NCBI RefSeq assembly: GCF_003261055.1
Contig: NZ_CP030073.1
Span: 6,882,001-6,946,000 of the forward strand
Direction of reading: 5' to 3'
Length of the DNA: 64,000 nucleotides
DNA from: Streptomyces cadmiisoli
GTDB taxonomy: Bacteria > Actinomycetota > Actinomycetes > Streptomycetales > Streptomycetaceae
Below, in pieces: positions 1 through 64,000 of the stretch. The notes under the pieces were generated by a model, which saw only the letters and a program-made list of their open reading frames with translations, was not told the DNA's origin and did not search any database. The position numbers and the translations under genes were made by a program. Position 1 is the stretch's first letter; every line of letters begins with the position of its first letter.

Positions 1-399
1 CTCGCCTCCCGGGCGCTGCGGTCCGACCTGCGGCTGCTGAACCGCTTCGGCCCGCACGACGGGGTCTGGCTGCGGGCCGCCCTGCGCCGCGACCGGCGGG
101 ACGAGGCGCGACCGGCGGGGAAGTTCAACGCCGGGCAGAAGATCTACGCTGCCTGGATCGCCGGCGCGACGCTGGTGATGCTCGGCACCGGGCTGATCAT
201 GTGGTTCACGCACCTGACCCCGCTGGTGTGGCGCACCGGTGCGACCTTCGTCCACGACTGGCTGGCCCTGACCATCGGCATCGTCCTCGCGGGGCACATC
301 GGCATGGCGCTGGCGGACCCGGAGGCCCGGCGGGGGATGCGGACGGGGCTGGTGAGCCGGGAGTGGGCAGAGCGCCGGCATGCGCTCTGGCGCCGGTGA
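1..399 (+). CDS. cytochrome b/b6 domain-containing membrane protein (5'-truncated)
   Basis: The frame is open from the window edge and ends with TGA at 397-399, so only the C-terminal 132 residues are seen. The visible part has a charged cytoplasmic stretch with the motif KFNAGQK, then two hydrophobic segments (around residues 50-68 and 84-102). Histidines in WFTH, VHDW and GHIGMAL are candidate haem ligands. This pattern is typical of the gamma subunit of formate dehydrogenase and of related di-haem cytochromes b that pass electrons between quinone and a membrane oxidoreductase. The partner subunit would lie upstream, outside the window. The family call is fairly safe; the partner enzyme is unknown. 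Confidence 0.75.
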   Translation, partial: LASRALRSDLRLLNRFGPHDGVWLRAALRRDRRDEARPAGKFNAGQKIYAAWIAGATLVMLGTGLIMWFTHLTPLVWRTGATFVHDWLALTIGIVLAGHIGMALADPEARRGMRTGLVSREWAERRHALWRR

Positions 400-426
400 G
401 CGTCCGCGCGTCACGCGCGTGAGAAG

Positions 427-468
427 GGCGTCCGGGCCCGGGGCTGATTCGCCCCGGGCCCGGACGCC
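427..468. terminator. bidirectional terminator hairpin
   Basis: A perfect 18-bp stem (427-444 with 451-468) closes a 6-nt loop (tgattc). It lies between the convergent cytochrome b gene (+) and gntP (-), so it probably ends transcription from both sides. Confidence 0.85.
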
Positions 469-532
469 TTCCGCGGCTCGGACAGTGCCGGCCGCCGACC
501 GCCGCGCGGCCCCCGCAGGAGCCGCGCGGCGG

Positions 533-1930
533 TCATATGAGCAGCGACAGCAGCAGCACCAGCGCGCCCGCGACCACCGAGATGATCGTCTCCATGATCG
601 ACCAGGTCTTGATCGTCTGGCCGACGCTCAGCCCGAAGTACTCCTTCACCAGCCAGAAGCCGGCGTCGTTGACATGGCTGAAGAACAGTGAGCCGGCGCC
701 GATGGCCAGGACCAGCAGCGCGGCGTGCGTGGTGGACATGTCGGCCGCGAGCGGCGCGACCAGACCGGCCGCCGAGATGGTCGCCACGGTCGCCGAACCC
801 GTCGCCAGCCGGATCGCCACGGCGATCAGCCAGGCCAGCAGCAGCGCCGGGATCGACCAGTCCTCGGAGATCTCCAGGACCATCTGACCCACACCGGAGT
901 CGATCAGCGTCTGCTTGAAGCCGCCGCCGGCCCCCACGATCAGCAGGATGCCCGCGATGGGCGCGAGGCCCTTCTCGACGATCCCGGAGACGCGCTCCTT
1001 GGAGAAGCCGGCCGGGCGGCCCAGCGTGAAGATGCCGACGAGCACCGAGGTCAGCAGGGCGATCAGCGGGGAACCGGCCACGTCGAAGACACGCTGCACG
1101 GTGTTCTCGGGGTCGTCCACGACGATGTCGACCAGTGCCTTGGACAGCATCAGGAAGACCGGCAGCAGGATCGTTGTCAGCGTGGCGGCGAAGCTCGGCC
1201 GCTTCTCCAGCTCCTCCGAGGGGCGCTGCGGGATCATCCGCTCCGGAGCCGGGACGTCCACCCACCTGGCGGCGTAGCGCGAGAACAGCGGACCGGCGAT
1301 GACCACCGTCGGGATGGCGACGAGCACGCCGAGCGCCAGGGTCACTCCGAGGTTGGCCCCCACGGCGTCGATGGCGACCAGCGGCCCGGGGTGCGGCGGG
1401 ACCAGGCCGTGCATGACCGACAGACCCGCCAGCGCCGGGATGCCGATGCGCATCAGCGAGTGGTTGCCGCGCTTGGCGACCATCAGGACGACCGGGATCA
1501 GCAGGACGACGCCGACCTCGAAGAACAGCGGCAGGCCGATCACCGACGCGATGAGCACCATGGTCCAGGGCATGGAGCGCCCGCTCGACCTGGCGAGGAT
1601 GGTGTCGACGATCTCGTCGGCGCCGCCGGAGTCGGCGAGCATCTTGCCGAGGATCGCGCCGAGCGCGATCAGCACGCCGACGCCTGCCACCGTGGCACCG
1701 AGTCCCGCGGTGAAACTGGCGATGACCTTGTCCAGCGGCGCGCCGGCGAAGGCTCCGAGCGCCAGCGACCCGATGGTCAGCGCCAGGAAGGCGTGGAGCT
1801 TGTACTTGGTGATGAGCAGGACGATGACGGCGATGCCGGCCAGCACGGCGATGCCCAGCTGGGCGTGGCCGGCCGAGGTGATCGGCTCGACGGTGTCCGC
1901 TGCCAGCATCTCGGCGCTGAGTCTGGTCAC
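533..1930 (-). CDS. gntP: GntP family gluconate permease
   Basis: This is a polytopic membrane protein of 465 residues, nearly all hydrophobic, with the GntP-family order of segments and a glycine-rich loop (residues about 95-130) around GAILGKMLADSGGADEI. The family imports gluconate and related sugar acids by proton symport. I chose the GTG at 1930 (VTRLSAEM) because AGGGAA lies a few bases upstream; longer frames add a Pro/Arg-rich stretch unlike the family. It follows the gluconokinase gene on the same strand with a 61-nt gap and is likely co-transcribed with it. The divergent GntR regulator at 2670 is the expected controller. Confidence 0.93.
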   Translation of the reverse strand: MTRLSAEMLAADTVEPITSAGHAQLGIAVLAGIAVIVLLITKYKLHAFLALTIGSLALGAFAGAPLDKVIASFTAGLGATVAGVGVLIALGAILGKMLADSGGADEIVDTILARSSGRSMPWTMVLIASVIGLPLFFEVGVVLLIPVVLMVAKRGNHSLMRIGIPALAGLSVMHGLVPPHPGPLVAIDAVGANLGVTLALGVLVAIPTVVIAGPLFSRYAARWVDVPAPERMIPQRPSEELEKRPSFAATLTTILLPVFLMLSKALVDIVVDDPENTVQRVFDVAGSPLIALLTSVLVGIFTLGRPAGFSKERVSGIVEKGLAPIAGILLIVGAGGGFKQTLIDSGVGQMVLEISEDWSIPALLLAWLIAVAIRLATGSATVATISAAGLVAPLAADMSTTHAALLVLAIGAGSLFFSHVNDAGFWLVKEYFGLSVGQTIKTWSIMETIISVVAGALVLLLSLLI

Positions 1931-1991
1931 GGGGGGTTCCCTTGTCAGTGGTGGGGTGAGGGGGAAGGTGTGGGGGGTGGTGGTGCGGGGG

Positions 1992-2519
1992 TCACGAGGC
2001 CGGCGGCGCCGACCCCTCCAGCCCGTCCAGCGCCGCGAGGGCGCGGGCGGTGATCTCCTCGGGGGTGCCCGAGACGTCCACCGCGACACCGGCCTCGTCG
2101 GCCTGGAGCGGCTGGAGCGTGGCGAACTGCGAGTCCAGCAGCGTCGTCGGCATGAAGTGGCCCTGCCGGTACGACATCCGGTCCTCGATCAGCTCCCGGT
2201 CGCCCGTGAGATGCACGAAGACGATGTCCGGGGCCGCCGACCTGAGCCGGTCGCGGTAGGACCTCTTCAGCGCGGAACTGCTGACCACCCCGCCCAGCCC
2301 GGCCCGTCCGTGGGCCCAGGCGCCGATGGCGTCGAGCCAGGGCCACCTGTCGTCGTCGTCGAGCGGGGTGCCGGCCGACATCTTGGCGATGTTCGCCGGC
2401 GGGTGGAAGTCGTCGCCCTCGGCGTACGGGACGCCGAGCCCGGCGGCGAGCAGCGGACCGATGGTGGTCTTGCCCGTGCCGGCGACGCCCATCACCACGA
2501 CGACGTGAGGGGTTCGCAT
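1992..2519 (-). CDS. gntK: gluconokinase
   Basis: The product has 175 residues, the usual size for GntK-type gluconokinases, which phosphorylate gluconate to 6-phosphogluconate with ATP for the pentose phosphate pathway. A P-loop GVAGTGKTT is at residues 11-19, followed by the family motifs EGDDFHPPANIAKM and PLDDDDRWPWL. The ATG at 2519 puts the P-loop at the normal distance from the N terminus; the frame is open further upstream but enters the intergenic promoter region. It is the first gene of the gluconate operon and precedes gntP. Confidence 0.95.
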   Translation of the reverse strand: MRTPHVVVVMGVAGTGKTTIGPLLAAGLGVPYAEGDDFHPPANIAKMSAGTPLDDDDRWPWLDAIGAWAHGRAGLGGVVSSSALKRSYRDRLRSAAPDIVFVHLTGDRELIEDRMSYRQGHFMPTTLLDSQFATLQPLQADEAGVAVDVSGTPEEITARALAALDGLEGSAPPAS

Positions 2520-2586
2520 GACTGCCTCGCTGTCTTCCTCGACCTGCGACGTCGGCGTCCTTCGTCCGACGTCGACGACACTGAAA

Positions 2587-2635
2587 CCTATTAGGTACGA
2601 CGAATTCAAGAGTCTGTGACATATAAGTCTGACTT
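2587..2635 (-). promoter_or_regulatory. putative gluconate operon promoter and GntR operator region
   Basis: On the minus strand a -35 CAGACT (2616-2611) and a -10 TAATAG (2593-2588) are 17 bp apart. The -10 lies in the small palindrome CCTATTAGG (2587-2595). Just upstream is an inverted repeat AAGTC-T-GACTT (2625-2635). It contains GT-N3-AC, the core of many FadR-subfamily GntR operators. The A+T content here is well above the surroundings. Assignment to the divergent GntR protein is inference. Confidence 0.45.
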
Positions 2636-2669
2636 TTTGTTCCCGTGACCCGGCCCGTACGCTGAGTGC

Positions 2670-3371
2670 ATGAGCACACCGGGCCGGGGGTTGCACGGCC
2701 GAGTACTGGACACCCTCGGTCCCGAGATCACCGCAGGCGAATACCCTCCGGGCAGCGTTCTGCGCACCGACGAACTGGCGCAGCGCTTCGACGTCTCGCG
2801 CTCGGTGATGCGCGAGGCGGTCCGTGTGCTGGAGTCCATGCACCTGGTCGAGTCCCGGCGCCGAGTCGGCGTGACGGTCCGTCCCAAGGCCGAGTGGAAC
2901 GTCTACGACCCGCAGGTCATCCGCTGGCGGCTGGCCGGCGCCGACCGGCCCCACCAGCTGCGCTCACTGACCGTGCTGCGGTCCGCGGTCGAACCCGTCG
3001 CCGCCGGGCTCGCCGCGCGGAACGCCACCGCCGAGCAGTGCGCCGAACTCACCGAGTGCGCCCTGGGCATGGTCGCCCACTCACGCGGTCACCAGCTGGA
3101 GGGCTACCTCTTCCACGACATCGCCTTCCACCGTGTGATCCTCAACGCCTCCGGCAACGAGATGTTCGCCCGCCTCGGCGACGTCGTCGCCGAGGTCCTC
3201 ACCGGCCGCACGCAGCACGACGTGATGTTCGAGGATCCCGACCCGGCCGCCGTCACCCTGCACGTCCAGCTCGCCGAAGCCGTGCGCGAGCGCGACGCGG
3301 ACCGCGCGCAGGAACTGACCCGGGAGATCGCGACGGGAGCCCTGCACGAGCTGGACATCCTCGCGCCCTGA
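2670..3371 (+). CDS. gntR: GntR family (FCD) regulator of gluconate use
   Basis: The product has 233 residues. An N-terminal winged helix (about 10-75) includes the recognition region DELAQRFDVSRSVMREAVRVL. A C-terminal all-helical FCD ligand domain follows, with metal-binding-type histidines in FHDIAFHRVIL. It is divergent from the gluconokinase/permease operon, so it is probably the gluconate-responsive repressor. There is no Shine-Dalgarno; a TACGCT hexamer at 2658-2663 ends 6 nt before the ATG, suggesting a leaderless mRNA. The ligand (gluconate or 6-phosphogluconate) cannot be read from sequence. Confidence 0.9.
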   Translation: MSTPGRGLHGRVLDTLGPEITAGEYPPGSVLRTDELAQRFDVSRSVMREAVRVLESMHLVESRRRVGVTVRPKAEWNVYDPQVIRWRLAGADRPHQLRSLTVLRSAVEPVAAGLAARNATAEQCAELTECALGMVAHSRGHQLEGYLFHDIAFHRVILNASGNEMFARLGDVVAEVLTGRTQHDVMFEDPDPAAVTLHVQLAEAVRERDADRAQELTREIATGALHELDILAP

Positions 3372-3403
3372 CGGCCGCCGCCGACGCGTGAGGGGGCGAC
3401 TCC

Positions 3404-3838
3404 TCAGTCCGCGAAGTCCCCGTCGACATACACCCACGCCCCGTCGACCCGCTCGAAGCGGCTGCGTTCGTGCAGCGCGCCGCCCTGGAAGGACGCCCGG
3501 AACGTCACGGTTCCCGCGGTGTGGAAGGCCGTACCGTCGCCGGTGGCGAGGATCTCGAGCCCGGTCCAGCGCAGGCCCGGATCGAAGTCGACCCGCCCCG
3601 GACGCGTCCGCGGATGCCAGGTGCGCAGGAGGTACGCCTCGTCCCGCCGCACGAACGCGCTGTAGCGCGACCGCATCAGCGCCTCGGCGGTCGGTGCCGC
3701 CGCCTCACCCCGATGGAATCGGCCACAGCACCCCTCGAAGGCCTCCGGGAGACCGCAGGGGCAGGACGGTTCGCGCGCGACGGCGGCGGAGGGCGGCCGG
3801 CGGCGGGACGGAGAGCTACGGCGGGACATGCGCTCCAT
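3404..3838 (-). CDS. YchJ/UPF0225 family protein with SEC-C-type zinc motif
   Basis: This 144-residue protein carries CPCG...CCGRFH near residues 26-41, the SEC-C-like zinc-binding pattern. The UPF0225/YchJ core follows, with AEALMRSRYSAFVRRDEAYLLRTWHP and a C-terminal FERVDGAWVYVDGD. Its function is unknown; the fold resembles NTF2-like domains. Two in-frame ATGs are possible (3838 and 3829). GGAG overlaps the first and sits only 3 nt before the second, so the start is not settled. It is convergent with gntR and separated by 87 nt from the M1 peptidase downstream on the same strand. Confidence 0.85.
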   Translation of the reverse strand: MERMSRRSSPSRRRPPSAAVAREPSCPCGLPEAFEGCCGRFHRGEAAAPTAEALMRSRYSAFVRRDEAYLLRTWHPRTRPGRVDFDPGLRWTGLEILATGDGTAFHTAGTVTFRASFQGGALHERSRFERVDGAWVYVDGDFAD

Positions 3839-3925
3839 TCTGCGCCACCGCCCCCGGGCGACCGGACGGAGACCGCCGCACCGAAAGGCAGGAACGGCCT
3901 GTGACGACCCGGTTCCCGAATTCGC

Positions 3926-5386
3926 TCAGGCGGGACCGGCATTGGTCGGCGGATGCGCCGGCCGCGCCGGAATCCGGGTGGCCCCGGTGGGCAGGGCCGG
4001 CAGCGCCGGATTCCGCAGCCAGGCCGCCAACAGGTCGTCCAGCGGCTGGTCGGTGAACCGGGCGGCGTGCGCGGCGAAGGTTTCGGTGCCGGCCGCCCCG
4101 CCCCGGTGCAGCCCCGCCCACCCGCGCAGCATGCGGAAGAACGCCTCGTCGCCCATCGCGCAGCGCACCGCGTGCAGGGTCAGCCCGCCGCGCTGGTAGA
4201 GGCGGTCGTCGAACATCAGCTTCCGGCCCGGGTCGGCGATCCGCAGGTTCTGCGGCTGCCCGGAGAGCAGACGGTGCGCCGCGGCGGCGTGCTGCGCCGC
4301 CGTACGGCCGCCCGACCGCTCCGACCACAGCCACTCGGCGTACTTGGCGAACCCCTCGTTCAGCCAGATGTGCCGCCAGTCCGCGATGGACACGCTGTTG
4401 CCGAACCACTGGTGCGCCAGCTCGTGCGCGATCAGCCGCTCCCAGCCCCGGGCACCGTCCACGTGATTGGCGCCGAACACCGACATGCCCTGCGCCTCGA
4501 CGGGGACGTCCAGCTCCTCCTCGGTCACCACGACCGCGTACTCGTCGAAGGGATACGGCCCGAACAGCTCCTGGAACAGGTCCATCATGGCGGGCTGCCG
4601 CGCGAAGTCCCGGGAGAACTCCGGCAGCAGATGCGCCGGAATGTGCCCGTGCTGCGGCACCCCGCCCGGCCCCGGGTCCCCGAGCAGCACCGTCTGGTAC
4701 TTCCCGATGGACAGCCCCACCAGGTAACTGGACGTCGGCGCCGGCTGCTCGTACACCCAGGTCGTGGTGGAGGCCTTCGTCGTCCGGGTCAGCAGCCGCC
4801 CGCCCGAGACCACCGAGTACGCGGACGGCGTGGTCACCGAGATCTGGTACGACGCCTTGTCGGCGGGCCGGTCGTTGCACGGGTACCAGGACGGCGCCCC
4901 GACCGGCTGGCTCGCCACCAGCGCCCCGTCCGCCAGTTCCTCCCAGCCCAGTCCGCCCCACGGGCTGTTCACCGGCCTGGGATTGCCCGACCAGTGCACC
5001 TCGACGGTGAACGCTGCCCCGGCCCGCAGCGGCTTCGCCGGGCGGATCCGCAGCCGCCCGCCCCGGTGCGTGTAGTGCGGCTGCCGTCCGTCCACCCGCA
5101 CCCGGCCGATCTTGAAGTCGGCCAGGTTGAGCTGGAACTCGCCGAGCGGCGCCCGGCCGGCTATGGCGTTGATCCGGGCCGTCCCCGCGAGCCGGTTCGG
5201 ACCCGGACGGTAGTCCAGCGCGAGTTCGTAGCGGTGCACCCGGTAGCGGGCGTCGCCGTTGGCCGGGAAGTACGGGTCCGCACCCACGGACTGCTGAACT
5301 GCCACTGCTGCGTCTGCTCCCTGCGCTGTGCTCGTACGGCGCCCCTGCCCGCCCGGCGCCGCAGGAGCCTCCTCTAGCGGCGCCAT
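3926..5386 (-). CDS. M1 family metallopeptidase, translationally coupled to the upstream NRPS
   Basis: The 486-residue protein has an N-terminal beta domain (about 45-235) and a thermolysin-like catalytic domain with HELAH at 321-325 and WLNEGFAKYAEW, giving zinc ligands H321, H325 and E344 and base E322. The usual substrate-recognition GxMEN motif is replaced by EAQGMS (297-302). The C-terminal helical domain of large aminopeptidases N is absent, as in short actinobacterial M1 enzymes. No signal peptide is evident. Its ATG (5384-5386) lies inside the last codons of the NRPS gene, whose stop is at 5374-5376, so the two are probably translated together. M1-type enzymes that degrade epsilon-polylysine are known in producers, so a related role here is plausible but unproven. 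Confidence 0.9.
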   Translation of the reverse strand: MAPLEEAPAAPGGQGRRTSTAQGADAAVAVQQSVGADPYFPANGDARYRVHRYELALDYRPGPNRLAGTARINAIAGRAPLGEFQLNLADFKIGRVRVDGRQPHYTHRGGRLRIRPAKPLRAGAAFTVEVHWSGNPRPVNSPWGGLGWEELADGALVASQPVGAPSWYPCNDRPADKASYQISVTTPSAYSVVSGGRLLTRTTKASTTTWVYEQPAPTSSYLVGLSIGKYQTVLLGDPGPGGVPQHGHIPAHLLPEFSRDFARQPAMMDLFQELFGPYPFDEYAVVVTEEELDVPVEAQGMSVFGANHVDGARGWERLIAHELAHQWFGNSVSIADWRHIWLNEGFAKYAEWLWSERSGGRTAAQHAAAAHRLLSGQPQNLRIADPGRKLMFDDRLYQRGGLTLHAVRCAMGDEAFFRMLRGWAGLHRGGAAGTETFAAHAARFTDQPLDDLLAAWLRNPALPALPTGATRIPARPAHPPTNAGPA

Positions 5387-8300
5387 GCCTCGATCGGGTT
5401 GCCCAGCCAGCGGGTGTCGTCGGGAACGGACTCCGCCGCCATCACCAGCGACGCGGGACCCAGCGTGGTGCGCTTCCCCACGGTGCTGCCGGGCAGGACG
5501 ATTCCGCCAGGACCCAGCGTCGCGCCCTCACGGATGACCACAGTATCCGTCCGCAAGATCCGGTCGTGGAAGAGGTGCGTCTGGAGCACACAGCCCCGGT
5601 TCACCCCGACCGCGTCCTCCAGGGTCACCAGGTCGGCCTCCGGCAGCCAGTAGCTCTCGATCCACACACCCTTGCCGATCCTTGCCCCGAGCCCGCGCAG
5701 CCAGACGTTCGTCACCGGTGTGCCCAGCACCGCGCCGGCCAGCCACGGCACCGCCAGCACCTCCACGAACGTGTCCGCCAGCTCGTTGCGCCACACGAAA
5801 CCGCTCCACAGCGGATGCTCACCGCTGCGGTGCCGCCCCACGAGCGCCCACTTCGCCAGCACGGACACCAGCCCCGCCGCGGCGCCCGCCGCCAGCAGCA
5901 CGAACCCGCCCAGCAGCCAGGCCAGGTCACCCAGCGCGCACAGAGCGGCCACGGTCAGCACGGCGAGCCCGGCCGAGCAGAACACCGGCACGATCCGGCA
6001 CAGCTCCACCAGCCCGCGCGCCCACAGCAGCCGCGCCGGCGGGTCGAACGTCCGGCTCCGGTCGCCGTCGGAGGCGCTGCGCGGCAGCTTCACCGGCGGC
6101 AGCCCCAGGTACGAGCTGCCCTTCTTCGCCTTCTTCGGCGTCGCCGACAGCACCCCGACCAGACCGCCGTCCGGCACGCTCCGGCCCGGCGCGGTCATGC
6201 CCGAGTTGCCGAGGAAGGCGCGCCGCCCGATCTCCGCCCGCCCGATACGCATCCATCCGCCGCCCAGCTCGTACGGCGCGGTCAGGGTGTCGTCCGCGAG
6301 GAACGCGCCGTCGCCGACCGTGGTCAGGCTCGGCAGCGCGAGGACGGTGGAGACCTCGGCGCCCTTGCCGATCCGCATCCCGAGCAGCCGCAGCCACACC
6401 GGCGTGACCAGCCCGGCGTACAGCGGGAACAGCGTGTCCCGGGAGCGGTCCATCAGCTGCGTGACGGTCCACACCTGCCAGCCGACCCTGCTGTGCGTGG
6501 GATGCGTGCCCTCGCGCAGCCCGAGGCTCAGCAGCCGCACACCGGCCAGGATCAGCAGCGCGTACACCAGCCCGAAGGCGAGCGTCCCCGGCACCAGCGC
6601 CGCCGCGGCCCCCCGCAGGGCCTCGCCGAGCCCGGCGCCCGGCGCGACGAACAGCCCCGCCACCAGCAGCGCGGCCCCGCCCGAGACCAGCGGCAGCGCG
6701 CCCAGCGCGACACCCGTCACCCCGTACATGAACCGCCAGTACGTGCCGCGCGCCGGCCGCTGCTCGGGCCAGTTGCGCTTGGCCTTGCCCAGCTTGACCG
6801 CGGGCGCGCCCGCCCACCGCTGCCCGGTCGGAACCTGTCCGGCGACGGCCGAGCCGGGCGCCACCTCGGCCCGCTTGCCGACCCGGGCGCCCGGGAAGAG
6901 CATGCTGCGCGTACCGACGACGGCGTGCGCGCCGACCTTCACCGACCCGATCTCCAGCCGGTCCCCGTCCAGCCAGTACCCCGACAGATCGACCTCGGAC
7001 TCCACCGCCGCGCCCCGGCCCAGCTTGAGCAGTCCGGTGACCGGCGGCAGCGAGTGCAGATCCACCTCGGGCCCGACCTTGGCACCCAGCGCCCGCGCGT
7101 ACCGCTCCAGCCAGGACCCGGTCAGCGAGGTCGCCCCGGCGGCCTCCGCCAGCCGCTCCGCGGCCCACAGCCGCAGATGAACGCCGCCGCCCCGCGGATA
7201 CCGGCCCGGACGGACCCCGCGCAGCAGCAGCCGGGCCCCGCCCGCGCCGATCGCGAGCCGTCCGGGCGGGCTGAAGAACAGCACCGCCCCGGCTCCGACC
7301 AGCCACCAGGAGGCCGTCGGCAGCCAGGAGTAGCCGCCCAGCAGATTGCCGAGCGCGGTCAGCACCACCGTCCAGCGCAGCCCGAGCAACGTGAACAGCG
7401 GGACGAGCAGCAGCAACTGAAGGGCCTGCGCACGCCGCGGAACCGGTGTCACGAAGCGGGTCGCCCCGTCCTCCTGAACGGACTCCTCCAGCCGGCGGGC
7501 CAGCTTGCGCAGCGTGGGCTGCTGGTAGATGTCGAGTACGGCGGCACTCGGATAGCGGGTGCGCAGCCGCGTGGTCAGCTGGGCGGCGGCCAGGCTGCCG
7601 CCGCCGATCGCGAAGAAGTCGTCGGAGGCCGCGGAGACCGGAATGCCGAGGACCTCGGTCCACTGCTCGGCCAGCCAGGCCTCGGTGCCGTACAACTGCT
7701 CCGCCCTGCCACCGGTCTCCAGCCCCTGAAGGGGCCACGGCAGCGCGTTCCGGTCGACCTTGCCGGACGTGCGCGTCGGCAGGTCGTCCACCGGCGCGAG
7801 CAGCGGCACCAGTGCCGCGGGCAGCTCGGCGCGCAGTCTCCGCACGGCCTTGGCCGCGTCCCATCCGTCCTGGGTGACGACATAGCCGACGAGCAGCTGG
7901 TTGCCGCTGCGCGCGGTCCGCACGGCCGCCGCGGCGCCCGCGACACCGGGCAGCGACTGGAGGGCCGCGTCCACCTCGCCGAGTTCGATCCGCCGCCCGC
8001 CGAGCTTGATCTGCTCGTCGGCCCGCCCGAGGAAGACCAGCCCCTCGGGCTCGGCCCGCACCAGGTCACCGCTGCGGTACGCCCGCTCCCAGCCCAGCGA
8101 CGGCAGCGGCGCGTACTTCTCCGCGTCCTTCTCGGCATCCAGATACCGCGCGAGCCCGACCCCGCCGATCACCAGCTGCCCGCTGCCGCCCATCGGCACG
8201 GGCTCCCCGGCCTCGTCGACGACGGCCAGCTCCCAGCCCCGCAGCGGCAGCCCGATCCGCACCGGCTCCTCGCCGCCCATCAGCGACGCACAGGCCACCA

Positions 8301-9240
8301 CGGTCGCCTCGGTCGGCCCGTAGGTGTTCCAGACCTCGCGCCCCTCGGTCACCAGCCGCTGCGCCAGCTCGGGCGGACAGGCCTCACCGCCGAAGATCAG
8401 CAGACGTACGTCGTTGAGGGTCTCCGGCTCCCAGAGCGCGGCCAGCGTCGGCACCGTCGACACGACGGTGATCTCCTGCTCCACCAGCCACGGTCCGAGA
8501 TCCGCGCCGCTGCGCACCTGCGACCGGGGCACGGGCACCAGACAGGCCCCGTACCGCCACGCCAGCCACATCTCCTCGCACGACGCGTCGAACGCGACGG
8601 ACAGTCCCGCCATCACCCGGTCCCCGGGCCCGATCGGGTCGTCCACCAGGAACAGGGCGGCCTCGGCGTCCACGAACGCGGCGGCGCTGCGATGGCTCAC
8701 GGCCACGCCCTTGGGTCTGCCGGTCGAGCCGGAGGTGAAGATGATCCACGCGTCGTGCCCGGCCGTCGGGCGGGCGGCGGGCACGTCACCGCGGGAAAGG
8801 ACGGTCAGCTGGTGCCCCGCGCCCACCACGGCCCGCACCCCGGCCTCCGCGAACACCAGCTCGGCCCGTTCGTCCGGGTCCTCGGCGTCCACCGGCACAT
8901 AGGCGGCCCCGGCGGCCAGTACGGCGAGGATCGCCACGTAGAGGTCGTTGGTCCCGGACGGGACCCGCACCCCCACCCGGTCCCCGAGCCCCACCCCGGC
9001 ACCGGAGAGTCGCCGGCGCAGCCGCTCCACCTCGGCGGCCAGCGCGCGATAGGTCAGACGCGCGGTGCCGTCGTCGAGGGCGAGCTCCTCCGGGTGGGCC
9101 CGTACGGACGCGTCGAGGACGTCGACGAGCGTGCGGGGAGAGGCCGCAGATCCTCCGGAGAATCGGGCGGTGTCACCGAACCGCTCGCGGATCTCTTCGT
9201 CGAGCAGGCCGAGAGCACTGCTCTCGTGTATGGCTGCCAT
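5374..9240 (-). CDS. Pls/PosA-like membrane NRPS (adenylation-thiolation-membrane acyltransferase-like)
   Basis: The 1288-residue protein has the architecture of epsilon-poly-L-lysine synthetase (Pls, about 1.3 kb-residues from memory). An adenylation domain spans about 40-500, with IIFTSGSTGRPKG at 166-178, NTYGPTEATV at 305-314, YRSGDLV at 388-394 and RTSGKVDRN at 490-498. A thiolation domain follows with the phosphopantetheine serine in GGGSL (S549). Then come hydrophobic segments from about 605 onward interleaved with three left-handed beta-helix, hexapeptide-type soluble regions. The pocket residues read D218 A219 E222 S261 I282 G284 T306 V314 V315 K494, a lysine-type code. There is no condensation or thioesterase domain. 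The product is probably a homopolymer of a diamino acid, possibly silent. The gene is first in a two-gene unit with the M1 peptidase. Confidence 0.9.
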   Translation of the reverse strand: MAAIHESSALGLLDEEIRERFGDTARFSGGSAASPRTLVDVLDASVRAHPEELALDDGTARLTYRALAAEVERLRRRLSGAGVGLGDRVGVRVPSGTNDLYVAILAVLAAGAAYVPVDAEDPDERAELVFAEAGVRAVVGAGHQLTVLSRGDVPAARPTAGHDAWIIFTSGSTGRPKGVAVSHRSAAAFVDAEAALFLVDDPIGPGDRVMAGLSVAFDASCEEMWLAWRYGACLVPVPRSQVRSGADLGPWLVEQEITVVSTVPTLAALWEPETLNDVRLLIFGGEACPPELAQRLVTEGREVWNTYGPTEATVVACASLMGGEEPVRIGLPLRGWELAVVDEAGEPVPMGGSGQLVIGGVGLARYLDAEKDAEKYAPLPSLGWERAYRSGDLVRAEPEGLVFLGRADEQIKLGGRRIELGEVDAALQSLPGVAGAAAAVRTARSGNQLLVGYVVTQDGWDAAKAVRRLRAELPAALVPLLAPVDDLPTRTSGKVDRNALPWPLQGLETGGRAEQLYGTEAWLAEQWTEVLGIPVSAASDDFFAIGGGSLAAAQLTTRLRTRYPSAAVLDIYQQPTLRKLARRLEESVQEDGATRFVTPVPRRAQALQLLLLVPLFTLLGLRWTVVLTALGNLLGGYSWLPTASWWLVGAGAVLFFSPPGRLAIGAGGARLLLRGVRPGRYPRGGGVHLRLWAAERLAEAAGATSLTGSWLERYARALGAKVGPEVDLHSLPPVTGLLKLGRGAAVESEVDLSGYWLDGDRLEIGSVKVGAHAVVGTRSMLFPGARVGKRAEVAPGSAVAGQVPTGQRWAGAPAVKLGKAKRNWPEQRPARGTYWRFMYGVTGVALGALPLVSGGAALLVAGLFVAPGAGLGEALRGAAAALVPGTLAFGLVYALLILAGVRLLSLGLREGTHPTHSRVGWQVWTVTQLMDRSRDTLFPLYAGLVTPVWLRLLGMRIGKGAEVSTVLALPSLTTVGDGAFLADDTLTAPYELGGGWMRIGRAEIGRRAFLGNSGMTAPGRSVPDGGLVGVLSATPKKAKKGSSYLGLPPVKLPRSASDGDRSRTFDPPARLLWARGLVELCRIVPVFCSAGLAVLTVAALCALGDLAWLLGGFVLLAAGAAAGLVSVLAKWALVGRHRSGEHPLWSGFVWRNELADTFVEVLAVPWLAGAVLGTPVTNVWLRGLGARIGKGVWIESYWLPEADLVTLEDAVGVNRGCVLQTHLFHDRILRTDTVVIREGATLGPGGIVLPGSTVGKRTTLGPASLVMAAESVPDDTRWLGNPIEAWRR

Positions 9241-9523
9241 CGGTCCTCGCGTCTCGAGCCCGGAAGCCTCCGGGGCGCTGGCGGGCCCGCAGGTCTGCCT
9301 GGGGTTGTCCGGCTCCAGCTCCGTAACAAGCCGGAAATTTTAGTACGACGCTAGATTCGTCGGCGGATCGCGGCCACTCGGGAGGGCTGTCGGAGGGACC
9401 CGTGGCCGGGTGGGCACACCCCGTGACCTCGTGTCCTCGCACCGGGCGAGAGATGCCCCACACGGCGGCCCGAACGTCCCCGGGCAAAGCAAAAGACCCC
9501 TGGTGAACAGGGGTCTCAGCCGG
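9241..9523. other. intergenic region upstream of the NRPS gene and downstream of tRNA-Leu
   Basis: This 283-bp gap must contain the promoter of the NRPS/M1 unit (minus strand). A TAAAAT-like hexamer lies in the A+T-rich patch near 9335-9345, but no convincing -35 is evident. The remainder is occupied by the tRNA terminator at 9486-9516. No protein gene is seen. Confidence 0.4.
9486..9516 (-). terminator. rho-independent terminator of tRNA-Leu
   Basis: An 8-bp stem (9494-9501 with 9509-9516, 7-nt loop) is followed on the minus strand by TTTGCTTT (9493-9486). It lies 7 nt beyond the tRNA 3' end, a classical intrinsic terminator. Confidence 0.85.
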
Positions 9524-9608
9524 TGTCCGAGGGGGGACTTGAACCCCCACGCCCGATAAAGGGCACTAGCACCTCAAGCTAGCGCGTCTGCCATTCCGCC
9601 ACCCGGAC
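9524..9608 (-). tRNA. tRNA-Leu (anticodon GAG)
   Basis: Read on the minus strand, the 85-nt sequence folds as a class II tRNA. The 7-bp acceptor stem GTCCGGG pairs with CTCGGAC, with discriminator A at 9524. The anticodon stem CTAGC/GCTAG encloses the loop TTGAGGT (anticodon GAG). A long variable arm and a T arm GGGGG-TTCAAGT-CCCCC follow. The 3' CCA is not encoded (CCG follows). It decodes CUC/CUU leucine codons; CUC is very common in this genome. Confidence 0.97.
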
Positions 9609-9803
9609 AAGGTGTCTGTCGCGCTGGGTTTCCCCCGCGGCGACGACGTAAACATTACCAGGCTTTCGGGGGTGGCCGATCACACCCCGTGCCGTCGCGC
9701 CCCCGTGAACGCCCCGTGACGGACCGGGACCGCCCTTGGGGCAGGACCTGCCTCGGGGGGAGGATGTGAGGGACCACCAGCGGCGACTGCGGGAGGAAAC
9801 AGC

Positions 9804-11129
9804 GTGAGCCAGACGGGCACGACCGAAGGCGTCACCGGCCAGGACGAGGTCGTCGACCTCTGCCGCGAGCTGATCCGGATCGACACCAGCAACTACGGCG
9901 ACCACTCGGGTCCTGGCGAGCGCAAGGCGGCCGAGTACGTCGCCGAGAAGCTCGCCGAGGTGGGCCTCGAACCGCAGATCTTCGAATCCCACCAGGGTCG
10001 TGCCTCCACCGTGGCCCGTATCGAGGGCGAGGACCCCACCCGGCCCGCGCTGCTCATCCACGGCCACCTCGACGTCGTACCGGCGAACGCGGCCGACTGG
10101 ACCCACCACCCCTTCTCCGGCGAGGTCGCCGACGGATGCGTGTGGGGCCGCGGCGCCGTCGACATGAAGGACATGGACGCGATGACGCTCGCGGTCGTCC
10201 GCGACCGGCTGCGCACCGGCCGCAAGCCCCCGCGCGACATCGTGCTGGCCTTCCTCGCCGACGAGGAGGCGGGCGGGACCTGGGGCGCGCGCCACCTGGT
10301 CGACCGGCACCCCGAGCTGTTCGAGGGCGTGACCGAGGCCATCGGCGAGGTCGGCGGCTTCTCCTTCACCGTCAACGAGAAGCTGCGGCTCTACCTGGTG
10401 GAGACCGCCCAGAAGGGCATGCACTGGATGCGGCTCACCGTCGACGGCACCGCCGGCCACGGCTCGATGACCAACGACGACAACGCCATCACCGAACTGT
10501 GCGAGGCCGTCGGACGGCTCGGCCGGCACACCTGGCCGGTGCGGGTCACCAAGACCGTGCGGTCCTTCCTCGACGAGCTGTCGGACGCGCTGGGCACCGA
10601 GCTCGACCCGGAGAACATGGACGAGACGCTCGCCAAGCTGGGCGGTATCGCCAAGATGGTCGGCGCCACCCTGCGCAACTCGGCCGCGCCCACCATGCTC
10701 GGCGCCGGATACAAGGTCAACGTCATCCCGGGCCAGGCGACCGCCCATGTCGACGGACGGTTCCTGCCCGGCTACGAGGAGGAGTTCCTCGCCGACCTCG
10801 ACCGCATCCTCGGCCCGCGCGTGCGCCGTGAGGACGTGCACGGCGACAAGGCCCTGGAGACCGACTTCGACGGCAAGCTCGTCGACGCCATGCAGAGCGC
10901 GCTGAGCGCCGAGGACCCGATCGCGCGGGCCGTGCCGTACATGCTCTCCGGTGGCACCGACGCCAAGTCCTTCGACGACCTGGGCATCCGCTGCTTCGGC
11001 TTCGCCCCGCTCCAGCTGCCGCCGGAACTGGACTTCGCCGGCATGTTCCACGGTGTCGACGAGCGAGTGCCGGTCGACGGCCTGAAGTTCGGGGTGCGGG
11101 TGCTCGACCGTTTCATCGACGCGTCCTGA
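9804..11129 (+). CDS. M20 family metallopeptidase (dipeptidase/deacylase)
   Basis: The 441-residue protein belongs to the M20/ArgE/DapE/CPG2 family of di-zinc hydrolases. Metal and catalytic positions are visible: H88 and D90 in HGHLDVVP, D120 in WGRGAVDMKD, and E154/E155 in LADEEAGG. A dimerisation (lid) domain runs from about 185 to 330 and contains MHWMRLTVDGTAGHGSM. A late metal histidine is in AGMFHGVDERVP. The GTG start is supported by GGGAGGAA five bases upstream. It is monocistronic, just past the tRNA gene and before the chaplins. The substrate (peptide, acyl amino acid or carbamate) is not determinable. Confidence 0.92.
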   Translation: MSQTGTTEGVTGQDEVVDLCRELIRIDTSNYGDHSGPGERKAAEYVAEKLAEVGLEPQIFESHQGRASTVARIEGEDPTRPALLIHGHLDVVPANAADWTHHPFSGEVADGCVWGRGAVDMKDMDAMTLAVVRDRLRTGRKPPRDIVLAFLADEEAGGTWGARHLVDRHPELFEGVTEAIGEVGGFSFTVNEKLRLYLVETAQKGMHWMRLTVDGTAGHGSMTNDDNAITELCEAVGRLGRHTWPVRVTKTVRSFLDELSDALGTELDPENMDETLAKLGGIAKMVGATLRNSAAPTMLGAGYKVNVIPGQATAHVDGRFLPGYEEEFLADLDRILGPRVRREDVHGDKALETDFDGKLVDAMQSALSAEDPIARAVPYMLSGGTDAKSFDDLGIRCFGFAPLQLPPELDFAGMFHGVDERVPVDGLKFGVRVLDRFIDAS

Positions 11130-11285
11130 ATTGGCCTGGTTGAACGACACTTCAGAATTCGCCTGCGCGTGCGGGGTCGACTGAGACGGGTGAATGCGCT
11201 CATCAGGTCGTAGCTAAATCGGCTCTCCTCAGTTGTAGGTGATGTGATCCGCTGCTTGGGGTCGCATTGCCAACAAGGAGGAATA

Positions 11286-11519
11286 ATGATCAAGAAGGTC
11301 GTCGCTGCTGCGGCTGCTACCGGTGGTCTGGTTCTCGCGGGCGCGGGCCTCGCCGTCGCGGACTCCGGTGCTCAGGGTGCGGCCGTGCACTCCCCGGGTG
11401 TCGTTTCCGGCAACGTCGTTCAGGTGCCGGTGCACATCCCGGTGAACGCCTGCGGCAACACCATCTCGGTTATCGGGCTGCTGAACCCCGCCTTCGGCAA
11501 CTACTGCGTCAACAAGTGA
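11286..11519 (+). CDS. chpH: short chaplin ChpH
   Basis: The 77-residue precursor has a signal peptide (1-25, ending AVA) and a single chaplin domain with the paired cysteines C56 and C74 and the signatures [23 protein letters not shown] and LLNPAFGN. Chaplins assemble into amyloid-like rodlets that make aerial hyphae and spores hydrophobic. ChpH is one of the short chaplins that is itself surface active. The ATG is preceded by an excellent AAGGAGG at 11275-11281; the open frame extends further upstream but without family similarity. Chaplins are normally controlled by the ECF sigma factor BldN. I could not place its promoter with confidence in the 156-bp upstream gap. Confidence 0.97.
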
Positions 11520-11547
11520 CGCTGCCTTTCTGAGGTTCGTCCACGCC

Positions 11548-11586
11548 GTCGGTCCCGGAGCGCACGCCATGCGCTCCGGGACCGAC
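11548..11586 (+). terminator. hairpin terminator between chpH and chpC
   Basis: A perfect 17-bp stem (11548-11564 with 11570-11586) with a 5-nt loop (cgcca) begins 29 bp after the chpH stop. It implies that chpC has its own promoter or depends on read-through. Confidence 0.8.
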
Positions 11587-11631
11587 CGGTCTCTCCACGT
11601 AGTTTCCGAGGGTGAAGGCAGAGATTCAGCA

Positions 11632-12510
11632 ATGCGACAGGTCACCCGCAAGGGTCTGATGACCGTGGCGGCCGCGACCGGCGTGATCGCCGCCGCGGGC
11701 GCCCAGGCCGCCCACGCCGACTCCGGCGCGTACGGCTCCAGTTCGCGCTCGCCGGGCGTGCTGTCCGGCAACACCGTGCAAGCACCCGTGCACGTTCCGG
11801 TCAACATCTGCGGCAACACCGTCAACGTCGTCGGGGTGCTCAACCCCGCGGTCGGCAACTCCTGCGCCAACGACGGAGGCGGGAAGCAGGCGGGCGGCGC
11901 GCAGGCGGGCGGGCACGCCACGGGTTCGCCCGGCGTCGGCTCGGGCAACCACGTCCAGGTGCCGGTCCACGTACCGGTCAACGCGTGCGGCAACACCGTC
12001 ACCGTGATCGGTCTCGGCAACGCGGCCGTGGGCAACGAGTGCGCGAACGACAGCTCCGGCGACGGCACGACGCCGCCTGGGAATCCGGGAAATCCGGGAG
12101 AGCCGGGTAATCCGGGGGAGCCCGGTAACCCGGGGGAGCCGGGTAATCCGGGGGAGCCGGGTAATCCGGGGGAGCCCGGTAACCCGGGAGAGCCGGGTAA
12201 TCCGGGGGAGCCCGGGAATCCGGGAGAGCCGGGTAATCCGGGGGAGCCCGGGAATCCGGGAGAGCCCGGAAATCCCGGAGAGCCGGGTAATCCCGGGGAG
12301 CCCGGTAACCCGGGCAACCCGCCCACCTCGGGTGAGAACCCGGACGACGACGGCTCGACCGGGTCCAACCAGCCCGGCGGCCAGTCCGGCGGCAGCGGTG
12401 CGCTCGCGGAGACCGGCAGCGAGCTGCCGCTCGGCGCCGCCGCGTCGCTGGGCCTCGGAGCACTCGCGGCCGGCGCGGTCCTGTACCGCAGGGCGCGCGC
12501 GTCGGCGTAA
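11632..12510 (+). CDS. chpC: long, sortase-anchored chaplin ChpC with collagen-like linker
   Basis: The 292-residue precursor has a signal peptide (1-29). Two chaplin domains follow (about 30-80 with C60/C78; about 97-140 with C119/C137). Next comes a collagen-like linker of 12 GEP-containing hexads (about 150-232) and a Ser/Gly-rich spacer. The C-terminal sortase signal has LAETG at 258-262, a hydrophobic helix and the tail RRARASA. Long chaplins are attached to peptidoglycan by class E sortases and nucleate the rodlet layer made by the short chaplins. The ATG at 11632 gives a normal signal peptide; its Shine-Dalgarno is weak. Known ChpC proteins have a repeat-poor linker as far as I recall, so the length of this one is unusual. 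Confidence 0.93.
12079..12320 (+). repeat. 18-bp tandem repeat encoding Gly-Asn-Pro-Gly-Glu-Pro
   Basis: About 13 copies of an 18-bp unit, resembling ccgggtaatccgggggag with synonymous variation, encode (GNPGEP)n inside chpC. Differences are almost all at third positions, so the amino-acid pattern is kept. Every third residue is Gly and every third is Pro, the collagen pattern. The array should be prone to slippage and copy-number change. Confidence 0.95.
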
Positions 12511-12523
12511 CGGCGCGCGGAAA

Positions 12524-12557
12524 CGGAGCGGGTCCTGCCGCGGCGGGGCCCGCTCCG
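12524..12557 (+). terminator. hairpin downstream of chpC
   Basis: A 9-bp stem (12524-12532 with 12549-12557) starts 14 bp after the chpC stop codon. It lies between chpC and the convergent small gene ending at 12579. Confidence 0.65.
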
Positions 12558-12578
12558 CCCTGAGTGCGGTGCCTCAGC

Positions 12579-12767
12579 TCACCACGTGGCGCGTACCTGG
12601 CGGATGATCCGCCTCCGCAGCCGCACTCTGCGGCTGCCGTCACGCAGCAGGCTCAGGCGGTGCAACTCCCAGTGTCCGTACTCGGCGTGGTCGGTCAGCA
12701 GGCGTGCGGTGTCCTTGCGGGAGACCCCGCGAGGTACGTACACGTCGACAAATTCGTATTCCGGCAT
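12579..12767 (-). CDS. DUF5703 family small basic protein
   Basis: The 62-residue protein begins MPEYEFVDVYVPRGVSR and ends in an arginine-rich tail (RRVRLRRRIIRQVRATW), which suggests nucleic-acid or membrane-surface binding. It matches the small conserved Streptomyces family next to chpC as I remember it. Function is unknown. It is convergent with chpC and divergent from the gene at 12815, with only 47 bp between the two start codons. Confidence 0.8.
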   Translation of the reverse strand: MPEYEFVDVYVPRGVSRKDTARLLTDHAEYGHWELHRLSLLRDGSRRVRLRRRIIRQVRATW

Positions 12768-12814
12768 CGCATCTATTGTGCGGGCACGGGCCGGGTACGG
12801 ATAGCGTCTGCACT

Positions 12815-13528
12815 ATGTCTGATGCTGCGCAGCCCACCGCTGCCGAGGTACGCGCCGCCGCCGAGGCGGTCAAGACCGCGCTCGACCGCCATCTGGCCGC
12901 GGTCGAACGCCGGTCGGGGGATGACGACCCGGCTGTCTACGAGGCGTTCAACGAGCTGGCCGCGGCCGCGGAAGCGTACGACGAGCTGCTCTACGACCGT
13001 TACGACGAGGTCACCCCCTTCGAGATTCCCGGCGCCGAGGACGCCCTGCCGTACACGGGTCCCGAGGAACCGAACGCGCTCAGTGTGCTGATCCGCCGCG
13101 ACTACGCGGTCGCGGAGCCCCAGCGGTTGATCGCGCAGGCACAGCGGATCGAGGCGGCGGACGACGACGGCACGGACACCGAGGCCGGCAGCACGGTCCA
13201 CGGGGCGCTGGGCGTCCTGTTCGGCGAGTTCGAACCGGACGAGATCGCCTCCCGCCACAAGGAGTTCGGGCTGGAGGAGGGCGACTCCACGCTGTGGGTC
13301 ACGGCCGCGGACGACCCGGCCGACCCCGGAGAGTGGCTCGAGGCGCCGTTCGAGGGTGTCGACCCGCAGCGCGTGGTCTGCCGCTTCGACGTCAGCGCGG
13401 TCTTCGACGACGAACCCGACGACGACATCGGGGACGACCTCGCCGACGAGGAGGAGACCGAGGAGCTCGACGACGGGCTGGAGCTCGACGAGGACGAGGA
13501 CCTGGAACCGCTGGACGCCGAGCGCTGA
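12815..13528 (+). CDS. conserved hypothetical protein with highly acidic C terminus
   Basis: The 237-residue protein has a helical N-terminal region (5-65) with AAAEAVKTALDRHLAAVERRSG and ELAAAAEAYDELLYDRYDEV. A central conserved region (70-170) includes LSVLIRRDYAVAEPQRL and HGALGVLFGEFEPDEIASRHKEFG. The last 45 residues are almost entirely Asp/Glu. No enzyme motif was recognised and no signal peptide or membrane segment is present. A TAGCGT hexamer (12802-12807) ends 7 nt before the ATG and there is no Shine-Dalgarno, so the mRNA is probably leaderless. Confidence 0.85.
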   Translation: MSDAAQPTAAEVRAAAEAVKTALDRHLAAVERRSGDDDPAVYEAFNELAAAAEAYDELLYDRYDEVTPFEIPGAEDALPYTGPEEPNALSVLIRRDYAVAEPQRLIAQAQRIEAADDDGTDTEAGSTVHGALGVLFGEFEPDEIASRHKEFGLEEGDSTLWVTAADDPADPGEWLEAPFEGVDPQRVVCRFDVSAVFDDEPDDDIGDDLADEEETEELDDGLELDEDEDLEPLDAER

Positions 13529-13545
13529 CCGGCGGCACCGGCAAG

Positions 13546-13586
13546 GACAGCGGCGGCCCCGGACATCCCGGTGGCCGCCGCTTGTC
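13546..13586. terminator. hairpin between convergent genes
   Basis: A stem of 9 perfect pairs (13550-13558 with 13573-13581), extendable with one bulge, lies between the convergent genes ending at 13528 (+) and 13615 (-). Confidence 0.55.
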
Positions 13587-13614
13587 ATGACACGACCGCG
13601 GACGCGGCCCCGGC

Positions 13615-15726
13615 TCAGCCGGCCGCGGTCTCCTGCGCGGTCAGCAGCAGGGGCAGCCTGGTCGTCCGGGGCTTCGCCGCGACCTCCGCGACGGCCCGGG
13701 GCAGGGCCTGCTCCACACCGTGCACCACGGAAAGATGCCGCTCCGCCCGCCCGAAGGCCGTGTACACCCAGGGCCGGCTCAGGGCCTGGGCGGCATCGCC
13801 CGGGAGCACCACGACGACAGCCGGCCAGCGGCCGCCCACCGCCTGGTGCGCGGTCAGTGCCCATCCGTGCCGGACGCACTGCTCGACCTGCTCCTTCGGC
13901 ACGACGACGGGGGCACCGGCGCAGGTCAGACGCAGCCCCTCGGCGTCGGCTCCGACGACCTGGCCCGGCACCGTACGCCCCGGGGCCGGGGAGTAGGCGA
14001 TCCGGTCTCCTGGGTCGAATCCGCCGAACCGCCCGGGGCCGGGGTTGAGCCGTTCCTTCAGCGCGGCGTTCAGCGCGCGTGTGCCGGCCGCACCGCCGTG
14101 GCCCGGTGTGACGACCACGGTCTGCTCGGCGGGCACTCCGATGGCCCGCGGCACCGAGTCCGCGACGAGCTGCACGGTCCGGTGCACGGCCTCGCCCGCG
14201 TCCCGCACCGGGACGATCACGACCTCCTTGTCGGAGGCGTTGACCTGGAGCAGTTCGCCCGCGCCGACGCCGGACACCAGCTCGCCCAGGGGACCCGGGT
14301 CCGGCCGCCGCGAGGCGACCTGGGGACATCTGCGGGCCGCGAGCAGGTCCGCGAACACCCGCCCCGGTCCCACGGACCACAGCACCGAAGGATCACCGGC
14401 CAGCACCAGCCGGGCGCCGTCCGGCAGCGACTCGGTGAGCAGGGCGGCGGTCTCCACGTCGAGCTGGGGCGCGTCGAGGACGACGAGGAGATCGAGGTCC
14501 AGTGCGCCCTCCCGGTCACGGCCGGGCCCCTCGGCGCCGGACAGCAGACCGGTGACGGTGGCGATCCCCGAGTCGTCCCGCACCAGAGCCGAGAGCCGCT
14601 GCCGCCCGAGGGGGCCGTGCGTGGCGGCCCAGACGCGCAGCCCCATGCCGCGCGCCGCGTCCACCAGCACCGCGGCCTCGGCCCGGGACGCCTCTCCACC
14701 GGTGTGCAGCACCAGCCCGTGACCGGCCACGGCGCGGATCAGCTCGGCGGCCGACCCCCCGGCGGCCGTGGCGGCCCGCTCCCACTCCTCGGCCGGACCG
14801 TCCTCCTTGGGCACCGAGTTGATCAACCGGGCCAGACCGTCGGCGAGGCTCTCCTCCGCGAGGGCGTACCGCTCCAGTCCGACGAGCACACGCACCGGGC
14901 GCTCTTCGTCTTCCTCGCCCTCCTCGCCGTCCTCCCTCTCGTCCGGCTCCTCCAGGCCGTCCTGGAAAGCCAGCGCGTCGCCCTCCGCGAGGGCGCTCTG
15001 CACGGCCGCGTCCGGATCGGGCACCGCCCGCTGGGCCAGGGCGGCGACCAGTGCCGGCATCTCCAGGGCGGTGTGCCCGGCGAGCGCCGCCTGCTCCAGC
15101 AGCCAGACCGTCACGGCCCGGCCGCGCCGGTCGTCGTCCGGCCCGGACTCGGCGCCCAGCAGCGCGCGGGCGAACCCGTCCGCTTGCTCGGGCCGCACTC
15201 CGGCGACCCGGAGCAACTGCCACGGATCGGAGCGCAGCAGGTCGTCGGCGCCCTCGCCGAGCGCCGCCGCGGCCTGCGCCGCGAGTGTCTCGGGGGCGCC
15301 GCCTTCGCCCAGCACCAGTCCGACCGCCGCCACCAGCTGCGCCTCGGGCGCCGCCGGGGAGCTGTCGGCGAGCGGCTGCTGCCGCCGCACCGGCTCCGGC
15401 GCGGGCCGCCGGGGCGGCGGCTCCTCGAAGACGGTGGCGGCGGGCTTCGCGCCGCTCTCCACGGCCCGGACGGCGGCCAGCAGGTCGGCGGCCGTCCCGC
15501 TGAGCTTGCCCCCGGCCTCCACGGGCCCCGCCCTCTCCGCCTTGCGCCGCTCGATGCGCTCCCGCTCGATCCGCTGAGCCGCCAACTCGGCCGCGGCCTC
15601 CGACACATCGGCGCCCTGGGTCTCGGCGCCCCGGGTCTCCGGCTCGCCGCCCCCGGTGCTCTCGGGCTCGCCGGCCCCGGTGGTCTCGGGCTCGCCGCCG
15701 TCGGTGGACTCCGGCTCCGTGCTCAC
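13615..15726 (-). CDS. helix-hairpin-helix protein related to RecD2 helicases, with degenerate ATPase motifs
   Basis: The 703-residue protein has a low-complexity Glu/Gly/Thr-rich N terminus (1-40), a charged helix (45-66) and a helix-hairpin-helix-like region (about 155-190). A RecD-like two-lobed core covers about 320-690. Motif III is clear (LAGDPSVLWSVGPG, 442-455), and motifs V and VI are recognisable (GWALTAHQAVGG, 621-632; YTAFGRAERHL, 655-665). The P-loop is replaced by HTGGEASRAE (341-350) with no GKT, and the Walker B/DEAD position reads VVLDAP (415-420) instead of DE. It is therefore unlikely to hydrolyse ATP. The GTG start at 15726 overlaps the TGA of the aldo/keto reductase gene upstream (GTGA), indicating coupling. 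Confidence 0.8.
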   Translation of the reverse strand: MSTEPESTDGGEPETTGAGEPESTGGGEPETRGAETQGADVSEAAAELAAQRIERERIERRKAERAGPVEAGGKLSGTAADLLAAVRAVESGAKPAATVFEEPPPRRPAPEPVRRQQPLADSSPAAPEAQLVAAVGLVLGEGGAPETLAAQAAAALGEGADDLLRSDPWQLLRVAGVRPEQADGFARALLGAESGPDDDRRGRAVTVWLLEQAALAGHTALEMPALVAALAQRAVPDPDAAVQSALAEGDALAFQDGLEEPDEREDGEEGEEDEERPVRVLVGLERYALAEESLADGLARLINSVPKEDGPAEEWERAATAAGGSAAELIRAVAGHGLVLHTGGEASRAEAAVLVDAARGMGLRVWAATHGPLGRQRLSALVRDDSGIATVTGLLSGAEGPGRDREGALDLDLLVVLDAPQLDVETAALLTESLPDGARLVLAGDPSVLWSVGPGRVFADLLAARRCPQVASRRPDPGPLGELVSGVGAGELLQVNASDKEVVIVPVRDAGEAVHRTVQLVADSVPRAIGVPAEQTVVVTPGHGGAAGTRALNAALKERLNPGPGRFGGFDPGDRIAYSPAPGRTVPGQVVGADAEGLRLTCAGAPVVVPKEQVEQCVRHGWALTAHQAVGGRWPAVVVVLPGDAAQALSRPWVYTAFGRAERHLSVVHGVEQALPRAVAEVAAKPRTTRLPLLLTAQETAAG

Positions 15727-16709
15727 AGCGTGCTCCAGTCGTGATCGGGATAGCGGTGCACGGGCACCGACACGTCGTCGAGAGCCCGGCAGATCTCGTC
15801 AGGAAGACTAAGGGTCTCCACTGACAACGCCGCCGTGAGCTGCTGCGCGTTGCGCGCGCCGACGATCGGGGAGACCACACCGGGCCGGTCCCTGATCCAT
15901 GCCAGGGCCACCTGGAGCGGGGTGACGGCCAGTCCGTCCGCGGCGGTCGCCACCGCGTCGACGATGCGGCTCGCGGTGTCGTCCAGGTAGGGCTCCACGA
16001 AGGGCGCCATGTGGTCCGAGGCCCCTCTGGAGTCCGGCGGCATGGCGTCGCCGCGGTACTTGCCGGTCAGCACCCCGCGCCCGAGGGGTGAGGACGGCAG
16101 CAGCCCGACGCCCAGGTCCAGGGCGGCCGGCAGCACCTCCCGCTCGACACCTCGCTGCAACAGCGAGTACTCCATCTGCGTGCTCGCCAGCCGGGTCCGC
16201 GCACCGGGCGCCGCGAGCTGCCACGTGCCGGCCTTCGCGAGCTGCCAGCCGCAGAAGTTGGACACTCCCGCGTACCGGGCGCGCCCGCTGCTCACCGCCA
16301 GGTCCAGTGCGTGGAGCGTCTCCTCCAGCGGTGTGTCCGGGTCGAAGGCGTGGATCTGCCACAGGTCCACGTATTCGGTGCCGAGCCGGCTGAGCGAGGC
16401 GTCCAGCGCGGCGAGCAGATGCCCGCGCGACCCGTCGAAGCGGCGGTCCGGATCCGGCACGCTCCCCGCCTTGGTGGAGATGACCAGATCCCGTCGCGGG
16501 ACGAGCCCTTCTATGAGACGTCCCAGCAGATATTCGGCCTCGCCGTCCCCGTAGACGTCCGCGGTGTCCACGAGCGTCCCGCCCGCTTCCCAGAACGTCT
16601 TCAACAGGTCCGCGGCATCGTGCTCGTCGGTGTCCCTCCCCCAGGTCAGGGTGCCGAGTCCGATCCGGGACACACGCAGGCCGGTACGGCCGAGATGCCT
16701 CTGCTCCAT
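15723..16709 (-). CDS. aldo/keto reductase
   Basis: This 328-residue TIM-barrel NADPH oxidoreductase has the family tetrad visible as Asp and Tyr in DTADVYGDGE, Lys in ISTKAGS and His in WQIHAFD. The coenzyme loop motifs SPLGRGVLTGKY and the C-terminal SPIVGARN are also present. The ATG at 16709 (MEQRHLGRTGL) is the canonical family N terminus. No Shine-Dalgarno is present; TAGTGT on the minus strand (16723-16718) ends 8 nt before it, so the message may be leaderless. Its stop overlaps the start of the RecD-like gene. The natural substrate is unknown. Confidence 0.93.
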   Translation of the reverse strand: MEQRHLGRTGLRVSRIGLGTLTWGRDTDEHDAADLLKTFWEAGGTLVDTADVYGDGEAEYLLGRLIEGLVPRRDLVISTKAGSVPDPDRRFDGSRGHLLAALDASLSRLGTEYVDLWQIHAFDPDTPLEETLHALDLAVSSGRARYAGVSNFCGWQLAKAGTWQLAAPGARTRLASTQMEYSLLQRGVEREVLPAALDLGVGLLPSSPLGRGVLTGKYRGDAMPPDSRGASDHMAPFVEPYLDDTASRIVDAVATAADGLAVTPLQVALAWIRDRPGVVSPIVGARNAQQLTAALSVETLSLPDEICRALDDVSVPVHRYPDHDWSTL

Positions 16710-16877
16710 GTGCGCCGACACTACTGGCCGGACCGGTGACGTGGGTTCCCTGTGGACAACCGATTTCCTCCGGCCCGGGCGGCCCGTCGGACCCACCTGA
16801 CCCACGCCCGGGGGGTTTCCCGGTCCCGTGGCGCGGTGGCCGGGACACGACGGGGCCGGACGGCTCGCGTCGGCGGG

Positions 16878-16908
16878 TTGCCGCCACGCCCCGGCCCCGC
16901 GCTAATCT
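16878..16908 (+). promoter_or_regulatory. putative promoter of the LLM oxidoreductase gene
   Basis: TTGCCG (16878-16883) and TAATCT (16903-16908) are separated by 19 bp. Transcription would start near 16915, about 10 bp before a perfect palindrome. Confidence 0.45.
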
Positions 16909-16924
16909 CACCCCACAAGGGACG

Positions 16925-16938
16925 TTACTGATCAGTAA
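16925..16938. promoter_or_regulatory. perfect 14-bp palindrome TTACTGATCAGTAA, probable operator
   Basis: The palindrome lies between the likely transcription start and the Shine-Dalgarno of the LLM oxidoreductase gene. It looks like a TetR-family operator. No regulator gene is adjacent. Confidence 0.6.
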
Positions 16939-16948
16939 GGGGAAGGCC

Positions 16949-18004
16949 ATGCAGCTCGGGATCAACCTCGGCTACTGGGGCGCCGGAATGGACGCGGACA
17001 ACCTCGCCGTCGCCCAGGAAGCCGACCGCCTCGGGTACGCCGTCTGCTGGGCCGCGGAGGCCTACGGCTCGGACGCCGCCACCGTGCTCTCCTGGGTCGC
17101 CGCCCAGACCGAGCGGATCGACGTCGGCTCGGCCATCTTCCAGATCCCGGCCCGCCAGCCGGCCATGACCGCGATGACCGCCGCCACCCTGGACTCCCTC
17201 TCCGGCGGCCGCTTCCGCCTCGGCCTCGGCGTCTCCGGCCCCCAGGTCTCGGAGGGCTGGTACGGCGTCAGGTTCGACAAGCCCCTCGCCCGCACCCGCG
17301 AGTACGTCGAGATCGTCCGCAGGGCGATGACCCGTGAGCGCCTCACGTACGACGGCGCGCACTGGACGCTGCCCCTGCCCGACGGCCCCGGCAAGCCGAT
17401 CAAGCTCACCGTCCACCCGCAGCGGGAGCACATCCCGCTCTACATCGCCGCGATCGGCCCGAAGAACCTCGAACAGACCGGTGAGATCGCCGACGGCGCC
17501 CTTCTGATCTTCCCGTCCGCCGCCCATCTGGAGGACACCGCGATCAGGCACCTGCGCGCCGGGCGCGAGAAGGCCGGCCTGACGATGGACGGCTTCGACG
17601 TCTGCCCGACCCTCCCGCTCGCCGCCGGCGACGACAAGGACGTGGCGGCCCTCGCCGACACCTTCCGCCCGTACACCGCGCTCTACGTGGGCGGCATGGG
17701 CAGCCGCAAGCAGAACTTCTACAACCAGCTCGCCCGGCGCATGGGCTACGAGAAGGAAGCCGCCGAGATCCAGGACAAGTACCTCTCCGGCGACAAGCAG
17801 GGCGCCGCGGCGGCCGTACCGCACGAGCTGATCGACCGGACCACGCTGCTCGGCTCGGTGGACCGCATCGCCGACCGGATGAAGGCCTACGCGGAGGTCG
17901 GCGTCACCACGCTCACCCTCGCCCCCGCGGGTTTCACTCTGGAGGAGCGGCTCACGGCGCTGCGCACGGGCTCCGAGGCCCTGGAGCGGGCCGAACTCGC
18001 CTAG
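16949..18004 (+). CDS. LLM class F420-dependent oxidoreductase
   Basis: The 351-residue protein is a luciferase-like TIM barrel of the F420-dependent subgroup. The N terminus MQLGINLGYWG, the segment LDSLSGGRFRLGLGVSGPQV (about 82-101) and YIAAIGPKNLEQTGEIADG are characteristic. F420 is a deazaflavin used widely by actinobacteria. The start ATG follows AAGGGGAAGG. It is monocistronic, preceded by a promoter and a 14-bp palindrome, and followed by 479 bp of non-coding DNA. The substrate cannot be inferred. Confidence 0.92.
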   Translation: MQLGINLGYWGAGMDADNLAVAQEADRLGYAVCWAAEAYGSDAATVLSWVAAQTERIDVGSAIFQIPARQPAMTAMTAATLDSLSGGRFRLGLGVSGPQVSEGWYGVRFDKPLARTREYVEIVRRAMTRERLTYDGAHWTLPLPDGPGKPIKLTVHPQREHIPLYIAAIGPKNLEQTGEIADGALLIFPSAAHLEDTAIRHLRAGREKAGLTMDGFDVCPTLPLAAGDDKDVAALADTFRPYTALYVGGMGSRKQNFYNQLARRMGYEKEAAEIQDKYLSGDKQGAAAAVPHELIDRTTLLGSVDRIADRMKAYAEVGVTTLTLAPAGFTLEERLTALRTGSEALERAELA

Positions 18005-18483
18005 GGCCTGTCGTCGAATTCCCGCCTGCCCCGCGACGCCCGGCGCGCTTTCCCACTGCCTGAAAGGCGGGGGAGGTGCCCCCACTCGCCGCACCGGGGG
18101 AAAGCCCGAGTACGTCCGGTACGAGGGCTTCCGCCCGGGGGGACCCCCAGAGCACGCACCGGACGCCGCGGGGCCGCCCTTCGGGCAACGACAGCAATGT
18201 GACGACCGGCCCTGGCCACCACTCCACCGGCCCATCGGCTCGGCGGGACCGCCGAGCCGGAAGGCCGCCGTGGAAGTCACCACGGCCGTGGTGGGGGCTC
18301 GGGGGTCTTCCCCGCCACGGCCGTCATCGGAAACAACGCTCCGGCGCACGCGGGGTTACGCCCTGACGCGCCCCCGCCGGTCCTTCTTTTGGCGGAGTTG
18401 TCCGACACAACTGTTGCAGCAGCTGTGCGCGCCCATTTGACTCATCCTTTGCGGAATCCTGCTGCGCAGAGAGGTGCCCACAG
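18005..18483. other. 479-bp non-coding region rich in inverted repeats
   Basis: No ORF with Streptomyces codon bias and family features was found on either strand. The stretch contains an 11-bp stem hairpin (18236-18246 with 18249-18259), a perfect 16-bp palindrome (18278-18293) and imperfect hairpins around 18100-18150. The first part, near 18005-18190, has the look of an interspersed Streptomyces repeat. The last 70 bp are less G+C rich and should hold the promoter of the ferritin-like gene. Confidence 0.55.
18236..18259. terminator. strong hairpin in the non-coding region
   Basis: An 11-bp arm (18236-18246) pairs with 18249-18259 around two bases. It may terminate the LLM transcript, though it is 230 bp downstream of that gene. 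Confidence 0.4.
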
Positions 18484-19269
18484 ATGCTTTCGGCCAAGAG
18501 TCTGTTCCAGGAGATCCTCGACGACGACGAGTCCTTCCGGCTGTTCTGCTCCATCGCAGCCAGCGGCGAGGCACAGGGCGGCTGGGAGAACGCCCGGATC
18601 GCCGCGCTGGTCCCGGCCGGCGAGCGCGCCCTCGCCCCCAAGATCACCCGCCACGGCGCGGACGAGGACAAGCACGGGCGGATCTTCAACGCCCTGATGA
18701 AGAAGCGCGGCCTGGAACCCGTCCCCGTACCGCCCGAGACCGACTACACCATGCTGCTGGAGCGCGACGGCATCGGCCTCGCGCACGACAAGCTCAGGCG
18801 CGACGAGCCCCTCACGGTCCAGGACATCGTCACCTACCTCTCGCACAGCCGGGTCACCGAACAGCGGGCCTCGGAGCAGATGGAGATGCTGCGCAAGTAC
18901 TTCGCCGATCACCCCGACCTCGGCCGCGCGGTCAAGATGATCTCCAACGACGAGGACAACCACCTCGCCTACTGCCACGAGGAACTCCTGCGCTTCGCGT
19001 ACGCCGGCCACGGCCGCGCCATCCAGCGGACACTGCGCGAGTGCGCGCTCGCGGAGATCCGGGTCTACCGGGACGTCAGCCTCGCGGTGATGGCCCACAT
19101 GGGCCGCATCCTCGGCTGGTCGAGGCCGAAGGCCGGGCTGCTCGCGTTCGGCATCCACGCCGTGTACGGCTACGAGCGCCTCGTCGGCTGGCGCCGCATG
19201 GTGTCACTGAGGATGCCCGAGCGCCGTGACGCCCTGGGCGGCCCGGCCACGGCGGCCGAGTTCGCCTGA
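18484..19269 (+). CDS. ferritin-like domain protein
   Basis: This 261-residue helical protein has repeated carboxylate/histidine motifs typical of di-iron four-helix bundles: ADEDKHGR (about 59-66), EQRASEQME, and NDEDNHLAYCHEE (about 157-169). The rest is helical, with a slightly hydrophobic C-terminal region. Related proteins are annotated as ferritin-like; the reaction (iron storage, oxygenation or other) is unknown. GAGAGG precedes the ATG. It is convergent with the CorA gene. Confidence 0.83.
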   Translation: MLSAKSLFQEILDDDESFRLFCSIAASGEAQGGWENARIAALVPAGERALAPKITRHGADEDKHGRIFNALMKKRGLEPVPVPPETDYTMLLERDGIGLAHDKLRRDEPLTVQDIVTYLSHSRVTEQRASEQMEMLRKYFADHPDLGRAVKMISNDEDNHLAYCHEELLRFAYAGHGRAIQRTLRECALAEIRVYRDVSLAVMAHMGRILGWSRPKAGLLAFGIHAVYGYERLVGWRRMVSLRMPERRDALGGPATAAEFA

Positions 19270-19323
19270 TCCCGGCCGGCACCGCGGACCGGGTCCCCGC
19301 CACCCGGTGTCCGTCCCTCTCCC

Positions 19324-20319
<996 letters not shown>

Positions 20320-20381
20320 CCGGCGTATTCTCCGCCTCCGGTCCCGCCGCCGCACCCGGGCCTGCGCCTACCCTGGGCCGC

Positions 20382-21068
20382 ATGCCCACGCTGATTCTCG
20401 TCCGGCACGGACGTTCCACCGCCAACACGGAGGGTGTGCTCGCCGGCTGGACGCCCGGCGTCGCCCTCGACGAGCGCGGCACCGCGCAGGCCGCCGCGCT
20501 GCCCGACCGGCTCGCCGGACTGCCGATCGCCGAAGTCGTCACCAGCCCCCTGCAGCGCTGCCAGGAGACGATACGGCCGCTGCTCGACGCCCGCCCCGGC
20601 CTCAATGTCCACACCGACGAGCGGATCGGGGAGTGCCAATACGGCGACTGGTCCGGGCGCAAACTGGCCGAGCTGATGGACGAGCCGCTGATGGAGGTCG
20701 TGCAGGCGCACCCGTCCGCCGCCGCGTTCCCCGGCGGCGAGTCGATGCGGGCGATGCAGACCCGGGCCGCGGAGGCGGTGCGGGAGTGGAACGCGCGCGT
20801 GGAGCGTGAGCACGGCGCCGACGCCGTGTACCTGATGTGCTCGCACGGCGACATCATCAAGTCCCTGGTCGCCGACGCACTCGGACTTCATCTCGATCTC
20901 TTCCAGCGGATCTCCGTCGAACCCTGTTCCATCACCGCGATCCGCTACACCCGTCTCAGGCCCTTCCTCGTGCGCCTCGGGGACACGGGGGACTTCGCCT
21001 CGCTGGTGCCGCGCGAGGAACCCCCGGCCGGGGACGCACCGGTGGGGGGCGGTGCGGGCGCACCGTGA
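20382..21068 (+). CDS. histidine phosphatase superfamily protein (phosphomutase-like)
   Basis: The 228-residue protein carries the RHG motif at 8-10 (LILVRHGRSTAN), the catalytic acid region, and the second histidine in LMCSHGDIIKS. It belongs to the MSMEG_4193-type group conserved next to mshC in actinobacteria (from memory, Rv2135c in M. tuberculosis). A TACCCT hexamer (20369-20374) ends 7 nt before the ATG and no Shine-Dalgarno is present, consistent with a leaderless mRNA. The substrate is unknown. Confidence 0.92.
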   Translation: MPTLILVRHGRSTANTEGVLAGWTPGVALDERGTAQAAALPDRLAGLPIAEVVTSPLQRCQETIRPLLDARPGLNVHTDERIGECQYGDWSGRKLAELMDEPLMEVVQAHPSAAAFPGGESMRAMQTRAAEAVREWNARVEREHGADAVYLMCSHGDIIKSLVADALGLHLDLFQRISVEPCSITAIRYTRLRPFLVRLGDTGDFASLVPREEPPAGDAPVGGGAGAP

Positions 21069-21217
21069 TCGTCGGCCGCAGTAGGGTGAAGCGGTCGCGG
21101 TAACGCCGTGCCTGCCCGCGGCCGGTGGTTCCGTACGGCGGTCCTCCGGCCCCGGATCCCCGGCCGGCCCGCGACACGAACCACCACGATCCACCCACGA
21201 CTCAATGGAGACAGGAC

Positions 21218-21808
21218 GTGTCCCGTCAGGTGTTCCTCTACGACCCCCCGGACCGCTTCGTGGCCGGTACGGTCGGACTGCCCGGGCGCCGTACCTTCTT
21301 CCTCCAGGCCGTCGCCGGCTCCCGGGTGACCAGCGTGGCCCTGGAGAAGACCCAGGTCGCAGCGCTCGCCGAGCGCATGGAAGAACTGCTGGACGAGGTG
21401 GTGCGCCGCAGCGGCGGCAGCGCGTCGGTACCGGCCGTGGCGCCCACCGAGATCGCCGACACCGCGCCCCTGGACACTCCCATCGAGGAGGAGTTCCGGG
21501 TCGGCACGATGGCTCTCGCCTGGGACGGCGAGGAGCAGCGCATGATCGTCGAGGCGCAGGCCCTCGTGGAGCTCGACGCGGACTCCGACGAGGACCTCGC
21601 CGAGGCGGAGGAGCGCCTGCTCCAGGACGAGGAGAACGGGCCCCCGATGCTGCGGGTCCGGCTCACCGGGGTGCAGGCCCGCGCCTTCGCCAAACGCGCC
21701 CTGGACGTCGTCAACGCAGGTCGGCCGCCGTGCCCCCTGTGCAGCCTGCCGCTCGACCCGGAAGGACATGTATGTCCGCGCCAGAACGGATACCGCCGCG
21801 GGGCATGA
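21218..21808 (+). CDS. DUF3090 family protein
   Basis: The 196-residue protein starts VSRQVFLYDPPDRFVAG (GTG at 21218, the family N terminus). It has a central acidic region and a C-terminal zinc-ribbon-like CPLC...CPRQNGYRR. The family is restricted to actinobacteria and sits in the phosphomutase-mshC block. Its function is not known. It overlaps the next gene by 37 nt, or by 4 nt if the later start of that gene is used. Confidence 0.9.
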   Translation: MSRQVFLYDPPDRFVAGTVGLPGRRTFFLQAVAGSRVTSVALEKTQVAALAERMEELLDEVVRRSGGSASVPAVAPTEIADTAPLDTPIEEEFRVGTMALAWDGEEQRMIVEAQALVELDADSDEDLAEAEERLLQDEENGPPMLRVRLTGVQARAFAKRALDVVNAGRPPCPLCSLPLDPEGHVCPRQNGYRRGA

Positions 21809-22677
21809 CGGCGGACGCGAAGCCCGGCACGGCGGACGCCGAGCCCCGTCCGGCACACGCCGAACCGGGCGCGGCACACGTGGAGCCCCGTCCGGCACAC
21901 GCCGCCCTGCTCGCCACCGGTCGGCTGACCGTGCGCGGGCGTATCCGTGGCGCCTCCAACGCGGCCCTGTACTGCACGGTGAGCCTGGACGGCCAGGAGG
22001 CGGCGTGCGTCTACAAGCCCGTCGCGGGGGAGCGCCCCTTGTGGGACTTCCCGGACGGCACACTCGCGCAGCGAGAGGTGGCCGCGTATCTGATCTCCGA
22101 GGCGACCGGCTGGGGCCTGGTGCCGCCCACCGTGCTGCGCGACGGGCCCCACGGCGAGGGCATGTGCCAGCTGTGGATCGAGGCGCGGCCGGACACCGAG
22201 CTGCTCGCCCTCGTCGACGCCGAGGAGCCGGACCCCGGCTGGAAGGCCATCGGCTTCGCGGAGGTCGGGGACGGCGCGACCGCGCTGCTGGTGCACGCCG
22301 ACGACGAGCGGCTGCGCCGGCTCGCCGTGCTGGACGCGGTGATCAACAACGCCGACCGCAAGGGCGGACACCTGCTGCCGACCGGCGACGGACGGCTCTA
22401 CGGCATCGACCACGGGGTCACCTTCAACGTCGAGAACAAACTGCGGACGCTGCTGTGGGGGTGGGCGGGAGAGGCGCTCACCGCCGAGGCGGCCGAGGTG
22501 CTGCGGCGGCTGAAGGAGGAGCTGAAGGAGGGCGGAGCGCTCGCGGAGCGGCTGGCCCCGTTGATCACCGACGCGGAGATCGACGCCACGCGCGCGCGTG
22601 TGGACCTCCTGCTCGCCTCGGGTGTGCACCCGGAACCGAGCGGTCAGTGGCCGGCGATTCCGTGGCCGCCCGTGTAG
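21772..22677 (+). CDS. SCO1664 family protein, PI3/4-kinase-like fold
   Basis: The 301-residue protein has a variable Ala/Pro/His-rich N terminus (to about 45) and then a conserved domain. Its kinase-like motifs are CVYKPVAGERPLWDFP, VINNADRKGGHLL and LYGIDHGVTFN; the Asp and Asn residues resemble the catalytic and metal sites of PI3/4-kinase and HipA-like folds. I use the ATG at 21772, preceded by GGAAGGA; a second ATG at 21805 overlaps the upstream stop (ATGA). The family is conserved with mshC in actinobacteria. Substrate unknown. Confidence 0.85.
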   Translation: MSAPERIPPRGMTADAKPGTADAEPRPAHAEPGAAHVEPRPAHAALLATGRLTVRGRIRGASNAALYCTVSLDGQEAACVYKPVAGERPLWDFPDGTLAQREVAAYLISEATGWGLVPPTVLRDGPHGEGMCQLWIEARPDTELLALVDAEEPDPGWKAIGFAEVGDGATALLVHADDERLRRLAVLDAVINNADRKGGHLLPTGDGRLYGIDHGVTFNVENKLRTLLWGWAGEALTAEAAEVLRRLKEELKEGGALAERLAPLITDAEIDATRARVDLLLASGVHPEPSGQWPAIPWPPV

Positions 22678-22790
22678 AACCGGCGGCACCCGCCCGGGGC
22701 ATACGGCCCAGATCGGCGCAAGAGCGCCTTCCCAGCCATCCGGCCCGGTCCGGTTCGGTTGGGGAACTCCAGTCCGGTTAGGCTCATCTC

Positions 22791-24020
22791 ATGCATGCCT
22801 GGCCCGCTTCCGAGGTCCCCGCCCTGCCCGGTCAGGGCCGCGACCTGAGGATCCACGACACCGCGACCGGCGGTCTCGTCACCCTCGATCCCGGTCCGGT
22901 CGCCCGCATCTACGTCTGCGGGATCACCCCGTACGACGCGACCCACATGGGTCACGCGGCGACCTACAACGCGTTCGACCTCGTCCAGCGCGTGTGGCTG
23001 GACAACCAGCGGCAGGTGCACTACGTCCAGAACGTGACCGACGTCGACGACCCCCTGCTCCAGCGGGCGGACCGCGACGACGTCGACTGGGTCGCCCTGG
23101 CCGAGGAGCAGACGGCGCTGTTCCGCGAGGACATGACCGCCCTGCGGATGCTGCCGCCGCGGAACTACATAGGCGCGGTCGAGGCCATACCCGGCATCGT
23201 GCCGCTGGTGGAGCGGCTGCGGGACACGGGCGCCGCCTACGAGCTGGAGGGGGACACCTACTTCTCCGTCGAGTCGGACCCCGACTTCGGCAAGGTGTCG
23301 AACCTGGACGCCTCCGCCATGCGGCTGCTCTCCGCCGAGCGGGGCGGTGACCCGGAGCGTCCGGGCAAGAAGAACCCGCTCGACCCGATGCTGTGGATGG
23401 CGGCCCGGGAGGGCGAGCCCAGCTGGGACGGCGCTTCCCTCGGCCGCGGCCGGCCCGGCTGGCACATCGAGTGCGTCGCCATCGCCCTCGACCACCTGGG
23501 GATGGGCTTCGACGTCCAGGGCGGCGGCAGCGACCTCGCCTTCCCGCACCACGAGATGGGCGCCTCGCACGCCCAGGTGCTGACCGGCCGGTTCCCGATG
23601 GCCAAGGCGTACGTGCACGCCGGCATGGTCGCCCTGGACGGCGAGAAGATGTCCAAGTCCAAGGGCAACCTCGTCTTCGTCTCCCGGCTGCGCCGGGACG
23701 GCGTCGATCCCGCGGCCATCCGGCTCGCGCTGCTCGCCCACCACTACCGGTCCGACTGGGAGTGGACCGACCAGGTGCTGCGGGAGGCCGAGGCCCGGCT
23801 CGACCGCTGGCGCTCCGCCGTCTCCCGGCCCGACGGGCCCGGCGCCGACGCGCTGGTCGAGGAGATCCGCGACGCCCTCGCCGACGACCTGGACGCGCCG
23901 TCCGCGCTGGCCGCGGTCGACCGCTGGGCCGACGAGCAGCGCGAGCGGGGCGGTACGGACACCGGCGCCCCCGGTGTGGTGAGCCGTGCCGTGGACGCCC
24001 TGCTGGGCGTGGCCCTGTAG
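22791..24020 (+). CDS. mshC: cysteine:1-D-myo-inosityl 2-amino-2-deoxy-alpha-D-glucopyranoside ligase MshC
   Basis: The 409-residue enzyme is homologous to class I cysteinyl-tRNA synthetases, with HMGH at 52-55, KMSKS at 286-290 and the zinc cysteine C43 in [12 protein letters not shown]. It lacks the C-terminal tRNA-binding domain. It ligates cysteine to GlcN-Ins with ATP in mycothiol synthesis, the actinobacterial counterpart of glutathione. No Shine-Dalgarno is present; TAGGCT (22779-22784) ends 6 nt before the ATG, suggesting a leaderless message. A 21-bp-stem terminator follows. Confidence 0.96.
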
Positions 24021-24155
24021 AAGTCCGCACCGGCGCGGGACGCACCGACCGCCGTACGGACAGGCCGTGCGGTCCCGCGCGGACACGCCGTGCGGCACGG
24101 CGGCACCTCTCCGTCCCGTGGGGCGCACGCCCGGCCTCGCCGGAACACCGCATCA

Positions 24156-24200
24156 CGCGAGTGGGCCGCTTCCCCGTCACGGGGAAGCGGCCCACTCGCG
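24156..24200. terminator. very strong bidirectional terminator
   Basis: A perfect 21-bp stem (24156-24176 with 24180-24200) with a tca loop lies between mshC (+) and the PAC2 gene (-). Confidence 0.9.
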
Positions 24201-24207
24201 TTCGCGG

Positions 24208-25173
24208 TCACTCGTCGGACGAGTCCTCGTCGTCGTTGGCGGGCTTCGGCGGCCGGGTCCGGCCGCTCGGGTTGTCCCGCAGGTACGGGCCGTCCCCGCC
24301 GTCCGCCGTCGCGTGACCGCCCGGCGGACTGCCGCCGTCACGGCGCCGCAGATACCGCTCGAACTCCCGGGCGATCGCCTCGCCCGACGCCTCCGGCAGC
24401 TCGGCGGTGTCCCGGGCCTCCTCCAGCGTCTGGACGTACTCCGCGACCTCGCTGTCCTCGGCGGCCAGCTGGTCCACCCCCACCTGCCAGGCGCGCGCGT
24501 CCTCGGGCAGTTCGCCGAGCGGGATGCGCACGTCGATCAGGTCCTCCAGGCGGTTCAGGAGGGCCAGCGTCGCCTTCGGGTTCGGCGGCTGCGAGACGTA
24601 GTGCGGCACGGCCGCCCACAGCGACACCGCCGGCACGCCCGCGTGCGTGCACGCCTCCTGGAGGACACCGACGATGCCCGTGGGGCCCTCGTACTTGGTC
24701 TCCTCCAGGTCCATACGGCGGGCCAGGTCCGGGTCGGACGTGGTCCCGCTGATCGGGACCGGACGGGTGTGCGGGGTGTCGCCGAGGAGAGCCCCGAGGA
24801 TCACCACCAGTTCCACGCCCAGCTCGTGCGCGAAGCCGAGCAGCTCGTTGCAGAACGAGCGCCAGCGCATGGACGGTTCGATGCCGCGGACCAGCACCAG
24901 GTCGCGCGGCTTGTCGCCGCCGACCCGGACCACCGACAACCTTGTCGTCGGCCAAGTGATCTTTCGGACGCCGGCGTCCATCCACACCGTGGGGCGGTTC
25001 ACCTGGAAGTCGTAGTAGTCCTCGGCGTCCAGCGCCGCGAACACGTCGCCCTTCCACTCCCTGTCGAGATGCGCGACCGCGGTGGAGGCGGCGTCGCCGG
25101 CATCGTTCCAGCCCTCGAACGCGGCCACCATGACCGGGTCGATCAGCTCGGGAACCCCCTCGAGCTCGATCAC
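24208..25173 (-). CDS. parJ: PAC2 family protein, ParJ-like
   Basis: The 321-residue protein has the PAC2 (proteasome-assembly-chaperone-like) domain over residues 1-250, with the opening MVAAFEGWNDAGDAAS and the central VVILGALLGDTPHTRPV. The C-terminal 50 residues are acidic and disordered. From memory, the S. coelicolor protein in this position was described as ParJ, a ParA-interacting protein that affects chromosome segregation during sporulation. The GTG start has GGAGG seven bases upstream. It faces mshC across a strong terminator. Confidence 0.85.
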   Translation of the reverse strand: MIELEGVPELIDPVMVAAFEGWNDAGDAASTAVAHLDREWKGDVFAALDAEDYYDFQVNRPTVWMDAGVRKITWPTTRLSVVRVGGDKPRDLVLVRGIEPSMRWRSFCNELLGFAHELGVELVVILGALLGDTPHTRPVPISGTTSDPDLARRMDLEETKYEGPTGIVGVLQEACTHAGVPAVSLWAAVPHYVSQPPNPKATLALLNRLEDLIDVRIPLGELPEDARAWQVGVDQLAAEDSEVAEYVQTLEEARDTAELPEASGEAIAREFERYLRRRDGGSPPGGHATADGGDGPYLRDNPSGRTRPPKPANDDEDSSDE

Positions 25174-25340
25174 CCAGTGCCTCCTTCCGACGTGCCCTCG
25201 CCTGACGAACCAACCTTACGGCGTGCGGCGGGGGCGCCCGCAGCCCCCTTGCACGGGGGAGTGAACGGATCACTGCCCCGTTCGCCATCGCCGGACACCC
25301 CGCGATTCATCCGAGCGGTCGCCCGCGGCGGGGGGCGGGG

Positions 25341-26012
25341 TCACAGTGTGCTGCGCAGCCACTGCTCCACGCTCGCGATGTGCGCGGTGGCCCAGGAGCG
25401 GGCCGCCTCCGCGTCCCGGTCGCGCAGCGCGGCCAGGATGGCGCGGTGTTCGTGCAGGGTGCGGCCGACCGCGTCCCGCTGGGTCAGGCCCCGCCAGATC
25501 CGGGCCCGCGTGGTCGGCCCGGACAGTCCGTCGAGCAGCGAGCACAGCACCGAATTGCCCGACGCCCGCACGATGGCGCGGTGGAACTCCAGGTCGCCGG
25601 CGACGAGCTCCTCCACCCCGGGCGCCTCGCCCAGGGCGTCCAACCGGGCCGTGAGGGCGTCGAGTTCCCGCTCGTCGATCCGGGTGGCCGCCATCGCCGT
25701 GGCGGCCGGCTCCAGGATGCGGCGCACGGCGAGGAACTCCAGCACCGTGTCGTCGCGGTGGAAGTCGACGACGAAGCTGAGCGCTTCGAGGAGGAGTTGC
25801 GGGTCCAGGCTCGTCACATAGGTGCCGTCGCCCTGGCGCACGTCCAGGATGCGGATGAGCGACAGCGCCCGGACCGCCTCGCGCAGGGAGTTGCGGGACA
25901 GGCCCAGTGCGGCGGCCAGTTCGCTCTCCCTGGGGAGTCGGTCGCCGGGCCGCAGCGCACCGGAGACGATCATGGCCTTGATCTTCTCGATCGCCTCGTC
26001 AGTCACCGCCAT
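25341..26012 (-). CDS. FadR/GntR family transcriptional regulator (FCD)
   Basis: The 223-residue regulator has an N-terminal winged helix (5-70; LAAALGLSRNSLREAVRALSL) and the wing GDGTYVTSL. A helical FCD domain follows with metal-site-type Asp/His residues in GDLEFHRAIV and HEHRAILAAL. GGGAGG precedes the ATG at 26012. It lies alone between the glycerol operon and the PAC2 gene, behind the glycerol-operon terminator, so it is not part of that operon. Target and ligand are unknown. Confidence 0.9.
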   Translation of the reverse strand: MAVTDEAIEKIKAMIVSGALRPGDRLPRESELAAALGLSRNSLREAVRALSLIRILDVRQGDGTYVTSLDPQLLLEALSFVVDFHRDDTVLEFLAVRRILEPAATAMAATRIDERELDALTARLDALGEAPGVEELVAGDLEFHRAIVRASGNSVLCSLLDGLSGPTTRARIWRGLTQRDAVGRTLHEHRAILAALRDRDAEAARSWATAHIASVEQWLRSTL

Positions 26013-26099
26013 GGCCGGCCTCCCTGCGGAATCCCTGCGGACCAAGACCTCCGATGTATGGGCCACATTATGCGGGGTGCCATGGGTCGCGCGGGATGG

Positions 26100-26137
26100 A
26101 AAAGGGGCGGCTCCGTCGGCGTGGAGCCGCCCCTTTT
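26100..26137. terminator. terminator of the glycerol operon
   Basis: A 15-bp perfect stem (26100-26114 with 26123-26137) starts with AAAA and ends with TTTT, so on the minus strand it has a U-run. It lies 55 bp beyond the glpD stop. Confidence 0.9.
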
Positions 26138-26191
26138 CCGGCGCGGGGCGCGGTGGCCGGCCGTCCTTGCGGCCTGCTCGGTGTCGCCCGC

Positions 26192-27808
26192 CTACTTCTT
26201 GTCGAGCAGGTCCTGGACCTTGGTGCGGATCTCGTCCGTGGCCAGGCCGCGGATCGTCAGCGTGGTCCTGCGGCGCAGCACGTCGTCCTGCGTCTCGGCC
26301 CACTCGTGGTCACGGGCCCAGACGACCTGGGCCCAGATCTCCGGCGCGTCGGGGTGGACCCGCTCGGCGAGCCGCGGGTTCTCGTTGGCGATCCGGGCGA
26401 CGTCGAAGGCCAGCGAGCCGTAGTGGGTGGCCAGGTGCTTGGCGGTGTCGGGCGCCATGCGCGGGCCGGGGGCCGGGCGGTCCACCAGCAGCCGGTGGGC
26501 GACCGCGCGCGGGTTGGCGACACCCGGCAGCGGCACCCGCTTGGGCAGTTCGGAGACCGGCTCGAAATCGTCGCCGAGCGGCCGGCCGGGCAGCGTCTCC
26601 AGCTTCCTCACGATGGTCCGGCCGATGTGGCGGAAGGTCGTCCACTTGCCGCCCGCGACCGACAGCATCCCGCCGCGGCCCTCCGTGACGACCGTCTCGC
26701 GTTTGGCCTTGGCGGTGTCGCCGGGGCCGCCGGGCAGCACCCGCAGTCCGGCGAAGGCGTAGGTGATCAGGTCGCGGTCGAGCTGCTGGTCCCGGATCGA
26801 GAACGCGGCCTCGTCCAGGATCTGGGCTATGTCCCGGTCGTTGACCGCGACATCGGCGGGGTCGCCCTCGTACATCTCGTCGGTCGTACCGAGCAGCAGC
26901 ATGTCCTCCCACGGGAGGGCGAACGTGATGCGGTACTTGTCGATCGGGGTGGCGAGCGCGGCCTTCCAGGGGGCGGTGCGCTTCAGGACCAGATGCGCGC
27001 CCTTCGACAGGCGGATCGACGGTGCGGCATCGGGGTCCTCCAGCCGGCGCAGGTGGTCGACCCAGGGGCCGGTCGCGTTGAGCACCAGGCGCGCGTTGAC
27101 GCCGAACTCCTCGCCGGACAGCCGGTCCTTGAGGTCGGCGCCCGTGACCCGGCCGCGGGTGAAGCGCAGACCGGTCACCTCGGCGTGGTTCAGGACGACC
27201 GCGCCCGACTCGACGGCCGCGCGGACCGTCATCACCGCCATGCGGGCGTCGTTCATCTGGTCGTCGCCGTACACGGCGACGGCCTTGAGGTTCTCGGTGC
27301 GCAGCTCAGGCACGTCCGCCTGGGCCCGGGCGGGCGAGAGCAGATGGCCCACACCGTCGCCGAAGGCCGACAGCATCGAGTAGGCGAACACGCCCGCTCC
27401 GAGCTTCGCGGCGCCGTGCGGTCCCCCCTTGTACACGGGGAGGTAGAAGGTGAGCGGGTTCGACAGGTGGGGGGCCACCTGCCGGGAGACCGCGCGGCGC
27501 TCGAAGTGGTTCTCCGCCACGAGCTTGACCGCACCGGTCTGCAGGTAGCGCAGACCGCCGTGCAGCAGCTTGGACGAGGCGGAGGAGGTGGCGCCGGCGA
27601 AGTCGCCGGCGTCGACCAGAGCCACCCTGAGGCCGGACTGCGCGGCGTGCCAGGCGGTGGAGATGCCCAGGATGCCGCCGCCGATCACGAGAAGGTCGTA
27701 CGACGCCTTGGAGAGCTGCTCCCGGGTCTCGGCGCGGCTCGGATTGGAGCCGGAGGCCGGGTGTGTCCCCAGGGCAGGCACGGACTGCAGGGTGGGCTGG
27801 CTGGTCAT
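26192..27808 (-). CDS. glpD: glycerol-3-phosphate dehydrogenase (FAD)
   Basis: The 538-residue flavoprotein oxidises sn-glycerol 3-phosphate to dihydroxyacetone phosphate and passes electrons to quinone at the membrane. An FAD-binding motif LLVIGGGILGIS is at about 39-50. The family motif SSKLLHGGLRYL (about 77-88), the substrate-site region and the C-terminal DUF/DAO_C domain are also present. The ATG at 27808 (MTSQPTLQS) has GAGGAG upstream. It is the third gene of the operon glpF-glpK-glpD (gylC-A-B in S. coelicolor usage), 58 nt after glpK. Confidence 0.96.
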   Translation of the reverse strand: MTSQPTLQSVPALGTHPASGSNPSRAETREQLSKASYDLLVIGGGILGISTAWHAAQSGLRVALVDAGDFAGATSSASSKLLHGGLRYLQTGAVKLVAENHFERRAVSRQVAPHLSNPLTFYLPVYKGGPHGAAKLGAGVFAYSMLSAFGDGVGHLLSPARAQADVPELRTENLKAVAVYGDDQMNDARMAVMTVRAAVESGAVVLNHAEVTGLRFTRGRVTGADLKDRLSGEEFGVNARLVLNATGPWVDHLRRLEDPDAAPSIRLSKGAHLVLKRTAPWKAALATPIDKYRITFALPWEDMLLLGTTDEMYEGDPADVAVNDRDIAQILDEAAFSIRDQQLDRDLITYAFAGLRVLPGGPGDTAKAKRETVVTEGRGGMLSVAGGKWTTFRHIGRTIVRKLETLPGRPLGDDFEPVSELPKRVPLPGVANPRAVAHRLLVDRPAPGPRMAPDTAKHLATHYGSLAFDVARIANENPRLAERVHPDAPEIWAQVVWARDHEWAETQDDVLRRRTTLTIRGLATDEIRTKVQDLLDKK

Positions 27809-27866
27809 GATGAGTTGTTGCTCCTCGTCAGCTCTCTGGAGCTCAGTGAGCTCTGGATGGCTCTCG

Positions 27867-29405
<1,539 letters not shown>

Positions 29406-29483
29406 TGTGTGCTCCTGGGAGTCCTTGGGGGTGGGCCGGGGTACGGCGTGATGCTTGCGGCTGCGAGAGCGGGCGAGCCTGCT

Positions 29484-30269
29484 CTAGGCAAAAGCGACGT
29501 TGTACAGGCCTGCCGCGAGGGCACCGCCGGCGAGCGGGCCGACCACGGGGATCCAGGCGTAGCTCCAGTCGGAGCCACCCTTGTTGGGCAGGGGCAGCAG
29601 GGCGTGCACGATCCGCGGACCGAGGTCACGGGCCGGGTTGATCGCATAGCCGGTCGGACCACCCAGGGAGAGGCCGATGCTGACCACGACGAGGGCGGTG
29701 ATCAGGGCGCCCAGGGTGCCGAGGCCCTTGCCGCTGTCGTTCAGACCCTGTGTGAGGACGGCGATGACCAGCACGAAGGTGCCGATGATCTCCGTGGCGA
29801 GGTTCTGCGCGATGTTCCGGATCTCGGGGCCGGTGGAGAAGATGCCGAGGACCGGGCCGGCGCCCTTCTCCCGCGCCTCGACGGCCTTCGCCTCCGCGCT
29901 CGGCTCGCCGACGATCTCCTTGTCGGTGAGATGGGCGTGGAACTGTCCGTAGTAGGCGATCCAGACCAGGGTCGCGCCGATCATGGCGCCGAGCACCTGT
30001 CCGCCCCAGTACACCGGGACGTCGCTCCAGTCGCCGCTCGTGATCGCGATACCGAGCGTGACCGCCGGGTTGAGGTGGGCGCCGGACAGGGGCGCCGTCG
30101 TGTAGACCGCCGTGAGCACGGCGAACCCCCACCCGAAGGCGATGGCGAGCCAGCCGGCGTTGCGGGCCTTGGAGGCCTTGAGAACAACGGCGGCGACCAC
30201 GCCGCCGCCGAGGAGGATGAGCAGGGCGGTACCTATGGTCTCGCCGATGAAGATGTCGGAGCTGGACAC
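29484..30269 (-). CDS. glpF: glycerol facilitator (MIP/aquaporin family)
   Basis: The 261-residue channel has six membrane helices and the two NPA-type half-helix motifs, HLNPAVT (first half) and INPARD (second half). The Asp after the second NPA favours glycerol over water. I chose the GTG at 30269 because AAGGAG lies about 7 bases upstream; the longer frame runs into the promoter. It is the first gene of the glycerol operon, behind a GylR-type operator. Confidence 0.95.
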
Positions 30270-30398
30270 CCGCGACTCCTTTGTCCTTCGTCCAGGGGAA
30301 GCCGAGACCCCGTATCCCTTCCGGGGTTCGCGAGCCCTCCAGGTGAGGGCGGTATCAGACCTGGCACTGTCACACTCTAGCGCGTATTGCCGGTAGCT

Positions 30399-30415
30399 GT
30401 TCGACAATGCCGACC
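30399..30415. promoter_or_regulatory. putative GylR operator in front of glpF
   Basis: GTTCGACAATGCCGACC matches the perfect palindrome before gylR (31425-31441) at 15 of 17 positions. It overlaps a candidate -35 on the minus strand. Confidence 0.6.
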
Positions 30416-30563
30416 GATGGACGGGAGTCTTGCCTCGGCGTCACGCGCACGTCAAGAGTTCTGTTGTCGAATGCGCGATCGTTATTGATCGCCCCATGAC
30501 ACGGGGGTTCGGGACGGATCTGGTGCGATCTGCCCGATGTGTCCATTTCAGGGTATGCCGCAA

Positions 30564-30589
30564 ACCGGGTCGCCGTACGGCGACCCGGT
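30564..30589 (-). terminator. terminator downstream of gylR
   Basis: A perfect palindrome with 13-bp arms (30564-30576, 30577-30589), folding with a short GTAC loop, lies 18 bp past the gylR stop. Confidence 0.75.
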
Positions 30590-30607
30590 GATGATCGAAT
30601 GGGTGTT

Positions 30608-31372
30608 CTAGAAGCGGCCGGCGCCCAGATCCCGGGAGACGGCGCGGGCGCAGTCGCGCACCGCCGCGATCAGCTCGGGCCGCAGCTCGCCGTCCCGGCG
30701 CAGCCGCTCCACCGCGCCCGCGATGCCGACCGCCCCGACCGGCATGCGCCGCCGGTCGTGGATGGGCGCGGCGACGGAGGCGACGCCCTCCCAGGTCTCC
30801 TCGACGTCCGCCGCGTACCCACGCGCGCGCGTGATGTCGAGGATCTGCTCGAACCCCTCGAGGTCGCACACGGTCCGGTCGGTGAAGGGCTTGCGGTCGC
30901 TCTCCAGCACCTCGCTGTGCGCGACGGGGTCGTAGGCCGACAGGACCTTGCCCAGGGCCGTGGAGTGCAGCGGCTGCATGGCGCCGATCTCCAGCACCTG
31001 ACGGCTGTCGTCGGGCCGGAAGACGTGGTGCACGATCAGCACGCCCTGCTGGTGCAGCACGCCCAGGTAGACGCTCTCCCCGCTGGAGCGGGCCAGGTCG
31101 TCGGTCCACACCAGGGCGCGCGCCCGCAGCTCGTGGACGTCCAGATAGGTGGTGCCCAGGCGCAGCAGCTCGGCGCCGAGCTGGTAGCGGCCGGAGGCGT
31201 CGTCCTGCTCGACGAAGCCCTCCTGCTGGAGGGTGCGCAGTATGCCGTGGGCCGTGCCCTTGGCGAGGCCCAGCGCCGAGGCGATGTCGGACAGACCCAG
31301 CCGTCGCTCGCCGCCCCCGAGCAGGCGCAGCATCGCGGCCGCCCGTTCGAGCGACTGGATGTTCCGTGCCAT
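30608..31372 (-). CDS. gylR: IclR family glycerol operon regulator
   Basis: The 254-residue protein has an N-terminal winged helix (5-65; LSDIASALGLAKGTAHGIL) and a C-terminal IclR effector domain (about 80-250). That domain contains GAMQPLHSTALGKVLSAY and the late VASVAAPIHDRRRMPVGAVGI. From its place directly ahead of glpFKD it is the ortholog of S. coelicolor GylR, the glycerol-3-phosphate-responsive repressor of the glycerol genes and of itself. GGAGG lies about 10 bases before the ATG at 31372. Confidence 0.95.
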   Translation of the reverse strand: MARNIQSLERAAAMLRLLGGGERRLGLSDIASALGLAKGTAHGILRTLQQEGFVEQDDASGRYQLGAELLRLGTTYLDVHELRARALVWTDDLARSSGESVYLGVLHQQGVLIVHHVFRPDDSRQVLEIGAMQPLHSTALGKVLSAYDPVAHSEVLESDRKPFTDRTVCDLEGFEQILDITRARGYAADVEETWEGVASVAAPIHDRRRMPVGAVGIAGAVERLRRDGELRPELIAAVRDCARAVSRDLGAGRF

Positions 31373-31424
31373 CGCTGTAGTGCCTCCGTCCCTTCGAGCG
31401 TCGAGCTGCGACGTCGCTGCCACT

Positions 31425-31441
31425 GTTCGGCAATGCCGAAC
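31425..31441. promoter_or_regulatory. perfect 17-bp palindrome, putative GylR operator at gylR
   Basis: GTTCGGCA-A-TGCCGAAC is a perfect inverted repeat around one base, 53 bp upstream of the gylR start. A second, weaker repeat GGTCG-TTGC-CGACC follows at 31448-31461. The same motif stands before glpF, which suggests autoregulation and operon control by GylR. Confidence 0.7.
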
Positions 31442-31549
31442 ACTACCGGTCGTTGCCGACCTGCCGCCAATGACCGGCCGACAGGTGTCGTGTCTCTCGT
31501 CCGCCGCGGGTGACCGGGCCGCCGGCGCGGTCCGCCTCGTGGACGACCC

Positions 31550-31578
31550 TGACCCTAGGCCCCGGTCCCGGCTACCCT
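31550..31578 (+). promoter_or_regulatory. putative metH promoter
   Basis: TGACCC (31550-31555) and TACCCT (31573-31578) are 17 bp apart. Transcription would begin near 31585, leaving a leader of about 80 nt that can fold into a stem (31592-31598 with 31622-31628). I do not recognise a known riboswitch in it. Confidence 0.5.
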
Positions 31579-31667
31579 GGCGGCGTGCGCCCTCCGCGGG
31601 AAGCCCGTCCCAGGGCATTCACGCGGAGCGCAAAGCCGACAGCCGTCGCACTCCAGGGAGCCCTTAC

Positions 31668-34600
31668 ATGGCCTCGTTGCCGCAGACCCCTTCCACCGAC
31701 AGCCGGACCCGTGTGTCCGCCTTGCGCGACGCGCTCGCCACCCGAGTGGTGGTGGCCGACGGAGCGATGGGCACCATGCTCCAGGCGCAGGAACCCACCC
31801 TCGACGATTTCCAGAACCTCGAGGGCTGCAACGAGGTCCTGAACGTCACCCGCCCCGACATCGTCCGCTCGGTCCACGCCGAGTACTTCGAAGCGGGCGT
31901 GGACTGCGTCGAGACCAACACCTTCGGCGCCAACCTCAGCGCCCTGGGCGAGTACGACATCGCCGACCGCGTCCACGAGCTGTCCGAGGCCGGTGCCCGG
32001 ATCGCCCGCGAGACCGCCGACGACTTCACCCGGCGCACCGGACAGCAGCGCTGGGTGCTCGGCTCGATGGGGCCCGGCACCAAGCTGCCCACCCTCGGCC
32101 ACACCACCTTCCCGGCGATCCGCGACGCCTATCAGCGCAACGCCGAGGGCCTGCTCGCGGGCGGCGCGGACGCGCTGCTCGTGGAGACCACCCAGGACCT
32201 GCTCCAGACCAAGGCCTCGGTGGTCGCCGCCCGGCGCGCGATGCGCGCGGCCGGCCACGACGTGCCGCTGATCGTCTCCGTCACCGTCGAGACGACCGGC
32301 ACCATGCTCCTCGGTTCCGAGATCGGTGCCGCCCTGACGGCGCTGGAGCCGCTCGGCATCGACATGATCGGCCTGAACTGCGCCACCGGCCCGGCCGAGA
32401 TGAGCGAGCACCTGCGCTTCCTCGCCCGCCACTCCCGCATCCCGCTGTCCTGCATGCCGAACGCCGGCCTGCCCGTCCTGACGTCCGCCGGCGCCCACTA
32501 CCCGCTGACCGCGCCGGAGCTGGCCGACGCGCAGGAGAACTTCGTCCGCGACTACGGACTGTCCCTGGTGGGCGGCTGCTGCGGTACGACGCCGGAGCAC
32601 CTGCGGCAGGTCGTCGAGCGGGTGCGCGAGCTGACCCCGCCGCAGCGCAGTCCGCGTCCGGAGCCGGGTGCGGCGTCGCTGTACCAGTCGGTGCCCTTCC
32701 GCCAGGACACGTCGTACCTGGCGATCGGCGAGCGGACCAACGCCAACGGCTCGAAGAAGTTCCGCGAGGCCATGCTGGAGGGCCGCTGGGACGACTGTGT
32801 GGAGATGGCCCGCGAGCAGATCCGCGAAGGCGCGCACATGCTCGACCTGTGCGTCGACTACGTCGGCCGCGACGGCGTCACCGACATGGACGAGCTGGCG
32901 GGACGCTTCGCGACGGCCTCCACGCTGCCGATCGTGCTCGACTCCACCGAGGTCGACGTGATCCGGGCCGGCCTGGAGAAGCTGGGCGGCCGGGCGGTCA
33001 TCAACTCCGTGAACTACGAGGACGGCGACGGTCCGGAGTCCCGCTTCGCCAAGGTCACGGCACTGGCCCAGGAGCACGGCGCCGCGCTGATCGCGCTGAC
33101 GATCGACGAGGAGGGCCAGGCCCGTACGGTGGAGAAGAAGGTCGAGATCGCCGAGCGGCTGATCGCCGATCTGACCGGCAACTGGGGCATCCACGAGTCG
33201 GACATCCTCATCGACTGCCTGACCTTCACGATCTGTACCGGCCAGGAGGAGTCCCGCGGGGACGGCGTCGCCACGATCGAGGCGATCCGGGAGCTCAAGC
33301 GCCGCCATCCCGACGTGCAGACCACGCTGGGACTGTCGAACATCTCCTTCGGCCTGAACCCGGCCGCCCGCATCCTGCTCAACTCCGTCTTCCTCGACGA
33401 GTGCGTCAAGGCGGGCCTGGACTCGGCGATCGTGCACGCGTCGAAGATCCTGCCGATCGCCCGCTTCGACGAGGAGCAGGTGGGCACGGCCCTGGACCTC
33501 ATCCACGACCGCCGCAGCGAGGGCTACGACCCCCTGCAGAAGCTGATGGCCCTCTTCGAGGGCGCGACCGCGAAGTCGCTCAAGGCGGGCAAGGCGGAGG
33601 AACTGGCCGCGCTGCCGCTGGAGGAGCGGCTCAAGCGGCGCATCATCGACGGCGAGCGCAACGGCCTGGAGCCGGACCTGGACGAGGCACTGGAGTCGCG
33701 TCCGGCCCTGGACATCGTCAACGACACCCTGCTCGACGGCATGAAGGTGGTCGGCGAGCTGTTCGGCTCCGGGCAGATGCAGCTGCCGTTCGTGCTGCAG
33801 TCCGCCGAGGTGATGAAGGCCGCGGTCGCCCACCTCGAACCCCACATGGAGAAGTCGGACGCCGACGGCAAGGGAACGATCGTGCTGGCCACCGTGCGCG
33901 GCGACGTGCACGACATCGGCAAGAACCTGGTCGACATCATCCTGTCGAACAACGGCTACAACGTGGTCAACCTCGGCATCAAGCAGCCGGTCTCGGCGAT
34001 CCTGGACGCCGCCCAGGAGCACCGCGCCGACGTGATCGGCATGTCCGGGCTGCTGGTGAAGTCGACGGTGATCATGAAGGAGAACCTGGAGGAGCTCAAT
34101 GCCCGCGGTCTGGCCGCGGACTTCCCGGTGATCCTCGGCGGCGCCGCCCTCACCCGCGCCTACGTCGAGCAGGACCTGCACGAGATCTACGGGGGCGAGG
34201 TCCGCTACGCCCGGGACGCCTTCGAGGGCCTGCGGCTGATGGACGCCCTGATCGGTGTGAAGCGGGGTGTGCCGGGCGCGAAGCTGCCGGAGCTGAAGCA
34301 GCGCCGGGTGCGGCCGGCCGCGGCCGTACAGGCGGACGAGCGGCCCGAGGAGGGGCACGTCCGCTCGGACGTGGCGACCGACAATCCGGTGCCGAAGCCG
34401 CCGTTCTGGGGCACCCGGATCGTCAAGGGCATCCAGCTCAAGGAGTACGCGTCCTGGCTGGACGAGGGCGCGCTGTTCAAGGGCCAGTGGGGCCTGAAGC
34501 AGGCGCGCACCGGTGAGGGCCCGTCCTACGAGGAACTGGTCGAGAGCGAGGGCCGGCCCCGGCTGCGCGGCCTGCTGGACCGGCTGCAGACCGAGAACCT

Positions 34601-35183
34601 GCTGGAGGCTGCCGTCGTGCACGGCTACTTCCCCTGCGTCTCGAAGGACGACGACCTGATCATCCTGGACGAGGCGGGCAACGAGCGCACCCGCTTCACC
34701 TTCCCGCGCCAGCGCCGCGGCCGGCGGCTGTGCCTGGCCGACTTCTTCCGGCCGGAGGAGTCCGGCGAGACGGATGTCGTCGGCCTCCAGGTCGTCACCG
34801 TCGGATCGCGGATCGGCGAGGAGACCGCCCGTCTGTTCGAATCCGACTCCTACCGTGACTATCTGGAACTGCACGGACTGTCCGTGCAGTTGGCGGAGGC
34901 CCTCGCCGAGTACTGGCACGCGCGGGTCCGTGCCGAGCTCGGCTTCGCCGGCGAGGACCCGGCCGACGTCGAGGACATGTTCGCGCTGAAGTACCGCGGT
35001 GCCCGCTTCTCGCTGGGCTACGGCGCGTGCCCCGACCTGGAGGACCGGGCCAAGATCGCCGCCCTGCTGGAGCCGGAGCGGATCGGCGTCCACCTGTCGG
35101 AGGAGTTCCAGCTGCACCCCGAGCAGTCCACGGACGCGATCGTCATCCACCATCCCGAGGCGAAGTACTTCAACGCACGCTGA
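31668..35183 (+). CDS. metH: cobalamin-dependent methionine synthase
   Basis: The 1171-residue enzyme transfers the methyl group of 5-methyltetrahydrofolate via cobalamin to homocysteine. The homocysteine domain (about 15-320) has the early motif DGAMGTMLQ and zinc cysteines in GGCCGTTPEH (about 302-311). A folate-binding domain follows, beginning YLAIGERTNANGSKKF. The B12 domain carries DVHDIGKN (about 745-752), whose His is the cobalt ligand. The C-terminal SAM-dependent reactivation domain contains GYFPCVS and RFSLGYGACPDLED. The length is slightly under the E. coli 1227. AGGGAG precedes the ATG. It is divergent from gylR. Confidence 0.97.
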   Translation: MASLPQTPSTDSRTRVSALRDALATRVVVADGAMGTMLQAQEPTLDDFQNLEGCNEVLNVTRPDIVRSVHAEYFEAGVDCVETNTFGANLSALGEYDIADRVHELSEAGARIARETADDFTRRTGQQRWVLGSMGPGTKLPTLGHTTFPAIRDAYQRNAEGLLAGGADALLVETTQDLLQTKASVVAARRAMRAAGHDVPLIVSVTVETTGTMLLGSEIGAALTALEPLGIDMIGLNCATGPAEMSEHLRFLARHSRIPLSCMPNAGLPVLTSAGAHYPLTAPELADAQENFVRDYGLSLVGGCCGTTPEHLRQVVERVRELTPPQRSPRPEPGAASLYQSVPFRQDTSYLAIGERTNANGSKKFREAMLEGRWDDCVEMAREQIREGAHMLDLCVDYVGRDGVTDMDELAGRFATASTLPIVLDSTEVDVIRAGLEKLGGRAVINSVNYEDGDGPESRFAKVTALAQEHGAALIALTIDEEGQARTVEKKVEIAERLIADLTGNWGIHESDILIDCLTFTICTGQEESRGDGVATIEAIRELKRRHPDVQTTLGLSNISFGLNPAARILLNSVFLDECVKAGLDSAIVHASKILPIARFDEEQVGTALDLIHDRRSEGYDPLQKLMALFEGATAKSLKAGKAEELAALPLEERLKRRIIDGERNGLEPDLDEALESRPALDIVNDTLLDGMKVVGELFGSGQMQLPFVLQSAEVMKAAVAHLEPHMEKSDADGKGTIVLATVRGDVHDIGKNLVDIILSNNGYNVVNLGIKQPVSAILDAAQEHRADVIGMSGLLVKSTVIMKENLEELNARGLAADFPVILGGAALTRAYVEQDLHEIYGGEVRYARDAFEGLRLMDALIGVKRGVPGAKLPELKQRRVRPAAAVQADERPEEGHVRSDVATDNPVPKPPFWGTRIVKGIQLKEYASWLDEGALFKGQWGLKQARTGEGPSYEELVESEGRPRLRGLLDRLQTENLLEAAVVHGYFPCVSKDDDLIILDEAGNERTRFTFPRQRRGRRLCLADFFRPEESGETDVVGLQVVTVGSRIGEETARLFESDSYRDYLELHGLSVQLAEALAEYWHARVRAELGFAGEDPADVEDMFALKYRGARFSLGYGACPDLEDRAKIAALLEPERIGVHLSEEFQLHPEQSTDAIVIHHPEAKYFNAR

Positions 35184-35212
35184 TCGGATAAGTCGTACAC
35201 TGGTCGGTCCAC

Positions 35213-35246
35213 AGCAGGCCGGTTCCCTCGCGGGAACCGGCCTGCT
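35213..35246. terminator. terminator hairpin between metH and the HAD gene
   Basis: A 15-bp perfect stem (35213-35227 with 35232-35246) with a TCGC tetraloop lies 30 bp past the metH stop and 24 bp before the next ATG. A TACACT hexamer lies just upstream (35196-35201), so the hairpin might also be the 5' end of a HAD transcript. Confidence 0.75.
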
Positions 35247-35269
35247 AGTCCCTCAGGAGGTACCACCGG

Positions 35270-35971
35270 ATGACGACTACGGTTCCCGCACTCGGCACCC
35301 GTCCGGCCGACGGCTCAGCCCTGCAAGCCGTGCTCCTGGACATGGACGGCACCCTGGTGGACACCGAGGGATTCTGGTGGGACGTGGAGGTGGAGACCTT
35401 CGCCGGTCTCGGCCACGCCCTCGACGAATCCTGGCGCCATGTGGTGGTCGGCGGCCCGATGAGCCGCAGCGCCGGGTTCCTGATCGAGGCGACCGGCGCC
35501 GACATCACCGTCGCCGAGCTGACCGTCCTGCTCAACCAGGGGTTCGAGGACCGTATCGACCGGGCCCTGCCCCTGATGCCGGGCGCGTCGCGGCTGCTGG
35601 CCGAGCTGGCCGCCCACGAGGTCCCGACCGCCCTGGTCTCGGCCTCGCACCGGCGCATCATCGACCGGGTGCTCGGGACGCTGGGCTCCGAGTACTTCGC
35701 CCTGACCGTGGCCGGGGACGAGGTGGCGCGCACCAAGCCGCACCCCGACCCGTACCTGCTGGCCGCCGCGGGGCTCGGCGCGGAGCCGTCCAGATGCGCG
35801 GTCGTCGAGGACACCGCGACCGGTGTGGCGGCCGCCGAGGCCGCGGGCTGCCGGGTGGTGGCCGTCCCGTCGGTGGCCCCGATCGCGGCCGGCGACCGGC
35901 GCACGGTCGTCGACTCCCTGGAACAGGTGGACCTGGCATTTCTGCGCGGTCTGATGACAGAAATGCCCTAG
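35270..35971 (+). CDS. HAD family phosphatase
   Basis: The 233-residue protein has HAD motif I LDMDGTLVDTEGFW (about 23-36), a helical cap domain, motif II TALVSAS, the motif III Lys in RTKPHPDPYL, and motif IV VVEDTATGV. It resembles beta-phosphoglucomutase/2-deoxyglucose-6-phosphatase-like hydrolases. AGGAGG precedes the ATG. The substrate is unknown, and the link with metH may be positional only. Confidence 0.92.
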   Translation: MTTTVPALGTRPADGSALQAVLLDMDGTLVDTEGFWWDVEVETFAGLGHALDESWRHVVVGGPMSRSAGFLIEATGADITVAELTVLLNQGFEDRIDRALPLMPGASRLLAELAAHEVPTALVSASHRRIIDRVLGTLGSEYFALTVAGDEVARTKPHPDPYLLAAAGLGAEPSRCAVVEDTATGVAAAEAAGCRVVAVPSVAPIAAGDRRTVVDSLEQVDLAFLRGLMTEMP

Positions 35972-36392
35972 CCGTTCACCGACCGTGCAACTCGAGGGGA
36001 ACGGCATTTCACCGTTCGGCGCGTCGAAGCAATTCGACGCGCCTGGACGGCCGAATTCCGGTGCCGTCGGGCTCAGTTGGGAATGTGATATTCGCCACGC
36101 CGAGGGGGGTCGACAGGCGGCCCCCGGTGTGCTGTCAGGGCTGAATACGGGTCGGTCGCCCCGCCCTTGTGTCCCGATTGGTGGAACGCTGCACTAATCC
36201 TTCCTCACTCGGGTTTTCGGTGCGTCCACGCCCGGTTTCGCAGCGTGATGGGTGCTCAACTCGCATGGCTGTGAACCCTGGAGCGAGGGCGCATTAATCT
36301 CATCGCGAGAACCCCGCCCCCGCCCCCGTGATCCGCTGCTTCACCCCTGCATGCCGGGTACACGGACTCGACAGCTCTGGAGAAACTCGAGC
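35972..36392. other. 421-bp intergenic region before the solute-binding protein genes
   Basis: It contains a terminator-like hairpin (36018-36043), a small inverted repeat GAACGG...CCGTTC (35998-36016), and a comparatively A+T-rich stretch around 36190-36300 that probably holds the promoter of the next gene. No reading frame with gene-like features was seen. Confidence 0.5.
36018..36043. terminator. hairpin with GCAA tetraloop
   Basis: An 11-bp stem (36018-36028 with 36033-36043) closed by GCAA lies 46 bp after the HAD gene stop. Confidence 0.7.
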
Positions 36393-37997
36393 ATGAACCG
36401 CAAGACTTTGGTGCTGCCGGCTGTGGTCGGTCTGCTTGCGCCCGCGCTTGCCGCCTGTGGCGGTTCGGACAGCGGGAGCGACGGCGGCGATTCGATCGTC
36501 GTCGGCACCACTGACCGGTTCATCGCGACCAAGGACGCGCCCGCACCGCTCGACCCGGCCTACGCCTACGACGTCGGCACCTGGAACGTGCTGCGGCAGA
36601 CCGTGCAGACGCTGATGACCCAGCCGCGTGGCGACGGCGAGCCCGTGCCCGAGGCCGCCGAGAGCTGTGGCTTCACCGACACCGGCAACGAGCGCTACGC
36701 CTGCAAGCTCCGCTCGGACCTGAAGTTCTCCAACGGTGACCGCATCACCGCCGACGATGTGAAGTTCTCCATCGAGCGGGCCCTGGCCATCAAGGCCGAC
36801 AGTGGTGTGTTCGCCCTGATGTCCACCGTCGACACCGTCGAGGCCAAGGACGACGACGAGGTGATCTTCCACCTCAAGACCTCCGACGCCACGTTCCCCT
36901 ACAAGCTGTCGACCCCCGTCGCGGGCATCGTGAACCCCGACAACTACGACAAGGGCAAGCTGCGTGACGGCTTCGGTGTGGACGGCTCCGGCCCGTACAC
37001 CCTCGAGCCCGAGGAGAAGAACGGCGAGCTGGTCAAGGCCGTCTTCGTCAAGAACCCCCACTACAAGGGGACGCTGAAGGTCAACAACGAGCGGGTCGAC
37101 CTGGTCTCCTACGCGGACGCGGACGCCATGGGCGGCGCGCTCGACAAGGGTGACATCGACGTCATGACCCGCAGCATGACGCCGGACCAGATCAACAAGC
37201 TCTCCGGCAACTCTGACAGCGATGTCGAGCTCGTCGAGATGCCCGGTCTGGAGATCCGCTACCTCGCCTTCAACACCGACGCCGAGACGGTGAAGGACAA
37301 GGCCGTACGGCAGGCGATGGCCCAGATCGTGAACCGCAACGACCTGGTCTCCAAGGTCTACGGCTCCCAGGCCGAGCCGCTCTACTCGCTCGTCCCGGCC
37401 TCCATCACCGGCCACAACAACGCCTTCTTCAACAAGTACGGCGACCCGAGCATCGCCAAGGCGGAGGCGCTGCTGACCGCCGCGGACGTCACCGCCCCGG
37501 TGAAGCTGACGCTGCACTACACGACCGACCACTACGGCGCGGCCACCAAGAAGGAGTTCGAGCAGCTCCGCAAGCAGCTCAACGACAGCGGGCTGTTCGA
37601 CGTGCAGATCGAGGGCGCGCCCTGGGAGACCTTCGTCCCGGCCGAACGCAACGGTGAGTACGACGTCTTCGGCATGGGCTGGTTCCCCGACTTCCCCGAC
37701 GCAGACAGCTACGTCGCGCCGTTCCTCGACAAGGACAACTTCCTCAAGTCGCCGTACAACAACAGCGAGATCCGCAACACCCTGATCCCGGAATCCCGTC
37801 GTGAGGCCGACCGGCTGGGCGCCGCCGAGAGCCTGAACCGGATCCAGGACATCGTGGCCGAGGACGTGCCCCTGCTTCCCCTGTGGCAGGGCAAGCAGTA
37901 CGTGGCGGCGCGGGACGGCATCACGGGTGTGGCGTACGCGCTCAACTCCTCCGCGACGCTCCAGCTCTGGGAGCTCGGCCACGGAGTGAGCGGCTGA
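36393..37997 (+). CDS. ABC transporter solute-binding lipoprotein (SBP_bac_5, peptide type)
   Basis: The 534-residue precursor has a lipoprotein signal ending in ALAACGG (Cys about 22). A family-5 extracellular solute-binding domain follows, with LRSDLKFSNGDRITADDVKFS and the C-terminal PLLPLWQGKQYVAA. Such proteins capture oligopeptides, nickel or other solutes for ABC importers. No permease or ATPase gene lies nearby. The ATG at 36393 has GGAG ten bases upstream and gives a normal signal peptide. A paralog follows 64 nt downstream. Confidence 0.93.
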   Translation: MNRKTLVLPAVVGLLAPALAACGGSDSGSDGGDSIVVGTTDRFIATKDAPAPLDPAYAYDVGTWNVLRQTVQTLMTQPRGDGEPVPEAAESCGFTDTGNERYACKLRSDLKFSNGDRITADDVKFSIERALAIKADSGVFALMSTVDTVEAKDDDEVIFHLKTSDATFPYKLSTPVAGIVNPDNYDKGKLRDGFGVDGSGPYTLEPEEKNGELVKAVFVKNPHYKGTLKVNNERVDLVSYADADAMGGALDKGDIDVMTRSMTPDQINKLSGNSDSDVELVEMPGLEIRYLAFNTDAETVKDKAVRQAMAQIVNRNDLVSKVYGSQAEPLYSLVPASITGHNNAFFNKYGDPSIAKAEALLTAADVTAPVKLTLHYTTDHYGAATKKEFEQLRKQLNDSGLFDVQIEGAPWETFVPAERNGEYDVFGMGWFPDFPDADSYVAPFLDKDNFLKSPYNNSEIRNTLIPESRREADRLGAAESLNRIQDIVAEDVPLLPLWQGKQYVAARDGITGVAYALNSSATLQLWELGHGVSG

Positions 37998-38004
37998 CGA
38001 ACTC

Positions 38005-38034
38005 CCCCCGGGGCCTTGGAAGGTGCCCCGGGGG
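38005..38034 (+). terminator. hairpin between the two solute-binding protein genes
   Basis: A 10-bp stem (38005-38014 with 38025-38034) with a 10-nt loop lies just after the first gene and 27 bp before the second. It may reduce rather than abolish read-through. Confidence 0.6.
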
Positions 38035-38061
38035 TGCAAGAAAACGAGTTAGGCACAGCAA

Positions 38062-39642
38062 GTGAAGATACGCAACCAGTGGCCGGTTCTGCCCATCGTG
38101 GCGGGACTGGCCTCCGGGCTCGTGACCGGATGTGGTTCCGAGACCGGCAAATCCGCGGACAACGGCTCCGATGTGGTCATGGGCATGTCGGACGAGGTCC
38201 TGGCGACGGACCCGGCGTCCGGCTACGACCCAGGTTCCTGGTTGCTGTTCAACAACGTCTTCCAGTCCCTGCTCAGCTTCCCCAAGGGCGGCACCGAGCC
38301 GGAGCCGGAGGTGGCCAGGGAGTGCGCGTTCACGGACTCCGCCATCAGGGTCTACAAGTGCACCCTGAAGGACGGGCTGAAGTTCAGCAACGGTGATCCG
38401 CTCACCTCGGAGGACGTCAAGTTCTCCTTCGACCGCCTGCTGAAGATCGACGACGCCGACGGTCCGGCGGTCATGTTCTCCACGCTCGAATCCGTCGAGG
38501 CGCCGAACGAGAAGACCGTCGTGTTCAAGATGAAGGTGGCCGACGCCACCTTCCCCAGCAAGATCGCCTCCGGTGCCGGATCCATCGTCAACCACCGGGA
38601 GTACGACGCGAACGCGCTGCGCGAGGACGGCGGGGCCGTCGGCTCCGGCCCGTACAAGCTCGACTCGTTCACCGACGACCAGGCGGTCTTCTCGGTCAAC
38701 GAGAACTACACGGGCAACGCCGAGGTCCAGAACAGCGGCGTCACCCTGAAGTTCTTCCACGGCGACCGGGCCGGCCTGAAGCAGGCGCTGCTCGACAAAG
38801 ACCTCGACATCGCCTACCGAGGCCTGAGCGCGGGCGACATCGCCGACATCGAGGAGGCGGACGCCGACGCGGGCGTCAAGGTCGTCGAGGGCAGCAGCGC
38901 CGAGGTCCAGCACCTGGTCTTCAACGTGGACGACCCGGTCGTCGGACGGCTCGGGGTCCGCAAGGCCATCGCCCACCTGATCGACCGCGACGCCCTGATG
39001 GAGAACGTGCACCAGGGCACCGCGACCCCGCTGTACTCGATCGTCCCGGCCGGTATCGCGGGCCACAACACCGCGTTCTTCGACACCTACGGGGCCCGCC
39101 CCTCCAAGGCGAAGGCCGAAGAGGCGCTGCGCGCCGACGGCATCACCGACAAGGTCGAGCTGACCCTCTGGTCGACCCCCTCCCGCTACGGCCCCGCCAC
39201 CGACCAGGAGTTCGAGGCGATCGCCGCACAGCTCAACGCCAGCGGCCTGTTCTCCGCCGAGGTGAAGTCGGTCCCCTTCGACCAGTACGAGAAGGACATC
39301 GCCGACGGCAAGTACGGCGTGTACGTCAAGGGCTGGGTGCCCGACTACCCGGACGCCGACAACTTCACCGCCCCGTTCTTCGGCAAGGGCAACGTGCTGG
39401 AGAACAACTACTCCAACGACACGATCACCGACGAGCTGATCCCGACGACCGCCGCGGAGAGCGACCGGGCCGGGACGGACGCGGAGTTCGGACAGCTGCA
39501 GGACATCGTCGCCGAGGAACTCCCGCTGCTGCCGGTCTGGCAGGCCAAGCAGTACGCCGTGGTCGGTGAGACCGTCTACGGCCTGGAGTACTGCCTCGAC
39601 GCCTCGACCGTGTTCCGGTTCTGGGAGATCAGCAAGGGCTGA
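38062..39642 (+). CDS. ABC transporter solute-binding lipoprotein, tandem paralog
   Basis: The 526-residue precursor has the lipobox GLVTGCGS and the same SBP_bac_5 architecture as its upstream neighbour (LKDGLKFSNGDPLTSEDVKFSF; LPLLPVWQAKQYA). The two align over their whole length but are clearly diverged. No translocator genes adjoin, so both may feed a transporter encoded elsewhere or act as sensors. It starts with GTG; the upstream Shine-Dalgarno is weak. Confidence 0.92.
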   Translation: MKIRNQWPVLPIVAGLASGLVTGCGSETGKSADNGSDVVMGMSDEVLATDPASGYDPGSWLLFNNVFQSLLSFPKGGTEPEPEVARECAFTDSAIRVYKCTLKDGLKFSNGDPLTSEDVKFSFDRLLKIDDADGPAVMFSTLESVEAPNEKTVVFKMKVADATFPSKIASGAGSIVNHREYDANALREDGGAVGSGPYKLDSFTDDQAVFSVNENYTGNAEVQNSGVTLKFFHGDRAGLKQALLDKDLDIAYRGLSAGDIADIEEADADAGVKVVEGSSAEVQHLVFNVDDPVVGRLGVRKAIAHLIDRDALMENVHQGTATPLYSIVPAGIAGHNTAFFDTYGARPSKAKAEEALRADGITDKVELTLWSTPSRYGPATDQEFEAIAAQLNASGLFSAEVKSVPFDQYEKDIADGKYGVYVKGWVPDYPDADNFTAPFFGKGNVLENNYSNDTITDELIPTTAAESDRAGTDAEFGQLQDIVAEELPLLPVWQAKQYAVVGETVYGLEYCLDASTVFRFWEISKG

Positions 39643-39661
39643 TCCGCGGACCGCCGAACGC

Positions 39662-39698
39662 CCGAGGGCGCCCCTTCCGGTGGAAGGGGCGCCCTCGG
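39662..39698. terminator. bidirectional terminator
   Basis: A perfect 17-bp stem (39662-39678 with 39682-39698, loop ggt) separates the convergent solute-binding protein gene and response regulator gene. Confidence 0.9.
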
Positions 39699-39717
39699 TG
39701 TCGTACGGCCGCGGCCG

Positions 39718-40389
39718 TCACTGCGCGCCGGGGCGCACCAGACCGCTCTCGTACGCGTACACCGCGGCCTGCACCCGGTCCCGCAGGCCCAGCTTGGTGA
39801 GCACATGCCCGACGTGGGTCTTGACGGTGGTCTCGCTGACGAACAGGTCGGCGGCGATCTCCGCGTTCGACAGTCCGCGCGCGACCAGCTTCAGCACCTC
39901 GACCTCGCGCTCGGTCAGGGTGTTCAGCGTGTCGGGCACGGGCTCGTCGCCGGACGGCAGATGCGTGGCGTACTTGTCGAGGAGGCGCCGGGTGATGCTC
40001 GGCGCGAGCATCGCCTCGCCGGCCGCCACCACCCGGATCGCCTGGACCAGTTCGTTGGCGGGCGCGTCCTTCAGGAGGAAGCCGCTGGCCCCCGCCTTCA
40101 GCGCCTCCACCACGTACTCGTCGAGGTCGAAGGTGGTCAGCACCAGCACCTTCGCCGGGCCGTCCCGCTCCGGGCCGGTGATCTGCCGGGTCGCCTCCAC
40201 GCCGTCCATCCGCGGCATGCGGATGTCCATCAGAACCACATCGGGCTGAAGGGCCCGCACCTGGTCGAGTGCCTGAAGGCCGTCTCCGGCCTCACCGACG
40301 ACCGCGATGTCCTGTTCGGCTTCCAGAATCATCCGGAAGCCCGTACGCAGCAGCGGCTGGTCGTCGACCAGTAGGACGCGGATGGCCAC
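39718..40389 (-). CDS. NarL/LuxR family response regulator (orphan)
   Basis: The 223-residue protein has a receiver domain with the acidic pair VDD (8-10), phospho-acceptor D55 in VVLMDIRMP, a Thr in LTTFD and a Lys in LLKDAPA. A LuxR-type HTH follows (about 155-215; LTEREVEVLKLVARGLSNAE). AAGGAG lies 6 bases before the GTG at 40389. No histidine kinase is encoded next to it, so its partner must be elsewhere. It is only 14 bp downstream of the RecB-like gene on the same strand and may be co-transcribed. Confidence 0.95.
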   Translation of the reverse strand: MAIRVLLVDDQPLLRTGFRMILEAEQDIAVVGEAGDGLQALDQVRALQPDVVLMDIRMPRMDGVEATRQITGPERDGPAKVLVLTTFDLDEYVVEALKAGASGFLLKDAPANELVQAIRVVAAGEAMLAPSITRRLLDKYATHLPSGDEPVPDTLNTLTEREVEVLKLVARGLSNAEIAADLFVSETTVKTHVGHVLTKLGLRDRVQAAVYAYESGLVRPGAQ

Positions 40390-40403
40390 GTAAGTCTCCT
40401 TCG

Positions 40404-41399
40404 CTAGTCCGGCCCCATTCTGCCCTGCTCGGCCTGCCCCGCCCCGACCGGCCTCACGGGCAGCGGATACGGCGGGGGAGTGCCGCCGAACTCCGGGCAC
40501 ACGGCCTGGTGGTCGCACCAGCCGCACAGCTTGGTCGGCCGGGGCCGCCAGTCGCCGGTCTCGGTGGCCAGCCGGATCGCCTCCCACAGCGCAAGCAGCT
40601 TGCGCTCGACCCGCTCCAGGTCGGCGAGGACCGGGTCGTACGTCAGGACGTCGCCGCTGCCGAGATAGACCAGCTGGAGCCGGCGCGGGACGACCCCTTT
40701 CAGCCGCCAGACCACCAGGGCGTAGAACTTCATCTGGAACAGCGCGCTCTCGGCGTACTCCGGCCGGGGCGCCTTGCCGGTCTTGTAGTCGACGATCCGC
40801 ACCTCGCCGGTCGGCGCCACGTCCACCCGGTCGATGATGCCGCGCAGCCTCAGCCCCGACGCCAGCTCCGCCTCGACGAACAGCTCGCGCTCGGCCGGCT
40901 CCAGCCTGCTCGGGTCCTCCAGCGTGAACCAGCGCTCGACCAGCTGCTCGGCCTGCGCCAGCCACTGCGTGTGGCGCTCGCCGTCCGGATCGTCCGCGAA
41001 CAGCTCGTCCAGCTCGGGCCTCGTCTCCCGCAGACGCTGCCACTGGCCGGGGATCAGCGACTTGGCGCGGGGCGCGGTGCGCTCCGGGGCGGGGGCGTCG
41101 AAGAGCCGCTCCAGGACCGAGTGCACCAGGGTGCCCCTGGTCGCCGCCTCACTCGGCTTCTCGGGCAGCCGGTCGATCACCCGGAACCGGTACAGCAAAG
41201 GGCACTGCATGAAGTCGCCGGCACGCGAGGGGGACAGCGACGCCGGCGCTTTGGCGACGGTCTCGGCGGCGACAGGGGCGGCCGCCTCGGCCGTCGGCGC
41301 CGGCTCCGCCGCGGGCTCGGCCGGGACCGGCACGACCGTCTCCGCCTCGGCCGTCGCGTCGCTGGGAGCCCGTGCCGGGCCCTCGGTGCTGGTGTCCAT
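40404..41399 (-). CDS. RecB/Cas4-type PD-(D/E)XK nuclease with Fe-S cluster
   Basis: The 331-residue protein has an Ala/Pro/Glu-rich N terminus (1-52) and then a RecB-family nuclease domain. The metal-site residues are in GIIDRVD and IVDYKTGK. Four cysteines (C66 and C292, C295, C301) form the AddB/Cas4-like 4Fe-4S staple. It is a stand-alone exonuclease without a helicase partner here. No Shine-Dalgarno is seen; TATGGT on the minus strand (41413-41408) ends 8 nt before the ATG. It is divergent from the site-2 protease gene. Its role in repair is inference. Confidence 0.9.
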   Translation of the reverse strand: MDTSTEGPARAPSDATAEAETVVPVPAEPAAEPAPTAEAAAPVAAETVAKAPASLSPSRAGDFMQCPLLYRFRVIDRLPEKPSEAATRGTLVHSVLERLFDAPAPERTAPRAKSLIPGQWQRLRETRPELDELFADDPDGERHTQWLAQAEQLVERWFTLEDPSRLEPAERELFVEAELASGLRLRGIIDRVDVAPTGEVRIVDYKTGKAPRPEYAESALFQMKFYALVVWRLKGVVPRRLQLVYLGSGDVLTYDPVLADLERVERKLLALWEAIRLATETGDWRPRPTKLCGWCDHQAVCPEFGGTPPPYPLPVRPVGAGQAEQGRMGPD

Positions 41400-41575
41400 G
41401 CCCACAGACCATACGGCCCACCACTGACAGTGACGTACTCCGCGGCCGCGACCCGGGCAACGACCGGGAAAACAGAGGGGGTGCCGGGGCGGAACGTGTC
41501 CCCACGGCCGCATACCATCGACCCGAGACCCTTCCGTCCGGCAGGTGCGGAAGACGCTTCGAACGAGGGGACATC

Positions 41576-43408
41576 GTGGACGAGAGCGGCGGGAGCGGGC
41601 AGCCGCGGTCGGGCACCGAGGAGCCGGCCGTGCGGCAACCAGACCGTACGGCACCGGCCACCGGCCCCACACGCCCCGAGAACCGGCCGATCCCCACCGA
41701 TCAGGCCGTGTCCCCGTCGCCCTCGACGTCCGCGCCGTTCCCGGCGTCCCCCGCCACCCCGCGACCCGACGCCGGAGCGGCCCGCCCGCAGGCGTCGGAC
41801 CGCCCCGCGGACGGACCGTCCGGCACGACGCCGCCGGGCCCGGCCGACGGCGAACGGTCGAACGGCGCCGTCGCCCGCCACGGCGACGGTGGACGTCCCG
41901 ACGACACCCCCGCAGGCTCCGGGGACCCCGGGACGGGCGGCGGCAAGCCCGAACCCTCGCCCGGTCCCGAGCCGAACAGCGGCACCGACCGGCCGACGCC
42001 CCCCTCGGCGCCCGCCGAGGGCCCGGCGCCCGAACAGCCCCCCGGCGACCAAGAGGGCTCCAAGCCCCCCGCCACCGGCGACCACCACCCCCCGCGCACA
42101 CCCGCCACCGGGGACGCACACACCCCCGCGCATCCCCCCACCCCCGTATCCGGCGACAAGCGGTCCCCCTCCGGTGCCCCCGACCACGGCCACACCCCGG
42201 CCCACCGCACGCTCGCCCACTCCACCGGTGAGAAGGGACCGGCCCCGCAGCGTCCGGAGCCCGGCGGCGGACTGCTGATGGGGCGGCTGTTCGGCGTGCC
42301 CGTGTACGTCGCGCCGAGCTGGTTCCTCGTCGCCGCGCTGATCACCTGGGTGTTCGGCGGGCAGCTCGACCGGGTCCTGCCCGAACTCGGCGCGGCCCGC
42401 TACCTGGTCTCCCTGTTCTTCGCGGTCGCGTTCTACGCGTCGGTCCTGGTGCACGAACTGGCCCACACCGTCGCAGCCCTGCGCTTCAAGCTCCCGGTGC
42501 GCCGCATCCAGCTGCAGTTCTTCGGCGGCGTCTCCGAGATCGAGAAGGAGGCCGAGACACCCGGCCGGGAGTTCGTGCTCGCCTTCGTCGGACCGCTGCT
42601 CTCCCTCGTCCTCGCCGGCGTCTTCTACGTGGCGCTGCAGCCCGTCGAACCGGGTACGGTCCCCGGTGTCCTGCTGGCCGGCCTGATGATCTCCAACCTC
42701 ATCGTCGCCGCCTTCAACCTGCTGCCCGGTCTGCCCCTCGACGGCGGCCGCATGCTCCGCGCCGTCGTCTGGAAGATCACCGGCAAGCCCATGACCGGCA
42801 CGGTCGCCGCCGCCTGGGTGGGCCGCGCGCTGGCCGTCTCCGTGCTGATCGGGCTCCCGCTGCTCACCCAGTCCGGCGCCCTGGGCAGCGACGCCGTGGA
42901 CAACGTCGGCATGGACACCGTGATGGACGCGCTGCTCGCCGCGATCCTCGCCGCCATCATCTGGACCGGCGCCGGCAACAGCCTGCGCGTCGCCCGGCTG
43001 CGCGAGCACTTGCCCGAACTGCGCGCCCGCGCCCTCACCCGGCGCGCGGTGCCCGTCGAGGGCGACACCCCGCTCTCGGAGGCGCTGCGCCGGGCCAACG
43101 CGGCCGGGGCCCGCGCCCTGGTCGTCGTCGACGCCGACGGGAACCCGGTCTCACTGGTGCGCGAGGCCGCCATCGTCGGCGTACCGGAGCACCGGCGCCC
43201 CTGGGTCGCCGTCAGCAGCCTGGCGCAGGAGCTGACGGGCGGCATGCGGGTCTCCGCGGAGCTGGCCGGCGAGGACCTCCTGGAGGCGCTGCGGGCCACC
43301 CCCGCGACCGAGTACCTGGTGGTCGAGGAGACCGGCGAGATCTACGGCGTGCTGTCCGCCGCGGACGTCGAGCGGGCCTTCGTCAAGGCCATGGCCAGGC
43401 CCTCGTAG
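41576..43408 (+). CDS. site-2 protease family protein with CBS domains and long disordered N terminus
   Basis: The 610-residue protein begins with about 230 residues rich in Pro, Gly, Asp and Thr with no predicted order. The membrane metalloprotease core has HELAH at 293-297 and NLLPGLPLDGGR at about 383-394, giving the zinc ligands. Paired CBS domains follow (about 485-605). CBS-containing site-2 proteases cleave within membranes, for example in pro-sigma or anti-sigma processing, and may sense nucleotides. GAGGGG precedes the GTG at 41576. A shorter form from M235 cannot be excluded. Confidence 0.88.
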   Translation: MDESGGSGQPRSGTEEPAVRQPDRTAPATGPTRPENRPIPTDQAVSPSPSTSAPFPASPATPRPDAGAARPQASDRPADGPSGTTPPGPADGERSNGAVARHGDGGRPDDTPAGSGDPGTGGGKPEPSPGPEPNSGTDRPTPPSAPAEGPAPEQPPGDQEGSKPPATGDHHPPRTPATGDAHTPAHPPTPVSGDKRSPSGAPDHGHTPAHRTLAHSTGEKGPAPQRPEPGGGLLMGRLFGVPVYVAPSWFLVAALITWVFGGQLDRVLPELGAARYLVSLFFAVAFYASVLVHELAHTVAALRFKLPVRRIQLQFFGGVSEIEKEAETPGREFVLAFVGPLLSLVLAGVFYVALQPVEPGTVPGVLLAGLMISNLIVAAFNLLPGLPLDGGRMLRAVVWKITGKPMTGTVAAAWVGRALAVSVLIGLPLLTQSGALGSDAVDNVGMDTVMDALLAAILAAIIWTGAGNSLRVARLREHLPELRARALTRRAVPVEGDTPLSEALRRANAAGARALVVVDADGNPVSLVREAAIVGVPEHRRPWVAVSSLAQELTGGMRVSAELAGEDLLEALRATPATEYLVVEETGEIYGVLSAADVERAFVKAMARPS

Positions 43409-43460
43409 CGGGCCGCGGCGGGTGGTCGGCGGCCTCCCCAAAGGCCGGTAGGCTGTTCAC

Positions 43461-44363
43461 ATGTCCGAACCGACCGGTGCCGCCCGCAGGCGCGGGCCCT
43501 TCAAGGTCGGGGACCAGGTACAGCTGACCGACCCCAAGGGCCGCCACTACACGTTCACGCTCGAGGCCGGGAAGAACTTCCACACCCACAAGGGTTCCTT
43601 CCCGCACGACGAGCTGATCGGCGCTCCCGAGGGCAGCGTTGTCCGCACCACCGGGAACGTCGCCTATCTCGCGCTGCGCCCCCTGCTCCCCGACTACGTC
43701 CTGTCCATGCCCCGCGGGGCAGCCGTCGTCTACCCCAAGGACGCGGGGCAGATCCTGTCCTTCGCCGACATCTTCCCCGGCGCGCGCGTCGTGGAGGCCG
43801 GCGTCGGCTCCGGCTCGCTCAGCAGCTTCCTGCTGCGGGCCATCGGCGATCAGGGCATGCTGCACAGCTACGAGCGCCGTGCGGACTTCGCCGAGATCGC
43901 CCAGCAGAACGTGGAGCGCTACTTCGGCGGCCCGCACCCGGCCTGGCAGCTCACCGTGGGCGACCTCCAGGACAACCTGAGCGACACCGACGTCGACCGC
44001 GTCATCCTGGACATGCTCGCCCCGTGGGAGTGCCTGGAGGCCGTCTCCAAGGCGCTCGTGCCCGGCGGCATCCTGTGCTGCTACGTGGCGACCACCACGC
44101 AGCTCGCCCGGACCGTGGAGTCCATCCGTGAGATCGGCTGCTTCAACGAGCCGACCTCCTGGGAGACGATGATCCGCAACTGGCACGTCGAGGGCCTGGC
44201 CGTCCGCCCGGACCACCGGATGATCGGCCACACCGGCTTCCTGCTCACCGCCCGCCGTCTCGCCGACGGCGTCGAGCCGCCCATGCGCCGCCGCCGCCCC
44301 GCGAAGGGCGCCTACGGCGAGGACTACAGCGGCCCCAACGCCGACGGAGGCATCGGCCGCTGA
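43461..44363 (+). CDS. trmI: tRNA (adenine-58-N1)-methyltransferase TrmI
   Basis: The 300-residue enzyme has an N-terminal beta domain and a Rossmann methyltransferase core with SAM motif I VVEAGVGSGSLSSFLL (about 111-126), plus LDMLAPWECLEAVSKAL. It makes m1A58 in the T loop of tRNAs. In actinobacteria this gene usually precedes the proteasome locus. TAGGCT (43449-43454) ends 6 nt before the ATG and no Shine-Dalgarno is present, so the mRNA is probably leaderless. Confidence 0.95.
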   Translation: MSEPTGAARRRGPFKVGDQVQLTDPKGRHYTFTLEAGKNFHTHKGSFPHDELIGAPEGSVVRTTGNVAYLALRPLLPDYVLSMPRGAAVVYPKDAGQILSFADIFPGARVVEAGVGSGSLSSFLLRAIGDQGMLHSYERRADFAEIAQQNVERYFGGPHPAWQLTVGDLQDNLSDTDVDRVILDMLAPWECLEAVSKALVPGGILCCYVATTTQLARTVESIREIGCFNEPTSWETMIRNWHVEGLAVRPDHRMIGHTGFLLTARRLADGVEPPMRRRRPAKGAYGEDYSGPNADGGIGR

Positions 44364-44394
44364 CCCCGGCCCCGTGCCGCGCGCAACGTCACCG

Positions 44395-44440
44395 CCCCGT
44401 GGCCGAGTTCCCGCAGACCGCCGGGAACTCGGCCACGGGG
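44395..44440. terminator. strong hairpin terminator after trmI
   Basis: A perfect 19-bp stem (44395-44413 with 44422-44440) with an 8-nt loop is followed by CTTTCC. It lies 31 bp after the trmI stop. Confidence 0.9.
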
Positions 44441-44576
44441 CTTTCCGGTTGACGGGCCGGACCCGACGGTCCGGCCCGCAGGTCACAAGGACCGCCCCCG
44501 CCGTTCCCCCGGACTGTGACGTGTGGCACCATGCAGGCCACCCCCACCGGCACAGCCCTCACGGGAGACACTCCTA

Positions 44577-45158
44577 GTGCAGCAATCCGCCGTCCCGGAA
44601 CTGGCACACGCCCACACCCGGCCGATCCACTGGCTGGCCACCGCCACGGCCGTCGCCGGTGTCGTGGCCCTGTCCTCGATCCTCCAGCCGCACTCGGCGA
44701 CCGCCGCGCAGACGCCGGCCGAGGAGACCCGGTCCGCCCCCGACCCCGCCGCCGCGCCGCCCGCCGCCGACGGAGTCGACTTCCCCCTCGAATGCGGCCC
44801 CGTCGAGGCCGTGGTGGAACAGAAGGCGTCCGGGGACCTCGACGGCGACGGCCGGCCCGAGACGGTGGCCGTCGTGCACTGCGACGCCGGTATGAGCACC
44901 CCGCCGGACGGTGTGTACGTGCTCACCCAGGGAGCGGGCGGTAAGGGGGCCCGCATCGTGGCCACCCTCGTCGACCCCAAGGACCGGTACACGGTCAGTG
45001 ACTTCGCCGTCCGGGAGGGCGAGGTCCTCGCCACCCTGCTCGGCTACTCCTCCGCCGAGGTGCCGACGTGCTGTCCGGACACCGAGGAGAGCGCGAAGTG
45101 GCAGTGGCACAACGGTGCGTTCGTCCGCTCGTCACCCGCCGACGCCCGGAGCGTCTGA
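44577..45158 (+). CDS. secreted or membrane-anchored hypothetical protein
   Basis: The 193-residue protein has a hydrophobic segment at about 19-36 with a following ATAAQ, which may be a cleavable signal or a membrane anchor. An Ala/Pro-rich linker follows, then a domain containing KASGDLDGDGRPETVAVVHC, similar to calcium-binding FG-GAP-like repeats. Two adjacent cysteines (TCCPDTEES) occur near the end. I do not recognise the family. The GTG at 44577 follows GGGAGA by ten bases. It ends convergent with the ferredoxin gene. Confidence 0.78.
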   Translation: MQQSAVPELAHAHTRPIHWLATATAVAGVVALSSILQPHSATAAQTPAEETRSAPDPAAAPPAADGVDFPLECGPVEAVVEQKASGDLDGDGRPETVAVVHCDAGMSTPPDGVYVLTQGAGGKGARIVATLVDPKDRYTVSDFAVREGEVLATLLGYSSAEVPTCCPDTEESAKWQWHNGAFVRSSPADARSV

Positions 45159-45216
45159 CGGCGGCCACCGGCGCGTGTGAGAAATCAGACAGTCGTAACG
45201 CGACGTACGGATTCAG

Positions 45217-45516
45217 TCACTCTGCGTTCGGTCCGTAGACCTCGACGCTGTCCGAAACGCGACGTACATGAATGCACTCGCCGGGACACTCCCTCGCCGA
45301 GTCGATCACGTCCGTGAGGAGCGGCAGCGGTACGGGTGTTGTGGCCCCCTTGGCCTGCAACAGCTCCTCGTCCCCGCCTTTCACATAGGCCAGGCCGTCG
45401 ATGTCCAGCTCGAAGACCTCGGGCGCGTACTGGGCGCAGATACCGTCGCCGGTACAGAGATCCTGGTCGATCCAGACCTCCAGCGCCTCGCCCTGGACCA
45501 CGGCCTCCTGCTGCAC
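45217..45516 (-). CDS. ferredoxin (3Fe-4S/4Fe-4S type)
   Basis: The 99-residue protein has the cluster ligands in DLCTGDGICAQYAP and RECPGECI, the pattern of actinobacterial single-cluster ferredoxins that often serve cytochromes P450. Two in-frame GTG codons are possible; the one at 45516 has AGGAG eight bases upstream, while the one at 45522 is only two bases from it. It is divergent from arc with a 250-bp gap. From memory, the same pairing is seen in other Streptomyces proteasome loci. No P450 is nearby. Confidence 0.9.
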   Translation of the reverse strand: MQQEAVVQGEALEVWIDQDLCTGDGICAQYAPEVFELDIDGLAYVKGGDEELLQAKGATTPVPLPLLTDVIDSARECPGECIHVRRVSDSVEVYGPNAE

Positions 45517-45766
45517 GGTCACCTCTCCTGCCGACTCTGCACCCAGCCGTACGGGAATCCGGCCAGCTCTGACGGGTGTTGAACGGTTCGACCCTACCTT
45601 CGCTCGCTTTCTCCGCGCGTTCCCTGGGTATTCCCCTGGCGTGAGGGAGAGCGCAAGGGTGAAGATCGGACACACCCCGACCGTCTTTGTGATCTAGGGG
45701 TTTCAATCGACACCCACCCAGGTAGGGTCTGGAAGCGTCCAGCTCCCCTTGGAGGAGGTGAGGACC

Positions 45767-47533
45767 GTGGCAGCCCACGACGACGACATGAACCGCGGCA
45801 TCCGCCCGGGACGCGGGTCCGACGACCCGGCCGGGCAGATTGCCTACCTTGAGCAGGAGATCGCCGTCCTGCGACGCAAGCTCGCCGACTCTCCGCGACA
45901 CACGAGGATTCTCGAAGAGCGGATCGTCGAGCTGCAGACCAACCTGGCCGGCGTGTCCGCACAGAACGAGCGACTTGCCAACACGCTCCGTGAGGCCCGG
46001 GACCAGATCGTGGCCCTCAAGGAAGAGGTCGACCGGCTGGCACAGCCACCGGCCGGCTTCGGAGTCTTCCTGCAGGCGAACGAGGACGGCACCGCCGACA
46101 TCTTCACCGGCGGCCGCAAGCTCCGGGTGAACGTGAGCCCCAGCGTCGAGCTCGACGAGTTGCGGCGCGGCCAGGAACTGATGCTCAACGAGGCCCTCAA
46201 CGTGGTCGAGGCCATGGAGTACGAGCGCGTCGGGGACATCGTCACCCTCAAGGAGATCCTTGAGGACGGCGAGCGCGCCCTGGTGCTCGGGCACACCGAC
46301 GAGGAACGGGTGGTGCGGCTCGCCGAGCCGCTGCTGGACGTCACCATCCGCGCCGGCGACGCCCTGCTGCTCGAACCCCGCTCCGGCTACGTCTACGAGG
46401 TCGTGCCCAAGAGCGAGGTCGAGGAACTCGTCCTCGAAGAGGTCCCGGACATCGGCTACGAGCAGATCGGCGGTCTCGGCAACCAGATCGAGGCCATCCG
46501 GGACGCGGTCGAGCTGCCGTACCTCTACCCGGACCTGTTCAAGGAGCACGAACTGCGCCCGCCCAAGGGTGTGCTGCTCTACGGACCGCCCGGATGCGGC
46601 AAGACGCTGATCGCCAAGGCCGTCGCCAACTCGCTGGCCAAGAAGGTCGCCGAGGTCACCGGTCAGGCCGCCGGCAAGAGCTTCTTCCTCAACATCAAGG
46701 GCCCCGAGCTCCTGAACAAGTACGTCGGCGAGACCGAGCGGCAGATCCGCCTCGTCTTCCAGCGTGCCCGGGAGAAGGCCAGCGAGGGCACGCCCGTCAT
46801 CGTCTTCTTCGACGAGATGGAGTCCCTCTTCCGCACCCGTGGCTCCGGTGTCAGCTCGGACGTGGAGAACACCATCGTCCCGCAGCTGCTCGCCGAGATC
46901 GACGGCGTGGAAGGCCTGCAGAACGTGGTCGTGATCGGTGCCTCGAACCGTGAGGACATGATCGACCCGGCCATTCTGCGTCCCGGCCGGCTGGACGTGA
47001 AGATCAAGATCGAGCGCCCGGACGCCGAGGCGGCCAAGGACATCTTCGGCAAGTACCTCACCCAGCGCCTGCCGCTGCACTCCGAGGACCTCGGGGAGCA
47101 CGGCGGCGACAAGGACGCATGCGTCCAGGCCATGATCCAGACCGCCGTCGAACACATGTACGCGGAAACCGAGGAGAACCGCTTCCTGGAGGTCACCTAC
47201 GCCAACGGTGACAAGGAAGTCCTGTACTTCAAGGACTTCAATTCCGGCGCCATGATCGAGAACATCGTGGGCCGGGCCAAGAAGATGGCGATCAAGGATT
47301 TCCTGGAGCACACCCAGAAGGGTCTGCGCGTCTCCCACCTGCTCCAGGCCTGCGTGGACGAGTTCAAGGAGAACGAGGACCTGCCCAACACCACGAACCC
47401 GGACGACTGGGCTCGGATCTCCGGAAAGAAGGGCGAGCGGATCGTGTACATCCGTACCCTTATCACCGGAAAGCAGGGTGCGGACACCGGACGCTCCATC
47501 GACACGGTGGCCAACACCGGACAGTACCTGTAA
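45767..47533 (+). CDS. arc: proteasome-associated AAA ATPase Arc (Mpa)
   Basis: The 588-residue ATPase unfolds pupylated proteins and feeds them to the 20S proteasome. An N-terminal coiled coil (about 24-95) binds Pup. Two OB-like domains follow (about 96-225), then the AAA module with Walker A GPPGCGKT (273-280), Walker B FFDE (347-350) and sensor ASNRED. The C terminus is GQYL, where the penultimate Tyr docks into the proteasome. I chose the GTG at 45767, preceded by GGAGGAGG, over the GTG-less upstream extension. It begins the Pup-proteasome locus. Confidence 0.97.
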
Positions 47534-47542
47534 AAGCCAGGG

Positions 47543-47578
47543 CGGCTGCGGGTGCCCTCTCCGGGGTATCCGCAGCCG
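47543..47578 (+). terminator. hairpin downstream of arc
   Basis: A 9-bp stem (47543-47551 with 47570-47578) with further internal pairing lies 10 bp after the arc stop, separating it from dop. Confidence 0.6.
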
Positions 47579-47769
47579 ATTGCTTTTCGGGCCACGGCTG
47601 GAGCAAGTCTAATGACGCAAATGATCTCCCCACCAGCTCAAAGGCGTTCTAGGCTCGTCGGTACCGCCGAGTCGCGCAGTGCGGGGACGGGCACCGCATA
47701 CGCAACCCAGCGCCAGCGGTACTTGAGCGGCGCCCACGACCGAGGGAGCCGCCGGGCAAGGAGGGCCGC

Positions 47770-49281
47770 ATGACCGTACGGCGAGTAATGGGCATCGAGA
47801 CGGAGTACGGGATCTCCGTCCCCGGCCATCCCAATGCCAATGCCATGCTCACCTCGTCCCAGATCGTGAACGCCTACGCGGCGGCGATGCACCGGGCCCG
47901 CCGGGCCCGCTGGGACTTCGAGGAGGAGAACCCCCTGCGGGACGCCCGAGGCTTCGACCTCGCCCGCGAGGCCGCCGACGCCAGCCAGCTCACCGACGAG
48001 GACATCGGCCTGGCCAACGTCATTCTCACCAATGGCGCACGGCTCTACGTCGACCACGCCCACCCCGAGTACAGCGCACCCGAGGTCACCAACCCCCGTG
48101 ACGCCGTCCTCTGGGACAAGGCCGGCGAGCGGATCATGGCCGAGGCGGCCGAGCGCGCCGCCCAGCTGCCCGGTGCCCAGCCGATCCACCTCTACAAGAA
48201 CAACACCGACAACAAGGGCGCCTCCTACGGCACGCACGAGAACTACCTGATGAAGCGGGAGACCGCCTTCTCGGACATCGTGCGCCACCTCACCCCGTTC
48301 TTCGTCTCCCGCCAGGTCTTCGCCGGAGCGGGCCGCGTCGGCATCGGCCAGGACGGCCACGAGCACGGCTTCCAGCTGAGCCAGCGCGCGGACTACTTCG
48401 AGGTCGAGGTGGGTCTGGAGACGACCCTCAAGCGCCCCATCATCAACACGCGCGACGAGCCGCACGCCGACGCCGAGAAGTACCGGCGCCTGCATGTGAT
48501 CATCGGCGACGCGAACCTGTCGGAGATCTCCACCTACCTCAAGCTCGGCACCACGGCCCTGGTGCTGTCGATGATCGAGGACGGGTTCATCGCCGTGGAC
48601 CTCGCCGTCGACCAGCCCGTTCGCACTCTGCACCAGGTCTCGCACGACCCGACGCTCCAGCGGCTGGTCACCCTGCGCAGCGGCCGGACACTCACCGCGG
48701 TCCAGTTGCAGATGGAGTACTACGAGCTGTCCCGCAAGTACGTCGAGGAACGCTTCGGCGCGGACGCGGACGAGCAGACCAAGGACGTCCTGAGCCGCTG
48801 GGAGGACACTCTCAACCGGCTGGAGCGCGATCCGATGAGTCTGGCCGGCGAGCTGGACTGGGTCGCCAAGCGGGAGCTCATGGAGGGCTACCGGCGCCGG
48901 GACGGCCTCGACTGGGACGCGGCGCGGCTGCACCTGGTCGACCTCCAGTACGCCGACGTACGCCCCGAGAAGGGCCTGTACAACCGGCTGGTCGCCCGTG
49001 GCCGCATCAAGCGACTGCTGGACGAGGCGGACGTGGAGCGGGCCAAGGCGAAGCCGCCGGAGGACACCCGGGCGTACTTCCGCGGGCGCTGCCTGGAGCA
49101 GTACGCGGACGACGTCGCGGCGGCCTCGTGGGACTCGGTGATCTTCGATCTGCCGGGCCGGGATTCGCTCCAGAGGGTTCCAACCCTGGAACCGCTTCGC
49201 GGAACGCGTAATCACGTCAAGGAGCTGCTGGACCGCTGCCGCACCGCCGAGGACCTGGTCAAGGTCCTGTCCGGCGGCTGA
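47770..49281 (+). CDS. dop: deamidase of Pup (Dop)
   Basis: The 503-residue enzyme is a glutamine-synthetase-fold relative of PafA. It deamidates the C-terminal Gln of Pup to Glu and also removes Pup from proteins. The ATP/Mg motif [11 protein letters not shown] is at the N terminus, and the nucleophile region [15 protein letters not shown] gives D95. The Dop-specific insert after it (about 40-80) and [20 protein letters not shown] are clear. GGAGG precedes the ATG. It has a 236-bp upstream gap and is followed by pup. Confidence 0.97.
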
Positions 49282-49393
49282 CGGGGCGGGGGCGCGGGGC
49301 CGGGCGCGCGGGTGGAAATCCCGGCGTCAGGGAATCATCGAGGTGGCCCTCGTACGTTGTAGGAACTGCGGGGCCATTGTCAGACCCGGCTTG

Positions 49394-49456
49394 TAGGGTC
49401 TGATCATGACCGATCGGCAGCGATGCCGAACATGTCGGGCGAACCGAGCGGGGTGA
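49394..49456 (+). CDS. possible leaderless upstream ORF of pup (16 codons, CDS proper 49406-49456)
   Basis: A TAGGGT hexamer (49394-49399) ends 6 nt before an ATG at 49406. That ATG opens a 16-codon frame, MTDRQRCRTCRANRAG, ending with TGA at 49454-49456, five bases before the pup ATG. The spacing of hexamer to ATG is the same as in several leaderless genes of this window. The peptide contains a CxxC pair and five arginines. Whether it is translated is unknown; it could couple to or attenuate pup. Confidence 0.35.
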
Positions 49457-49461
49457 GGGTT

Positions 49462-49680
49462 ATGGCGACCAAGGACACCGGCGGCGGACAGCAGAAGGCG
49501 ACGCGCTCCACCGAGGAGGTCGAGGAGCAGGCGCAGGACGCGCAGGCTTCGGAGGACCTCAAGGAGCGGCACGACAAGCTCAGCGACGACGTGGACTCCG
49601 TCCTGGACGAGATCGACGACGTGCTCGAGGAGAACGCCGAGGACTTCGTTCGGTCATTCGTTCAAAAGGGTGGCCAGTAG
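49462..49680 (+). CDS. pup: prokaryotic ubiquitin-like protein Pup
   Basis: The 72-residue, Glu/Asp-rich, largely disordered protein has its Arc-binding helical part at about 28-58 and ends FVQKGGQ. The final Gln must be deamidated by Dop before PafA attaches it to lysines. The ATG at 49462 gives the canonical MATKDTGGGQQ start and follows GAGGG; longer frames do not match the family. It is flanked by dop and an endonuclease-like ORF. Confidence 0.97.
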   Translation: MATKDTGGGQQKATRSTEEVEEQAQDAQASEDLKERHDKLSDDVDSVLDEIDDVLEENAEDFVRSFVQKGGQ

Positions 49681-49723
49681 GGCATCCCAACCTTCGATCC
49701 GAAGGTTGACGGCGGGGGTGTAA

Positions 49724-50026
49724 GTGCAGGAACGGCATCTCGTGAAGTGCCGCTCGTGGCGCGGGGAGTCCCGGCCGCGAGCGGCCTTCGCCGATCCGGG
49801 CCGTTCCGCAAGGCCTCTGCCGCACGGTCTCTCGGCCGTACCTGCACATGTGGATCACTGCCACGAGGCGGGTAGGGTCCGAGACGTACGCTGCTTCAGC
49901 TGCAACGCGGCACTGGGGCAGTTCAGGGATCGGCCCGACGCCACAAGGCGGGCTGCCGCACTTCTGGAAGGAATCGCGTGGAAGCCAACACTCGTAGCAC
50001 CGGGCGTCTACCAGCTGCCTTCCTGA
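49724..50026 (+). CDS. endonuclease VII-like (HNH) small protein, zinc site reduced
   Basis: The 100-residue product has the recombination-endonuclease-VII signature [27 protein letters not shown] (written in part: [18 protein letters not shown]). Usual members have an additional CxxC pair and a longer middle region before this signature. Here only KC...W is found, so the N-terminal zinc half-site seems lost. The start GTG at 49724 is my best guess. The 3' end overlaps prcB by 49 nt in another frame. It may be a conserved degenerate gene between pup and prcB; from memory S. coelicolor has an ORF at this place too. Confidence 0.65.
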
Positions 50027-50823
50027 CGCCTGGGTCCTCCTCGTTCATGGACTTCCTGTCCGAGCACCAGCCGGAGCTGCTGCCCGGCAAGCGGCAACTG
50101 CCGCCCACCCAGGGTGTGATCGAGGCACCGCACGGCACGACCATCGTCGCCGTCACCTTCCCGGGCGGCGTCGTGCTGGCCGGCGACCGGCGGGCGACCA
50201 TGGGCAACATCATCGCGCAGCGGGACATCGAGAAGGTCTTCCCGGCGGACGAGTACTCGGCCGTCGGCATCGCCGGCACCGCGGGTCTGGCCGTGGAGAT
50301 GGTCAAGCTCTTCCAGCTGGAACTGGAGCACTTCGAGAAGGTCGAGGGCGCCCAGCTGTCCCTGGAGGGCAAGGCGAACCGCCTGTCGACCATGATCCGG
50401 TCCAATCTGGGCATGGCGATGCAGGGCCTGGCCGTGGTCCCGCTGTTCGCCGGCTTCGACGTCGACCGCGGCAAGGGCCGGATCTTCTCCTACGACGTGA
50501 CGGGCGGCCGCTCCGAGGAGCAGGGCTACGCGGCCACCGGCTCCGGCTCGATCTTCGCGCGCGGCGCCATGAAGAAGCTCTTCCGCGAGGATCTCACCGA
50601 GGACCAGGCCACGACCCTCGTGGTGCAGGCGCTGTACGACGCGGCAGACGACGACTCGGCGACCGGTGGTCCCGATGTCGCCCGCCGGATCTACCCGATC
50701 GTCACCGTGATCACCGAGGACGGCTTCCGCCGGCTCACCGAGGACGAGGCCTCGCAGATCGCCCGCTCGGTGCTGGAGCGGCGTCTGGAGCAGCCCGACG
50801 GCCCGCGGGCCGCGCTGCTGTAA
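49978..50823 (+). CDS. prcB: 20S proteasome beta subunit precursor
   Basis: The 281-residue precursor carries a 53-residue propeptide removed at HG|TTIVAV, exposing the N-terminal nucleophile T54. Asp and Lys catalytic partners are in [15 protein letters not shown] and YEKVF-like context ([10 protein letters not shown]). The GTG start has GGAAGGA upstream. It overlaps the endonuclease-like ORF and is followed by prcA after 60 nt. Confidence 0.97.
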
Positions 50824-50883
50824 CCGGCGGCAGTGTTGTTTGAAGGTGATCCAGTGACTTCGACAGAAAGGGACGGATAACCG

Positions 50884-51627
50884 GTGTCGACGCCGTTCTA
50901 TGTCTCACCCCAGCAGGCCATGGCCGACCGGGCGGAGTACGCCCGCAAGGGCATCGCCCGGGGCCGCAGCCTGGTCGTGCTCCAGTACGTCGACGGCATC
51001 GTGTTCGTCGGCGAGAACCCGTCCCGCGCGCTGCACAAGTTCAGCGAGATCTACGACCGGATCGGCTTCGCCGCCGCCGGCAAGTACAACGAGTACGAGA
51101 ACCTCCGCATCGGCGGCGTCCGCTACGCCGACCTGCGCGGTTACACCTACGACCGGGACGACGTGACGGCCCGCGGCCTGGCCAACGTCTACGCCCAGAC
51201 GCTGGGCACGATCTTCTCCAGCGCGGCCGAGAAGCCCTACGAGGTGGAACTGGTCGTCGCGGAGGTCGGCGAGACGCCCGACGGGGACCAGATCTACCGG
51301 CTGCCGCACGACGGCTCCATCGTGGACGAGCACGGCTCGGTCGCGGTCGGTGGCAACGCCGAGCAGATCAGCAGCTACCTGGACCAGCGCCACCAGGACG
51401 GCATGACCCTGGCCGAGGCGCTCAGCCTGGCCGTGCAGGCGCTGTCCCGCGACACCAACGGCACACAGCGGGAGATCCCCGCCGAGCGCCTCGAAGTGGC
51501 CGTACTGGACCGTACGCGCCCGCAGCAGCGCAAGTTCAAGCGGATCGTCGGCCGGCAGCTCGCGCGTCTGCTGGAGGCCGACGGGGCGTCGTCCGCCACG
51601 GAGGCGGAGGACGCCGAGGAGGAGTAG
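50884..51627 (+). CDS. prcA: 20S proteasome alpha subunit
   Basis: The 247-residue subunit forms the outer heptameric rings and gate of the proteasome. It starts [27 protein letters not shown] (N-terminal gating segment), has the alpha-subunit core with [18 protein letters not shown], and ends in an acidic tail. The start is GTG, with GGGACGG-type purines upstream. It is the last gene of the pup-prcB-prcA series. Confidence 0.97.
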
Positions 51628-51703
51628 TCCTCCGCGTCCCTGATTCCCGATCCCTGAACACCCGCAGATGCCCCGGTCGGCGACGGCCGGGGCATCGGTC
51701 GTC

Positions 51704-52714
51704 TCAGGGGGCGGCGGGGGGAGCGGTGGACCCGCGTACGACCAGTTCCACGGGGATGTCCCCGGCCTGCGGCGTGCCGCCCTCAAGGACCGCCAGCAGG
51801 GCCCGCATGCCCCGCTCACCGAACAGCTCGGCGTCCAGCCGCACCGTGGTCAGCTCCGGATCGATCGCGGTGGCCAGGGCGAGATCGTCGATGCCGGTGA
51901 CCGAGACGTCGTCGGGGACGCGCAGTCCGAGGCGCCGTACGGCCTTGTAGGCGCCTGCCGCCAGCTTGTCGTCGTCGCAGACGACGGCGGTGACGCGGTG
52001 GCGGCCGAGGGCCGCCTCGGCGGCGGCCAGGGCCCCGTCGATGGAGATGGGCGCGCGGGCCGAGTGCAGGGTCGTGCCGGGGACCGTGCGCAGGCGGGCG
52101 GCGAGTTCCCGGGCGCGGACCTCGAAGGTCCAGGAGGCGATGTCGGCACCCAGATGCAGGAACCGGCGGTGGCCGAGGCCCAGCAGATGGTCGGCCACCT
52201 GGCGGACACCGTCGGCGATGTCGAGATTGACGGTGGCGGCGCCCAGACTGCCCTCCGGGTCGCTGTCGAGCATCACCAGCGGCAGCTGGTCGCCGCGGAT
52301 GGCGGTGAGGGCGTCCGCGGCCATCGAGGAGGCGATGACGCCGTCCAGCGCGGCCTGGGCGGACGCGAAGGGGTCCCGGACGGCCCCGATGCCCTCGGGG
52401 GAGGGGTACAGCACGACGCCGAAGCCGTGCTCGGCGGCGACGCGGGTGGCGCCGGTGTAGACGCCCGCGAAGAACTCCGTGGTCAGCGCCGGGACGACCA
52501 GCAGCACGGTGCGGGTGTGGCCGAGGCGCAGATTGCGGGCGGCCAGGTTGGGCCGGTACCCGAGGTCCCGGGCGGCCTGCCGGACCCGTTCGGCGGTGGC
52601 CGCCGACACCCGGCCGCGCCATTTGTCGCCCAGCACCAGGGACACGGCGGCCTGGGAGACGCCGGCGCTCCGGGCGACGTCCCGGCTCGTGGGACGGATG
52701 CCGGCTCGTGACAC
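51704..52714 (-). CDS. LacI family transcriptional regulator
   Basis: The 336-residue regulator has an N-terminal LacI HTH (about 9-30; TSRDVARSAGVSQAAVSLVL), hinge helix, and a periplasmic-binding-protein-like effector domain with TVLLVVPALTTEFFAGV and VSVTGIDDLALA. AAGGAG lies 8 bases before the GTG at 52714. It is divergent from the MFS gene; the 117-bp gap holds a repeated TACGTA element. It probably controls that transporter. Effector unknown. Confidence 0.95.
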   Translation of the reverse strand: MSRAGIRPTSRDVARSAGVSQAAVSLVLGDKWRGRVSAATAERVRQAARDLGYRPNLAARNLRLGHTRTVLLVVPALTTEFFAGVYTGATRVAAEHGFGVVLYPSPEGIGAVRDPFASAQAALDGVIASSMAADALTAIRGDQLPLVMLDSDPEGSLGAATVNLDIADGVRQVADHLLGLGHRRFLHLGADIASWTFEVRARELAARLRTVPGTTLHSARAPISIDGALAAAEAALGRHRVTAVVCDDDKLAAGAYKAVRRLGLRVPDDVSVTGIDDLALATAIDPELTTVRLDAELFGERGMRALLAVLEGGTPQAGDIPVELVVRGSTAPPAAP

Positions 52715-52779
52715 CTGGCCTGCTCCTTCGTCGGGACGTCGTCCTGGCCGTGACCTGGACGGGTGAACTGCGCACATGG

Positions 52780-52810
52780 TACGTATGACTGAGGAAGTTA
52801 TACGTAAAAC
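52780..52810. promoter_or_regulatory. putative LacI-type operator in the divergent promoter
   Basis: TACGTAT (52780-52786) and ATACGTA (52800-52806) form an inverted repeat whose centres are about 20 bp (two helical turns) apart. The right element sits in GTTATACGTAAAAC (52797-52810), a near palindrome. It lies 26 bp before the MFS start. Confidence 0.55.
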
Positions 52811-52831
52811 CCTGGCGGGAAGGGCGGGAAC

Positions 52832-54091
52832 ATGGCCGCGGGATACCTGGAGATCCTCAGGGCGAGGCACGCCACCCGGCTGCTGGTCGGCACGCTCGTG
52901 GGGCGCCTGCCGAACGCCACCGCCGCGATCGCGATCGTGCTGTTCGTCCGCGCGGAGGGCGGCTCCTACAGCCTCGCCGGAGCGCTGGCGGCCGTGTACG
53001 GCGTCGCCAACGCGGTGGGCCAGCCCCTGCTCGGCAGGCTGGTGGACCTGCACGGACAGCCGCGCGTCCAACTGCCCGCCGCGCTCCTGTCGGCCCTCGC
53101 GATGGCCGCCTTCACCGTCAGCGGCACCGACGCGCTGACGCCGTCGTACGTGGCCGTGGCTGCGGCCGGACTCTTCACCCCGCCCCTGGAGGGCGGCCTG
53201 CGCGCCCTGTGGACGTCCGTGCTGCGCAAGGAGGAGCAGGTGCACCGGGCGTACGCCATGGACGCGGTGGCCCAGGAGGTGATGTTCACCGTCGGCCCGT
53301 TGCTGGTGACCCTGTGCACGTCGCTGTGGTCCGCCCAGGTCGCCCTGCTCGCGCTGAACGCCCTCGGCGTCCTCGGCGCCCTCTCCGTGGTCGTCTCGCC
53401 GCCCTCGCGCGCCTGGCGGTCGGCGCCGCGCGAGGCGCACTGGCTCGGCGCGCTGCGCTCGCCCGGCCTCCTGGCGCTGCTGGCCGCGTTCCTCTTCGTC
53501 GGCGTGGCGCTCGGCTCCATCGCGGTCGCCGCCGTGTCGTACGCGGACGACCACGGCGGCGACGCGGTGTACGGCTGGCTCATGGCGGGCGTGGGATTCG
53601 GCGCGCTCGTCGGCGGCAGCCTGTACGGGGCGCGGCAGTGGAGCGGCGTACCCGAACGGCGACTGCGTGTGCTCGTCGCCCTTCTGGCGGTGTGTTACCT
53701 GCCGCTCGTGCTGATGCCCGGCCCGGTCGCCATGACGGCGCTCAGCGCGCTCGCCGGCGTCTTCCTGGCCCCCGCCATCGCCTGCGCCTTCGTCATCGTC
53801 GACCGGCACGCGCCGCGGGGCACCGTCACCGAGGCGTTCTCCTGGCTGGTGACCACGTTCACGGTGGGCGCGTCGGTCGGAACCGGTGTCGCCGGACCCG
53901 TGGTGGAGTGGGGCGGGGCGCTGTGGGGCTTCGCCGTACCGGGTGCCGCGGGAGCCGTGTCGCTGCTGGTTCTGCTGGCCACCGGGCGGGTACTCGCAGT
54001 TCCCGCCAGGACGGCGGTCGTTGCGGCCTCAATGGAAAATGATCCAAATCGTGCCGTCGAACCCCGTTTCAGTTCAGGGGATCGGGCGTAA
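52832..54091 (+). CDS. MFS transporter
   Basis: The 419-residue protein has about 12 hydrophobic segments in two halves. The loop between helices 2 and 3 reads GRLVDLHGQPRVQLPA, a variant of MFS motif A. It resembles drug or metabolite exporters with no recognisable substrate. GGGCGGGAAC precedes the ATG. The C-terminal end runs into the promoter of pafA (10-bp gap). Confidence 0.9.
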   Translation: MAAGYLEILRARHATRLLVGTLVGRLPNATAAIAIVLFVRAEGGSYSLAGALAAVYGVANAVGQPLLGRLVDLHGQPRVQLPAALLSALAMAAFTVSGTDALTPSYVAVAAAGLFTPPLEGGLRALWTSVLRKEEQVHRAYAMDAVAQEVMFTVGPLLVTLCTSLWSAQVALLALNALGVLGALSVVVSPPSRAWRSAPREAHWLGALRSPGLLALLAAFLFVGVALGSIAVAAVSYADDHGGDAVYGWLMAGVGFGALVGGSLYGARQWSGVPERRLRVLVALLAVCYLPLVLMPGPVAMTALSALAGVFLAPAIACAFVIVDRHAPRGTVTEAFSWLVTTFTVGASVGTGVAGPVVEWGGALWGFAVPGAAGAVSLLVLLATGRVLAVPARTAVVAASMENDPNRAVEPRFSSGDRA

Positions 54092-54100
54092 TGTTCAGTC

Positions 54101-55462
54101 ATGGACCGCCGCATTTTCGGGCTGGAGAACGAGTACGGCGTCACGTGCACGTTCAGGGGACAGCGCCGTCTGTCGCCTGACGAGGTGGCGCGGTACCTCT
54201 TCCGCCGTGTCGTGTCATGGGGCCGCAGCAGCAATGTCTTTCTGCGGAACGGCGCCCGCCTCTACCTCGACGTGGGCTCGCATCCGGAATACGCGACACC
54301 CGAATGTGACAACGTGATCGAACTGGTCACCCACGACAAGGCCGGCGAGCGCATTCTCGAAGGTCTCCTCGTGGATGCGGAACGACGCCTGCACGAGGAG
54401 GGAATCGCGGGCGACGTCTACCTTTTCAAGAACAACACCGACTCCGCCGGCAACTCCTACGGATGCCACGAGAACTATCTGGTGGCCCGGCACGGGGAGT
54501 TCTCCCGGCTCGCGGACATCCTCATCCCCTTCCTGGTCACCCGGCAGCTGCTGTGCGGCGCCGGCAAGGTGCTCCAGACCCCGCGCGGCGCTGTGTACTG
54601 CGTCAGCCAGCGCGCCGAGCACATCTGGGAGGGCGTCTCGTCCGCCACGACGCGCTCCCGGCCCATCATCAACACCCGCGACGAACCCCACGCCGACGCC
54701 GAGCGCTACCGGCGGCTGCACGTCATCGTCGGCGACTCGAACATGTCCGAGACGACGATGCTGCTCAAGGTCGGCGCCACGGACCTGGTGCTGCGCATGA
54801 TCGAGGCGGGCACCGTGATGCGCGACCTGACCCTGGAGAACCCCATCCGGGCGATCCGCGAGGTCAGCCACGACATCACCGGCCGCCGCAAGGTGCGCCT
54901 GGCCAGCGGCCGGGAGGCGTCGGCGCTGGAGGTGCAGCGGGAGTACTTCGAGAAGGCCGTGGACTTCTGCGAGCGGCGTGGCATCCGCACCGGCGTGGTC
55001 GAGCAGGTGCTGGAGCTGTGGGGCCGCACCCTGGACGCCATCGAGAACGAGGACCTCGACCGGATCGACACCGAGATCGACTGGGTCATGAAGTACAAGC
55101 TCATCGAGCGGTACCGGGCCAAGCACAACATGACCATGTCGCACCCGCGGGTCGCGCAGATAGACCTCGCCTACCACGACATCCACCGGCGTCGTGGCCT
55201 GTACTACCTCCTGGAGAAGAAGGGCCAAGCCACCCGGATCTGCAACGACTTGAAGATCTTCGAGGGCAAGTCCGTCCCGCCGCAGACCACTCGGGCCAGG
55301 CTGCGTGGCGACTTCATCCGGCGCGCGCAGGAGCAGCGCCGGGACTTCACCGTCGACTGGGTCCACCTCAAGCTCAACGACCAGGCACAGCGCACGGTGT
55401 TGTGCAAGGACCCGTTCCGATCGGTGGACGACCGGGTGGAGAAGCTCATCGCCGGTATGTGA
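54101..55462 (+). CDS. pafA: Pup ligase PafA
   Basis: The 453-residue enzyme attaches the C-terminal Glu of Pup to substrate lysines with ATP. The N-terminal motif [14 protein letters not shown] includes the Mg-binding Glu. The catalytic base region [16 protein letters not shown] has D57, and [20 protein letters not shown] is shared with Dop. No Shine-Dalgarno is present; TAATGT (54089-54094) ends 6 nt before the ATG, so pafA probably has a leaderless transcript starting inside the end of the MFS gene region. Confidence 0.97.
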
Positions 55463-55535
55463 GCGACGCGCACGGCCCGATTCCCCCGCACGGGTTCGCC
55501 CGACCGCGGAACGGGGGTCGGCCGGAACGCCACAC

Positions 55536-55564
55536 GGGCGCCGTACGTTATCCGTACGGCGCCC
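55536..55564. terminator. terminator after pafA
   Basis: A 12-bp stem (55536-55547 with 55553-55564) with a 5-nt loop is followed by TTCTC. It lies 73 bp past the pafA stop. Confidence 0.8.
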
Positions 55565-55626
55565 TTCTCACGCCGTAGAGTTGCGCGCACGCCATCAACA
55601 AGATCGACGATTACGAGGCCCCCACC

Positions 55627-56628
55627 GTGCGCCGACGCTCCCTGCTCATCGCCGTCCCCGCTGGACTGGTCACGCTCGCCGCATGCGGCGACGACGGGTC
55701 CGCCTCGAGCGAGGCCACCACCAGTCCGTCGCCCTCGGCTCCCGAGACGTCGGGCGCGCCCGCGCCGAAGATCGTCGACGGACCGCTGCCGGCCATCACC
55801 GCGGGGACGAAGTTCGACGAGAAGCCCACCGTGGCCAAGGGCACCGGCGAGCCGTCGAAGGACCTCGCGGTGAAGACGGTCATCGCGGGCGGCGGCCAGA
55901 CCGTCGCGGAGAACGACTACATCCAGGCGAACTACCTGGGCCAGATCTGGTCCACCGCCAAGGTGTTCGACAACTCCTACGACCGCGGCACGCCGCTGGT
56001 CATCCAGCTCGCCCCGGGCAGCATCATCGACGGCTGGCGCTACGCGCTGAGCGGCAAGAAGGCCGGCAGCCGCGTCCAGATGGCCGTCCCGCCCACCTGG
56101 GGCTACGGCGAGCAGGGCAACGCGCAGGCGGGCATCAAGGGCACCGACACGCTGGTCTTCGTGGTCGACATCCAGGCCAGCTTCAATTCGCGCAGCTCCG
56201 CCAAGGGCACGCAGGTCGATCAGGCCGACGCCGACCTGCCGCAGGTGGGCACCAACACCGACGGCAAGGCGCCGGCCATCGAGGTCCCCAAGGCCGACCC
56301 GCCGACCAAGCTCGTGGCCGAGTACGTCCTGGAGGGTGACGGAGCGGAGGTCGCCGCCGAGGACAGCCTGCTCGTGCAGTACCGCGGCGTGCTCTGGGAC
56401 ACGGGCAAGGAGTTCGACTCGACGTATTCCCGCAACGCGCTGGCCTCGTTCTCGCTCCAGCAGGTCGTCAAGGGCTGGGCCCAGGGCCTGACCGGCAAGA
56501 AGGTCGGCAGCCGGGTCCTGATCGTCATCCCGCCGGACCTGGGCTACGGCGACAACCCGCCCAGCGGCAGCGGCATCAAGAAGGACTCCACACTGGTCTT
56601 CTCCGTGGACATCCTGGCCAAGATGTGA
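55627..56628 (+). CDS. lipoprotein with two FKBP-type peptidyl-prolyl isomerase domains
   Basis: The 333-residue precursor has a lipobox LVTLAACGD (Cys about 20) and a Ser/Thr/Pro-rich linker. Two FKBP domains follow (about 85-185 and 225-332), each with the pattern KVFDNSYDRGTP or KEFDSTYSRNAL and the PPxxGYG loop. It likely folds secreted proteins outside the membrane. The GTG start has GAGG upstream. A cytosolic single-domain FKBP follows. Confidence 0.93.
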   Translation: MRRRSLLIAVPAGLVTLAACGDDGSASSEATTSPSPSAPETSGAPAPKIVDGPLPAITAGTKFDEKPTVAKGTGEPSKDLAVKTVIAGGGQTVAENDYIQANYLGQIWSTAKVFDNSYDRGTPLVIQLAPGSIIDGWRYALSGKKAGSRVQMAVPPTWGYGEQGNAQAGIKGTDTLVFVVDIQASFNSRSSAKGTQVDQADADLPQVGTNTDGKAPAIEVPKADPPTKLVAEYVLEGDGAEVAAEDSLLVQYRGVLWDTGKEFDSTYSRNALASFSLQQVVKGWAQGLTGKKVGSRVLIVIPPDLGYGDNPPSGSGIKKDSTLVFSVDILAKM

Positions 56629-56730
56629 GCGAGCCCATGATCGCGTCGGGCCCGCCCGGCGAGGCGTGATCGCCGATGGGATGCAAGACTGTCCGAGTTG
56701 CCTTGTCGTACATCAGCAGGAGCCAGTGAA

Positions 56731-57105
56731 GTGAGCATCGAGAAGCCCGAGATCGACTTCCCCGGTGGCGAGCCCCCGAAGGACCTCGAGATCAAGGACA
56801 TCTGGGAGGGTGACGGGCCGGAGGCCAAGGCGGGCGACACCGTCTCCGTCCACTACGTGGGCGTGGCCTTCTCCACCGGTGAGGAGTTCGACGCCTCCTG
56901 GAACCGCGGCACGCCGCTCCAGTTCCAGCTCGGCATCGGCCAGGTCATCCCCGGATGGGACAAGGGCGTGCAGGGCATGAAGGTCGGCGGGCGCCGCCAG
57001 CTGATCATCCCCGCGCACCTCGCCTACGGCGACCGTGGCGCCGGTGGCGGCCGGATCGCCCCGGGCGAGACGCTGATCTTCGTCTGCGACCTGGTCGCGG
57101 TCTGA
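56731..57105 (+). CDS. FKBP-type peptidyl-prolyl cis-trans isomerase (cytosolic)
   Basis: The 124-residue protein is a single FKBP domain without signal peptide. Active-site residues are in VHYVGVAFSTGEEFDASW, GQVIPGWDKGVQGMKVGGRR and AHLAYGDRG. AGGAG lies 9 bases before the GTG at 56731. It lies 102 nt after the lipoprotein FKBP gene and ends before a strong terminator. Confidence 0.95.
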   Translation: MSIEKPEIDFPGGEPPKDLEIKDIWEGDGPEAKAGDTVSVHYVGVAFSTGEEFDASWNRGTPLQFQLGIGQVIPGWDKGVQGMKVGGRRQLIIPAHLAYGDRGAGGGRIAPGETLIFVCDLVAV

Positions 57106-57192
57106 GCGGCGTACCCGCACCGGCGGACGCGGGCGCTGGTCGCCGTGGCGCCATCGTGCCTCGTTCGCGCTGATCCGATCGGATCCGATCAA

Positions 57193-57226
57193 CGAGGGCC
57201 CATGCCTGTTCGGGCATGGGCCCTCG
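57193..57226 (+). terminator. terminator after the FKBP genes
   Basis: A 14-bp stem (57193-57206 with 57213-57226) with a 6-nt loop is followed by GCTTTT. It separates the FKBP genes from pafBC. Confidence 0.9.
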
Positions 57227-57291
57227 GCTTTTGCCCCGACACCGCGGAGCGGTACGGTCATCCGTCAGAAGCACCATAGGGAAGGGCGTCG

Positions 57292-58269
57292 ATGGCCATT
57301 GCCAAGGCCGAGCGGCTGATGAACCTGGCGCTGTGTCTGCTGGGGACGAGGCGGCCGCTCAGCAAGCGCGAGCTTCGCGATTCCATCGAGGCGTACGTCG
57401 AGGCCGTGAAGCCGGAGAAGGGCGCGGCCGGGTCCGACGACTCCTTCAACCGGATGTTCGAGCGCGACAAGGACGACCTGCGCGAGCTGGGCCTGGTCAT
57501 CGAGACCGTGGAGAACATCGACGGCGAGGTCGGCTACCTGGCCCGCCGCGACAGCAACCGGCTCCCGCCGATCACCCTCGACGCCGAGGAGGCCGCGGCC
57601 CTCGGGCTGGCCGCCAAGGTCTGGCAGCAGGCCAGGCTCGCGGGGGCGGCGAGCGGCGCCCTGCAGAAGCTGCGCGCGGCCGGACTCCCCGAGGACGTCG
57701 ACCCGTACGAGGCCCACGGTGCCCTGGAGCCGCGCATCCCGGTGCACGAGGCCGCGTTCGAGCCCCTGATGCTGGCCTGCCGCGACCGCCGGCCCGTGGT
57801 CTTCGAGTACCGCAAGGCGACCGCCGCCCACCCCGAGACCCGGCACGTCGAGCCATGGGCGCTGGAGTGCTGGCGGGGGCACTGGTACCTGGCGGGCTGG
57901 GACCGCGACCGCGCGGCGGAGCGGGTCTTCCGGCTGTCGCGGATCACCGGCAGGGTGCGCGCCCGCACCGGGCGGTTCGGCGCCGAGGTCCCCGACGTCG
58001 TCACGGTCCGCGAGACCGTCGCGAGCTGGGCGGGCGAGACCGCCGACCGCAGCGCCCTGATCCGGCTGCGCTCGGGCGCGGGCTACCCGTTGCGGGCCCG
58101 TGCCGCTTCCGTACGGGAAGGCGAGGACGGCTGGGACGAGTTGGAGATCCCGTACGGGCACGGGCTGGACGCCTGGCTGGTGGAGTTCGGGCCCGACGTG
58201 GTGGTCCTGGAACCCGCCGAGCTGCGGGCCGACGTGGTGGACCGGCTGCGTGCCGTGGCCAAGGGTTGA
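57292..58269 (+). CDS. pafB: WYL-domain transcriptional regulator PafB
   Basis: The 325-residue protein has an N-terminal winged helix (about 5-65; RRPLSKRELRDSIEAYV) and a WYL domain (about 140-300) with WALECWRGHWYLAGWDRDR. PafB and PafC form a heteromeric activator of DNA-damage genes in mycobacteria. AGGGAAGGG precedes the ATG; a TACGGT hexamer is near 57252. PafC begins 17 nt after its stop. Confidence 0.95.
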   Translation: MAIAKAERLMNLALCLLGTRRPLSKRELRDSIEAYVEAVKPEKGAAGSDDSFNRMFERDKDDLRELGLVIETVENIDGEVGYLARRDSNRLPPITLDAEEAAALGLAAKVWQQARLAGAASGALQKLRAAGLPEDVDPYEAHGALEPRIPVHEAAFEPLMLACRDRRPVVFEYRKATAAHPETRHVEPWALECWRGHWYLAGWDRDRAAERVFRLSRITGRVRARTGRFGAEVPDVVTVRETVASWAGETADRSALIRLRSGAGYPLRARAASVREGEDGWDELEIPYGHGLDAWLVEFGPDVVVLEPAELRADVVDRLRAVAKG

Positions 58270-58286
58270 GGGGGCGGAAGAAGACA

Positions 58287-59339
58287 GTGGCTGGCAAACC
58301 CGCACGGCCGGCGAACGCCATCGACCAGACCCGGCGGATGCTCTCCCTGGTCACCTACCTCAGGGAGCGGCCCGGCGCCCGGATCGAGGACGTCGCCCGC
58401 GCCTTCGGCATCACCGAGGACGAGCTGGTCTCGGACCTCGATCTGCTGCCCATGTGCGGCACGAGCTTCCGCGGCGGCGACCTGCTCGACATCGACACCG
58501 ACGGCGAGCGCATCTGGTGGCACAACCCTGCCGCCCTCGGCGCGGAGGCGGCCGAGCCGCTGCGGCTCGCCGCCGACGAGGCCACCGCCCTGCTGGTGGC
58601 CGCGCGTGCCGTGGCCACCCTGCCCGGCCTGCGCGAGAGCGACCGGCAGGCGCTGCTGCGCGCCACCGCCAAGGTGGAGGCCGCCGCCGGTGAGGCGGCC
58701 GGCGCCAGCTCCCGGCTGTCGGTCACCTTCGAATCGGAGGGCGGCGTCTTCGCGGACGTCGACCGGGCGATCTCGGAGCGCCGCCGGCTGTGGATCAGGT
58801 ACTACTCGCCGGCCCGTGACGAGGTCACCGAGCGCGAGGTCGACCCGATCCGCCTGGTCAGCGTCGGCCACACCTATCTCGAGGGCTGGTGCTACCGCTC
58901 CGAGGCGCGCCGCACCTTCCGGCTCGACCGGGTCGCCGAGATCCGGATCCTCGACGAGCCGTCCGCTCCGCCCGAGATCGAGCTGCGGGACCTGTCCGAG
59001 GGGCTCGTGCAGCCCGCGGCGGAGGACCCGGAGGTCGTCGTCGAGGTCGGTCCCGCCGGACGCTGGGTCGCCGAGTACTACCCGCACGACAGCGCCGATG
59101 AGCTTCCGGACGGCGGGCTGCGTATCACCCTGCGGACCCCCGACCCCGCGTCGCTGCGCCGACTGGCGCTGCGCCTCGGGCACGACGGGCGGATCGTCGC
59201 CCCCCAGGAGCTGGCCGACAGCGCCCGGCAGGCGGCCCGCGACGCCCTGGCGGCGTACGACGGGATCGAGGTGACGGCTCCGCGCGAGGGGCGGGACCGG
59301 GCGGACGACGGGCAGTACGACAGGCAGGAGCAGGGATGA
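58287..59339 (+). CDS. pafC: WYL-domain transcriptional regulator PafC
   Basis: The 350-residue protein has an N-terminal HTH-like region (about 10-60; EDVARAFGITEDELVSDL) and a WYL domain (about 150-240) with WIRYYSPARDEVTEREVDP and YLEGWCYRSEARRTFRLDR. It partners PafB. The GTG at 58287 is preceded by GGCGGAAG. Its TGA overlaps the ATG of the next gene (ATGA at 59336-59339). Confidence 0.95.
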   Translation: MAGKPARPANAIDQTRRMLSLVTYLRERPGARIEDVARAFGITEDELVSDLDLLPMCGTSFRGGDLLDIDTDGERIWWHNPAALGAEAAEPLRLAADEATALLVAARAVATLPGLRESDRQALLRATAKVEAAAGEAAGASSRLSVTFESEGGVFADVDRAISERRRLWIRYYSPARDEVTEREVDPIRLVSVGHTYLEGWCYRSEARRTFRLDRVAEIRILDEPSAPPEIELRDLSEGLVQPAAEDPEVVVEVGPAGRWVAEYYPHDSADELPDGGLRITLRTPDPASLRRLALRLGHDGRIVAPQELADSARQAARDALAAYDGIEVTAPREGRDRADDGQYDRQEQG

Positions 59340-59632
59340 CCGTGACCGAGTCGGCGTCGTCAGGTGCGGGCATGTCGGTGGCGTCCGCGTTCGCCGGGAT
59401 GAGAAGCGTGGCGCCGGTGGTGTTCAAGGCCGGCTGCCCGGACTGCCGGAGCCGTTTCGAACTCGCCGCCGGCGCCCTGCTGCTCGCCATCGGTGCCAGC
59501 AGCCGCACCACCTTCTACTCCTTCACCTGCCCCGAGTGCGGCGCGTCCGTGCGCAAGCCGGCCGGTGATCGCGTCGTCGAACTGCTCATCGGGGGCGGCG
59601 TCAGGACCCTCCGGCTGCATTCGACGGTCTGA
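59336..59632 (+). CDS. small zinc-ribbon protein, coupled to pafC
   Basis: The 98-residue protein contains two CxxC pairs (AGCPDCRSRFE and FTCPECGASV) about 32 residues apart, forming a zinc ribbon that encloses a hydrophobic stretch (AAGALLLAIGA). Function unknown. Start and pafC stop overlap as ATGA, so translation is coupled. A role in PafBC regulation is possible only by position. Confidence 0.8.
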   Translation: MTVTESASSGAGMSVASAFAGMRSVAPVVFKAGCPDCRSRFELAAGALLLAIGASSRTTFYSFTCPECGASVRKPAGDRVVELLIGGGVRTLRLHSTV

Positions 59633-59686
59633 GACGCGAGGACGCCGCCCGTACTTCCGCCGGGCGGACGGTCTAGGCTCGGCGTC

Positions 59687-59881
59687 ATGTTCTGGCCGAT
59701 GTTCGCGGTAGCCGTGGGTTTCCTGGGTCTCGCCGTTCTGGGCGTGCTCGCCGTCCGGGTCTTCGTGGAGGCGCGGCGCCTGGGCAGCCAGGTGTCGGAG
59801 TCCGCACGCCGGATCAGCCGCGCCGCGGAGGACCTCGAGCGCGCCGCGGTCAGCACGGCCCGGTCCGCGGACGCGCTCTGA
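59687..59881 (+). CDS. small membrane protein with C-terminal helix
   Basis: The 64-residue protein has one N-terminal membrane segment (about 5-26; FAVAVGFLGLAVLGVLAVRV) and a charged amphipathic helix (27-62) likely to form a coiled coil. This is the shape of TatB/TatA-like or DUF948-like small proteins, but the TatA signature is absent. TAGGCT (59674-59679) ends 7 nt before the ATG and no Shine-Dalgarno is present, suggesting a leaderless message. Confidence 0.75.
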   Translation: MFWPMFAVAVGFLGLAVLGVLAVRVFVEARRLGSQVSESARRISRAAEDLERAAVSTARSADAL

Positions 59882-60074
59882 GCGGTTCTGCGCGGTCCTG
59901 TGAGCACTGCGTTTGATGTGCTGTGGGCCCCTTCGCCCTGTCAACTTGCCGGGCACGGCAGGTACGCTGCTGGTCGCGGCCCGGAAAACGAGGCTCGGAC
60001 CGTGGACCGGGAGTACGCACAGGGATTGCCCTCCGTTCACCCCTGAGCGCTACGATCGCTGGCAGCACCATCGA

Positions 60075-60101
60075 TCGGACACATGTCCGACCGGTCGGAC
60101 A
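60075..60101. promoter_or_regulatory. triple TCGGACA element in the tatA upstream region
   Basis: TCGGACA (60075-60081) and its inverse TGTCCGA (60084-60090) flank two bases, and a third direct copy lies at 60095-60101. The cluster is 43 bp before the tatA ATG. It could be an operator or an RNA stem in the leader. Confidence 0.45.
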
Positions 60102-60143
60102 GGTTCCACCCACCCACCCGCCTCGGTGAGAAGGTAAAGAGAT

Positions 60144-60431
60144 ATGTTCGGAAGGCTCGGACCCACCGAGATCATTCTCATCCTCGTCGTCATCATCCTG
60201 CTGTTCGGCGCGAAGAAGCTTCCGGACATGGCGCGCTCCCTCGGCAAGTCCGCGCGCATCCTCAAGAGCGAGGCGAAGGCGATGAAGGAGGACGGCAAGT
60301 CCTCCGCCCCGGCGGACCCGCCGAAGGCCGACGACGACCAGCAGCCCGCTCAGCGCATCATCCAGGCCGCACCCGGCGACGTGACCAGCTCCCGCCCGGT
60401 CTCCGAGCCGACGGACACGACCAAGCGCTGA
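60144..60431 (+). CDS. tatA: Sec-independent protein translocase TatA
   Basis: The 95-residue protein has the short membrane helix (about 8-24), the FGAKKLPDMARSLGK hinge and amphipathic helix, and a disordered Pro/Asp-rich tail. TatA multimers form the pore of the twin-arginine system, which is heavily used in Streptomyces. The Shine-Dalgarno GAGAAGG is about 8 bases upstream. tatC follows after 47 nt; tatB is not in the window. Confidence 0.96.
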   Translation: MFGRLGPTEIILILVVIILLFGAKKLPDMARSLGKSARILKSEAKAMKEDGKSSAPADPPKADDDQQPAQRIIQAAPGDVTSSRPVSEPTDTTKR

Positions 60432-60478
60432 CGCAGGGCCGGTGACCTCCGGCCCGCCGCACGAGATGGGAACGTGGG

Positions 60479-61432
60479 TTGCTGAAGTCTGCCCGCAAGC
60501 AGGAGAAGGATCCCGAGGGGCGGATGCCCCTCGCGGAGCACCTCCGTGAGCTCCGCAACCGGCTCGCGAAGGCCTTGCTGGCGATCATCCTCGTTACGGT
60601 CGTCGCCGCTTTCTTCTACAACGACATCATCAACTTCTTCACCGAGCCGATCCTCGACTCGGTGGGTTGCTCGCAGTCCTTCGAGGAACTCGCGCGGTCC
60701 GCAGGCGACAAGGCGGAGCCGTGCGCGCAGATCACCATCAACGGTCTGCTCACCCCCTTCACACTCGCGCTGAAGGTGTCCCTGATGGCCGGTGTCGTGC
60801 TGGCCTCCCCGGTCTGGCTCTACCAGCTGTGGGCCTTCGTGGCGCCGGGTCTGCACCGGCACGAGAAGAAGTACGCCTACGCGTTCGTCGCCACCGGCTT
60901 CCCGCTGTTCCTCTGCGGTGCCTACTTCGCCTACGCGGTGCTGCCGACCACGGCGAACGTCCTGATCGAGTTCACACCGTTCGGCGTCGACAACCTGCTG
61001 CCGCTGGACGATCTGCTCGACCTCGTGACCCGCATGGTCATCGTCTTCGGCCTCTCCTTCGAGCTGCCCCTGCTGCTGGTGATGCTCAACTTCACCGGTG
61101 CCATCTCCGGCAAGCGGATGCTCGGCTGGTGGCGCGGCATGATCATGGGCATCACGGTCTTCGCGGCCGTCGCCACGCCCAGCACGGACCCGCTGACCAT
61201 GATGGCGCTGGCCGGGCCGATCTGGATCCTGTACTTCACCGCCGTGGCCGTCGCGCTGGCCAACGACCGGCGCAGGCGCCGCCGCGAGGCGCTGGAGCCC
61301 GACGACGACGAGGCCTCCGACCTCGATCTGACCCCCGAGCAGGTCGGCGAGGTCGAGACCGTGAGCGCGCACCGCGCCCTGCCCGAGCAGTCGAGCAAGG
61401 ACCGGGTCAACGGTTATGACGACGTGACCTGA
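60479..61432 (+). CDS. tatC: Sec-independent protein translocase TatC
   Basis: The 317-residue protein has six membrane segments and the family motifs MPLAEHLRELRNRL near the N terminus, FVAPGLHRHEKKYA and LLVMLNFTGAIS. The C-terminal 55 residues form a charged cytoplasmic tail. It recognises twin-arginine signal peptides. The best start is the TTG at 60479, since upstream in-frame codons are closed by stops; GGGA lies about nine bases before. It forms an operon with tatA. Confidence 0.95.
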   Translation: MLKSARKQEKDPEGRMPLAEHLRELRNRLAKALLAIILVTVVAAFFYNDIINFFTEPILDSVGCSQSFEELARSAGDKAEPCAQITINGLLTPFTLALKVSLMAGVVLASPVWLYQLWAFVAPGLHRHEKKYAYAFVATGFPLFLCGAYFAYAVLPTTANVLIEFTPFGVDNLLPLDDLLDLVTRMVIVFGLSFELPLLLVMLNFTGAISGKRMLGWWRGMIMGITVFAAVATPSTDPLTMMALAGPIWILYFTAVAVALANDRRRRRREALEPDDDEASDLDLTPEQVGEVETVSAHRALPEQSSKDRVNGYDDVT

Positions 61433-61463
61433 ACATCGGCGAGCACCTCGTAGGGTCACTCCC

Positions 61464-62354
61464 GTGACCAGCGAGATCACTCTCTTCGTCAACCCCACCG
61501 CGGGCCGCGGCCGGGGCGCCCGAGCGGCGCGGCCGGCCGCTTCCGCGTTGCGGGCGGCAGGATTCCAGGTGCGTACGGTCATGGGGGAGAACCCCGAGGA
61601 CGCACTCGCCCGCGCCCGCGCCGCCGTCGCGGACGGCACCGGCGCCCTGGTCGCCGTCGGCGGCGACGGCATGGTGAACCTCGCCCTGCACGCCGTCGCG
61701 GGCACGGACACCCCGCTCGGCCTCGTCCCGGCCGGCACCGGGAACGACTTCGCCCGTGCCCTCGGACTGCCGATACGCGACCCGGACGCCGCGGGCCGGG
61801 TGGTCGCCGAAGGCCTCAGGGAGGACCGCATCAGGGCGATCGACCTCGGCCGGGTCGGCGACCGGTGGTTCGGCACGGTCCTGGCCTCCGGCTTCGACTC
61901 CCGGGTCAACGACCGCGGCAACCGCATGAGGTGGCCGTCCGGCCGCCTCAAGTACGACGTGGCGATGATCGCCGAACTGGCCGCCTTCCGGCCGTTCCCG
62001 TACCGGATCACGCTGGACGACGGCGCCGTCACGGAGATCGAGGCGACCCTGGTGGCGGTCGGCAACGGACCGTCCTACGGCGGCGGGATGCGGATCTGCC
62101 CCGGCGCCGATCCCGGCGACGGGCTGTTCGACGTCACGGTGGTCGGCGACTGCAGCCGTACGACGCTGCTGCGGGTCTTTCCGACGGTGTACCGGGGCGG
62201 GCACGTCGGCCATCCCAAGGTCTCCGTGCACCGCGCCTCGCAGGTCGAGCTCATGGCGGAGGGGATCACCGGCTACGCGGACGGGGAACCGCTCGGCCCG
62301 CTGCCGCTGACCGCCCGGTGCATACCCGGCGCCGTCCGGGTCGTGGTCCCCTGA
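61464..62354 (+). CDS. diacylglycerol kinase family lipid kinase
   Basis: The 296-residue protein has the DAGK catalytic motifs FVNPTAGRGRG (8-18), VAVGGDGMVNLAL (about 62-74) and GLVPAGTGNDFARAL (about 85-99). It probably phosphorylates diacylglycerol or a related lipid at the membrane. TAGGGT (61451-61456) ends 7 nt before the GTG and no Shine-Dalgarno is present, consistent with a leaderless mRNA separate from tatC. Confidence 0.93.
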   Translation: MTSEITLFVNPTAGRGRGARAARPAASALRAAGFQVRTVMGENPEDALARARAAVADGTGALVAVGGDGMVNLALHAVAGTDTPLGLVPAGTGNDFARALGLPIRDPDAAGRVVAEGLREDRIRAIDLGRVGDRWFGTVLASGFDSRVNDRGNRMRWPSGRLKYDVAMIAELAAFRPFPYRITLDDGAVTEIEATLVAVGNGPSYGGGMRICPGADPGDGLFDVTVVGDCSRTTLLRVFPTVYRGGHVGHPKVSVHRASQVELMAEGITGYADGEPLGPLPLTARCIPGAVRVVVP

Positions 62355-62439
62355 GCTGCGGCTATCACCGCATTCGCCGGGCCGGATCCGGATAATGATC
62401 GTCCTGTTGTCGGTGCCGCCCGGTACGCTCGAAAGCACG

Positions 62440-64000
62440 ATGACAGAGGACCTCTCACCGGCCGAGCGGTACGCGGCGTCACGTCGGCGTGCCGTCGAGC
62501 AGGCCACCGCGCTCGCCTCCTTCCGCGAGATGTACGACTTCGGCCTGGACCCGTTCCAGATCGAGGCCTGCCAGGCACTCGAATCCGGCAAGGGCGTACT
62601 GGTGGCCGCGCCCACCGGCTCGGGCAAGACGATCGTCGGCGAGTTCGCCGTCCACCTCGCCCTCCAGGAGGGCAAGAAGTGCTTCTACACGACGCCCATC
62701 AAGGCGTTGTCGAACCAGAAGTACGCCGATCTGTGCCGTCGTTACGGCAGTGACCGGGTCGGTCTGCTCACCGGCGACAACAGTGTCAACTCCGACGCGC
62801 CGGTGGTCGTGATGACCACCGAGGTCCTGCGGAACATGCTGTACGCCGGTTCGCAGACCCTCCTCGGCCTCGGGTACGTGGTCATGGACGAGGTGCACTA
62901 CCTGTCCGACCGCTTCCGCGGCGCGGTGTGGGAAGAGGTGATCATCCACCTGCCGGAGTCGGTGACGCTGGTGTCGCTGTCCGCGACCGTGTCGAACGCC
63001 GAGGAGTTCGGCGACTGGCTCGACACCGTCCGCGGCGACACCGAGGTGATCGTCTCCGAGCACCGCCCGGTGCCGCTGTTCCAGCACGTGCTCGCCGGGC
63101 GCCGGATGTACGACCTGTTCGAGGAGGGCGAGGGCAACAAGAAGGCCGTCAATCCCGACCTCACGCGCATGGCGCGCATGGAGGCGACCCGCCCGTCGTA
63201 CCAGGACCGCAGACGGGGCCGCGCAATGCGCGAGGCCGACCGCGAGCGGGAGCGGCGGCAGCGGTCGCGGGTGTGGACGCCGAGCCGGCCCGAGGTGATC
63301 GAGCGGCTCGACTCCGAGGGGCTGCTCCCCGCGATCACGTTCATCTTCAGCCGGGCCGCCTGCGAGGCGGCCGTCCAGCAGTGCCTGTACGCGGGCCTGC
63401 GGCTGAACGACGACGAGGCGCGGGCGAAGGTGCGCGCCCTGGTGGAGGAGCGCACGGCGTCCATTCCCACCGAGGACCTGCACGTCCTCGGCTACTACGA
63501 GTGGCTGGAGGGCCTGGAGCGCGGTATAGCCGCTCACCACGCGGGCATGCTGCCGACCTTCAAGGAGGTCGTCGAGGAACTGTTCGTCAGGGGACTGGTC
63601 AAGGCGGTCTTCGCGACCGAGACGCTGGCGCTCGGCATCAACATGCCGGCCCGGTCGGTGGTGCTGGAGAAGCTCGTCAAGTGGAACGGCGAGCAGCACG
63701 CCGACATCACCCCCGGCGAGTACACGCAGCTGACGGGGCGTGCCGGACGCCGCGGCATCGATGTCGAGGGCCACGCCGTGGTGCTGTGGCAGCGGGGGAT
63801 GAGCCCCGAGCACCTGGCGGGCCTGGCCGGCACGCGCACCTATCCGCTGCGGTCCAGCTTCAAGCCGTCGTACAACATGGCGGTCAACCTCGTCGAGCAG
63901 TTCGGCCGGCACCGCTCGCGCGAGCTGCTGGAGACCTCCTTCGCACAGTTCCAGGCCGACAAGTCGGTGGTCGGGATCTCGCGGCAGGTGCAGCGCAACG
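62440..64000 (+). CDS. helY: DEVH-box RNA helicase, HelY/Mtr4-like (3'-truncated)
   Basis: The first 520 residues are visible and the frame runs off the window. Motifs are the Q-like start FGLDPFQIEACQAL, Walker A AAPTGSGKT (about 58-66), TTPIKALSNQKY, DEVHYLSD (motif II), LSATVSN (motif III) and, in the second lobe, ATETLALGINMP and QLTGRAGRRG (motif VI). This is the Ski2/Mtr4 superfamily-2 type, called HelY in mycobacteria, where it also follows the tat and paf genes. A basic insert (about 245-285) separates the lobes. A TACGCT hexamer (62424-62429) lies 10 nt before the ATG. Confidence 0.93.
   Translation, partial: MTEDLSPAERYAASRRRAVEQATALASFREMYDFGLDPFQIEACQALESGKGVLVAAPTGSGKTIVGEFAVHLALQEGKKCFYTTPIKALSNQKYADLCRRYGSDRVGLLTGDNSVNSDAPVVVMTTEVLRNMLYAGSQTLLGLGYVVMDEVHYLSDRFRGAVWEEVIIHLPESVTLVSLSATVSNAEEFGDWLDTVRGDTEVIVSEHRPVPLFQHVLAGRRMYDLFEEGEGNKKAVNPDLTRMARMEATRPSYQDRRRGRAMREADRERERRQRSRVWTPSRPEVIERLDSEGLLPAITFIFSRAACEAAVQQCLYAGLRLNDDEARAKVRALVEERTASIPTEDLHVLGYYEWLEGLERGIAAHHAGMLPTFKEVVEELFVRGLVKAVFATETLALGINMPARSVVLEKLVKWNGEQHADITPGEYTQLTGRAGRRGIDVEGHAVVLWQRGMSPEHLAGLAGTRTYPLRSSFKPSYNMAVNLVEQFGRHRSRELLETSFAQFQADKSVVGISRQVQRN

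What the first reader, a model, noticed from the sequence alone, without database searches (positions are those of the whole stretch)
5374..9240. Pls-like membrane NRPS with a lysine-type specificity code
The protein has the architecture of epsilon-poly-L-lysine synthetase: adenylation, thiolation, then membrane helices with tandem hexapeptide-type domains and no condensation or thioesterase domain. Mapping the adenylation pocket onto PheA positions gives D-A-E-S-I-G-T-V-V-K. As I recall, the lysine code of bacitracin synthetase differs at only two positions (S for T and C for V). The Glu at the third position is a hallmark of basic diamino acids. The window may therefore encode a cationic homopoly(amino acid), an often overlooked product class.
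Basis: partly seen in the sequence, partly recalled or inferred. Interest (0 to 1): 0.75.

Follow-up and report, generated by a model that had tools for sequence, protein, structure and literature searches.

The report
Polylysine synthetase beside its degrading enzyme

Summary
Window 5374-9240 (-) encodes a 1288-aa A-T-membrane protein whose C-terminal 678 residues match NCBIfam TIGR02353 (Pls/PosA family) over the whole model, 848 bits against a cut-off of 423. The adenylation code DAESIGTVVK is correctly placed and identical to that of the crystallised Streptomyces albulus epsilon-poly-L-lysine synthetase (7wew; 68% A-domain identity). An M1 gene follows in 100 of 101 Lys-code loci L009-L109 and in none of 22 other Pls-type loci. 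Best reading: epsilon-poly-L-lysine synthetase. Poly-beta-lysine is unlikely; no lysine 2,3-aminomutase was found. The protein lies in a clade apart from the S. albulus type; 48 of 150 genomes of its genus have a match of at least 79% identity. No assay exists for this copy. New member of a known kind, low interest. More unusual is a split Pls-type polymerase cluster with diaminopropionate genes elsewhere in the same genome.

The parts
5374..9240 (-). pls-like gene: 1288-aa epsilon-poly-L-lysine synthetase homologue (A-T-membrane polymerisation domain)
   Evidence: TIGR02353 848 bits; A-domain code identical to 7wew; 57.5% identity over residues 30-1288 to P0270, an S. albulus-type Pls whose A domain is 99.4% identical to 7wew
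7726..9153 (-). adenylation domain, residues 30-505; pocket residues D218 A219 E222 S261 I282 G284 T306 V314 V315 K494
7489..7677 (-). carrier (thiolation) domain, residues 522-584, motif GGGSL
   Evidence: Pfam PP-binding 522-584, E 1.1e-10; motif
5392..7425 (-). TIGR02353 membrane polymerisation domain, residues 606-1283, with the invariant motif Q1220-x-H1222-xxx-D1226 in its last repeat
   Evidence: motif invariant in 38 of 38 aligned rows, two of them this genome's other polymerases
3926..5386 (-). pldII-like M1 metallopeptidase, 486 aa, HELAH at 321-325; its ATG lies 13 nt inside the 3' end of the synthetase gene
   Evidence: Pfam Peptidase_M1 3e-24; motif; overlap; conserved adjacency
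9330..9346 (-). conserved upstream element GTACTAAAATTTCCGGC, perhaps part of the pls promoter region
   Evidence: seen in a 25-row upstream alignment; within 3 mismatches upstream of 43 of 67 loci whose best match is at least 75% identical (24 lack it) and of 0 of 34 more distant loci; 0 of 1000 random window pieces; one exact copy in the genome, plus two with 3 mismatches. Promoter role is inference.

Best explanation
[quoted passage not shown] The A domain activates L-lysine with ATP and loads it on the carrier domain. The membrane-embedded C-terminal domain then joins lysines iteratively, alpha-carboxyl to epsilon-amino, giving a short polycation outside the cell. The overlapping downstream gene encodes PldII, an M1 aminopeptidase that degrades the polymer and probably protects the producer. 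Shown here: domain architecture, code identity to 7wew, gene overlap and conserved adjacency, conserved candidate catalytic residues. Inferred from the characterised family: lysine activation, isopeptide linkage, export, chain length of tens of residues, self-protection.
For: Full TIGR02353 match. The ten-residue code is identical to 7wew and in all 117 aligned rows (rows chosen by similarity, many close kin). A published comparison links Ala at code position 2 with Lys, Met with Orn, Phe with Dap/Dab (PMC10522769, passages); the window has Ala. An M1 gene follows on the same strand in 100 of 100 loci L009-L108, also beside the broken copy L112, but not beside L109. S. albulus and Corynebacterium variabile pls are reported in one operon with the peptidase, and the C. 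variabile enzyme (51% to S. albulus Pls) made epsilon-PL in S. coelicolor (PMC8117764, Results section). pldII is reported as translationally coupled to pls (PMC9223678, passages). No lysine 2,3-aminomutase found in the genome.
Against: No direct assay. The window clade is not the S. albulus clade, and none of the listings showed me a paper that ties a product to a member of the window clade; Pls proteins of Kitasatospora setae and K. aureofaciens are mentioned in print but I could not place them. One Lys-code locus, L109, has no M1 neighbour. Codes can mislead: PosA's nearest code was a Lys domain, yet it prefers ornithine. Reports on PldII disagree: one review passage says loss of Pld and PldII changed neither yield nor chain length (PMC8506220), another paper found longer chains and lower tolerance on repression (PMC9223678).
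Confidence: 0.88

Rival explanations
1. It makes another diamino-acid homopolymer (ornithine, Dab, Dap) with the same type of enzyme.
For: The family includes PosA (Orn), PDAB and PDAP synthetases with the same architecture.
Against: Code position 2 is Ala, reported with Lys; PosA has Met, PDAP/PDAB Phe. All ten letters equal 7wew. L140, an A-T-C relative whose motif reads D-F-E, has no M1 homologue within its stretch. The other three synthetases are reported in other gene contexts.
Confidence: 0.05
2. It makes epsilon-poly-beta-lysine, as reported for a synthetase beside a lysine 2,3-aminomutase.
For: Such a polymer is reported (PMC10522769 introduction passage and reference list).
Against: TIGR00238 finds no lysine 2,3-aminomutase in this genome at E<=0.001, while 9 of 14 control genomes give a match.
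Confidence: 0.02
3. The enzyme is as described, but the locus is silent or the product is degraded at once, so the strain accumulates no polymer (a rival about expression, not exclusive of the best explanation).
For: C. variabile made none detected, and its gene gave the polymer only when expressed from the S. albulus pls promoter in S. coelicolor; in S. albulus accumulation starts after acidification to about pH 4 while PldII prefers neutral pH.
Against: ORFs and upstream element are conserved in many relatives, which suggests use.
Confidence: 0.4

Closest known systems
[quoted passage not shown]
   Same: Same domain order, same ten-residue code, same TIGR02353 domain; M1 (PldII) gene next to it as reported
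   Different: 67.8% identity to 7wew in the A domain, 53.3% to P0270 in the C-terminal domain; separate clade; 1288 rather than 1319 aa
PldII, M1 epsilon-PL-degrading enzyme of S. albulus
   Same: Metallopeptidase gene directly after, and overlapping, pls
   Different: Activity not tested; no S. albulus PldII sequence was identified as such, so no direct identity is given
Corynebacterium variabile Pls
   Same: Architecture and pls-peptidase operon (PMC8117764 Results)
   Different: Sequence not compared here
PosA, delta-poly-L-ornithine synthetase of Acinetobacter baumannii
   Same: Family and architecture
   Different: Code DMEHNGTVSK and no cotranscribed neighbour as reported

Membership tests
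Pls/PosA family (TIGR02353) | Full-length C-terminal polymerisation domain above the curated cut-off | tested here: met
   848 bits vs 423.1, model 1-695/695
Pls/PosA family (TIGR02353) | A and T domains in front, no C or TE domain | tested here: met
epsilon-poly-L-lysine synthetase (Pls) | Lys-type adenylation code as in characterised Pls | tested here: met
   DAESIGTVVK identical to 7wew
epsilon-poly-L-lysine synthetase (Pls) | Six transmembrane helices around three tandem hexapeptide-like domains | tested here: inconclusive
   Hydropathy peaks and weak hexapeptide hits agree; the structure prediction was never accepted
epsilon-poly-L-lysine synthetase (Pls) | Operon with the M1 peptidase gene pldII | tested here: met
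   3926-5386, 13-nt overlap; M1 next to 100 of 101 Lys-code loci L009-L109
epsilon-poly-L-lysine synthetase (Pls) | Activates L-lysine and forms an isopeptide polymer | not testable with these tools
   needs an enzyme assay
epsilon-poly-beta-lysine synthetase | Lysine 2,3-aminomutase supplying beta-lysine | tested here: not met
   no match to TIGR00238 in the genome at E<=0.001
PldII (M1 epsilon-PL-degrading enzyme) | M1 peptidase with HExxH, next to pls | tested here: met
PldII (M1 epsilon-PL-degrading enzyme) | Degrades epsilon-PL | not testable with these tools
   needs an enzyme assay

The most novel reading that the evidence does not exclude
The window enzyme stands for a second, slower-evolving and more widespread Pls lineage than the industrial S. 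albulus type. At least one genome (G146) carries both. It might make a lysine polymer of different length or role, under its own conserved upstream element, as a resident rather than an accessory function.
Probability: 0.15. Interest if true: 0.4.

Novelty: new member of a known kind. Interest (0 to 1): 0.2.

Why it matters
If right, the strain can probably make epsilon-poly-L-lysine, a food preservative, and roughly a third of the sampled genomes of its genus (48 of 150) hold a close relative of the synthetase. The distinct clade is a natural set for comparing chain length and expression with S. albulus. It does not change the picture of how such polymers are made.

Tried and rejected

Led nowhere: placing the Kitasatospora aureofaciens or K. 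setae Pls (not among the 120 rows shown); papers that assign a product to a window-clade enzyme. K. kifunensis, a reported producer, has a protein near each lineage (P0135, P0341), so it does not decide the question. The automatic code reading for the divergent L110 A domain was misaligned and is not used.

Rows dropped before counts: one search used 97 loci and left out L045, L061, L106, L109 and L112 because the best hit did not span the protein (and the own-genome NRPS loci); one search took the five back (102 loci, 13 listed proteins, window, 7wew = 117 rows). For L112, L045 and L061, which are broken or cut, only the one open stretch with the best hit was read. The M1 count covers L009-L108; L109 (no M1) and L112 (M1 present) are.

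Full report
WHAT IS THERE. Window 5374-9240 (-) is a 1288-aa ORF with codon-position G+C of 0.757/0.538/0.93, typical of a real gene in such DNA. Pfam finds an adenylation domain, its C-terminal subdomain, a carrier domain and a hexapeptide repeat; no condensation or thioesterase family reached E 0.01. NCBIfam TIGR02353, 'Pls/PosA family non-ribosomal peptide synthetase', matches residues 606-1283 over the whole model with twice the cut-off score. The best PDB sequence match is 7wew, the epsilon-poly-L-lysine synthase A domain (E 6.7e-197). The genome has no name here; that its genus is Streptomyces is inferred from the named homologues.

THE CODE. 7wew_A has the same ten letters at 67.8% identity in the A domain. 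In a wider alignment all 117 rows (window, 7wew, 102 loci, 13 listed proteins) share it. The rows are not independent and were picked by similarity. A published comparison assigns Ala at position 2 to lysine, Met to ornithine and Phe to Dap/Dab (PMC10522769, passages). A contrast within the genus, L140, is an A-T-C protein whose motif reads D-F-E instead.

THE NEIGHBOUR. The ATG of the next gene (3926-5386, -) lies 13 nt inside the end of the synthetase gene. It encodes an M1 metallopeptidase with HELAH. [quoted passage not shown] PMC9223678 (passages) states that pldII is translationally coupled to pls and concludes that it serves self-protection; a review passage reports that inactivating Pld and PldII had no effect on production or chain length (PMC8506220), so its role is not settled. 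In 100 of 100 loci L009-L108 an M1 homologue lies downstream on the same strand, its first aligned residue -142 to +166 nt from the end of the synthetase gene, median 20. The exception is L109, a Lys-code locus with no M1 homologue found and an M20 peptidase on the other strand. Of 22 stretches with other Pls-type polymerases (L121-L140, L110, L111) none has an M1 homologue downstream; one, L121, has a 33% M1 homologue upstream. So the M1 neighbour goes with the Lys code.

DISTRIBUTION AND DESCENT. 56 of 150 genomes of the genus, own genome included, have a match at E<=1e-200. By my reading of that table 48 are at least 79% identical (one of these is cut at a contig end, one split over two contigs, one broken), eight have only matches of 55-68%, and one of the 48 (G146) has a second, 57% match. 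On a tree of the C-terminal domain (51 rows, quick IQ-TREE, SH-aLRT support) the window falls in a 16-row Streptomycetaceae clade (support 100) with Kitasatospora and Actinacidiphila. The S. albulus-type Pls (P0270) and S. roseoverticillatus (P0240) lie in a 10-row group (support 100) on a branch of 0.68. 17 of the 48 inner branches are open, so the deeper order is unsure. Upstream, GTACTAAAATTTCCGGC is found within three mismatches in 43 of 67 loci of at least 75% identity, is missing in the other 24, and in all 34 more distant loci; the genome has one exact copy and two with three mismatches, against one for the reversed control pattern.

MECHANISM. Lysine is adenylated, loaded on the carrier and polymerised by the membrane domain. 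In the 38-row alignment Q1220, H1222 and D1226 in the last repeat are invariant, also in two polymerases only 26-27% identical, which makes them candidate catalytic or structural residues; this is inference. Export and degradation by the M1 protein follow from the published S. albulus system. Beta-lysine as substrate is unlikely, since no lysine 2,3-aminomutase was found.

JUDGEMENT. But it is a common, named family with a known product and known partner gene. Lacking an assay on this clade, the product remains a strong prediction (0.88).

SIDE FINDING. The same genome holds two more TIGR02353 proteins without an A domain. L110 has a carrier-polymerase gene followed by A-T, TauD-like, SbnB and SbnA genes, i.e. 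a diaminopropionate setting. In 61 genomes of the genus 49 places exceed the TIGR02353 cut-off (34 genomes), and 21 of these lie in open frames of 812-1002 aa, too short for an added A domain. I looked at all 21, L110 and L111 included: 19 have an A-T homologue beside them, 18 a TauD homologue, 17 SbnB; SbnA is on the same strand in 14 and on the other strand in four (L123 is cut short). L110 supplied the queries and counts among these. The published PDAP synthetase is one protein (4,338-bp ORF, PMC4668381, passages). A comb-like Dap polymer has been reported from a Streptomyces (title in the reference list read); that this split cluster makes it is a guess. One paper search on such a cluster returned nothing and one search listed nothing I recognised as describing it; both searched open-licence papers only.

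Noticed in passing
L110 (own genome, G000:C1:8095000-8112000): 5683-8226, 8223-10907, 10966-12000, 11994-13067, 13121-14143 (+): Split Pls-type system: carrier + TIGR02353 membrane polymerase without A domain, then an A-T protein, a TauD-like oxygenase, SbnB and SbnA (2,3-diaminopropionate synthesis). An A-T homologue lies beside 19 of 21 stand-alone polymerases examined, this one included. Possible source of a Dap polymer, perhaps the comb-like one.
   Followed up: partly
L111 (own genome, G000:C1:8285000-8303000): 7346-10249 (+): Third TIGR02353 protein, with two near-identical tandem carrier domains and no A-T homologue in the 18-kb stretch; a GMC oxidoreductase lies downstream.
   Followed up: partly
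   Followed up: partly
L100 and L101 (G146): One genome with both Pls lineages, each followed by an M1 gene.
   Followed up: partly
L112 (G140): A window-clade pls that matches in two overlapping pieces, one with an inner stop, while an M1 homologue beside it stays open.
   Followed up: no
window 9522-9608 and 9804-11129: tRNA-Leu(gag) lies upstream of pls, and an M20-family peptidase gene points away from it.
   Followed up: no
window 11569-12510 (+): Protein with two chaplin-like segments, a long GNPGEP repeat and an LAETG-like C-terminus, probably anchored to the cell surface (seen; names recalled, not analysed).
   Followed up: no
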